Assembly: GCA_025057395.1 (NCBI GenBank)
Contig: JANWXU010000033.1
Coordinates: forward strand, 1-34,868
Origin: Bacteroidia bacterium
Lineage (GTDB): Bacteria > Bacteroidota > Bacteroidia > J057 > JANWXU01
Length of the DNA: 34,868 nucleotides
Direction of reading: 5' to 3'
The number at the start of each line of letters is the position of its first letter. Positions within the stretch are counted from its first letter, which is position 1. Made by a program: the position numbers and the translations under genes. A model generated the notes under the pieces. That model was not told the DNA's origin. It saw only the letters and a program-made list of their open reading frames with translations, and searched no databases. Shown piece after piece: positions 1-34,868 of the stretch.

Positions 1-19
1 TCGAATCCTTCCTGGGCAA
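1..19 (+). tRNA. tRNA 3' end (partial, identity unknown)
   Basis: The window opens with TCGAATC, which fits bases 55-61 of a tRNA T-loop. The 3' T-stem, an acceptor strand CTGGGCA and a discriminator A follow. CCA is not encoded, the same as in the complete tRNA at 9185-9256. A strong terminator begins 2 bases downstream, as expected at the end of a tRNA transcript. The anticodon lies outside the window, so the amino acid cannot be assigned. Confidence 0.65.
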
Positions 20-20
20 C

Positions 21-55
21 AAAGGGCCGCTCTATAAGGCGGCCCTTTGTTTTTT
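21..55 (+). terminator. Rho-independent terminator after the partial tRNA
   Basis: There is a perfect 10-bp stem (21-30 AAAGGGCCGC with 39-48), an 8-base loop and a T-rich tail from 49. It ends the tRNA transcript entering from the left. Confidence 0.9.
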
Positions 56-147
56 ATTTTGTTGATTTTGTTTTTATTAGCTGGTATTTTTTCCCATTAA
101 AAATGATTTAACGATTCTTTTATATAGAAAGAAAACTTTGATTTTTA

Positions 148-178
148 TTGGGGTTGCCGAAATTAAATTATATTTTTG
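148..178 (+). promoter_or_regulatory. Bacteroidota-type promoter of the hydroxyacyl-CoA dehydrogenase gene
   Basis: TTG at 148-150 (-33 element) and TATTTTTG at 171-178 (-7 element, consensus TAnnTTTG) are separated by exactly 20 bases. Transcription would begin near 185. That leaves a short leader with a Shine-Dalgarno-like AAAGGAGA (195-202) ahead of ATG 207. The promoter excludes the in-frame TTG at 138 as a start. Confidence 0.7.
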
Positions 179-206
179 TAAAAGTTTATCAAATAAAGGA
201 GAATAT

Positions 207-1067
207 ATGATAGCAGGTTTTGAAAATGTTGCTGTGGTGGGGGCAGGTACTATGGGTAATGGTATTGCTCATGTTTTTGCACAGTATGGTTACAATGTAA
301 AGCTTGTAGATACTTCGGAAGCTGCTTTAGAAAGAGGACTCCATACAATTAGCACGAATTTAGATCGGCAAATAAAGAAAGGAACTTTACAGGAGTCTCA
401 AAAGCAAGATATTTTAGGAAGAATTCAAACTTTTACTCGTCTCGAGGAAGCCTGCGCTGGCTCCCAGCTGGTAGTAGAAGCGGCTACTGAAAACGTAGAT
501 ATAAAGCTTAGAATTTTTGAAGAGTTGGCTAAAATTACTGCTCCTGAAACTATTCTGGCTACCAATACTTCTTCCATCCCTATTACCCAAATTGCTTCTG
601 TTACTGGGCGTAGCACTCATGTAATTGGTATGCACTTTATGAATCCTGTACCGATAATGAAGCTTGTGGAGGTTATTAAAGGGTATGATACCACAGACTC
701 AGTGCTCCAAGTAATTTTGCAAATAAGTAAGGATTTAGAAAAGGAGCCCGTAGTGGTGAATGACTATCCTGGCTTCATTGCCAATCGGATTTTAATGCCT
801 ATGATTAATGAGGCTGCTTATGCTTTGTATGAAGGAATTGCTACGCGCGAGGCAATTGATACTGTAATGAAGTTGGGCATGAATCATCCTATGGGACCCC
901 TCACTTTAGCTGATTTTATTGGCTTGGATGTATGTTTATCTATTTTGCGGGTTTTATACCAAGGATTTGGTAATCCTAAATACGCTCCCTGTCCTTTACT
1001 TGTAAATTTAGTGCTTGCAGGTCATTTAGGGCGTAAAACAGGAAAAGGTTTTTATGACTATCAATAG
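207..1067 (+). CDS. 3-hydroxybutyryl-CoA dehydrogenase
   Basis: This 286-aa cytosolic enzyme of the 3-hydroxyacyl-CoA dehydrogenase family oxidises (S)-3-hydroxyacyl-CoA to 3-ketoacyl-CoA with NAD(P), or runs in reverse in butyrate-type metabolism. Seen: a Rossmann GxGxxG (G12, G14, G17) at the N-terminus, the ATNTSS strand end near 118-123, catalytic-type His143 in GMHFMNP, Glu155, and the C-terminal helical domain starting near NDYPGFIANR (185-194). Length matches the short family members (HbdA/PaaH type). Start ATG 207 is chosen because AAAGGAGA lies 5 bases upstream and a promoter (148-178) separates it from an upstream in-frame TTG. An enoyl-CoA hydratase acting on the preceding step is at 27.8 kb. 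Physiological direction and chain length cannot be read from sequence. Confidence 0.93.
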   Translation: MIAGFENVAVVGAGTMGNGIAHVFAQYGYNVKLVDTSEAALERGLHTISTNLDRQIKKGTLQESQKQDILGRIQTFTRLEEACAGSQLVVEAATENVDIKLRIFEELAKITAPETILATNTSSIPITQIASVTGRSTHVIGMHFMNPVPIMKLVEVIKGYDTTDSVLQVILQISKDLEKEPVVVNDYPGFIANRILMPMINEAAYALYEGIATREAIDTVMKLGMNHPMGPLTLADFIGLDVCLSILRVLYQGFGNPKYAPCPLLVNLVLAGHLGRKTGKGFYDYQ

Positions 1068-1156
1068 AAGTTTTATTTTTTTGTCTTCTTTTTCTTTCTT
1101 TTGATTCAATTCTTTATAAAGTTTTGAGGTGTACTAGTTTTTTAGTAATCCCGTTA

Positions 1157-1735
1157 ATGAATTTGGCTTATAGGTTTTTGGTGATCCTTCTATCTCTGGA
1201 GTTTTCGGGGGGAGGACTTCAAGCACAGTCGCTTTATATTACACAAAATGCCTATATTCGATTTTTTTCGGAAGCTCCGTTAGAAAATATTGAAGCTCAT
1301 AATAAAAAAGTTTCTTCTGTATTAAACATTCAGACAGGCAAAATTGGATTTAAGCTTTTAATTAAAAATTTTCAGTTTGAGAATGGTTTGATGCAGGAGC
1401 ACTTTAATGAAAATTATATGGAGTCAGAAAAATATCCCTACAGTGAATTTAATGGGCAAATTTTAGAGGTAGCTTCTGGAAAATTGGATCTTTCTAAAGT
1501 AGGAACTTATTCTGTTACGGTAGCTGGTGACTTAACCATACACGGCGTAAAAAGAAAAGTACAGCATGTAGGCACCCTAGAAGTACAAAGTGATAGAATT
1601 ATTGCTAAAGCTAAATTTCCTATTAGAGTAGCAGATTATAATATTAAAATTCCTACTCTGTATATTAAGAATATTGCAGAAGTAGTAGAGGTGACCCTAG
1701 AAGCTATCTATAAACCCGTTGCTAAATCAAACTAA
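1157..1735 (+). CDS. Secreted YceI-like domain protein
   Basis: A 192-aa exported protein. The N-terminus has a signal peptide (basic start, hydrophobic core around 7-18, probable cleavage after LQA near residue 23). The mature part looks like the YceI lipocalin-like beta-barrel fold: strands with alternating hydrophobics, the motif GDLTIHGVKRKV typical of the family, and a closing segment VEVTLEAIY. YceI proteins bind isoprenoid-type lipids in the periplasm; ligand and role here are unknown. Start ATG 1157 is preferred over TTG 1124 because it gives a compact signal peptide; no clear Shine-Dalgarno is present. It lies 90 bases after the dehydrogenase with no obvious terminator between, so co-transcription is possible. 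Confidence 0.85.
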   Translation: MNLAYRFLVILLSLEFSGGGLQAQSLYITQNAYIRFFSEAPLENIEAHNKKVSSVLNIQTGKIGFKLLIKNFQFENGLMQEHFNENYMESEKYPYSEFNGQILEVASGKLDLSKVGTYSVTVAGDLTIHGVKRKVQHVGTLEVQSDRIIAKAKFPIRVADYNIKIPTLYIKNIAEVVEVTLEAIYKPVAKSN

Positions 1736-1803
1736 ATTTTCAGATAAAACAAAAACTCAAAAGAACTAGGAATTGGCGTTGCAAAATTTAGATCAATTAA
1801 ATT

Positions 1804-1834
1804 TTGATAATTAATAAGGGTTTTAGTAGCTTTG
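1804..1834 (+). promoter_or_regulatory. bioB promoter
   Basis: TTG at 1804-1806 and TAGCTTTG at 1827-1834 are spaced by exactly 20 bases, a full match to the Bacteroidota consensus. The predicted transcript start near 1841 leaves a leader of about 14 bases before ATG 1855. The TTG at 1804 is in frame with bioB and could be mistaken for its start. Confidence 0.75.
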
Positions 1835-1854
1835 GGTACATACTAATTGAAACT

Positions 1855-2856
1855 ATGGAGGAAACTTCGTTAGGTACATTAAGGCACGATTGGACTATTT
1901 CAGAAATTGAAGCTATTTATCATACTCCTTTGCTAGAGCTTATCTACCAGGCGGCGGGAGTGCATCGCCAGTATCATAAGGCTAATGAGGTACAGGTGTG
2001 TACTTTGCTTTCTATAAAAACAGGGGGATGTCCTGAAGACTGTGCTTATTGTCCGCAGGCGGCAAGGTACCATACAAATATAAAAGTTCAGCGTCTTATG
2101 GATGTAGAGCAAGTAGTGGCTGCAGCACAAGCAGCTAAGGAGGCAGGTTCTACGCGTTTCTGTATGGGAGCGGCTTGGCGAGAGGTGCGAGATAATCGGG
2201 ATTTTGATAAAGTGCTAGAAATGATTCGGCAGGTAAGCAATATGGGGCTGGAAGTTTGTTGCACCTTAGGAATGATTACAGAGGAGCAAGCACGTAAGAT
2301 GAAAGAAGCGGGTCTATATGCTTACAACCATAATTTAGATACTTCTGAAGATTACTACGGAGAGATTATCACTACGCGCCAATATGCCGATCGTTTGCAA
2401 ACGCTAGAAAACGTTAGGAAAGTGGGGCTTACAGTTTGCTGTGGAGGAATTATTGGAATGGGCGAAAAAGAAAAGGACCGTCTTGAATTGTTGCAAACGC
2501 TAGCTACAATGAAGCCTCACCCTGAATCGGTGCCTATTAATGCGCTGGTAGCTGTAGAGGGAACTCCCTTGCAGGACCAAAAACCGGTAAGTGTATGGGA
2601 AATGGTGCGCATGATTGCCACTGCTCGTATCCTTATGCCGCGTAGCTTTGTTCGCCTTTCGGCAGGGAGAATTAATTTTTCTATTGTGGAACAAGCTCTA
2701 TGCTTTTTAGCAGGAGCCAATTCTATCTTTGCAGGGGAAAAACTTTTAACTACGCCTAACAACCTCCCACAAACCGACTTGGAGATGTTCGAACTTCTAG
2801 GGTTGACACCTCGGTTAGCTTATCAAACTGAGCTATCCCTTACTTCCTCTTCATAA
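1855..2856 (+). CDS. bioB: Biotin synthase
   Basis: This 333-aa radical SAM enzyme inserts sulfur into dethiobiotin to make biotin, the last step of the pathway. The CxxxCxxC cluster for the SAM-binding 4Fe-4S centre is Cys59, Cys63 and Cys66 ([10 protein letters not shown]). Also seen are [12 protein letters not shown], the [11 protein letters not shown] segment, and [12 protein letters not shown], all hallmarks of BioB. Length is close to the E. coli enzyme (346 aa). Start ATG 1855 follows a strong promoter at 1804-1834 that rules out the upstream in-frame TTG. No other biotin genes are in the window. A large hairpin lies between this gene and gldE. Confidence 0.97.
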
Positions 2857-2872
2857 AACTTGATTTAAAAAG

Positions 2873-2921
2873 TAATCTTGTAGATTGAACAATAAGTTAC
2901 TTTATCAATCTTTTAAGATTA
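2873..2921. other. Two-tier inverted repeat between bioB and gldE (possible terminator)
   Basis: Nested inverted repeats: TAATCTT (2873-2879) pairs with AAGATTA (2915-2921), and AGATTGA (2882-2888) pairs with TCAATCT (2905-2911). They are separated by a 2x3-base internal loop and capped by a 16-base loop. This could form a long bulged hairpin in the bioB-gldE gap. It is AT-rich and followed by a modest T-rich stretch, so it may end the bioB transcript or act as an RNA structure. Confidence 0.5.
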
Positions 2922-2962
2922 AATTTTCTAGTTTACTGCTTAGTGTTTTAATTTTTTAGACA

Positions 2963-4291
2963 TTGGATAAGGAAGACCCATATTCGTGTTTTCTATTCCT
3001 TTTTATAAATTTTAGCTGGCAATCCGTAGATACGTGGTCTTTAGGAATTATTGTTTTTTTTATGCTTAGTGTTGCAGGATTGCTCAATGGTTATGAGGTA
3101 GCTTTTTTTTCTTTAGAAGAAACGCACCTAGATCTAGATCCTTTAGGGCATAGCATCGTTGCCAAAGTTATTTTTTTATTTCGGCAAAAGTCTTTCCAGT
3201 TTCGCATAACTCTATTATTGTTAATTACCTTATTCAATTTTAGTGCTGTTATTTTGCTTTTAGAGTTATTAGAAAGGTTTTCTATTTTCGATTGGCAGCC
3301 TTTTTCTTTTCCTTTTATTGAAAGTATTTTGGCCAGTCTAATTGTATTATACGGCTGTATTCTTTTGCCCAGAATTCATGCTTCCAGCAGAAAAAATTTT
3401 TACTTACAAACTCTATCTTTGCCCCTGCTTTTATTCTTTCGTTTGCTATTCCCCTTAACTTTACCACTTAGTTACTTAAGGCAGTGGTTACTTTATCCTA
3501 CTGAGCAAGAGCGCAAGAAAGCAAGCTTTGAAGAGTTAAAGCAAGCTATAGACCAAGCAGAAACTACTAATAAAGTAGCTACAGAAGAACGGCAGATACT
3601 TAAAGCTCTTGTTAATTTATCAAATATTCCTGTGCGAGCTATCATGCGAGCTAGGGTTGATATAAAAGCCATAGACATAAATGCAAAGGGGGAGGAAGTA
3701 TTTGAAAAGATAAAAGAATATAGGTATTCGAGACTGCCAGTTTATCAAAAAGATATAGATCAAATTGTAGGTATTCTTTATGTAAAAGACCTATTACCTT
3801 TGCTTAATAATCCCACAGGAAATTGGCAAAATTTAATTCGCAAACCTTACTTTGTTCCTGCCACTCAAAAAATAGATAAGCTTTTTGAAACTTTTAAGCA
3901 ACAAAAACTACATATAGCTATAGTAGTGGATGAATTTGGCGGAATAGCTGGCCTCGTTACTCTTAAAGATATTTTAGAAGAAATTTTTGGTGAAATTACT
4001 GAGGAGGACAAATCAGAGCAGTGTTTATTTTCGCAGCTATCTGAAAATGAATTCATTTTTGATGGAAAAACACCTTTATTGGATGTTTGTAAGATCACAG
4101 GCTTAGATGAAACGGTATTTGAGAGTATCAAGGGTGATAGTGATAGCTTAGGGGGGTTGATTTTAGAATTAGAAGGAAGATTTCCAGAGGTAGGCGAGGT
4201 TATTAGTTATGGTCCTTTTCAGTTTCAAATAGAAGCTGTTACTTCTACAGCTATAAAGCGAGTTAGGTTTACTATGCTTAAAAAGCAGTAA
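2963..4291 (+). CDS. gldE: Gliding motility-associated protein GldE (CBS/CorC-type membrane protein)
   Basis: A 442-aa protein of the HlyC/CorC family. Seen: hydrophobic segments around residues 24-50, 80-103, 115-137 and 150-172 (DUF21-like membrane region), a cytosolic CBS pair about 220-345 (RAIMRARVD, YSRLPVY, then VVDEFGGIAGLVTLKDILEEIFGEI split over 321-345), and a C-terminal CorC/HlyC transporter-associated domain 355-440. GldE is linked genetically to GldD in gliding bacteria; its biochemical role is not settled. The next gene is gldD, 27 bases downstream, which makes GldE much more likely than a generic CorC. The start must be non-ATG: an in-frame TAG lies at 2957-2959, TTG 2963 follows, and the first in-frame ATG is 33 codons inside the membrane region. 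In Flavobacteria the neighbour is ssb; here it is bioB. Confidence 0.9.
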   Translation: MDKEDPYSCFLFLFINFSWQSVDTWSLGIIVFFMLSVAGLLNGYEVAFFSLEETHLDLDPLGHSIVAKVIFLFRQKSFQFRITLLLLITLFNFSAVILLLELLERFSIFDWQPFSFPFIESILASLIVLYGCILLPRIHASSRKNFYLQTLSLPLLLFFRLLFPLTLPLSYLRQWLLYPTEQERKKASFEELKQAIDQAETTNKVATEERQILKALVNLSNIPVRAIMRARVDIKAIDINAKGEEVFEKIKEYRYSRLPVYQKDIDQIVGILYVKDLLPLLNNPTGNWQNLIRKPYFVPATQKIDKLFETFKQQKLHIAIVVDEFGGIAGLVTLKDILEEIFGEITEEDKSEQCLFSQLSENEFIFDGKTPLLDVCKITGLDETVFESIKGDSDSLGGLILELEGRFPEVGEVISYGPFQFQIEAVTSTAIKRVRFTMLKKQ

Positions 4292-4318
4292 AGATTAATA
4301 AGTAAAAAATATTGTTAA

Positions 4319-4918
4319 ATGGAAGCATATTTAGGTCGCTTTTCGCTAAAATCTTATTTTCAATACTTTATTGTTCTTCTGGTTTCTTCCAGTTTTTTAA
4401 GCTGCCAGGAAGGAGCTGTAACTCCTAAGCCGCGTGGGTACCACCGTATTATTTTCCCTAAAAGAGAATATAAAAAGTTTGAAAATGAAAACTGTCCCTT
4501 TACTTTTGAATACCCCGCTTTTGGACAGTTGGAACTTAACCGAATTGATTCTTGCTTTCTCAATATATATTTTCCTCAATTTCAGAGTAGATGGCATATC
4601 ACTTCACGTTTTTTTGATGGAAAGAAAGTAACTTTTGACTACACTATCGAAGACCACAGAGCGGTGGTATACCATCATTCTCAAAAAGGAGTTATTTACG
4701 AAAAACGTCTCGTAACCCCTTATGGCTTTGGAAAATTATATGAGCTAGAAGGAGAGGTTCCTACTTATGCACAAGTATATTTTACCGACTCCTCACGCTA
4801 CGCTTTTTTAGCGCATTGCTACTTTAACACTTCCCAAAAAAATGATTCTTTAGCCCCTATTATACAGTTTTTGAAACACGATATCCGGCACTTAATTACA
4901 ACTCTGCGTTGGAAGTAA
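4319..4918 (+). CDS. gldD: Gliding motility lipoprotein GldD
   Basis: A 199-aa lipoprotein. The signal segment (about 13-28) ends in FLSC with Cys29 as the probable lipidated residue. The stretch after it, TPKPRGYHRIIFPKREY, matches the conserved GldD N-terminus, as does CPFTFEYP nearby. GldD is required for gliding and chitin use in Flavobacterium and is generally counted among proteins associated with T9SS/gliding function, in the cell envelope. It is translated from ATG 4319, 27 bases after gldE, consistent with a gldE-gldD operon. A 257-base non-coding stretch with a short tandem repeat follows. Confidence 0.92.
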   Translation: MEAYLGRFSLKSYFQYFIVLLVSSSFLSCQEGAVTPKPRGYHRIIFPKREYKKFENENCPFTFEYPAFGQLELNRIDSCFLNIYFPQFQSRWHITSRFFDGKKVTFDYTIEDHRAVVYHHSQKGVIYEKRLVTPYGFGKLYELEGEVPTYAQVYFTDSSRYAFLAHCYFNTSQKNDSLAPIIQFLKHDIRHLITTLRWK

Positions 4919-4962
4919 TTTTATCCAAACTTCAACTTACTCCTTAGGCTACTCTTTAGTGC

Positions 4963-5000
4963 AACAAATAGTATCATAACAAACAAATAGTATCATAACA
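4963..5000. repeat. Two tandem copies of a 19-bp repeat
   Basis: AACAAATAGTATCATAACA occurs at 4963-4981 and again at 4982-5000 without a mismatch, then degenerates into AATAATAATAG. It lies in the 257-base gap between gldD and the T9SS type B gene. No function can be read from it; slippage duplication or a regulatory repeat are both possible. Confidence 0.9.
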
Positions 5001-5175
5001 AATAATAATAGTAGTGAATATACTAAGTGCACTAACTTTTCACCTAGAAAAAACGTCATTTTGAGAAAAAACAATATACTCTTAGTAGAATGTTTAAATA
5101 CACAAAGTATATTCGCCATGTAGCTAGAAATAAAATTTATAGTTACTTCTTGTTATTTTTCTAATTCTTTCTATT

Positions 5176-7044
5176 ATGGTAGTAATAAGGGGGCGGAGGT
5201 TCAACTTATTAATAATAGGAATTTTGTTTTTGGGCTGGCACGCTGTGTATTGTCAGTTGCGGTGCCCTAGGATTGCTTCTATCCTGGTAAATGCTTGTGC
5301 TCCTCCTAATAGAGAAGCTGAGTTTGAGATGGTACGTTTAGTAGTAGGCAAAGAACCTGTAGAGGTTAGCAACTCTAATATGGTAGTAATTTGGCCGAAT
5401 AATTCGTGGAAAAGACTTTGTCGAAATTCGCGTACTGCTGCCCTAGTCCGTCAGATTAATGCTAGTATTCGAGGGTGCGGATATGTAAAGGAACCTGAGG
5501 AAGGAATATTGACTCCTTATTCGCATGTTTTGCTGATTGGTAGTACTGAATTTGATCCTGGGTACCATTCGGATTTTTTTACTGATTTACAAGATACTCT
5601 TATTTTACTTTTTCAATGCTCCGGTAATTCGGCTAGTGGCCATTTTGCTAACGGAGGAGATTCTCGGCCTCGTACTCTTACCATACGATTTATTAGCGAG
5701 GAATGTAATCTTACTGCTAGTTATATTCCAGACTCCTTAAAAGGCATAGACGGCGAGCGAGTAGATTTTGACGAAAGCGGCAAAAAGCGCTACTATAATC
5801 CTGGGTGTCGCGTGCCCACTGAGCAATATCCTATTCCTCAAATTGTGCCCTCAGGCAAACAAACGATATGCCAAGGCGATAGTTTGCTCATTCGTTTGAA
5901 TAACTTACCCTCTTTGCCAAGCCAATTTTTTTGGCTCCATGATAACGAAATAATTCCTAATAATACTAAATTAAGTTTTTTCCTTAAAAAGGAAGGTAAA
6001 TACCAAGCGGCAATTAGATATCCTAAACGTTGTACTTCTATACTTAGCTTGCCGCTTGAATTAGTTTTGCATCCTATTATTGTACCTCATGCTCATATTG
6101 CAGCCCTACCTAATCAAAGACGCTGTGAAGGAGATACGGTAGCTCTCTGGGCACAGGGTGGAAAAATTATAAAATGGTTTCATAATGGTATTCCGCTGCC
6201 AAATACAGAGAAAATAATTAAAGTTAATGAGAGTGGAAAATATACGGTGATAGTTCAGGCAGATACACTTTGTCCTGCGCAAGATACCACAACTTTTGAT
6301 TTAGAATTTTGGCCCAAGCCTAGAGCCTCTTTAAATATTGTTAGAGACACAGCTATTTGTATAGGTGATTCTTTGCGCCTGGAAGCAGGAGGAGGAAGGT
6401 TAATTGGCTATCTAAAAGATAATATTTTGTTGACGGATACAGTTTCTCCTCTTTACGTTAAAAAGGAGGGTATGTATCGGGTAATCGTACAGGGGGTGGC
6501 AGAATGTACAGTTCGTGATACTTCAAAGGCAATTCGAGTAAAAGTGTTATACCCTCCCTTGCCATTTGATCTGCCACAGGATACTTTATTGGAGCCTGGT
6601 CAAGTGCTTATTTTAACAGCGCCCGCTAGCGAAGGTGATAACATAGTATGGCACCCTGAGGGACAAAGCTCTCCAACCATAATAGTTACCCAGGCTGGCA
6701 AATATGTTTTGACCCTCTATAACCGTTGCGGGCAAGCGAAAGATAGCATAGAGGTAAAGTATAAAGACTTAAGAGAAGTTTCTGAAGTTTTTGTGCCTAA
6801 TGTAATTACGCCTAATGACGATGGCATAAATGATAGTTTCAAAATTCAATTTAATTTTGTACCTACTTTTTATGAGCTTTCAATTTTCGACCGATGGGGA
6901 AAGCTAGTTTTTTATGCTAACCACCCTTCAAATTCTTGGCAGCCTGTAGGTTTGCCGGCAGGTGTTTATAATTATGTTCTCTCTTATCAGTTACTTCATT
7001 CCCCCAAAATTCAGAGGAAGGGTGTTATTACTGTGATTCGTTAG
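5176..7044 (+). CDS. Secreted Ig-like repeat protein with T9SS type B sorting domain
   Basis: A 622-aa cell-surface or secreted protein. Signal peptide at 1-26 (basic N-terminus, hydrophobic core, cleavage near VYC/Q). Residues about 28-185 resemble lamin-tail-like domains of Bacteroidota secreted proteins (ILVNACAPPNREAEFEMVRL). Three Ig-like/PKD-like repeats follow between about 225 and 455, each starting with a CxGDS/CEGDT motif and ending in GxYxVIVQ or GKYQAAI. The C-terminal 86 residues (537-622: EVFVPNVITPNDDGINDSF, then DRWGKLVF and PAGVYNYVL) are the gliding-motility C-terminal (CHU_C) domain, a type B T9SS sorting signal. Predicted export is by Sec, then T9SS. Binding target unknown; no enzyme domain is apparent. 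ATG 5176 is the first in-frame ATG and gives a good signal peptide. Confidence 0.9.
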   Translation: MVVIRGRRFNLLIIGILFLGWHAVYCQLRCPRIASILVNACAPPNREAEFEMVRLVVGKEPVEVSNSNMVVIWPNNSWKRLCRNSRTAALVRQINASIRGCGYVKEPEEGILTPYSHVLLIGSTEFDPGYHSDFFTDLQDTLILLFQCSGNSASGHFANGGDSRPRTLTIRFISEECNLTASYIPDSLKGIDGERVDFDESGKKRYYNPGCRVPTEQYPIPQIVPSGKQTICQGDSLLIRLNNLPSLPSQFFWLHDNEIIPNNTKLSFFLKKEGKYQAAIRYPKRCTSILSLPLELVLHPIIVPHAHIAALPNQRRCEGDTVALWAQGGKIIKWFHNGIPLPNTEKIIKVNESGKYTVIVQADTLCPAQDTTTFDLEFWPKPRASLNIVRDTAICIGDSLRLEAGGGRLIGYLKDNILLTDTVSPLYVKKEGMYRVIVQGVAECTVRDTSKAIRVKVLYPPLPFDLPQDTLLEPGQVLILTAPASEGDNIVWHPEGQSSPTIIVTQAGKYVLTLYNRCGQAKDSIEVKYKDLREVSEVFVPNVITPNDDGINDSFKIQFNFVPTFYELSIFDRWGKLVFYANHPSNSWQPVGLPAGVYNYVLSYQLLHSPKIQRKGVITVIR

Positions 7045-7235
7045 AAAAACGTCGATTATTTAGTTGAATGAAAATGTAAAAATGACAGCTGTTGTTGGGC
7101 ACGGCTTAAAAGTTGATAGAGTAATACAAGCAGTACTCTAAAAACTTTAAAAATAAAATAAATAGAGAAAAAATTTTAGATAGAAAGTTAAGATACAAAA
7201 GAAGAGATAAACCAAATAACTTTTATTTGCTAGCT

Positions 7236-7844
7236 ATGGATTATCAAGTGATTAGTGCATTTTTAGTACTTCTTAATCCTTTTGCTTTATTTCTTTACTT
7301 AAAGGGGATTATGGAAACCCTGAATGCCAAAGATTTTATTCAAGTACTAGTAAAAGCAAGTATTATTTCTTTCATTATCTATTTAATTTTTGCTGTCTTT
7401 GGCGAAACAATTTTTGTAGATATTTTCAGTATTCACTTTGATTCTTTTCGCATTTTTGGGGGGTTCGTAATCTTTTACCTTTCGTTTACTTTTGTTGTAA
7501 AGGGTGGTAAATCAATGATACGCCTCAAAGACAACTTAGATGATACTGCTTCCGAAATAGCAATGCCATTTATGGTAGGAGCTGGAAGTATATCGCTTTG
7601 TATTTTACTAGGGCATAATCAAAATGTGATTTTTTCTGCCCTCCATATTGCAATTCCGCTTATTCTAAATTTTTTGACTATTGTTAGCTTGAAGTACTTA
7701 CGTAGTTTTATTGTGGAAAAGCTGGCCCAAAGTGCATTTGATAAGTATATGAGCATTATGGTGCGAGTAATGGGGTTTTTGATAGGTGGTGTAGGGGTGG
7801 ATATGATGTTTCAGGGTATCACTAACTTATTAAAAACAGCCTGA
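7236..7844 (+). CDS. MarC-family integral membrane protein
   Basis: A 202-aa protein made almost wholly of membrane segments (about six, including 4-25, 38-60, 69-88, 112-130, 136-158 and 175-195). LLNPFALFLYLKG near the N-terminus corresponds to the conserved LxxPxxxxP/F region of MarC/UPF0056 proteins, and the overall length matches. The MarC family has no settled substrate despite its name. ATG 7236 is preferred over TTG 7227. It is flanked by 190 non-coding bases upstream and a strong hairpin terminator downstream, so it appears to be its own transcription unit. Confidence 0.82.
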   Translation: MDYQVISAFLVLLNPFALFLYLKGIMETLNAKDFIQVLVKASIISFIIYLIFAVFGETIFVDIFSIHFDSFRIFGGFVIFYLSFTFVVKGGKSMIRLKDNLDDTASEIAMPFMVGAGSISLCILLGHNQNVIFSALHIAIPLILNFLTIVSLKYLRSFIVEKLAQSAFDKYMSIMVRVMGFLIGGVGVDMMFQGITNLLKTA

Positions 7845-7872
7845 GTTTCTGTAAATTCTATAGTTATAACAC

Positions 7873-7910
7873 AGTAAGCTAGCCAATATGGCTAGCTTAC
7901 TTTACTTTTT
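7873..7910 (+). terminator. Hairpin terminator after the MarC-family gene
   Basis: AGTAAGCTAGCC (7873-7884) pairs perfectly with 7890-7901 over 12 bp, with an AATAT loop and then TTACTTTTTT. A second short dyad (TTTACTTT/AAAGTAAA) overlaps the tail. The element separates the MarC gene from the promoter of the next unit. Confidence 0.85.
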
Positions 7911-7928
7911 TAAAGTAAAGCAAGGCTA

Positions 7929-7959
7929 TTGGCAAACATAATAGAAATGATTAAATTTA
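7929..7959 (+). promoter_or_regulatory. Promoter of the DUF6580 gene
   Basis: TTG at 7929-7931, a 20-base spacer, then TAAATTTA at 7952-7959 (7 of 8 positions match TAnnTTTG). It sits directly after the terminator at 7873-7910 and about 24 bases before ATG 7983. This argues that TTG 7929 is a -33 element and not a start codon. Confidence 0.6.
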
Positions 7960-7982
7960 CGAAGATGATGATACTAAGAGAA

Positions 7983-8501
7983 ATGAAATCTAGACAACAC
8001 TTATTGCTGGTCCTGGCTCTAATTGGTATAGGTGTATGTAGTCGTCTATTACCCCATCCCCCTAATTTTACGCCTGTTGGGGCAATCGCTCTATTAGGGG
8101 GCACTTATATTAAAGACAAAAGGTTAGCTTTTTCACTTCCGCTAGTTATATTATTTATCAGTGATTTATTTATTAGCGGCTTGCATTCGCAAATGCCATT
8201 TGTGTATCTCAGCTTTTTGATTATAACGGCTTTAGGTAGAGTAATTCTAGCTAATCGGGTTAGTACTTTTAGAGTTTTGGGCACTTCCCTACTAGGCTCA
8301 ATTTTGTTTTTCATAATCACTAACTTAGGATGTTGGTGGCTTTTTTATGAGCATAGTGTAGCGGGTTTTTTATTGTGTTTTACGCTTGCTCTACCTTTTT
8401 TTACAAATACGATTTTAGGAGACTTATTTTTTGTTAGCTTATTTTTTGTTAGTTATTTTCTAGTATCTCGGAAGTTAAAGTTACTGGCTAATGTCGAATA
8501 A
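7983..8501 (+). CDS. DUF6580-family membrane protein
   Basis: A 172-aa membrane protein with about five hydrophobic segments. The motif SRLLPHPPNFTPVGAIALLGG near the N-terminus is characteristic of DUF6580 (putative transport-type) proteins in Bacteroidota. LVILFISDLFISG and a late GDLFFVSLFFVSYF follow. Function is unknown; related ECF-type membrane components have led to the transport suggestion, which is inference. Start ATG 7983 gives the compact MKSRQHLLLVLALIG beginning and lies just past a promoter. It overlaps the DUF5522 gene by 11 bases, so the two are probably translationally coupled. Confidence 0.8.
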   Translation: MKSRQHLLLVLALIGIGVCSRLLPHPPNFTPVGAIALLGGTYIKDKRLAFSLPLVILFISDLFISGLHSQMPFVYLSFLIITALGRVILANRVSTFRVLGTSLLGSILFFIITNLGCWWLFYEHSVAGFLLCFTLALPFFTNTILGDLFFVSLFFVSYFLVSRKLKLLANVE

Positions 8502-8679
8502 AAAATTAATCGAAGGAGTAGATTACTATATTAATGAGCAAGGACTTTTTGTTTTTACTGCCAAGTACCTAAAAGAAAGAGGATATTGCTGTGGCAGTGG
8601 GTGTAAGCATTGCCCTTATTCACGAGATGAATTTGAAAAAGCACGAGCACAAAAGAGAAAGTTACGGCTGGGTTTTTAG
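8491..8679 (+). CDS. DUF5522 small Cys-rich protein
   Basis: A 62-aa protein matching DUF5522: EGVDYYINEQGLFVFTAKYL, then RGYCCGSGCKHCPY. Four cysteines in CC-x3-C-x2-C spacing suggest a small metal (zinc or Fe-S) site; this is inference, as the family has no known function. It ends in a basic tail (ARAQKRKLRLGF). It overlaps the upstream membrane gene by 11 bases. Confidence 0.88.
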   Translation: MSNKKLIEGVDYYINEQGLFVFTAKYLKERGYCCGSGCKHCPYSRDEFEKARAQKRKLRLGF

Positions 8680-8705
8680 TGTACTTGCACTTTTGCTACA
8701 AGAAT

Positions 8706-9071
8706 TTGGTAGATGAAAAAGTACCATTTACCATTAGATTGGTATTAGGCTTATTGCTTATAAGTTGTAATGATAAATCTTCAAGTGCTTTAGGTGAAAA
8801 TAGATTTCTAGCCAAACAAATAATATATCCTTTTTGGGTAGAGGAAATTATGCAAATTGATACCCGCAAAACTCCGACTAATGGGCAGCATATCCATATC
8901 TTTCATTTTGCTAACAAAAGTAGTTCTCTTGAATATCGCTACCCCTCTTCCTACCATATGGAACTTTACAATTCTTCGTTACCTACCTCCCTATACTTAG
9001 TTAAGTTTCGCACACCTCTTATAAAAGAAGAGTATTTGCTATATAATCAAATCAAAAATTATTTGTTTTAA
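8706..9071 (+). CDS. Hypothetical small lipoprotein, start uncertain
   Basis: No family recognised. The open frame has a hydrophobic stretch ending in LLLISC, a usable lipobox, and a polar mature part of about 100 residues rich in His, Tyr and Ser, ending QIKNYLF. No ATG precedes the hydrophobic stretch in this frame. TTG 8706 is the nearest workable start, giving an acidic, atypical signal-peptide N-terminus. An ATG at 8713 in the +1 frame begins MKKYHLPL, a normal lipoprotein N-terminus, but meets a stop after 11 codons. A one-base indel near 8745 would join the two, so this may be a decayed gene. It directly follows the DUF5522 gene. Confidence 0.4.
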   Translation: MVDEKVPFTIRLVLGLLLISCNDKSSSALGENRFLAKQIIYPFWVEEIMQIDTRKTPTNGQHIHIFHFANKSSSLEYRYPSSYHMELYNSSLPTSLYLVKFRTPLIKEEYLLYNQIKNYLF

Positions 9072-9184
9072 AAAGTAAACGGGAAGAATAAGTACTGCAA
9101 TTAAAGTAGATGATACCAGAAAGATTTGCTATCTACGCAAATTGCTAGCACGAAGAAATATTATTTTTTAGTCTTTACTTAATG

Positions 9185-9256
9185 TGGCACCGGCAGGAAT
9201 CGAACCTGCACCTGAAGTTCCGGAGACTTCCGTTCTATCCATTATACTACAGTGCC
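9185..9256 (-). tRNA. tRNA-Arg (anticodon CCG)
   Basis: On the - strand the 72 bases fold as a full cloverleaf. Acceptor GGCACTG pairs with CGGTGCC (one G-T pair), the anticodon stem GAAGT/ACTTC encloses loop CTCCGGA, and the T-arm is GCAGG-TTCGATT-CCTGC. The anticodon CCG reads CGG codons. Discriminator is A; CCA is not encoded. Confidence 0.95.
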
Positions 9257-9269
9257 CTGATTTTTACAG

Positions 9270-9277
9270 CAAAAATA
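9270..9277 (-). promoter_or_regulatory. -7 element of the tRNA-Arg gene
   Basis: TATTTTTG on the - strand, 13 bases before the first base of the tRNA, is a perfect TAnnTTTG. No clear TTG lies 17-23 bases further upstream, so only half of the promoter is convincing. Confidence 0.45.
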
Positions 9278-9486
9278 AGAATAAATTACTATAAAAAGTA
9301 TAACATAGACTCAAATTAACTAAAAAAGAATTAATTTTTATAATGTAGACTTTTTAGGAGTTATAAAAGCACTTGTGCATATATAATTACGCTATACTCA
9401 TTATTCCTTCGGGAGGATTCACTTAACGTTTTGTTTTTACTTTGCTATCAAAAGAGCAAGTAGGGGAGTACTCGTTATTTTTGATT

Positions 9487-9517
9487 TTGGTTTATTTATA
9501 AGTTTTAGCAAATTTTG
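9487..9517 (+). promoter_or_regulatory. Candidate clpP promoter
   Basis: TTG at 9487-9489, an exact 20-base spacer and AAATTTTG at 9510-9517 (7 of 8 to TAnnTTTG). The leader to ATG 9605 would be about 80 bases, long compared with the other promoters here. Confidence 0.5.
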
Positions 9518-9604
9518 TGGCGTGGCACTTGGAAAAGAATAAATTAGATAAATCATTTCCACATTATAATTAGAACTTTATAACCTTTTAAATTATGTCC
9601 AACA

Positions 9605-10162
9605 ATGGAAGGTAGTGGTAAAATACAAGATTTAATTGATGCTAAGCTTTTGAGCGAAAGAAAAATATTTTTGTGGGGGCAGGTAGATGATGATTCGGCT
9701 AAACATGTGGTGGAGCGTTTACTTTATTTAGAGCTTCAAGAACCGGGTAAAGAGATTCAATTAATTATTAATAGCCCAGGAGGCTATGTGACATCGGGCT
9801 TTGCTATTTATGATACCATGAAAAGTATTAGTAGCCCTGTAGCTACTATCTGCTGTGGGTTAGCAGCATCTATGGGTTCTATTCTTCTTTCAGGAGGAAC
9901 TAAGGGCCGTAGGTTCATTTTACCTCATGCTAGGGTAATGATTCATCAGCCTAGTGGCGCTGCAGCCGGACAGGCCGCAGATATCGAAATTCAAGTACAA
10001 GAACTTGTCAAAACTAAAAAATTAGGAGCCCAGATTCTAGCCGATAATTGTGGCCAACCACTAGAAAAAGTTATGTCAGATTTTAACAGAGACTTCTGGA
10101 TGTCTGCTCAAGAAGCAATTGCGTATGGAATTGTAGATGTTCAAATTGACAAGTTAATTTAG
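9605..10162 (+). CDS. clpP: ATP-dependent Clp protease proteolytic subunit (ClpP paralogue)
   Basis: A 185-aa serine peptidase of the ClpP family, which forms a 14-subunit chamber fed by ClpX- or ClpA-type unfoldases. The triad is complete: Ser89 (GLAASMGS), His114 (VMIHQP) and Asp163 (NRDFW). INSPGGYVTSG (55-65) is the oxyanion region. Compared with E. coli ClpP the segment before the first helix is about a dozen residues shorter, so the axial pore loops appear reduced and no propeptide is evident. It stands alone: no clpX or tig is adjacent, unlike the usual tig-clpP-clpX order, which suggests a second clpP copy in this genome. ATG 9605 is the only good in-frame start. Confidence 0.92.
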   Translation: MEGSGKIQDLIDAKLLSERKIFLWGQVDDDSAKHVVERLLYLELQEPGKEIQLIINSPGGYVTSGFAIYDTMKSISSPVATICCGLAASMGSILLSGGTKGRRFILPHARVMIHQPSGAAAGQAADIEIQVQELVKTKKLGAQILADNCGQPLEKVMSDFNRDFWMSAQEAIAYGIVDVQIDKLI

Positions 10163-10315
10163 TTTACTATGCATATCAGTTCACAGGGTGGGGGGTAATA
10201 AAAAGCCCCTTATACTTCTATTTTCTACTAAAAAATCCACACTTTTTTCTCTTTAAAGTAGATAACTTTAATTTATCAACATATTAGTTTTAGAAACCAC
10301 TTCTTAAATTTGGCA

Positions 10316-11788
10316 ATGTACCTAGTTGACACATTTACATTGCCATTTGCTATGCGCCTTCAAGATTGTATTATACATATACTTTTATCTGCCATTCGTA
10401 GTAATTATAGGGCAAGGGGAAAATTGTTAGTACTTTTCTTAGGCGGAGTGGTAGGCCAGGCTCTTATAGGAGTTGCTCAGCCTAGTAGTAGCGTTGGGTG
10501 GGAACCTCTTACCCGTGAGCAATTAATTGAACGCTATGCTAAAAATAAAGTGAGTGCTCAAAAGAAAAGTTATACCATTTCTTTTAATCCTACCGATGAA
10601 ACTAATAGTGAAGTAATTTTTAATTTTAATGATAAGTCTCTAAAGCCTGTACAGTATTTTCGCTTTAGTTCGCGGCAGGAGTATTTTCAAATTTATAATC
10701 AAAAGTTTCCAGTTAAGGATCATCATGATGCTTCCCGATTTGAATTTTATCATATTCCTTTTAAGGGGCGTAATTATCTTTGCGCGCTTGGACATGTGTA
10801 TGGCAGCATAAACTCCGGTATTAACTTAGTTACTTTTAATTTATTTGATATCACTAATCCCAAACAGATTAGGCATTATCGTAATTACAGTTTTGAAGGG
10901 CAAATTGAAAATGTTTGTAATATTGATAATGATAGCATTTTGGATTTTATAAAAATAGAAAAAACTCATGTAGCCAATCCTAAAAATTACTTGCCCGAGA
11001 CAGTTCGAGTAAGGGACTGGTTTAAAGTAGAAACTTACAATTTTTTGAATAAGCCTCTCTGGCATAAATATAGAGACATTATTTACGCTTGCGATAGCAA
11101 AGATTCTAAATATTGGCCTATTAAGGCTGAAGGAAGTGTTCCTCCCACCAATGCTGCTACAGGAGGAGTAAAAAAAGCAACCCCCGGTCCTACTAGCAGT
11201 ACTTCTAATTCAAATAATCCCCAGGAGGCGGCACTAGTTTCCTCTGACGAGGAGGGGGAGCCAAGCAGTGTACATGCTACTTCTGCTAAGGTAACCCCAT
11301 CAAGTAATTTGGGGGCATCGTCTAGCTCCTCTTCTAAAAATTTGCAGCCCAAGGCTATATCTACTACTAGTAGCCCTTCTCTAGCAGCTGGTCCTAAACA
11401 AAAACCTAATCCTACTAAAACTGCTCCTAATTCTGTTTCCCCCTCTAAAGTAAGTAATGTCAAAAATACTAATCTTTTACCCCCTCCTGGTGCCTCTATG
11501 AAAATAAAAAATACTATCCACAAAACTTCTCAAAGTAATAAACAGAAAACCTCTAATTCTAACTCTAAAAAAGTGCCACCATCTACTATCCGTAGCAATA
11601 CTAATGATGCAAAAAATGTCAATTCAGCAACTTCTGGCGGCATTTCTAGAGATAAAAAGTCAGTAGGAAGTTCTAATAACAAGTTCGAAAAAAAGCAATC
11701 TCCCCCTCACTCAAAATCTAAAGAAGAAAAGAAGCCTGAAGTGCGCTTTAATCCCCCAGTTGATACGCTAGGTTTTTATGTGCCGTAA
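10316..11788 (+). CDS. Exported protein with long Ser/Pro/Lys-rich C-terminal tail, function unknown
   Basis: About 490 aa. No family recognised. A hydrophobic stretch (GKLLVLFLGGVVGQALIGVAQ, about residues 35-55) looks like a signal peptide core with cleavage after AQ; the n-region is unusually long from ATG 10316, and ATG 10352 is an alternative. Residues about 60-270 form a compact region with many aromatic residues and the calcium-loop-like NIDNDSILDF, often seen in secreted Bacteroidota proteins. From about 275 to 475 the sequence is low-complexity: Ser, Thr, Asn, Pro and Lys dominate, with a run of six Ser and a basic end, closing with FNPPVDTLGFYVP. No T9SS sorting domain is seen. The tail may be a cell-wall or polyanion-binding linker (inference). 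Terminated by the hairpin at 11828-11862. Confidence 0.7.
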   Translation: MYLVDTFTLPFAMRLQDCIIHILLSAIRSNYRARGKLLVLFLGGVVGQALIGVAQPSSSVGWEPLTREQLIERYAKNKVSAQKKSYTISFNPTDETNSEVIFNFNDKSLKPVQYFRFSSRQEYFQIYNQKFPVKDHHDASRFEFYHIPFKGRNYLCALGHVYGSINSGINLVTFNLFDITNPKQIRHYRNYSFEGQIENVCNIDNDSILDFIKIEKTHVANPKNYLPETVRVRDWFKVETYNFLNKPLWHKYRDIIYACDSKDSKYWPIKAEGSVPPTNAATGGVKKATPGPTSSTSNSNNPQEAALVSSDEEGEPSSVHATSAKVTPSSNLGASSSSSSKNLQPKAISTTSSPSLAAGPKQKPNPTKTAPNSVSPSKVSNVKNTNLLPPPGASMKIKNTIHKTSQSNKQKTSNSNSKKVPPSTIRSNTNDAKNVNSATSGGISRDKKSVGSSNNKFEKKQSPPHSKSKEEKKPEVRFNPPVDTLGFYVP

Positions 11789-11827
11789 GTAAGTGGCATT
11801 GATTCATTAAAAATGCGTTTTTTTCAG

Positions 11828-11862
11828 AATTCTCCTTTTTACACAAAGGGGAATTATTTTTT
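11828..11862 (+). terminator. Rho-independent terminator before the tricorn-like gene
   Basis: AATTCTCCTTT (11828-11838) pairs with AAAGGGGAATT (11845-11855), 11 bp with one G-T, a 6-base loop, then ATTTTTT. It ends only 2 bases before an in-frame ATG (11865), so that ATG is unlikely to be the translation start of the next gene. Confidence 0.8.
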
Positions 11863-11902
11863 GTATGCTTCTTAGGCATATATGGTTTGGGAAAATAGTT
11901 TT

Positions 11903-11910
11903 TATCTTTG
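11903..11910 (+). promoter_or_regulatory. -7 element of the tricorn-like protease gene
   Basis: TATCTTTG, a perfect TAnnTTTG, 24 bases before ATG 11934 and just after the terminator of the preceding gene. The nearest TTG (11887-11889) is only 13 bases upstream, so the -33 half is poor. Confidence 0.5.
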
Positions 11911-11933
11911 TAGGTATAGAAAAAAGTAGTAGC

Positions 11934-14900
11934 ATGAATTTACTGAGTTTTGTGAGGTTCTTTTGTTTAGGCAACTTATTTGTGGGGGTAGTTTTTATTA
12001 ATCTCCTTAAAGCTCAAAACGAAGCTAAAATGTTGCGCTTCCCTCATATCAATTCTACCCATATTGTATTTAGCTATGCTGGAGACTTATATTTAGTCTC
12101 GAAGAATGGAGGTATTGCCCGTAAGATAACCAGTCATATTGGTAATGAATTTTTTCCGCGATTTTCTCCCGATGGGCGTTGGCTTGCTTTTTCAGCACAA
12201 TACGACGGTAATACTGAGGTGTATGTCATGCCTGCTGAAGGCGGAGTTCCAAAAAGGCTTACCTATACCCCTACCCTTAGCCGAGATGACCTTGCCGATA
12301 GAATGGGCCCTAATAACATTGTAATGACCTGGAAAAATGATAATAAAAGTATTATATATCGTTCTCGCAAGCAATCTTTCAATGATTTTAAGGGTCAGCT
12401 TTTTATTGCTTCTATAGATGGTGGTACCATTGGGGAACTCCCTTTTAGTGTGGGTGGTTTTTGTAGTTTTTCTCCTGATAATCAAAAGATTGCTTATAAT
12501 CGAGTCTTTCGTGAATTTCGTACCTGGAAATATTACCAAGGGGGTATGGCAGATGATATTTGGGTGTATGATTTTGCCACCGAGAAAACACAAAACATTA
12601 CTAATCATCGATCTCAGGATATTTTTCCTATGTGGTATCAAAATAAAATTTATTTTCTTTCGGATAGAGACCGAAGAATGAATCTTTTTGTATATGATAT
12701 TGATACTAAAACTACCAAGAAGTTAACTCATTTTACGGATTTTGATATTAAATTTCCTGCCCTAGGCGCAAATGGAATTATTGTTTTTGAAAAGGGAGGT
12801 GAAATCTATACTTTTGACTGTAATACGGAAAAATATCAAAAGGTAACTGTTTATATTCAAGATGATCTGAATAGTCCTCGCGAGCAGCTAGTAGATGCTA
12901 GCAAAAACATTATGGGCTATGACTTATCCCCGGATGGAAATAGGGTTGTATTTAATGCTCGGGGTGAGCTTTTTACGGTACCAGCCCAAAAGGGCGTAAC
13001 GCGTCATATTTTTCGCTCTGCCGGTTCTCATGAGCGAAGTCCTGTATGGTCGCCAAATGGTAAGTATATTGCTTTCATTTCTGATAGAACAGGAGAAGAT
13101 GAAATTTATATCTTACCCCAAGAGGGAGGCATTCCTATTCAGTTAACTTCAGGGGGCGATACTTACAAGTATCGAATTATTTGGAGCCCCGATAGTAGAA
13201 AAATTCTTTGGAGTGATAAAAAAAATAGGCTCCTTTATGTAGACATTGAAACTAAAAAGACTACGCTAGTTACTCAGTCCCAAGTGTGGGAAATTACCAG
13301 CTTTGCTTTTTCGCCTGATAGCCGTTGGATTGCATATGCTGAGAATCAATGGCAATCTAAAACTCGAATTTTTCTCTATTCTGTAGAGGAAAAGAAAAGT
13401 GAACCTATTACCGAGGAATGGTACGATTCTACTAATCCCGTATTTAGTTCTGATGGTAAATATTTATTTTTTGTTTCTAATCGCGATTTTAATCCTATTT
13501 ATTCTGCTACCGAGTGGAACCATGCTTATGTGGATATGGCTAAAATATATATTCTACCTCTACAAAAAGATACCCCTCATCCTTTTCCTCCCCAAAATGA
13601 CGAAGTAAAAGTAAATATTGAAAACAAAATAGAAGAAAAAAAAGAAGAAAAGAAAGTTTCCGACGCTAAATCTTCAAAGGTAATTAGGGTAGACTGGGAG
13701 GGAATATTGAGCCGAAGTATTAGTCTACCTATTGCTGCGGGAAATTATTACAATTTACAAGTTAGTGAGAATAAAGTTTATTACTTTTATAGAACTTACA
13801 AGGATAAAAGAGCTACTCTCAAAGTTTTCGATCTAGAAACTAAGCAAGAAACTGAGTTGGGGCAGTGGGATAACTTTATACTTTCTCTGGATGGAAAAAA
13901 GATTCTGCTAGCGGATAAAAATTCTTTTTCAGTGCAGCCTGTTCCTACTCCCTTCAAAGGAGGAAGTCAACCACTAGCTTGGAAGGATCCTATAGACCTT
14001 TCGGGCTTAGTGTTTTTGCTGGATAAAAAGCAAGAGTGGAAGCAGATTTACTGGGAATCCTGGCGTCAAATGCGAGATTTTTTTTATGCGCCTAATCTAC
14101 ATGGTGTTAATTGGCGCACTATAGGCGAGCATTATGCTACTTTGCTGCCCTATATTAACCATCGTAATGATTTAACTTATCTGATAGGTGAATTAATAGG
14201 AGAATTAAACTGTGGGCATGCCTATGTGGGGGGCGGAGATCGGCCCTCTATTCCTATGGCAAACATGGGAATGTTAGGAGCGCAATTTGAGAAAAGTCAA
14301 AAATATGGGTACTTTCAGGTAAAGAAAGTTCTTAAGGGAGCGAATTGGAATCCTAAATTACGCTCTCCCCTTTCTGAAATAGGGGTAGAAGTAAAAGAAG
14401 GGGATTATATTATTGCTATTAATGGTCAACCTACTAATGAATTAGCAGATATTTATATGGCCTTAATTAATACGGCTGGTAAAACGGTAGAGATTTTAGT
14501 GAATAAAGAGCCTACTCCAGATAATGCACGCAAAGTGTTGGTTACCCCTATTGAGGATGAAAGTCAGCTATATTACTACGATTGGGTGCAGACAAATATT
14601 GAAAAAGTAGCTAAAGCCACTAATAATCAAGTGGGCTATTTACATATTCCCGATATGGGTCCTGAAGGGCTTAATGAGTTTGTGAAATATTTTTATCCCC
14701 AGCTCAATAAAAAAGCGCTAATTATTGATGATAGAGGAAATGGTGGTGGAAATGTATCCCCTATGATTATAGAGCGTCTTCGTAGAGAGCTAGATATGGT
14801 TTTAATTGCACGTAATTCTAAGCCTACTACTAGCCCTGCACAAATGCTCCTGGGGCCCAAGGTTTGCCTAATTGACCAGTATTCGGCTTCTGATGGCGAT

Positions 14901-15227
14901 CTTTTCCCCTGGCGATTTAAATACTATAAATTAGGCACTGTAATTGGAGTACGCTCTTGGGGGGGAACGGTAGGTATTCGCGGGTCTTTACCCTTTGTCG
15001 ATGGGGGTAATCTTTCTAAGCCTGAGTTCTCTCGCTATGATGTTAATGGCAAAGAATGGATTATCGAAGGATATGGAGTAGACCCCGATATTGAAGTTCG
15101 TAACGACCCAGCTTTAGAGTACAAAGGAATAGATGAGCAACTTAATAAAGCAATCGAGGTTATTTTAGAAAAACTTAAAACCGAGGCAAAAGAATTGCCG
15201 CCCCCGCCTCCTTACCCCGAAAGGTAA
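11934..15227 (+). CDS. Tricorn-like S41 peptidase with beta-propellers and PDZ domain
   Basis: A 1097-aa exported protease. Signal peptide at 1-28 (MNLLSFVRFF... ending LLKAQ). Two WD40/PD40-type propeller regions follow: about 35-330 and 345-640 with repeated SPDGRWLAF, SPDSRKI and SPNGKYIAF motifs. An acidic/Lys-rich insert lies near 560-600, then the C1 helical domain, a PDZ about 770-860, and the S41 catalytic domain. Catalytic-type residues are His762 (CGHAYVGGG), Ser986-Asp987 (YSASDGD) and Glu1045 (IEGYG), matching the order in archaeal tricorn. Tricorn cleaves peptides downstream of larger proteases; the signal peptide points to a periplasmic role here, so it is not a proteasome partner. 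Start ATG 11934 is chosen over ATG 11865 because a terminator ends at 11862 and a -7 box sits at 11903. Convergent with the next gene. Confidence 0.92.
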   Translation: MNLLSFVRFFCLGNLFVGVVFINLLKAQNEAKMLRFPHINSTHIVFSYAGDLYLVSKNGGIARKITSHIGNEFFPRFSPDGRWLAFSAQYDGNTEVYVMPAEGGVPKRLTYTPTLSRDDLADRMGPNNIVMTWKNDNKSIIYRSRKQSFNDFKGQLFIASIDGGTIGELPFSVGGFCSFSPDNQKIAYNRVFREFRTWKYYQGGMADDIWVYDFATEKTQNITNHRSQDIFPMWYQNKIYFLSDRDRRMNLFVYDIDTKTTKKLTHFTDFDIKFPALGANGIIVFEKGGEIYTFDCNTEKYQKVTVYIQDDLNSPREQLVDASKNIMGYDLSPDGNRVVFNARGELFTVPAQKGVTRHIFRSAGSHERSPVWSPNGKYIAFISDRTGEDEIYILPQEGGIPIQLTSGGDTYKYRIIWSPDSRKILWSDKKNRLLYVDIETKKTTLVTQSQVWEITSFAFSPDSRWIAYAENQWQSKTRIFLYSVEEKKSEPITEEWYDSTNPVFSSDGKYLFFVSNRDFNPIYSATEWNHAYVDMAKIYILPLQKDTPHPFPPQNDEVKVNIENKIEEKKEEKKVSDAKSSKVIRVDWEGILSRSISLPIAAGNYYNLQVSENKVYYFYRTYKDKRATLKVFDLETKQETELGQWDNFILSLDGKKILLADKNSFSVQPVPTPFKGGSQPLAWKDPIDLSGLVFLLDKKQEWKQIYWESWRQMRDFFYAPNLHGVNWRTIGEHYATLLPYINHRNDLTYLIGELIGELNCGHAYVGGGDRPSIPMANMGMLGAQFEKSQKYGYFQVKKVLKGANWNPKLRSPLSEIGVEVKEGDYIIAINGQPTNELADIYMALINTAGKTVEILVNKEPTPDNARKVLVTPIEDESQLYYYDWVQTNIEKVAKATNNQVGYLHIPDMGPEGLNEFVKYFYPQLNKKALIIDDRGNGGGNVSPMIIERLRRELDMVLIARNSKPTTSPAQMLLGPKVCLIDQYSASDGDLFPWRFKYYKLGTVIGVRSWGGTVGIRGSLPFVDGGNLSKPEFSRYDVNGKEWIIEGYGVDPDIEVRNDPALEYKGIDEQLNKAIEVILEKLKTEAKELPPPPPYPER

Positions 15228-15249
15228 ATTGCGGGGACTTAAGCTTAAT

Positions 15250-16119
15250 TTAATAGGGACTAGCAAATAATTGCTCTAGCCAGATATCTGCCTCCTCAAC
15301 GTAACGAATGTATTGAGGTCCACTATTTTCATAAATAAGACGGGCTGCTTTAACATAAGCCATTGCCTCTCCAATCCTTCTATATCGCCAATAAATGCTA
15401 GCGATTTCCATTTGCAAATCGGCTTTATCAGGATGAGTATAGCTCGGGAAAAGTGGAAGCTCCTCTAGCAGCTCTATCATAAGAGAGAGCCCTTTTTGCA
15501 CCTGGTGATTTTGCAAATAATAGTTTGCAAAAGAGCGTTTAACTAAAATATAAGGTACAAATTCTTTCTTCTCCTTCCAGGTTTTAAGTTGGTTTTGTAC
15601 GCGTTCCTCTAAAGTTTCTAGGTATTGCTCCAAAGCTATCCTGTCTTCGGCAGCAAGCAAATCTGGGTTGCCATTTGCTCCCTTCCAGTGGAGGTAGTTA
15701 TTTACAAGTCCGATATGCGCTTGCCAATGATGAATTTGAAGATCTCCCTCTCTACCATCAGTAGTATTAATAATTTCCATGAAAAAAGGATATTCTACAT
15801 ATTCTTCACTTTGGGGTGGAATAAAGCGCATAGCGACGCGATTCCATTCTATTAAAAGCTCTAAGAGAAGGATATTATCGGGGTCTTGAGCTAGTGCCAA
15901 ATCCAGCGTTTGGCGCGCAAAATTTAATTGCTCTAAACTTTCTTTGAAGGCATTTGTGAAAATTAAAATACGAATATAATCAAATAAGTCAATTAGATTG
16001 GTTGGGTTCGCCACTTGCGCAGGCTCCAGCCCTTTGAATTGGGCTTTGTAGCCTTCAAGGCGTGCAACGATTTCCTTTTCGTTAAGGTCTTCTAGAGATT
16101 CGTTTAGTTTGTTAAGCAT
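15250..16119 (-). CDS. TPR-like helical protein, function unknown
   Basis: A 289-aa, almost wholly helical, acidic cytosolic protein. No catalytic motif. The C-terminal half carries TPR-like helix pairs (VKRSFANYYLQNHQVQKGLSLM; then ADLQMEIASIYWRYRRIGEAMAYVKAARL, shown here in two parts of about 17 and 12 residues), which suggests protein-protein contacts. The N-terminal part begins with a charged helix (MLNKLNESLEDLNEKEIV). It is transcribed toward and ends 22 bases from the tricorn-like gene. A TATTTTTG box on the - strand at 16215-16222 may be its -7 element. I do not recognise a named family. Confidence 0.75.
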   Translation of the reverse strand: MLNKLNESLEDLNEKEIVARLEGYKAQFKGLEPAQVANPTNLIDLFDYIRILIFTNAFKESLEQLNFARQTLDLALAQDPDNILLLELLIEWNRVAMRFIPPQSEEYVEYPFFMEIINTTDGREGDLQIHHWQAHIGLVNNYLHWKGANGNPDLLAAEDRIALEQYLETLEERVQNQLKTWKEKKEFVPYILVKRSFANYYLQNHQVQKGLSLMIELLEELPLFPSYTHPDKADLQMEIASIYWRYRRIGEAMAYVKAARLIYENSGPQYIRYVEEADIWLEQLFASPY

Positions 16120-16225
16120 GTTTTAGTAAATGAAAAGAATACAATATACGTAGATTTAAAGATATATCTTGAATCTTTTAAAGTTAAAAATACTTTTTAC
16201 GATAATGTAAATGACAAAAATAAAA

Positions 16226-17620
16226 TTATAAGTGAATCACTTCGCCATAAGCATCTGCGGCAGCTTCCATAATTGCTTCAGACATGGTAGGGTGGGGGTG
16301 AACGGATTTGATAATTTCATGTCCTGTAGTTTCTAGTTTTCGGGCAGTAACTACCTCCGCTATCATTTCTGTTACATTGGAGCCTAGCATGTGGGCGCCT
16401 AAAAATTCTCCATATTTAGCATCAAAAATTACTTTTACAAATCCTTCCTTTTTACCGGCAGCGCTTGCTTTACCGGAGGCAGTAAATGGGAATTTCCCTA
16501 CTTTAATTTGATATCCTGCTGCAATAGCTTTTTGTTCAGTGTAGCCCACAGAAGCCACTTCTGGCTGGCAATACACACAATTAGGAATATTGTTATAGTC
16601 CAAAGGTTCTGGATGATGTCCTGCAATTTTTTCAACGCAAATAATTCCTTCGGCTGAAGCTTTGTGTGCTAAAGCTGGGCCATGAACAATATCGCCAATA
16701 GCATAAATTCCTGGCACGTTGGTTTGATAATACTCGTTTACTTTAATTTTTCCATTTTCTGTTTTTACACCCAGTTTATCTAATCCAATTTCTTCTAGGT
16801 TGGCTACTACTCCAACAGCTGAAAGCAATACATCTGCCTCTAAAGTGAGTACTCCTGTAGGAGTTTCGATTTTGGCCTTAACCCCATTTTCTTGTTTATA
16901 TACTTCTACAACTTTAGAGGAGGTTAAAATTTCAATACCATTTTTTTTGAAGATACGCATTAATTGTTTGGATACGTCCTCGTCTTCAGCAGGTAAAATG
17001 CGATCCAGGTATTCAATAACAGTTACTTTTGTGCCCAAAGTATTATAGAAATAGGCAAATTCTGTACCTATAGCGCCAGAGCCCATTATGAGCATGGTTT
17101 TAGGAAGGCTAGAAAGTGTCATGGCTTTGCGGTAGCCAATGATTTTTTGATCATCTATTTCCATTCCGGGAAGAGAGCGAGCACGTCCCCCTGTAGCGAT
17201 GATAATATGAGGGGCCGAAAAAACCTCTGCAGAGCCGTTATCATAGGTAACTTGCACTTCGCCCGGTTTTATTAATTTACCAAAGCCCTTGAGTACTTGT
17301 ATACGGTTTTTGCGGAATAGGAATTGTATTCCTCTGCTCATTCCGTCGGCAACATCGCGGCTACGTTTAATAATTGCACTAAAATCTACTTTTACATCAC
17401 CAACATGAAAACCATATTCACTGGCATGATTAAAGTAGTCCATTACTTCGGCACTTTTTAAAAGTGCTTTAGTAGGAATACATCCCCAGTTCAAACATAT
17501 ACCTCCTAGATTTTCTCTTTCTACTACTGCTGTTTTCAAACCCAATTGTGATGCTCGTATAGCTGCCACGTATCCACCGGGGCCGCTACCTATTACTATT
17601 AAATCATAATTTTTCTCCAT
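16226..17620 (-). CDS. lpdA: Dihydrolipoyl dehydrogenase (E3)
   Basis: A 464-aa FAD-dependent disulfide oxidoreductase that reoxidises lipoamide in pyruvate/2-oxoacid dehydrogenase and glycine cleavage complexes, giving NADH. Seen: FAD GxGxxG at 11-16 (GSGPGG), redox disulfide Cys42-Cys47 in GGICLNWGCIPTKA, a second NAD-binding region (GSGAIGTEFAYFYN), the late FAD motif YAIGDIVHGPALAHKA, and the C-terminal active-site His443/Glu448 (HPHPTMSEA). Length is typical. No E1 or E2 gene is adjacent, so it may serve several complexes. A -7 box (TATTTTTG) lies 48 bases upstream of the start. Confidence 0.97.
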   Translation of the reverse strand: MEKNYDLIVIGSGPGGYVAAIRASQLGLKTAVVERENLGGICLNWGCIPTKALLKSAEVMDYFNHASEYGFHVGDVKVDFSAIIKRSRDVADGMSRGIQFLFRKNRIQVLKGFGKLIKPGEVQVTYDNGSAEVFSAPHIIIATGGRARSLPGMEIDDQKIIGYRKAMTLSSLPKTMLIMGSGAIGTEFAYFYNTLGTKVTVIEYLDRILPAEDEDVSKQLMRIFKKNGIEILTSSKVVEVYKQENGVKAKIETPTGVLTLEADVLLSAVGVVANLEEIGLDKLGVKTENGKIKVNEYYQTNVPGIYAIGDIVHGPALAHKASAEGIICVEKIAGHHPEPLDYNNIPNCVYCQPEVASVGYTEQKAIAAGYQIKVGKFPFTASGKASAAGKKEGFVKVIFDAKYGEFLGAHMLGSNVTEMIAEVVTARKLETTGHEIIKSVHPHPTMSEAIMEAAADAYGEVIHL

Positions 17621-17667
17621 TTTATTGCTTCAAGCTAGTGTTTGACCATTTTCAAGATGCTCTTATA

Positions 17668-17675
17668 CAAAAATA
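17668..17675 (-). promoter_or_regulatory. -7 element upstream of lpdA
   Basis: TATTTTTG on the - strand, perfect TAnnTTTG, 48 bases before the ATG. At the 20-base spacer position the sequence is TAG, not TTG, so the -33 element is imperfect. Confidence 0.45.
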
Positions 17676-17744
17676 AAATTTTTTCAAGCTACTTACTATA
17701 GTTAGTTTTAATCTTTGCACGAAGTACCTATCGGGCAAGTTTTT

Positions 17745-17785
17745 AAATCAAAAATGGCATGCTTTATGCACGCCATTTTTGATTT
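17745..17785 (-). terminator. Long inverted repeat after the zinc peptidase gene
   Basis: AAATCAAAAATGGC (17745-17758) pairs perfectly over 14 bp with 17772-17785, around a 13-base loop. It lies 28 bases past the peptidase stop codon. The T run is within the stem rather than after it, so efficiency as a terminator is uncertain. Confidence 0.6.
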
Positions 17786-17812
17786 AGTTTTGATTTAAAA
17801 AACTTTAGTTTA

Positions 17813-18517
17813 TTATTCATCGTCTCCAGAGGCACCTATAAGTTGAAATACGTAGTAGGCTAACATTGATAAAGAGCCTATTGCCGCTACTACATAAGTC
17901 ATCGCTGCCCAAAACAGAGCATCCTTAGCCATATCTTTTTCTTGCTGATTTACAATTCCACGCTCCGTCATCCAGGCTAGTGCTCTGCGACTAGCATCAA
18001 ATTCGACTGGAAGAGTAACGAGGCTAAATAAAGTCATTATACTATATGCTCCTACGATTATCCAAAGAATAATATGAATAGGAATAGTATTGTAGAGCAT
18101 AAAGCTTCCTACAAAACTAAAGAGCATAATTATATTTAGGATAGTAGCACTTGCATTTTGCAAGGGCACAAGGGCACTTCGAAACTGCAGCATACTATAA
18201 GCAGTAGCATGCTGCACAGCATGACCACATTCATGAGCTGCTACTGCTACCGAAGCCGCAGAACTGCCATAGTAAACAGATTCACTTAAGTTTACGGTTT
18301 TTTCTAATGGATTGTAATGGTCTGTTAATTCGCCTGGTACACAGGTTACTTGCACATCATAAATTCCATAGCTTTTTAACATCATCTCTGCCGCTTCTTT
18401 GCCTGTTAGACCTGAATGAAGTCCTACTTGTGAATACTCTTCAAATTTGCTTCTTAATCGTGCACTTACAAGCCAGCTAATGATAAAAACAGCACCTAAA
18501 ATAATCCAGTATAACAT
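17813..18517 (-). CDS. Membrane zinc metallopeptidase (YugP-like)
   Basis: A 234-aa integral membrane protein. Seen: N-terminal membrane anchor (1-18), the metal motif HECGH at 95-99 preceded by AAVAVAAH-type residues, further membrane segments near 125-145, 148-168 and 205-225, and a conserved PVEFDAS (170-176) whose Glu172 is the likely third zinc ligand. This architecture and length match the neutral zinc metallopeptidase family that includes Bacillus YugP. Substrate unknown; membrane protein quality control is a common suggestion, not shown here. Short acidic C-terminus (GDDE). Confidence 0.9.
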   Translation of the reverse strand: MLYWIILGAVFIISWLVSARLRSKFEEYSQVGLHSGLTGKEAAEMMLKSYGIYDVQVTCVPGELTDHYNPLEKTVNLSESVYYGSSAASVAVAAHECGHAVQHATAYSMLQFRSALVPLQNASATILNIIMLFSFVGSFMLYNTIPIHIILWIIVGAYSIMTLFSLVTLPVEFDASRRALAWMTERGIVNQQEKDMAKDALFWAAMTYVVAAIGSLSMLAYYVFQLIGASGDDE

Positions 18518-18707
18518 AACCTTCAGTAGTTTTTGGGTAGTAGTAAATTACTGTTCTTTAATTGAACAATAGATTAAGGTTACAAAGTTGTGAAATATGC
18601 TTATATAATACGTATAAAGGTTGATTAAGTTTTTAAATAGTAAAGTAAGGTAGAGTTTGAATTAAAACTAAGAATGCTTAATCTACTATAAAACAAGGGA
18701 AAGAATG

Positions 18708-18731
18708 AAAAAATTTGCAAAGCAATTTTTT
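18708..18731 (-). terminator. Probable terminator of the arginine deiminase-ctlX unit
   Basis: On the - strand AAAAAATTGC, loop TTT, then GCAAATTTTTT: a 10-bp stem with one bulged A and the T-tract inside the 3' arm. It begins 12 bases past the ctlX stop codon. Confidence 0.55.
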
Positions 18732-18743
18732 ACCATGTGATGT

Positions 18744-19721
18744 TTATTTAGGTAAGAGATGGATTTCGGCAAGCATGCAACGAGCACTTCCGCCTCCGAA
18801 TTTTTCGATAGTGTACAATGGGGCTGTAATTAGCTTACCATAACGTGCTAAAGTTTTGATTTGTGTATTGTTTAAAGACTTAAGCGCTTGCTCCGAAAGT
18901 ACAATAAGATGCTCATTGAATCGATTTTTAATTTCTAGCAAGTTGCCAGCAAAGCTGCGCATTTGTTCGAAGGTTAAAGGTATAATTTCTTTACCTGTGG
19001 CTTCCAGCTTTTGAATTACTTTATTTCTGTCAAATATATCTGTAATAGAATCAACTACAATTACTGCAAAATGTTCCCCTACGCTCATCATTACATTAGT
19101 ATGATATATGGGCTGCCCTAATGGGTCAGTCGCTTCAAAAGAGATAAGCTCGTACCCCATTTTTTGCGCCCAGGTTTGTAATAGAATCAGGTGTGTACGA
19201 GGCGATAAGCAAGCATACGCAATATAATTAGGGCGATCTAATACTAGGCTCCCTGTTCCTTCTAAAAAAATGTTATCGTTAGCCCAGGAAGTGTAGTCCC
19301 ACACTTGATATACCTGATACTTTTGCTTCAGCATTTCAACGATGTCTCGTCGTACTTCTTCCCTTCGGTTAAGAGCAAACATAGGATACAATACTATTGT
19401 TCCGTCTATGTGGGTTGTGATCCAATTATTAGGGAACAAAGCACAGGGTTTTACGGGCGTAGGAGTATCTTCTATTACGAGGGTATCCACATGGTTTGCT
19501 TCCAGTACTCGTTGTAATCCTTCAAATTCTTGAAGAGCTGCCAAGTGAATAAGCTTTGCATTGCCGTTGAAATCAGCGTTACTTTGAAAAGCATTGGTGC
19601 CCGCTGTTTGTTCGTTAAAGCCAAAGTTGGCTGGTCGAATAAGAAGAATATTGGCCGTACATTGGGGCTGTAGGGTTCGATGGGTACTATTTTTATTTTC
19701 TGTAAATTGCATATCTTCCAT
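18744..19721 (-). CDS. ctlX: CtlX-type citrulline hydrolase (amidinotransferase superfamily)
   Basis: A 325-aa cytosolic protein of the guanidino-group-modifying enzyme superfamily. Seen: FPNNW (96-100), EGTGS (154-158), His207 in YHTNVMMSVG, and catalytic-type Cys315 in GGGSARCML. The NNW/TGS signature separates it from true arginine deiminases and fits CtlX. A citrulline ureidase of this group in Francisella converts citrulline to ornithine, CO2 and ammonia; that activity here is inference. It starts 5 bases after the arginine deiminase gene ends, so the two are one operon and the product of the first is the probable substrate of the second. ATG 19721 or ATG 19712 could be used. Confidence 0.87.
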   Translation of the reverse strand: MEDMQFTENKNSTHRTLQPQCTANILLIRPANFGFNEQTAGTNAFQSNADFNGNAKLIHLAALQEFEGLQRVLEANHVDTLVIEDTPTPVKPCALFPNNWITTHIDGTIVLYPMFALNRREEVRRDIVEMLKQKYQVYQVWDYTSWANDNIFLEGTGSLVLDRPNYIAYACLSPRTHLILLQTWAQKMGYELISFEATDPLGQPIYHTNVMMSVGEHFAVIVVDSITDIFDRNKVIQKLEATGKEIIPLTFEQMRSFAGNLLEIKNRFNEHLIVLSEQALKSLNNTQIKTLARYGKLITAPLYTIEKFGGGSARCMLAEIHLLPK

Positions 19722-19726
19722 GGTTG

Positions 19727-21190
19727 TTATAGGTTTAATGGAGATTCACGGAGTAAAGGCATAGTCATGCAGCGCGAGCCTCCTCTTGCTCGGGAAAGTT
19801 CAGCAGAGGGGAGAAGAATTAAAGTATTTTCAAGGGTATCAGGGTTCAATTCTTTATTTTCAAATTTTTCAAGTAGTTCTTGTACTTCAATTATTCGAAA
19901 GCCTTCTTTTTCAAAGCTCTCGGCAGTTCGGGTGTTCCTGTCGTAGCCGATTACTACTCCTTCTTTTAAGGCTACTACGTTGCAGGAGTCGGTCCACTGC
20001 TCCCTTTGTCCGTAAGGGAAAATATTCCCTCCCGAATAGATGAATCGTGTTTTTTCTTTTGAGTGTAATTCATTTTCACTGATATCTTCCAATAAATCTT
20101 CTAGATAAGCAAAATTACGAGGACAATCTTCTTTACCTTTTTCAAATTGGGTGATAACTACTTTTTCGGAGGTGATTTGGATAGGTAAGTATTGTTGGTG
20201 GAATTCTGCTTCTTTTTTAGCAATGCCCGCCCGTGTGAAAGCATCAAATATTACCCAGATATTGCGTTTCACTTGTGTGAAGATAGTATCTATGTGCATG
20301 TATAGTCTCTTTTTGGGTATTTGAATTACCGTAATTTTTTTGACTAGGTCTTTTTGAAATAGAGTACTAATAATTTGATTTACTGCGTAGGCTGAAGTTC
20401 TTTCACTGCATCCTACTAAAAGGTGATCTGGAGTAGGTATCATAAAATCGCCCCCTTCGAGCGTGAGCTTGTTTGCATTTTTTTCTTTGTTAGTAAGTAA
20501 AAAATATTGTTGACTGTCCTGAATTTCAATGATTTTATCTCGATATTCGGCAAAAAAAGGATGGTGATAAAAAATATACTTTACAAGTAGTTGTTCCCTT
20601 AGCCGAGCAAGTTTGGATGGTTTATTGAGAAGAATATGGTCTTTGATTACGATACCTACGTCTCGAGTAAATATAAAGTTGATAATAGGATTAAAAATTA
20701 ATTGATTCCCAGGTAAGGATCCTGAAATAAGGGTATTAGCTAGTTCTTTAGGTTGTAGTTTTAATAGAGACTGTTGTAGGGCATAAGACTTAAACTCAAT
20801 AGCACATACTGCTGCTACTAAAGAACTTTTTACCCATTCTTCTTCTAGGATATCACTCAGTAATTTTTGGGGGTCTAGAACTTTGGTAGAATTAAAGTAG
20901 TCGGGATGGCTAGGCTTATAAAAATTTCTGTTATTATGAGGAGCGTCTATTTCTGCGATTTTGCCGGCTACTTTTTCCCTATCTAAAAAGTAAAGCAAAA
21001 GCTTAATAAAATAATCATATTCTTGCCTTCGCATAGTTTCTAGGTGTATAATATCGTCAAATAGCCACTCTCGAGCTTTTGAGGGAATTACTTTTCCCAA
21101 GCCGCTATCTGGGCTGTGAATGATTACTCGCTTTAAGGTTCCTATTTCAGAATCTATATATATATCTTTATCCCTTGAGTTGGATTGCAT
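19727..21190 (-). CDS. arcA: Arginine deiminase
   Basis: A 487-aa enzyme hydrolysing arginine to citrulline and ammonia. All four active-site positions of the family can be placed: Asp177 (FIFTRDVG), Glu245 (LEGGDFM), His299 (MHIDT) and Cys474 (RGGSRCMTMP). The length exceeds classical ArcA (about 400-410 aa); extra residues lie mainly in the N-terminal helical part and near 340-400. No arcB (ornithine carbamoyltransferase), arcC (carbamate kinase) or arcD antiporter is near; instead ctlX follows by 5 bases. The upstream region is shared with divergent fabG (262 bases), where only weak promoter matches are visible. ATG at 21190 follows an AT-rich leader. Confidence 0.9.
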   Translation of the reverse strand: MQSNSRDKDIYIDSEIGTLKRVIIHSPDSGLGKVIPSKAREWLFDDIIHLETMRRQEYDYFIKLLLYFLDREKVAGKIAEIDAPHNNRNFYKPSHPDYFNSTKVLDPQKLLSDILEEEWVKSSLVAAVCAIEFKSYALQQSLLKLQPKELANTLISGSLPGNQLIFNPIINFIFTRDVGIVIKDHILLNKPSKLARLREQLLVKYIFYHHPFFAEYRDKIIEIQDSQQYFLLTNKEKNANKLTLEGGDFMIPTPDHLLVGCSERTSAYAVNQIISTLFQKDLVKKITVIQIPKKRLYMHIDTIFTQVKRNIWVIFDAFTRAGIAKKEAEFHQQYLPIQITSEKVVITQFEKGKEDCPRNFAYLEDLLEDISENELHSKEKTRFIYSGGNIFPYGQREQWTDSCNVVALKEGVVIGYDRNTRTAESFEKEGFRIIEVQELLEKFENKELNPDTLENTLILLPSAELSRARGGSRCMTMPLLRESPLNL

Positions 21191-21452
21191 ATAATTTTTT
21201 TAAGTTTTCAATATTTTAAGTTTTACTCAATTTTTGGTAAGATACAAAAGATTCAATAAAGGCAAAAAACAAAATTTTTATGGTTAAGGCAAATTCATTA
21301 GAAGTACAGATAGATTTACTATAGCTAAATTTCAAGTTAAGCATATGAAGCTACATTAGCTATGAGCTTATTGCTAAGTAAAGAATAGATTTATTCTGTC
21401 TTGTTGAATAAAATTTGTAAATTAGAAATTTAAATATTGAAAATTATAAACG

Positions 21453-22202
21453 ATGGGATTATTAACGAATCGGGTAGTATTAGTAACAGGCGGTTCTCGA
21501 GGAATTGGGAAAGCAATAGTGGAAACTTTTGCGAAGGAAGGGGCGGTAGTGTTTTTTACTTATGCTCAGTCGGTGGAAAAAGCTCAGCAAATAGAAGGTG
21601 AAATGCGAGCTCATGGTTTCCAGGTTACTGCTTTTCAAGCAAATGGCTGTGATGCAGCCCAAGTAGAAAATGTTATTAACCATGTAGTGGAAACTACAGG
21701 TAAAATTGATACAGTGATTAATAACGCAGGAATTACTAAAGACAATATAGTGCTTCGCCTTACAGAAGCTCAATGGGAAGAGGTAATGAATACAAACCTG
21801 AAAAGTGTTTTTCTTTATACTAAAGCGGCGGCAAAAGTAATGTTAGGGCAAAAATATGGTAATTTCATCAATATTAGTTCAGTGGTAGGAGTAGCAGGGA
21901 ATGCGGGCCAAAGTAATTATGCGGCTAGTAAAGCAGGAATTATTGGCTTTACGCGCTCTGTTGCTAAAGAGTTAGCTTCTAGAAATATTCGCGCTAATGT
22001 AATTGCGCCAGGCTACATTTCTACAGAAATGACGCAAGCTATTTCTGAAGAAGCTCGAAAAAAATGGGAGGAGTCAATCCCCTTGGGGCGTGCCGGAACT
22101 CCTGAAGAAGTGGCTAGGGTAGCTCTATTCCTAGCTTCCGACCTAGCTTCCTATGTCACTGGTAGTGTTATTTACGTAGATGGGGGTAGCCATATAGCTT
22201 AA
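21453..22202 (+). CDS. fabG: 3-oxoacyl-ACP reductase
   Basis: A 249-aa classical short-chain dehydrogenase. NADP-binding TGGSRGIG at 12-19, NNAG at 90-93, and the Ser143-Tyr156-Lys160 triad spaced as in E. coli FabG. IAPGYISTEMT and the closing YVTGSVIYVDGGSHIA are the FabG ending. It reduces 3-oxoacyl-ACP in fatty acid elongation. No acpP or fabD/F neighbours. The next gene begins 32 bases downstream, suggesting a three-gene unit with the cyclase-family and BadF-type genes. Confidence 0.95.
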   Translation: MGLLTNRVVLVTGGSRGIGKAIVETFAKEGAVVFFTYAQSVEKAQQIEGEMRAHGFQVTAFQANGCDAAQVENVINHVVETTGKIDTVINNAGITKDNIVLRLTEAQWEEVMNTNLKSVFLYTKAAAKVMLGQKYGNFINISSVVGVAGNAGQSNYAASKAGIIGFTRSVAKELASRNIRANVIAPGYISTEMTQAISEEARKKWEESIPLGRAGTPEEVARVALFLASDLASYVTGSVIYVDGGSHIA

Positions 22203-22234
22203 AGTAACCACATACCACAGCTTAAATTATTTTG

Positions 22235-23059
22235 ATGCCTAGTTTAAGAATTTTGCACCAAGGTAAAATACTAGTTCCCCAATTGAATAATCCTATTAGC
22301 TTGGCTATTCCCTTAAACTTTGATGGCCAGCAGCCTAATCATTTTGATGCTCCTTATGCGATGAGCCATGCTTACCAAACTAACAACTTCATAGGAGATG
22401 TTCAAAAAGGAGGTAGTTGCAATGTAAAAACTATCATTTTTACTCCCCATTGTAATGGCACCCATACAGAGTGTGTGGGGCACATTACTTATGAAAAAGT
22501 TTCGATACATTCGGTATTTCATCTTCCTTTATGCTTAGCACTATTGATTTCAGTTGAGCCCCAAAAAGCAATTACTACGCGGGAACCCTATACTCCTCCC
22601 TTAGCTCCTGAAGATGAGGTAATTACTCTGGAAAAAATCCAAGGAGCAATTGAAAAAGCAGCTAAAGAAAAAGTGAAAGCCTTAATTGTACGAACTTTGC
22701 CTAATTCTGAAGAAAAAAAAGTAAGAAAATATAGTCAGCAGTTGCCCACTTTCTTTACTCGCCCTGCTATTGAAGCCATTAGTCAACTGCCTATTCTACA
22801 TTTACTAGTAGATTTCCCTTCTATAGATAAAATGTACGATGAGGGTAAACTTACGGCACATCATATTTTTTGGGGGGTAGAGGAGGGTGCAAATAGTTTA
22901 AATGTTCAGGTGAAACTGCATCGGACAATAACCGAAATGATTTATGTACCAGAAAATGTACCTGATGGTCTATATCTATTGAATTTGCAGGTTGCCCCCT
23001 TTTTGAGTGATGCTGCTCCCGCTAATCCTATTATTTTTACTTTAAAGTACTTAAAATGA
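22235..23059 (+). CDS. Cyclase-family (kynurenine formamidase-like) hydrolase
   Basis: A 274-aa protein of the metal-dependent cyclase/formamidase family. The family motif HxGTHxDxPxH appears here as NGTHTECVGH, with Glu in place of the usual Asp and without the Pro, around residues 69-78. NFDGQQPNHFDAP near the N-terminus and VRTLPNSEEKK in the middle match positions of the fold. Substrate unknown; kynurenine formamidase activity should not be assumed. ATG 22235 is chosen over TTG 22232. The stop overlaps the ATG of the BadF-type gene (ATGA, 4 bases), a sign of translational coupling. Confidence 0.8.
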   Translation: MPSLRILHQGKILVPQLNNPISLAIPLNFDGQQPNHFDAPYAMSHAYQTNNFIGDVQKGGSCNVKTIIFTPHCNGTHTECVGHITYEKVSIHSVFHLPLCLALLISVEPQKAITTREPYTPPLAPEDEVITLEKIQGAIEKAAKEKVKALIVRTLPNSEEKKVRKYSQQLPTFFTRPAIEAISQLPILHLLVDFPSIDKMYDEGKLTAHHIFWGVEEGANSLNVQVKLHRTITEMIYVPENVPDGLYLLNLQVAPFLSDAAPANPIIFTLKYLK

Positions 23060-23940
23060 ATAATCATTATTTAGTAGTAGATTGTGGTTCTACTAAGGCT
23101 GATTGGCGAGTTTTTGATACTACCCAAGTAGTAGAGGGTGTAGGGTCGGTGGGTTTTAATCCATCTATTGAAAAGCCTGAAGATATAAAGGAAATCATAG
23201 CCTTGCGGGTGGTGCCTAAGTTTCAAAAGTATACTTTAAATCAAATTTTTTTTTATGGAGCGGGCTGTAGCAGTGCTTCTATACAGCATTTTATGCAGAT
23301 ATTGCTGCATGAAATATTTCAGACTCCTGTTTCCCAAATATATGTTGCAGAAGATCTAATGGGAGCTGTATATGCAACAGCGGAGGAAAGGGCAGGAATT
23401 GTAGCTATTTTGAGTACGGGCTCCAATTCTTGTTATTTTGAAAATGGCAAGATAGTAGAACAATGGGGGGGAAACGGCTACTTGTTAGGAGACGAGGGAA
23501 GTGGTGCAGATATGGGTAAAAGACTCCTTAAAGGGCTACTAGATAAAAAGTTTCCTTCCGAAATTGAAAGAGAGCTTCAAAATTATACACAACTGCCCCT
23601 AAAAGAATTAAGGCAGGCAGTTTATGCTCATAAGACTCCTAATCGTTTTTTAGGAAGCCTATCGTACTTTATTTTTCAACTGCAAACCCACCCCACTATA
23701 AAGCAACTTATTCGAAATGCATTTGAGGATTTTTTAAAGACTGCTCTTTTGAACTACAAGCAGCATGCAGAAGTTCCAACTTATTTTATAGGCTCTATTG
23801 CCTGGTATTTTCAAGCTCATCTTCTTGAGGTATTACAAGAATATAATTATCCCCCTCCTCGAAAAATTATTCATAAGCCTATCGAGGAATTAGTTGCTTT
23901 TCACCAAAAGCAATTTCAAATGAATAGAAAATTAGTCTAA
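23056..23940 (+). CDS. BadF/BadG-type ATPase, N-acetylglucosamine kinase-like
   Basis: A 294-aa protein of the ASKHA fold. The phosphate-1 motif is VVDCGSTKADW (7-17), a phosphate-2-like region is ILSTGSNSCYF, and GGNGYLLGDEGSGADMGK follows, a pattern found in bacterial GlcNAc-type kinases. Bacteroidota carry this as a short BadF-family protein, usually annotated N-acetylglucosamine kinase; sugar phosphorylation in amino-sugar or cell-wall recycling is the likely role but unproven. Start ATG overlaps the stop of the cyclase-family gene. Confidence 0.85.
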   Translation: MNNHYLVVDCGSTKADWRVFDTTQVVEGVGSVGFNPSIEKPEDIKEIIALRVVPKFQKYTLNQIFFYGAGCSSASIQHFMQILLHEIFQTPVSQIYVAEDLMGAVYATAEERAGIVAILSTGSNSCYFENGKIVEQWGGNGYLLGDEGSGADMGKRLLKGLLDKKFPSEIERELQNYTQLPLKELRQAVYAHKTPNRFLGSLSYFIFQLQTHPTIKQLIRNAFEDFLKTALLNYKQHAEVPTYFIGSIAWYFQAHLLEVLQEYNYPPPRKIIHKPIEELVAFHQKQFQMNRKLV

Positions 23941-24001
23941 AAGATTACAATATTAGTAGTTTGCTCCTATTTGTTTTTTATGAGGCATAAAAGAATTTAT
24001 A

Positions 24002-24009
24002 TAATTTTG
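24002..24009 (+). promoter_or_regulatory. -7-like element upstream of the 364-aa orphan gene
   Basis: TAATTTTG matches TAnnTTTG fully, 95 bases before ATG 24105. No TTG is found 17-23 bases upstream, so the assignment is weak. A small dyad TTTTATG-AGG-CATAAAA (23976-23992) lies just before it. Confidence 0.3.
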
Positions 24010-24104
24010 AGAATCTAATATTCCCAATCAATAACATTTATAATTTTTTGCCGTAAAACGATTTATTAAATGCAATAAAAACCAAAGTTTATGGATAAAA
24101 TAAT

Positions 24105-25199
24105 ATGAAAGCTATTTATCCGCGTTTAATACAAGTATACACAGACTTATATTTTCTAAAAATCTTTTTTACGGAACTAAGAGATTTAGCAATTACATGT
24201 ACCGATGAGAAAGCAAAAATTTGGCATAATTTTTTCCAATTTTTACTCAAAGGACCTATAGAACTTATTAGCTTACAAACAGGAAGGAAAATACAAAAGA
24301 CGGATATCATTCACTTATTCGACATCCCGGGGTATGCAACAGCACTTCAAGAAGAGCTGAATATTACACCCGAAAATTACGTTTATCCTCCTAACTATGA
24401 TTTTCATTATATAAAAGCTCCTTATGCCATTATATTAGCTAATTGGGAGAATGAGTTAATCAAGCAACTTACTTCAAAGTTTGGAATGCCTTTTATAAAT
24501 CCTGATACTTTTTTTGAAAAATGGAAAAAATTTTCTTTCGAGGGTCTTATCAGAAACATAGACCTAAAAACAGAACCTAAAAAGCCTGGCGAAACTTATA
24601 AGCCCCCCTTTGATGTGTGGGAAGAATTTTCCAATTTCTCTCATACGTGTCATTCTGCTATTATAGTAGATCCTATGATTTCTACTTGGATTTTACAAAC
24701 ATTTGCCTTAAATATTCTCCCTTTAATTAAAAACTTTATCCCTAATGACTATGCTACGCATATAACTTTAATTTATTTAGAAAAAAGTACCCAGAGTAAA
24801 GATAGGCGCATCCATACTGAAGAAATTTATGAATTTTTGAAATCAAAATTTCCGCACTTTGATTTTAGCGTAGTTTGCTTTCTTCCCTATCTTTTTGATG
24901 TGGATACAGAAGTAAGAATTCAACAAATTCTAGAGGAGCGATTTATCGCTACTCCTCTGTTAAGCGTCAGTAGCCCTAATTCTTTGGATTTATACCGTGG
25001 AGGCTATACGGGAGTTTCGTTTATTAACAAAAGTATCTTACTGAATTTTCATCCTATTCTCGATTTTCAGGGTAACTACCTGGAGTCTAGTTTGCAAAAA
25101 CTAGAAAATTATCGAGAACTTATAGAGTTGCGCGAAATTCATCCCGAAAAAGTAATTGTTTTTGGCGAGCCGGAAAAAAATAAACTTCTTTATCTATAA
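24105..25199 (+). CDS. Uncharacterised protein, possible phage-conflict-type C-terminal domain
   Basis: 364 aa, no signal peptide or membrane segment, so cytosolic. No named family recognised. The N-terminal half is helical and aromatic-rich (1-150). The C-terminal half has alternating strand/helix order: AIIVDPMI (185-192), helices to about 210, HITLIYLEKS (219-228), a helix, FSVVCFLPYLFD (254-265), then ERFIATPLLSVSS (278-290) and SLDLYRGG (293-300). From memory this order resembles a C-terminal domain seen in proteins of phage-conflict loci, where an IIVDPYLL strand precedes HDRFIITNYY and GFDLF motifs (PLD-like topology). Here the leading HD is replaced by EE. That resemblance is inference and could be superficial. 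It stands alone between two convergent neighbours; no partner gene is evident. Confidence 0.7.
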   Translation: MKAIYPRLIQVYTDLYFLKIFFTELRDLAITCTDEKAKIWHNFFQFLLKGPIELISLQTGRKIQKTDIIHLFDIPGYATALQEELNITPENYVYPPNYDFHYIKAPYAIILANWENELIKQLTSKFGMPFINPDTFFEKWKKFSFEGLIRNIDLKTEPKKPGETYKPPFDVWEEFSNFSHTCHSAIIVDPMISTWILQTFALNILPLIKNFIPNDYATHITLIYLEKSTQSKDRRIHTEEIYEFLKSKFPHFDFSVVCFLPYLFDVDTEVRIQQILEERFIATPLLSVSSPNSLDLYRGGYTGVSFINKSILLNFHPILDFQGNYLESSLQKLENYRELIELREIHPEKVIVFGEPEKNKLLYL

Positions 25200-25208
25200 A
25201 AATGAAGC

Positions 25209-25225
25209 TATCTAATGACTAGATA
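25209..25225. terminator. Short dyad between the convergent orphan gene and tex
   Basis: TATCTA-ATGAC-TAGATA, a 6-bp stem in the 36-base gap between two convergent stop codons. It has no T-tract, so it is at best a weak bidirectional terminator. Confidence 0.3.
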
Positions 25226-25235
25226 ACGAGCTATA

Positions 25236-27395
25236 TTATGCCAAAGCCAGTGCTACACGCTCCTTTTCCCATTCTATTTTATCTATTACCACATCTACTA
25301 CATCTCCCACTTCTAATAATGCCAATGGATTTTTTATAAAACGTCCATTTTTACTCATTTTCGAGACATGTAGAAGGGCATCATTTTTAAGCCCGATATC
25401 AACAAAGGCACCAAAATCTACTACATTTCGAACTGTGCCTTTCAATACCATTCCTTCTTTCAGATCTTCTAATTTTAGTACGTCAGAGCGCAAAATAGGT
25501 CCCGGAATATCTTCCCTGGGGTCTCTACCAGGCTTAGCTAGATTCTGGACAATTAAATCAAAAGTAGGCTCATCTAGGTCTACAATCTGTATAATTTCTT
25601 TTTTCTTTTGGGGAGAAAGAGTTTGGAGAGCTGCACTGAGTAGTTTGAAGTTAGATGGCTCTATTTTAAAAAGTTGTGCTAATTTTTGTACATGTTCATA
25701 AGCTTCGGGGTGGATACTGGTATTATCTAGAGGATTTTTGCCGTTTCGAATTCTTAAAAAGCCGGCACATTGTTCAAAGGTTTTTTCTCCAATGCCTCGA
25801 ACCTCAAGTAATTCTTGGCGGCTTGTGAAAGGGCCATTTTGAGTTCGGTACTTTACAATCTCTTCTGCCAACCGCTGATTTAAGCCCGAAACAAAAGAAA
25901 GAAGCTGCACAGAAGCAGTATTTAGCTCTACACCCACTTCATTTACACATGATTCAACTACTGCTTCTAGTTCACTAGCTAGGAGCGCTTGGTCTACATC
26001 ATGTTGATAAAGACCTACTCCTAATGACTTAGGATCTATTTTGACAAGTTCTGCTAAAGGATCCTGTACGCGGCGAGCAATGCTGATATTACCGCGCTGA
26101 GCTGCATCTAGGTGGGGAAATTCTTTCTTAGCAATTTCCGAGGCTGAATATACTGAAGCTCCTGCCTCGCTTACAATTAAGTATTTTACATTCAGATTAT
26201 TTTTTTGAATAAGATTAGCGATAAAAATTTCAGTTTCGCGGCTTGCTGTTCCGTTGCCTATTGCAATAAGCTTTACTTGGAAACGTTCTATTAAACTGAG
26301 TATAGTTTGCTCGGCTTCATTTACTAGGTTCTTAGGGGGGGTAGGATAAATTACGTCTCCACAAAGGTAAGTGCCTTGCTCATCTACTATTGCTACCTTA
26401 CAGCCAGAAGCGTAACCCGGATCTATGCCCATTACTACCACGCCGGCGATGGGTGGCTGTAAAAGAAGATTACGTAAATTTTGTGAAAATATCTTCACTG
26501 CATGTACGTCAGCGACTTCTGTAAGCATCTTGCGAATTTCTCTTTCTAGCGAGGGCTTAAGGTAGCGGCTGACCGCTAATTCGATAGCTCCACAATATTC
26601 TTGGTAAAAAAGTAAATTTTTTTTCAGGTCTAAAGTTCTCTCAATATAGCTAAGCATTTCTTGCTCGGGTGCGGAGATATTTACTGATAAAATCCCTAGC
26701 TGCTCACCACGGTTAATTGCAAGAATTTGATAAGGCTTAATTTTAGTTAGCTCTATAGTGAAACCGTCGTAAATGTCAAATTTGAAAGCATCTTTATGGT
26801 CAGTTTTCTTCTTAGAGGAGTGAATTTTCCCTTGGTTCTGAAGCACGTTTCTTAAATAAGCTCTGATTTTGGCATTTTCTGTAATTTCTTCTGCTAAAAT
26901 ATATTGGGCTCCCTGTATTGCTTCTTTGCGAGTACATATTTCACCGTTGATGAATGAACGTAGGATTTCATCTTTATTACCACTAGTGGCAGTTTTGAAT
27001 ATTTCTGCTAGGGGGCCTAGGCCTTGTTCTAGAGCTATGCTGGCTTTGGTTTTACGTTTAGGCTTATAGGGAAGATACAGGTCTTCGAGTTCAGTAGCAT
27101 CGTCGCAAAGTTCTATTTGTCTTTTTAATTCAGGGGTAAGTTTTCCCTGATCTTCAATTGTGCGTAGAATTGTATTTTTCCTATCTAAAAGTTCTTTATA
27201 ATATCCAAGTGTTTTTTGAATTTGACGGATTTGATCCTCGTCCATATTTCCTGTTTGTCCCTTTCTATAGCGCGCTATGAAGGGAACAGTACAGCCCATT
27301 TCTAGTAGTTGAACAGTGGCGTTTACTGAAGCATAGGGCAATTGGGTGCGCCGAGCAATATTTTGTACCAGTACTGTTCTTTCTACTTGTAACAT
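25236..27395 (-). CDS. tex: Tex-family RNA-binding transcription accessory protein
   Basis: 719 aa. Domain order is as in Tex: N-terminal helical HTH region (about 1-190, with PFIARYRKGQTGNMDE), YqgF-like RNase-H fold starting at VMGIDPGYASG (321-331), helix-hairpin-helix units (around VSGLNQRLAEEIV and VRGIGEKTFEQC), and a C-terminal S1 RNA-binding domain (about 640-715, KGTVRNVVDFGAFVDIG and DALLHVSKMS). Tex binds nucleic acid and influences transcription and toxin expression in some species; exact role varies. A good promoter lies 42 bases upstream. Confidence 0.95.
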   Translation of the reverse strand: MLQVERTVLVQNIARRTQLPYASVNATVQLLEMGCTVPFIARYRKGQTGNMDEDQIRQIQKTLGYYKELLDRKNTILRTIEDQGKLTPELKRQIELCDDATELEDLYLPYKPKRKTKASIALEQGLGPLAEIFKTATSGNKDEILRSFINGEICTRKEAIQGAQYILAEEITENAKIRAYLRNVLQNQGKIHSSKKKTDHKDAFKFDIYDGFTIELTKIKPYQILAINRGEQLGILSVNISAPEQEMLSYIERTLDLKKNLLFYQEYCGAIELAVSRYLKPSLEREIRKMLTEVADVHAVKIFSQNLRNLLLQPPIAGVVVMGIDPGYASGCKVAIVDEQGTYLCGDVIYPTPPKNLVNEAEQTILSLIERFQVKLIAIGNGTASRETEIFIANLIQKNNLNVKYLIVSEAGASVYSASEIAKKEFPHLDAAQRGNISIARRVQDPLAELVKIDPKSLGVGLYQHDVDQALLASELEAVVESCVNEVGVELNTASVQLLSFVSGLNQRLAEEIVKYRTQNGPFTSRQELLEVRGIGEKTFEQCAGFLRIRNGKNPLDNTSIHPEAYEHVQKLAQLFKIEPSNFKLLSAALQTLSPQKKKEIIQIVDLDEPTFDLIVQNLAKPGRDPREDIPGPILRSDVLKLEDLKEGMVLKGTVRNVVDFGAFVDIGLKNDALLHVSKMSKNGRFIKNPLALLEVGDVVDVVIDKIEWEKERVALALA

Positions 27396-27752
27396 TTTTG
27401 ACTTGGTTAAAATCAGACTATAGACCCATTAACCTACAAAAATCAAAAACTTTTAGGCAATAGCCAAATTAAACAATACACAATTGCTAGTGCAAAAATA
27501 CTCTGCGGTTGCTTAGCTACTCTTATACTTACCTGTAACTTGTTAATTGTGAAGTTTATGATAAGGATTAAATTATGAATTCTAAAGATTAAAGATATTT
27601 TGGATAATTATCTAAGCCGATAGTTTTATTCCTAAATAAGTGTCGCAATTAATAATATCTGCAGTAGAGAGGCGAAAAAATCATTTACAAAAGTTTAAAA
27701 CTTAAGAGTAAAAAACGTTATCTTGAATAAAAAAGTAATAAAAAGGTTGTAT
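27396..27752. other. 357-base divergent intergenic region between tex and the enoyl-CoA hydratase gene
   Basis: Carries the tex promoter (27437-27467, - strand). On the + side a TTG at 27600-27602 with TAGTTTTA at 27621-27628 (spacer 18) is a possible but distant promoter for the hydratase. No RNA gene or further open frame was recognised. Confidence 0.5.
27437..27467 (-). promoter_or_regulatory. tex promoter
   Basis: On the - strand TTG (27465-27467), a 20-base spacer and GATTTTTG (27437-27444), 7 of 8 to TAnnTTTG. Predicted leader about 35 bases. Confidence 0.6.
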
Positions 27753-28532
27753 ATGGAATATCAATACATTTTGGTAGAAACTACTTCTTATACAGGCGTT
27801 TTTTTAATTCGTTTAAATCGTCCTAAGGAACTGAATGCGCTCAACCGTAGAGGAATGGAGGAGCTTGTACACGCGATGCAAGTTTTGGATGCTGATTCCA
27901 GCTGTGTTTGTATAGTATTAACTGGAAATGAAAAAGCTTTTGCAGCAGGAGCTGATATTAAGGAAATGGCTAATAATACTGCCATAGATATGCAAAAAAT
28001 AGATCAATTTACTCGTTGGGATATGCTTAAAAAAATTAAAAAGCCGATCATTGCAGCAGTAAGTGGTTTTGCGCTAGGAGGTGGCTGTGAATTAGCAATG
28101 CTGTGTGACATGATAATTGCTAGTGAAAGTGCGCAATTTGGACAGCCAGAAATTAAAATTGGTGTAATGCCTGGTGCAGGCGGTACTCAACGTCTTACTA
28201 GGGCGGTAGGTAAGGCACTGGCTATGGAAATGGTTCTTACAGGACGTTTTATTTCAGCCCAGGAGGCGCTAAGAGCCGGCTTAATTAATAAAATAGTACC
28301 TACTGAAATTTATTTACAGGAGGCTCTAAAATTTGCAGCTGAAATTGCCAAAATGCCTCCTCTTGCTCTCCAATTAGCTAAAGAAGCTGTGTTGCGTTCT
28401 TTTGAAACCTCTTTAGAAGAAGGTTTATATTTTGAACGTAAAAATTTTTATCTCCTATTTGCTTCAGAAGACCAGAAAGAAGGAATGCAAGCTTTTGTTG
28501 AAAAGCGCCAGCCGCAGTGGAAGGGACAATGA
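27753..28532 (+). CDS. Enoyl-CoA hydratase (crotonase family)
   Basis: A 259-aa enzyme adding water across the double bond of 2-enoyl-CoA. It reads very like the mitochondrial short-chain hydratase: KAFAAGADIKEM (oxyanion region), GGGCELAMLCD with the first catalytic Glu, FGQPEIKIGVMPGAGGTQRL with the second Glu, LAMEMVLTG, and the closing EGMQAFVEKRQP. Both catalytic glutamates are present. ATG 27753 is chosen because AAAAGG (27741-27746) sits 6 bases upstream and the length equals the family's; TTG 27723 would add ten unneeded residues. Works before the 3-hydroxyacyl-CoA dehydrogenase encoded at 207-1067. A terminator follows. Confidence 0.94.
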   Translation: MEYQYILVETTSYTGVFLIRLNRPKELNALNRRGMEELVHAMQVLDADSSCVCIVLTGNEKAFAAGADIKEMANNTAIDMQKIDQFTRWDMLKKIKKPIIAAVSGFALGGGCELAMLCDMIIASESAQFGQPEIKIGVMPGAGGTQRLTRAVGKALAMEMVLTGRFISAQEALRAGLINKIVPTEIYLQEALKFAAEIAKMPPLALQLAKEAVLRSFETSLEEGLYFERKNFYLLFASEDQKEGMQAFVEKRQPQWKGQ

Positions 28533-28568
28533 TAAGAATAACAGTGAAGGAACATATATTAAACAAAT

Positions 28569-28602
28569 GGCCTTGCTTTTTAGCAGGGCTCTTATTTTTT
28601 TA
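28569..28602 (+). terminator. Rho-independent terminator after the enoyl-CoA hydratase gene
   Basis: GCCTTGCT (28570-28577), loop TTTT, AGCAGGGC (28582-28589) form an 8-bp stem with one G-T pair, followed by TCTTATTTTTTT. It separates the hydratase from guaB. Confidence 0.85.
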
Positions 28603-28654
28603 TGCTATCGCTAGAGAGCAAAATAATTTTGTAGTTTTATTAAGTTTTGGCTAA

Positions 28655-30139
<1,485 letters not shown>

Positions 30140-30147
30140 AAAAAAAA

Positions 30148-30183
30148 TAAAAAGCAGTAGCCTAAGCTAACTACTGCTTTTTA
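30148..30183. terminator. Bidirectional terminator between guaB and the T9SS type A gene
   Basis: AAAAAGCAGTAG (30149-30160) pairs perfectly with 30171-30182 (12 bp, 13 with the flanking T-A pair) around a 10-base loop. A-tract on one side and T-tract on the other suit both convergent transcripts. It almost touches the stop codon at 30186. Confidence 0.9.
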
Positions 30184-30185
30184 TT

Positions 30186-33100
30186 TTAGTTTTGAGAAAC
30201 AATTAAAGGAATAAACTTTCGACTTTTATCTAAATTGAGACTTAGAATATATATTCCTGGAGATAGGGAAGGTAAGCGGAACTTTAAAAGATTTTTTTGC
30301 TCCTCTTCCAGCTCTAATTTGGAAGAAATTACTTTTCCAAGACGATCAATAAGTGTAATGCTATTTAGTTGACTGCTCGAAGGTATTTCAAGCCAAAAGT
30401 AATTTTGGGCAGGATTAGGAAAAATACTAACATTTAATTCTAAATTATTCTTAGGTAGAAAGTTAGGCTCTGTTCGAAACGTATAAATGACTGAAAAATT
30501 AGAAAATGTGTCTTTACAAAGGCTTCGTACTCGAAATTCGTATGTTTGACCCTCTATGTAATTGGATAATACTACCACGTTAGTATCCGTGCGTATAATA
30601 TTACTCCAGGGGGTATCCCTTATGCGGTAAGCATATTCGTAAGCATTGGCTTGCTCTACTTTATGCCAAAAAAGTAAATAATGCCCGTTGTTTAGACGTA
30701 ATGCTCCTAAGGAATCCGGGGCAGGCGGAATAGGATGAATAGGCACAGAAAATAATATTGGAGAACTTTGACAGCCATTTTGCTTATCTCGTGTGAAAGC
30801 AAACCATGTAATAGATTCTTGGTTGGGAACGAGTATAGAAGTTCGCCATAGCTTCTGTTCGCTACTATCTCTTGCTATTAAAGCTGGATTAGATAACCCT
30901 ACGTAAGTATATGCTGGCTTTTCAAAGGAGGAAAGTACTGTGAGACTTACTTTTCCAAATCCACACCGCGGCTGTACCGCAACCTCAGGCTGGGGAGGAC
31001 GTTTTAGAAATTGGATTTGTACTTTTTTTCTATTGCTTCTACAATTATATTGAGGATTATTTCCTTGCTGAGCCTCAAAGTATAAAATTGTATCTCCTTG
31101 TTCTAAGGGTAATCGAATTACATAAGGGGGGCCTGTGACTTGTAAAAAAGGATTTGATGGCTGAATATTTTTATATACGTTGATAATAGTTCCTGGGGCT
31201 ACTTCTTTAAGAGCATAATTTAATAATTCGCCCTGACAAACAGAAATAATGCTATCGATAGTAGGCAGCTGGGGTATTGGTAAAACATCAATTACTACAA
31301 AGGAACATTCACTATAGCAAGGTGGACATATTCCTCCGCTACACGGAAAGTCACTTCCTCTTGAAAACGTAGCTAGTGCAAAAGTAGTAGTGGTGGTAAT
31401 TATTGGCGTTTGTAGGGTATAGGGTGGAATAGTATCTGTGATTAAAGCGTTATCTCCGGTAAAGGGATTAGTAATTTGAATTTGACAGCTGGAAAAAAGT
31501 TTTATTCCCTCTCCCCGAATACGGCCCATAAGCGGGCTTAGAGTAACAGTTTGGGGTCCACAAATTTGGATTCGAGTTGAAATTTGTGGGGGACTAGGAA
31601 TAGGAATACTTTTTAATACTACTTTTTTTCTTGTAGACTCACAGTTGGTAATAGGGTGCCATTGGCTAATGTAAACAGCAAGAGAATCTAGTATATGTCT
31701 GAAAATTAGAGTGTGCGGCTCTAAGATAGGTCTTTCAAAGGGAATGGAAGTAGGTGCTAAACTATCAGCATAAGCTGTTAAAAATAGGCTAAAGGGTAAG
31801 TTGGGCTGTACTTCTACTACCACAACGCCTGAGCCACATTGTTGTGCTTTTTGAGATAATATAACTGGAGGTGGAGGAGCCTCTAAAATATTTACTGGAA
31901 TTCTTTGGCGCACTGCCCCTAGGGCACTACACCTAATATCTGAACATTCTCCCTCCAAAAAGAAAGTTGTAGAAGTAGAAAGGGAAGGTAAGCGAAAACT
32001 ATATTGGGCATTGGTTAAATTGGTACTTATAGCAATCAAATTACCTCCCGCAGGCGCATCGAAGAGACGTAAGGTACATTGTTGAAGTCCTGGAAGTAAA
32101 AGAGTTATAGTAAGAGGGCCGCTTCCACAGCGAGTATTCCCTTGGATAATAGGAGTAATAGGGTATACAGTTACTATCTGTGAAAAAAGAGTACTAAAAC
32201 AATTGCCCTCACTGACACTAAGACTGATAGTTTTGATACCCGGTGTATTCCATTGGATGCGATAACCTTGGCGTACTCCTGCTATAGGTAAACTTGTAGC
32301 TCCGGCTTCAATATCCCAACTAAAAGTAGCGGTAGAGCCGGCATTTCCTACGTATTGAATAGTAGTATTTTCTCCTAAGCAAATTCGATTACTTGAAACT
32401 ATAAATTCCGCAGTAGGCCTTTGAGAAACTTGGTATGCAAACGAAATGGTATCTCTCCTAAAGTTATCTGCTGAGCGTAGGCCTTGCTCTGCAGGAGCTT
32501 GGTAGCGGAAAATGTATCTTCCAGAGCTGGCCGTTGAAGTAAAGTAACGCAGGCGTATTTGCCCCTTCGGAGCATTAGTACAGGAAACTCCTAAGACTTG
32601 TAGAGTTTGTCCCTGTGGAGGAGTAATAGAAATATATTCTCTTTTAAGTGTGCTACAATCTAGTTCTTGATTAAAGTGTAGAACTACTTCATGGGTGTCT
32701 GTAGGAGCACAACGTGGAGCATCCGCAGCAAGAATTGAGGGTCCTGAGCGAGGAGGATGGACTCTAGCAGTTCCTGTAAACCGCAATCGATAGCCATTGC
32801 TATTAGGTTCTAGACGTGTCAGTAATAAAAGGTATACTTCTCCAGCATTTACTATAATACCGGGCATTAAAGCAGGGTCTCTGTAGCCATAACTAAGCGG
32901 CTGGTTGGTTACCCAGCTACTATCTAACCCTGTTCTTCCAGTAGCATAAGAATAATTACACCGCAAAGGAATCTGAGTAAAAATAGTAGCGCATCCCTGC
33001 TGCCCTATTCTATACAAAGCAAAATCGTAATCTTCCTCAAAACTAAAAAGTTCAAATCCTAAAGTGCCCCCCTGTACGATATTAAGTAAATACCAATGCG

Positions 33101-33335
33101 AATTTTGCTCTCCTGTTTCTAGACAAGTTACTCCCGCGGGTATATCTTTAATTTTTCCCCACCCTCTTGGTGCATAATTTACAGTTATTTCGCGTGCTTG
33201 TACCCAAATAGCAGAATCGCAATCTTGTCCACTTTGAGCAAAAGCACGATTATGGAGTCCTTTACACCATAGAATTGTAATTGCACATAATAATATGGAT
33301 AAAATTTGGTGCCACTGCGCAAAATAAAGTTGCAT
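30186..33335 (-). CDS. Large secreted protein with T9SS type A sorting domain
   Basis: 1049 aa. Signal peptide 1-34 (hydrophobic core SILLCAITILWC, cleavage near AFAQ). Residues about 35-195 resemble a pre-peptidase-type beta domain (FELFSFEEDYDFALYRI). A long series of Ig-like/gliding-type beta modules follows, each starting with a Cys-containing strand such as RCGSGPLTITLLL, QCGSGVVVVEV, RCGFGKVSLTV. A fibronectin type III-like module sits near 880-960 (YEYAYRIRDTPW; GQTYEFRVRSLCKD). The last 82 residues (968-1049: NVSIFPNPAQNYFWLEI; GIYILSLNL) form a type A T9SS sorting domain. Cys-rich repeats imply disulfides outside the cell. No catalytic motif; an adhesin or surface polymer is likely (inference). 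It starts 44 bases after the DUF932-like gene on the same strand. Confidence 0.9.
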   Translation of the reverse strand: MQLYFAQWHQILSILLCAITILWCKGLHNRAFAQSGQDCDSAIWVQAREITVNYAPRGWGKIKDIPAGVTCLETGEQNSHWYLLNIVQGGTLGFELFSFEEDYDFALYRIGQQGCATIFTQIPLRCNYSYATGRTGLDSSWVTNQPLSYGYRDPALMPGIIVNAGEVYLLLLTRLEPNSNGYRLRFTGTARVHPPRSGPSILAADAPRCAPTDTHEVVLHFNQELDCSTLKREYISITPPQGQTLQVLGVSCTNAPKGQIRLRYFTSTASSGRYIFRYQAPAEQGLRSADNFRRDTISFAYQVSQRPTAEFIVSSNRICLGENTTIQYVGNAGSTATFSWDIEAGATSLPIAGVRQGYRIQWNTPGIKTISLSVSEGNCFSTLFSQIVTVYPITPIIQGNTRCGSGPLTITLLLPGLQQCTLRLFDAPAGGNLIAISTNLTNAQYSFRLPSLSTSTTFFLEGECSDIRCSALGAVRQRIPVNILEAPPPPVILSQKAQQCGSGVVVVEVQPNLPFSLFLTAYADSLAPTSIPFERPILEPHTLIFRHILDSLAVYISQWHPITNCESTRKKVVLKSIPIPSPPQISTRIQICGPQTVTLSPLMGRIRGEGIKLFSSCQIQITNPFTGDNALITDTIPPYTLQTPIITTTTTFALATFSRGSDFPCSGGICPPCYSECSFVVIDVLPIPQLPTIDSIISVCQGELLNYALKEVAPGTIINVYKNIQPSNPFLQVTGPPYVIRLPLEQGDTILYFEAQQGNNPQYNCRSNRKKVQIQFLKRPPQPEVAVQPRCGFGKVSLTVLSSFEKPAYTYVGLSNPALIARDSSEQKLWRTSILVPNQESITWFAFTRDKQNGCQSSPILFSVPIHPIPPAPDSLGALRLNNGHYLLFWHKVEQANAYEYAYRIRDTPWSNIIRTDTNVVVLSNYIEGQTYEFRVRSLCKDTFSNFSVIYTFRTEPNFLPKNNLELNVSIFPNPAQNYFWLEIPSSSQLNSITLIDRLGKVISSKLELEEEQKNLLKFRLPSLSPGIYILSLNLDKSRKFIPLIVSQN

Positions 33336-33379
33336 GGTATAATCAAAACTTCCTGAAATTAAAAAGATATAGGGGCAGT

Positions 33380-34471
33380 TTAATTCAAGTTAATTTGTAC
33401 TCTAGGGGCAATATTGTTTAAGTCGAGTTCTTGTTTCATTAATAATGAAGAACTTTCGATTTGTAGTTGCATTCGTATTTCTGGTGTAAGGTCTTTATGC
33501 TCCTCGGGGTGACTACCCAAATAAGTAACATGATTAAAAAGATCGTAGCAATTCCACCCGGAATCTGCAGTCGAAAGCCATTTAGCACTTTTTTCTAGAA
33601 TATTGGTATCGTAAGCCCTATTGTAGATTTCTATAGGGAAGTATTTATCTGCAATAGGTACTTCTCTTTCTTCTCTTTTAAGGATACTTCGAAAGCGCAA
33701 ATACTCTGCTAAGCTAGCATTTACGGCTTTGAGCTTTTTGACCTGCTCTTGAATCATGCGGCGGAAATCATTTTCAAACTGTAGGTAGTGTCCGATTTTT
33801 CGTGCAATCATATCTGCGCTGAAATTTTGTGTACTAATATTGGCAGTATACTGCCTGTGCTTTACTACGCAACCATTAGTACAAACCAGGCGTTCAAAGG
33901 TATGGTTAATGCGTAAGTCTAAGTCTTTATAGAATAGTTCCATCCCTTTTGTCCACACTTCTAAGTTGCTATCCGTTTCTAGTGGAGAGAAGGTGTGGGT
34001 TTTATTTTGGATTCCAATATCCAGGGTACCATTGTGGTACATGAGTTGATTGCATACTAATTCAGATTCGTAAAGCTCTGCAACTTTTATGAAGCTATCT
34101 ACAATTTGCTCAGGCTCAATGCTAGGTTTATAATACCGATTATACCAAATTTTCGTAATAGTATCTTTGCGGTCATTAAATGTTACAAAAAATTTTTTGC
34201 CTCTTAATGCTCCAAATGCTCCCTTAAAGATGCTACGAGACTGCTCCTCATCCATCTCGCTAAATACGATTTTGGGAAATTTTTGCATCAGGCCTGAGTA
34301 TTGTAAAACGCTTCGTTTGCATTCCGGAGAGGTATGAAAGTTGTCGATAAAAAGGTTACCTTCTTGGTCAAAATAGAAATCATGCAATATTACCTCCTGC
34401 GTAACAGTTTTCTCTGCAACAATTTTTTCTCGAAATCGCTTTAAATCTTCTAATAATTTTTCGTTTACCAT
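33380..34471 (-). CDS. DUF932-like protein
   Basis: 363 aa, cytosolic, no signal peptide. ERLVCTNGCVVKHRQ (193-207) and SGWNCYDLFNHVTYLGSH (304-321) sit in the order and spacing of the DUF932 (phage/plasmid-related protein) signatures CxNG and WxxYNAxTxxxxH. A helical region 225-270 links them. DUF932 proteins are found on phages, plasmids and many bacterial chromosomes; function is not established. Here it is chromosomal, next to a T9SS cargo gene downstream and a PD-(D/E)XK-type fragment upstream. ATG 34471 begins MVNEKLLEDLKRF. No consensus promoter is visible in the 189-base gap upstream. Confidence 0.7.
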   Translation of the reverse strand: MVNEKLLEDLKRFREKIVAEKTVTQEVILHDFYFDQEGNLFIDNFHTSPECKRSVLQYSGLMQKFPKIVFSEMDEEQSRSIFKGAFGALRGKKFFVTFNDRKDTITKIWYNRYYKPSIEPEQIVDSFIKVAELYESELVCNQLMYHNGTLDIGIQNKTHTFSPLETDSNLEVWTKGMELFYKDLDLRINHTFERLVCTNGCVVKHRQYTANISTQNFSADMIARKIGHYLQFENDFRRMIQEQVKKLKAVNASLAEYLRFRSILKREEREVPIADKYFPIEIYNRAYDTNILEKSAKWLSTADSGWNCYDLFNHVTYLGSHPEEHKDLTPEIRMQLQIESSSLLMKQELDLNNIAPRVQINLN

Positions 34472-34660
34472 TGGATTAGATATCTTTTAATGTTTGAAGT
34501 TATTTAACTTTTGCTAGAAAATACTAGGAAAATATATAAAAAAAATTGTTCATATAAAATCTAAGGCGCTAATATTAATTTGCCATAAGATTAAATTATT
34601 TAAGATAAACCGTTGATGGTATTGCTGGAAGATGCGGTACTGGTTGGTTTGTTTTATAAC

Positions 34661-34868
34661 TTAATTAGGCGATACTTCTTCCCAATATACTTTATCTTTT
34701 ACTACTACCACGGCAAGTAAATGCAAAAGCCGCTTGCTTTGCAAAAAACTATCTTGACGATAATATCCCAAAATCTGCCCCTTTGCCCGCCCCATTACTT
34801 CCGCTAAAAAACCCTCCTGCTCTTTCCTCAAATACTTAACCTCCAACGCAAATTGATGATGCTCCTTC
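34661..34868 (-). CDS. C-terminal fragment of a PD-(D/E)XK nuclease-superfamily protein (cut by window edge)
   Basis: The - strand frame stays open to the right edge, so the gene begins outside the window. About 68 residues are visible. The pattern FALEVKYLRKEQEG (strand with ExK), a helix, then LLHLLAVVVVKDKVYWEEV fits the end of a PD-(D/E)XK domain of the type found behind AAA-ATPase-like (DUF1703) proteins of Bacteroidota. The ExK would be part of the nuclease-fold active site; the Asp lies upstream, unseen. Those proteins are usually orphan and of unknown role. TTG at 34844-34846 is an internal codon, not a start. Confidence 0.65.
   Translation of the reverse strand, partial: KEHHQFALEVKYLRKEQEGFLAEVMGRAKGQILGYYRQDSFLQSKRLLHLLAVVVVKDKVYWEEVSPN

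Follow-up and report, generated by a model that had tools for sequence, protein, structure and literature searches.

The window analysed here, a stretch of 34,868 nucleotides taken as a whole, holds on its forward strand an ATG-initiated open reading frame (ORF) encoding a 364-residue protein, P0001. The preliminary description had singled out this ORF for the strings IIVDPMI and SLDLYRGG, which we located at residues 186-192 and 293-300, respectively; ERFIATPLLSVSS occupies residues 278-290. P0001 and its surroundings are laid out as follows.

24105-25199, + strand: P0001, a 364-residue diverged orphan member of an ATPase-partnered MIT_C/PLD-like family (ATG ORF, family profile)
24105-24536, + strand: N-terminal domain of P0001 (residues 1-144), predicted alpha/beta, with homology to the corresponding family region (model, separate profile score)
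24537-25064, + strand: predicted PLD-like (MIT_C-type) domain (residues 145-320), with PLD similarity extending to residue 364 (model, fold comparison)
24660-24680, + strand: IIVDPMI, core strand carrying the family's near-invariant Asp189 (family alignment)
24933-24995, + strand: degenerate HKD-like motif, E277-E278-R279-F-I-A-T-P284-L285 to Y297, where the family has H-D-R-x-I-x-T-N-Y (family alignment)
25077-25196, + strand: C-terminal helix and closing segment (end GEPEKNKLLYL), collinear with the family C terminus (BLASTP, profile, model)
23941-24104, + strand: 164-bp gap upstream of P0001 without an ORF of at least 60 residues, the site where a family ATPase gene would end (ORF list)
23056-23940, + strand: BadF/BcrAD-type protein, upstream neighbour, context and not partner (domain scan of neighbours)
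25236-27395, - strand: Tex-type protein, convergent downstream neighbour, context (domain scan of neighbours)

With a BadF-type kinase gene upstream and a Tex gene downstream, the locus has the housekeeping surroundings, and the lack of an obvious partner gene, previously ascribed to it. The Tex gene is found in 18 of 22 genomes of the order, this one included. At 11 Tex loci of other genomes, examined with flanks of up to about 1.5 kb, eight window proteins (SDR, cyclase, BadF, P0001, ECH, IMPDH, ADI and the product of 33380-34471) all went unmatched at E ≤ 1e-3. The last of these is a second ORF, of 363 residues on the reverse strand, without a Pfam match at E ≤ 0.001; it adjoins a gene whose large product carries a Por secretion tail. 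The codon usage of P0001 (0.136) falls within the range of the 21 window genes scored (0.045-0.171), and its GC content (0.329) is the lowest among them. A promoter scan found two sites, against 6.2 expected by chance, and two terminator-like sites both lie inside the gene.

P0001 is a diverged homologue of a two-gene module subunit

Searched as a single sequence, P0001 gave no matches in Pfam, PADLOC, PHROGs, NCBIfam or PDB sequences, nor in viral contigs, genome contigs, plasmids or phages, and neither 59 other near genomes nor 21 further genomes of the order yielded a relative. Among 395 genomes of the class, 41 besides its own matched at E ≤ 1, all short and weak, the best (E 0.0013) being a short piece in a broken frame. 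No ortholog is known. The protein had thus been aptly called an orphan without a nameable family.

The family came from a motif that the preliminary description had cited, which we turned into a DNA pattern and ran on 295 genomes of the class. There was one match, a 334-residue ORF overlapping an ATPase ORF; further relatives were found in two plasmid records. The first relative, P0002, retrieved nothing from phages, viral contigs or 60 near genomes, and of three other relatives used as queries two yielded no new plasmid record and the third none at all. A profile of three relatives (A2) matched 6 of 395 genomes, two of the six as broken frames, and missed P0001 at E ≤ 0.001. A motif pattern also matched 5 viral-contig and 93 genome-contig stretches; 75 of these 98 encode the family protein (E ≤ 1e-5) and 23 do not. 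In all, 109 non-duplicate loci were examined, 85 with a family protein and 24 without, a count that leaves out the duplicates L058 and L063 and in which L145, a family member by separate comparison, failed to reach the E threshold. Family proteins are encoded second in a two-gene module that occurs mainly among Bacteroidota, and have about 335 residues and a C-terminal MIT_C/PLD-like domain. One Bacteroidales and one Lachnospiraceae bin (L052 and L086) hold near-identical family proteins, through recent transfer or mis-binning.

From these loci we built a 65-member profile that omits P0001. Also left out were the duplicates L021, L024, L058 and L063, the loci L059, L112, L088, L106, L077, L046 and L039, and ORFs truncated by the locus end or of 290 residues or fewer. 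In the family alignment, H, D, R, I, T, N and Y are conserved through the choice of rows, most of which had been retrieved with the motif they form. A fairer sample of conservation is a set of 11 members found by profile (G311, G255, G082; G199, G288, G334; G659, G409, G613, G493, G532). This set excludes G058 and G222 (broken frames, E about 9e-4), G558 and G729 (BrxL-like by eye) and G264 (found by the motif pattern); three of the 11 are rows of profile A4, and all profiles derive from motif-bearing proteins.

The held-out 65-member profile matches P0001 over residues 10-362 with 59.5 bits (E 2.3e-16, Z=10000); the highest score among 5000 shuffles is 9.5 bits. Among fetched ORFs outside the family, two motif-only matches reached 17.7 and 12.2 bits and the others listed at most 6.8. 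Both parts of the chain also score separately: residues 1-150 gave 20.7 bits (7.6 for the best of 2000 shuffles) and residues 151-364 gave 39.1 bits (10.5 for the best of 2000), the tail alone (306-364) having no score of note at 1.8 bits. BLASTP between P0001 and the first relative found gave nothing beyond short pieces, of which the two best (E 0.002 and 0.03) align collinearly at both ends. These computations show P0001 to be homologous over its full length, if far diverged, to the second subunit of a two-gene ATPase module. Its identity to any family member is at most about 22%, and in a maximum-likelihood tree of 74 rows it is one among many long branches (1.97 changes per column), weakly placed with support of 34/78. 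The family profile finds one member in its own genome, P0001 itself.

Predicted fold and putative active site

A model of P0001 built with 64 aligned sequences is confident (pLDDT 83.8, pTM 0.86); the single-sequence model had pLDDT 37.0 and pTM 0.29. Residues 145-364 of the model match a Streptomyces PLD with Z 12.1 (195 aligned, r.m.s.d. 3.5 Å), and the model matches human MITD1 (2ymb_D) with Z 10.8 over 140 residues (r.m.s.d. 3.2 Å, 12% identity). NucT (Z 9.2) and BfiI (Z 8.1) follow, mostly from residue ~145 on. In this comparison, which probed mostly residues 141-364, Z scores of 7 to 8 are common without kinship; it is therefore the top rows that carry weight. In Foldseek, phospholipase D-family chains fill all of the first 25 PDB rows (best E 1.9e-3), with no match at E ≤ 0.001, and a viral fold library likewise gave none at that threshold. 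As modelled, P0001 would thus have both the alpha/beta fold of the PLD superfamily and that of the MITD1 C-terminal domain. The proposal of a PLD-like C-terminal domain is borne out by this prediction, and a fold unrelated to PLD, named beforehand as the outcome that would speak against it, did not appear.

Sequence comparison independently leads to MITD1 through the family. The family profile finds MITD1 (4a5z) among PDB sequences at E 5.4e-4, with HDR aligned on HDR, and Pfam MIT_C (PF16565) matches 14 of 66 family members at E ≤ 0.1 (best 2.2e-9); it matches neither P0001 nor anything else in its genome at E ≤ 0.1. For the N-terminal domain, a search with 24 N-terminal segments returned no consistent Pfam or PDB relative. 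Its opening Y-x-D strand had raised the thought of a PIN-like domain, for which the segment searches brought no support.

PLD enzymes carry an HxKxxxxD catalytic motif, in which the His acts as the nucleophile; a phosphohistidine intermediate of this chemistry is reportedly named in the title of one study. The family motif, H-x-R-x4-N/D, has the same spacing. It resembles the PLD HKD motif, and spacing, predicted fold and a published BrxL case make the two plausibly equivalent. In that case, as described in PMC12839542, BrxL proteins with a C-terminal HKD-type domain have a K-to-R 'HRD' motif that is thought to keep activity. Two loci of our own collection (L143 and L144, from G558 and G729) encode an AAA-type ORF, BrxL-like by eye, that ends in an MIT_C/HKD-type domain with HDREIRID (HxRxxxxD), like the BrxL-HKD fusions presented in PMC12839542.

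P0001 departs from both motifs. It reads E277, R279 and P284, that is E-x-R-x4-P in place of the family's H-x-R-x4-N/D and ExRxxxxP in place of HxKxxxxD. In the PLD superfamily an active site takes two motifs, supplied by a repeat or a dimer; here each chain has one. E277-E278 stand where the motif cited there has HD, just as the preliminary description had stated, and its suspicion of an altered active site is upheld. Of the 11 profile-found members, 10 have H and one (L139) has K at the position of E277, all 11 have R at that of R279, and 10 have N or D, and L134 has S, at that of P284. P0001 is the only one of these 12 proteins without both the H and the N/D, and the only one without an ATPase. 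Altogether five near-invariant positions are altered (277, 278, 284, 285 and 291), four of them within the fetch motif. The near-invariant core of W172, D189, N203 and R279 is kept in full; across the 11 profile-found members these residues occur in 10/11, 11/11, 7/11 and 11/11, respectively. The exceptional protein with K at the His column, L139:1474-2514 (G659), reads GHKDRFIITNY, with a His just before, and keeps its adjacent ATPase.

The partner ATPase in the family and in this genome

An ATPase gene lies directly upstream of the family gene, on the same strand, in 71 of 72 testable loci, those with at least 300 bp upstream; 13 further loci are too short. The gap between the two genes is -4 to +8 bp in 59 of the 71, and the exception, L077, holds a 159-residue fragment. 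Twenty partners from these loci supplied the ATPase profile, and some of the 72 loci are close kin (several are from Flammeovirga). All 11 profile-found members other than P0001 have the ATPase directly upstream. The P-loop, EEPE..LHP and ETHSEY residues are invariant across the 20 aligned partners, and all five full-length partners scanned match AAA_15 and AAA_21, two of them also DUF3696. The partner is thus an ABC-type ATPase of the AAA_15/AAA_21 kind that carries EEPExNLHP and ETHSEY. For the two partners scanned against PADLOC, the best match is NsnB (6.8e-27, for a partial ORF, and 6e-37), with AriA at 8.3e-12 and 2.3e-30.

For the second protein, no PADLOC 2.0.0 model matches more than 2 of 66 family members: two match NsnC weakly (best 8.2e-4) and two match BrxL (best 3.5e-7). 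We found no description of the ATPase plus MIT_C pair in the open-access literature searched; a 2025 Menshen paper outside it may cover related NsnC proteins.

The cited motif had been associated with conflict loci. Its carriers do lie directly behind AAA ATPases resembling AriA and NsnB, a context consistent with that association, and homologues are not confined to a housekeeping neighbourhood, the other outcome named as speaking against the proposal. A survey of neighbouring restriction genes found an HsdM-like gene in 18 of 85 family loci and an HsdR-like gene in 9 of 85, counted without a random-locus control. Such restriction-gene neighbours suggest a conflict setting for the module and are no proof of defence. 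On two plasmids (L022 and L023; NZ_CP010055.1 and NZ_CP091789.1, from Hymenobacter and Prevotella) the pair stands directly before a type I restriction-modification operon. A contig from a viral collection (L031, IMGVR_UViG_3300005144_000001) holds the ATPase and PLD-like pair with an HsdM-like gene.

P0001 has no ATPase gene directly upstream, its neighbour there being BadF-type. Elsewhere in its own assembly (4.08 Mb, 96% complete) the partner-ATPase profile finds three weak matches: a 361-residue ORF on contig C22 (3.9e-6), a protein on C240 that is SMC-like by eye, read in part (7.1e-6), and a 436-residue ORF on C155 (0.0067). ETHSEY is present in neither the C22 nor the C155 protein, nor in the part of the C240 protein read. 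The NsnB model has 11 matches in this genome, the C22 protein at 6.6e-16, and is non-specific, because it also matches in 14 of 14 control genomes. A clear relative of the cognate ATPase thus appears to be absent from the genome searched.

Possible roles of P0001 and comparison with known systems

By analogy with PARIS, the ATPase of the family would keep its effector inactive, sense an invader and then free the effector. A PLD-like domain with H-x-R-x4-N/D would stand in place of Toprim and cleave a phosphodiester, probably in nucleic acid. In P0001 the His (now E277), the N/D (now P284) and the ATPase would all have been lost, leaving a stable, non-catalytic protein that may still hold a phosphate-rich ligand via R279. 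Because the His and N/D are lost and the ATPase is absent, P0001 is most likely no longer a phosphodiesterase. An unselected 364-codon frame with its base composition would have a chance near 1e-12, a crude bound, of holding no stop, so that coding, and with it probably a folded product, was retained over most of the divergence. Our preferred reading, to which we give a probability of about 0.7, is that P0001 is a far-diverged PLD-type relative, the second subunit of a PARIS/Menshen-like module, which lost its partner and probable catalytic His, is still open and foldable, and most likely persists without catalysis, as a relict or a binding protein put to new use. The single-gene defence function once suggested for it finds no support: the unit of the family is a pair, and P0001 has neither the partner nor the probable catalytic residues.

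P0001 could also be a recently dead copy, with no present function, that has gathered no stops yet. The altered near-invariant positions, the absent partner and the lack of relatives in the 59 near and 21 order genomes would suit such a fate; the intact frame, window-typical codon usage, confident whole-chain model and kept core residues speak against it, and we hold it to be unlikely. Only a late death would fit, because a neutral frame would not have survived a branch of 1.97 changes per column. Equally doubtful is a more elaborate scheme, in which the ATPase and MIT_C/PLD-like pair would be a distinct PARIS/Menshen-like immune module, mostly of Bacteroidota, with an effector domain of common origin with human MITD1, and P0001 a domesticated, catalytically dead and partner-free decoy or inhibitor that occupies incoming ATPases or phage triggers.

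It seems improbable that P0001 is still a working defence subunit served by an ATPase in trans, such as the lone AAA-type protein on C22. The three ABC-type proteins on C22, C240 and C155 do match the partner profile weakly, and the C22 protein matches NsnB at 6.6e-16, but ETHSEY, invariant across the 20 aligned partners, is missing from the C22 and C155 proteins, the C240 protein looks SMC-like in the part read and the NsnB model matches all 14 control genomes. Moreover, the motif of P0001 is lost, and 71 of the 72 testable family loci have the partner as immediate neighbour. We give still less credence to an active stand-alone enzyme of altered chemistry, with E277 and R279 replacing His and Arg: the frame is intact, Trp172, Asp189, Asn203 and Arg279 are kept and L139, which retains its ATPase, too has no His at that column (K, with His just before), but the PLD nucleophile is a His and P0001 is changed at both the His and the N/D positions. 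Finally, that the resemblance to the family arose by chance, as the short BLASTP pieces (best E 0.002) and the failure of the three-row profile A2 might suggest, we judge refuted by the held-out profile (59.5 bits, where 5000 shuffles reach no more than 9.5 and fetched non-family ORFs no more than 17.7), the separate matches of both parts and the concordant PLD fold.

On the preferred reading, of a partner-free and probably non-catalytic relative, an orphan gains a family and a fold where single-sequence searches failed. The work also exposes a two-gene module of ATPase and PLD-like protein that is nameless in the libraries used. If that module is defensive, a PLD-type effector joins the PARIS/Menshen style of immunity, and P0001 raises the question of what a bacterium keeps once such a pair loses its sensor and active site.

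Among named systems, BREX offers BrxL with a C-terminal HKD-type domain, and 2 of 66 family members match the PADLOC BrxL model (best 3.5e-7). There the HKD-type domain is fused to the BrxL ATPase; P0001, by contrast, carries an N-terminal domain of its own and lacks HRD. Menshen (NsnA, NsnB, NsnC) is approached through the two scanned partner ATPases, which match NsnB best, and the weak NsnC matches of 2 of 66 members; P0001 itself matches no Menshen or other PADLOC model, and the neighbours scanned are other genes. With PARIS, an AriA ATPase plus an AriB Toprim tRNase, the family shares a two-gene layout, and one partner ATPase matches AriA at 2.3e-30. In the account given in PMC12409363, an AriA hexamer sequesters AriB and a phage protein triggers its release. 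The family's second protein is PLD-like whereas that of PARIS is Toprim, and P0001, with neither a PADLOC match nor an ATPase neighbour, is not a PARIS locus in the sense of AriA plus AriB.

The MITD1 C-terminal domain (PF16565; PDB 2ymb, 4a5z) is a compact fold match of the P0001 model, and the family profile places HDR on HDR. MITD1, according to PMC9477494, is a eukaryotic ESCRT-III-binding protein with an MIT domain; P0001 differs from it in having no HD and no Pfam MIT_C score. The closest likeness is to the unnamed two-gene module itself, as on the Hymenobacter sp. DG25B plasmid NZ_CP010055.1. P0001 stands apart there in having no adjoining ATPase, neither His277 nor N/D at 284, and a place between housekeeping-type genes, but it is homologous in both parts, of similar length, has the same PLD-like domain and keeps W172, D189, N203 and R279.
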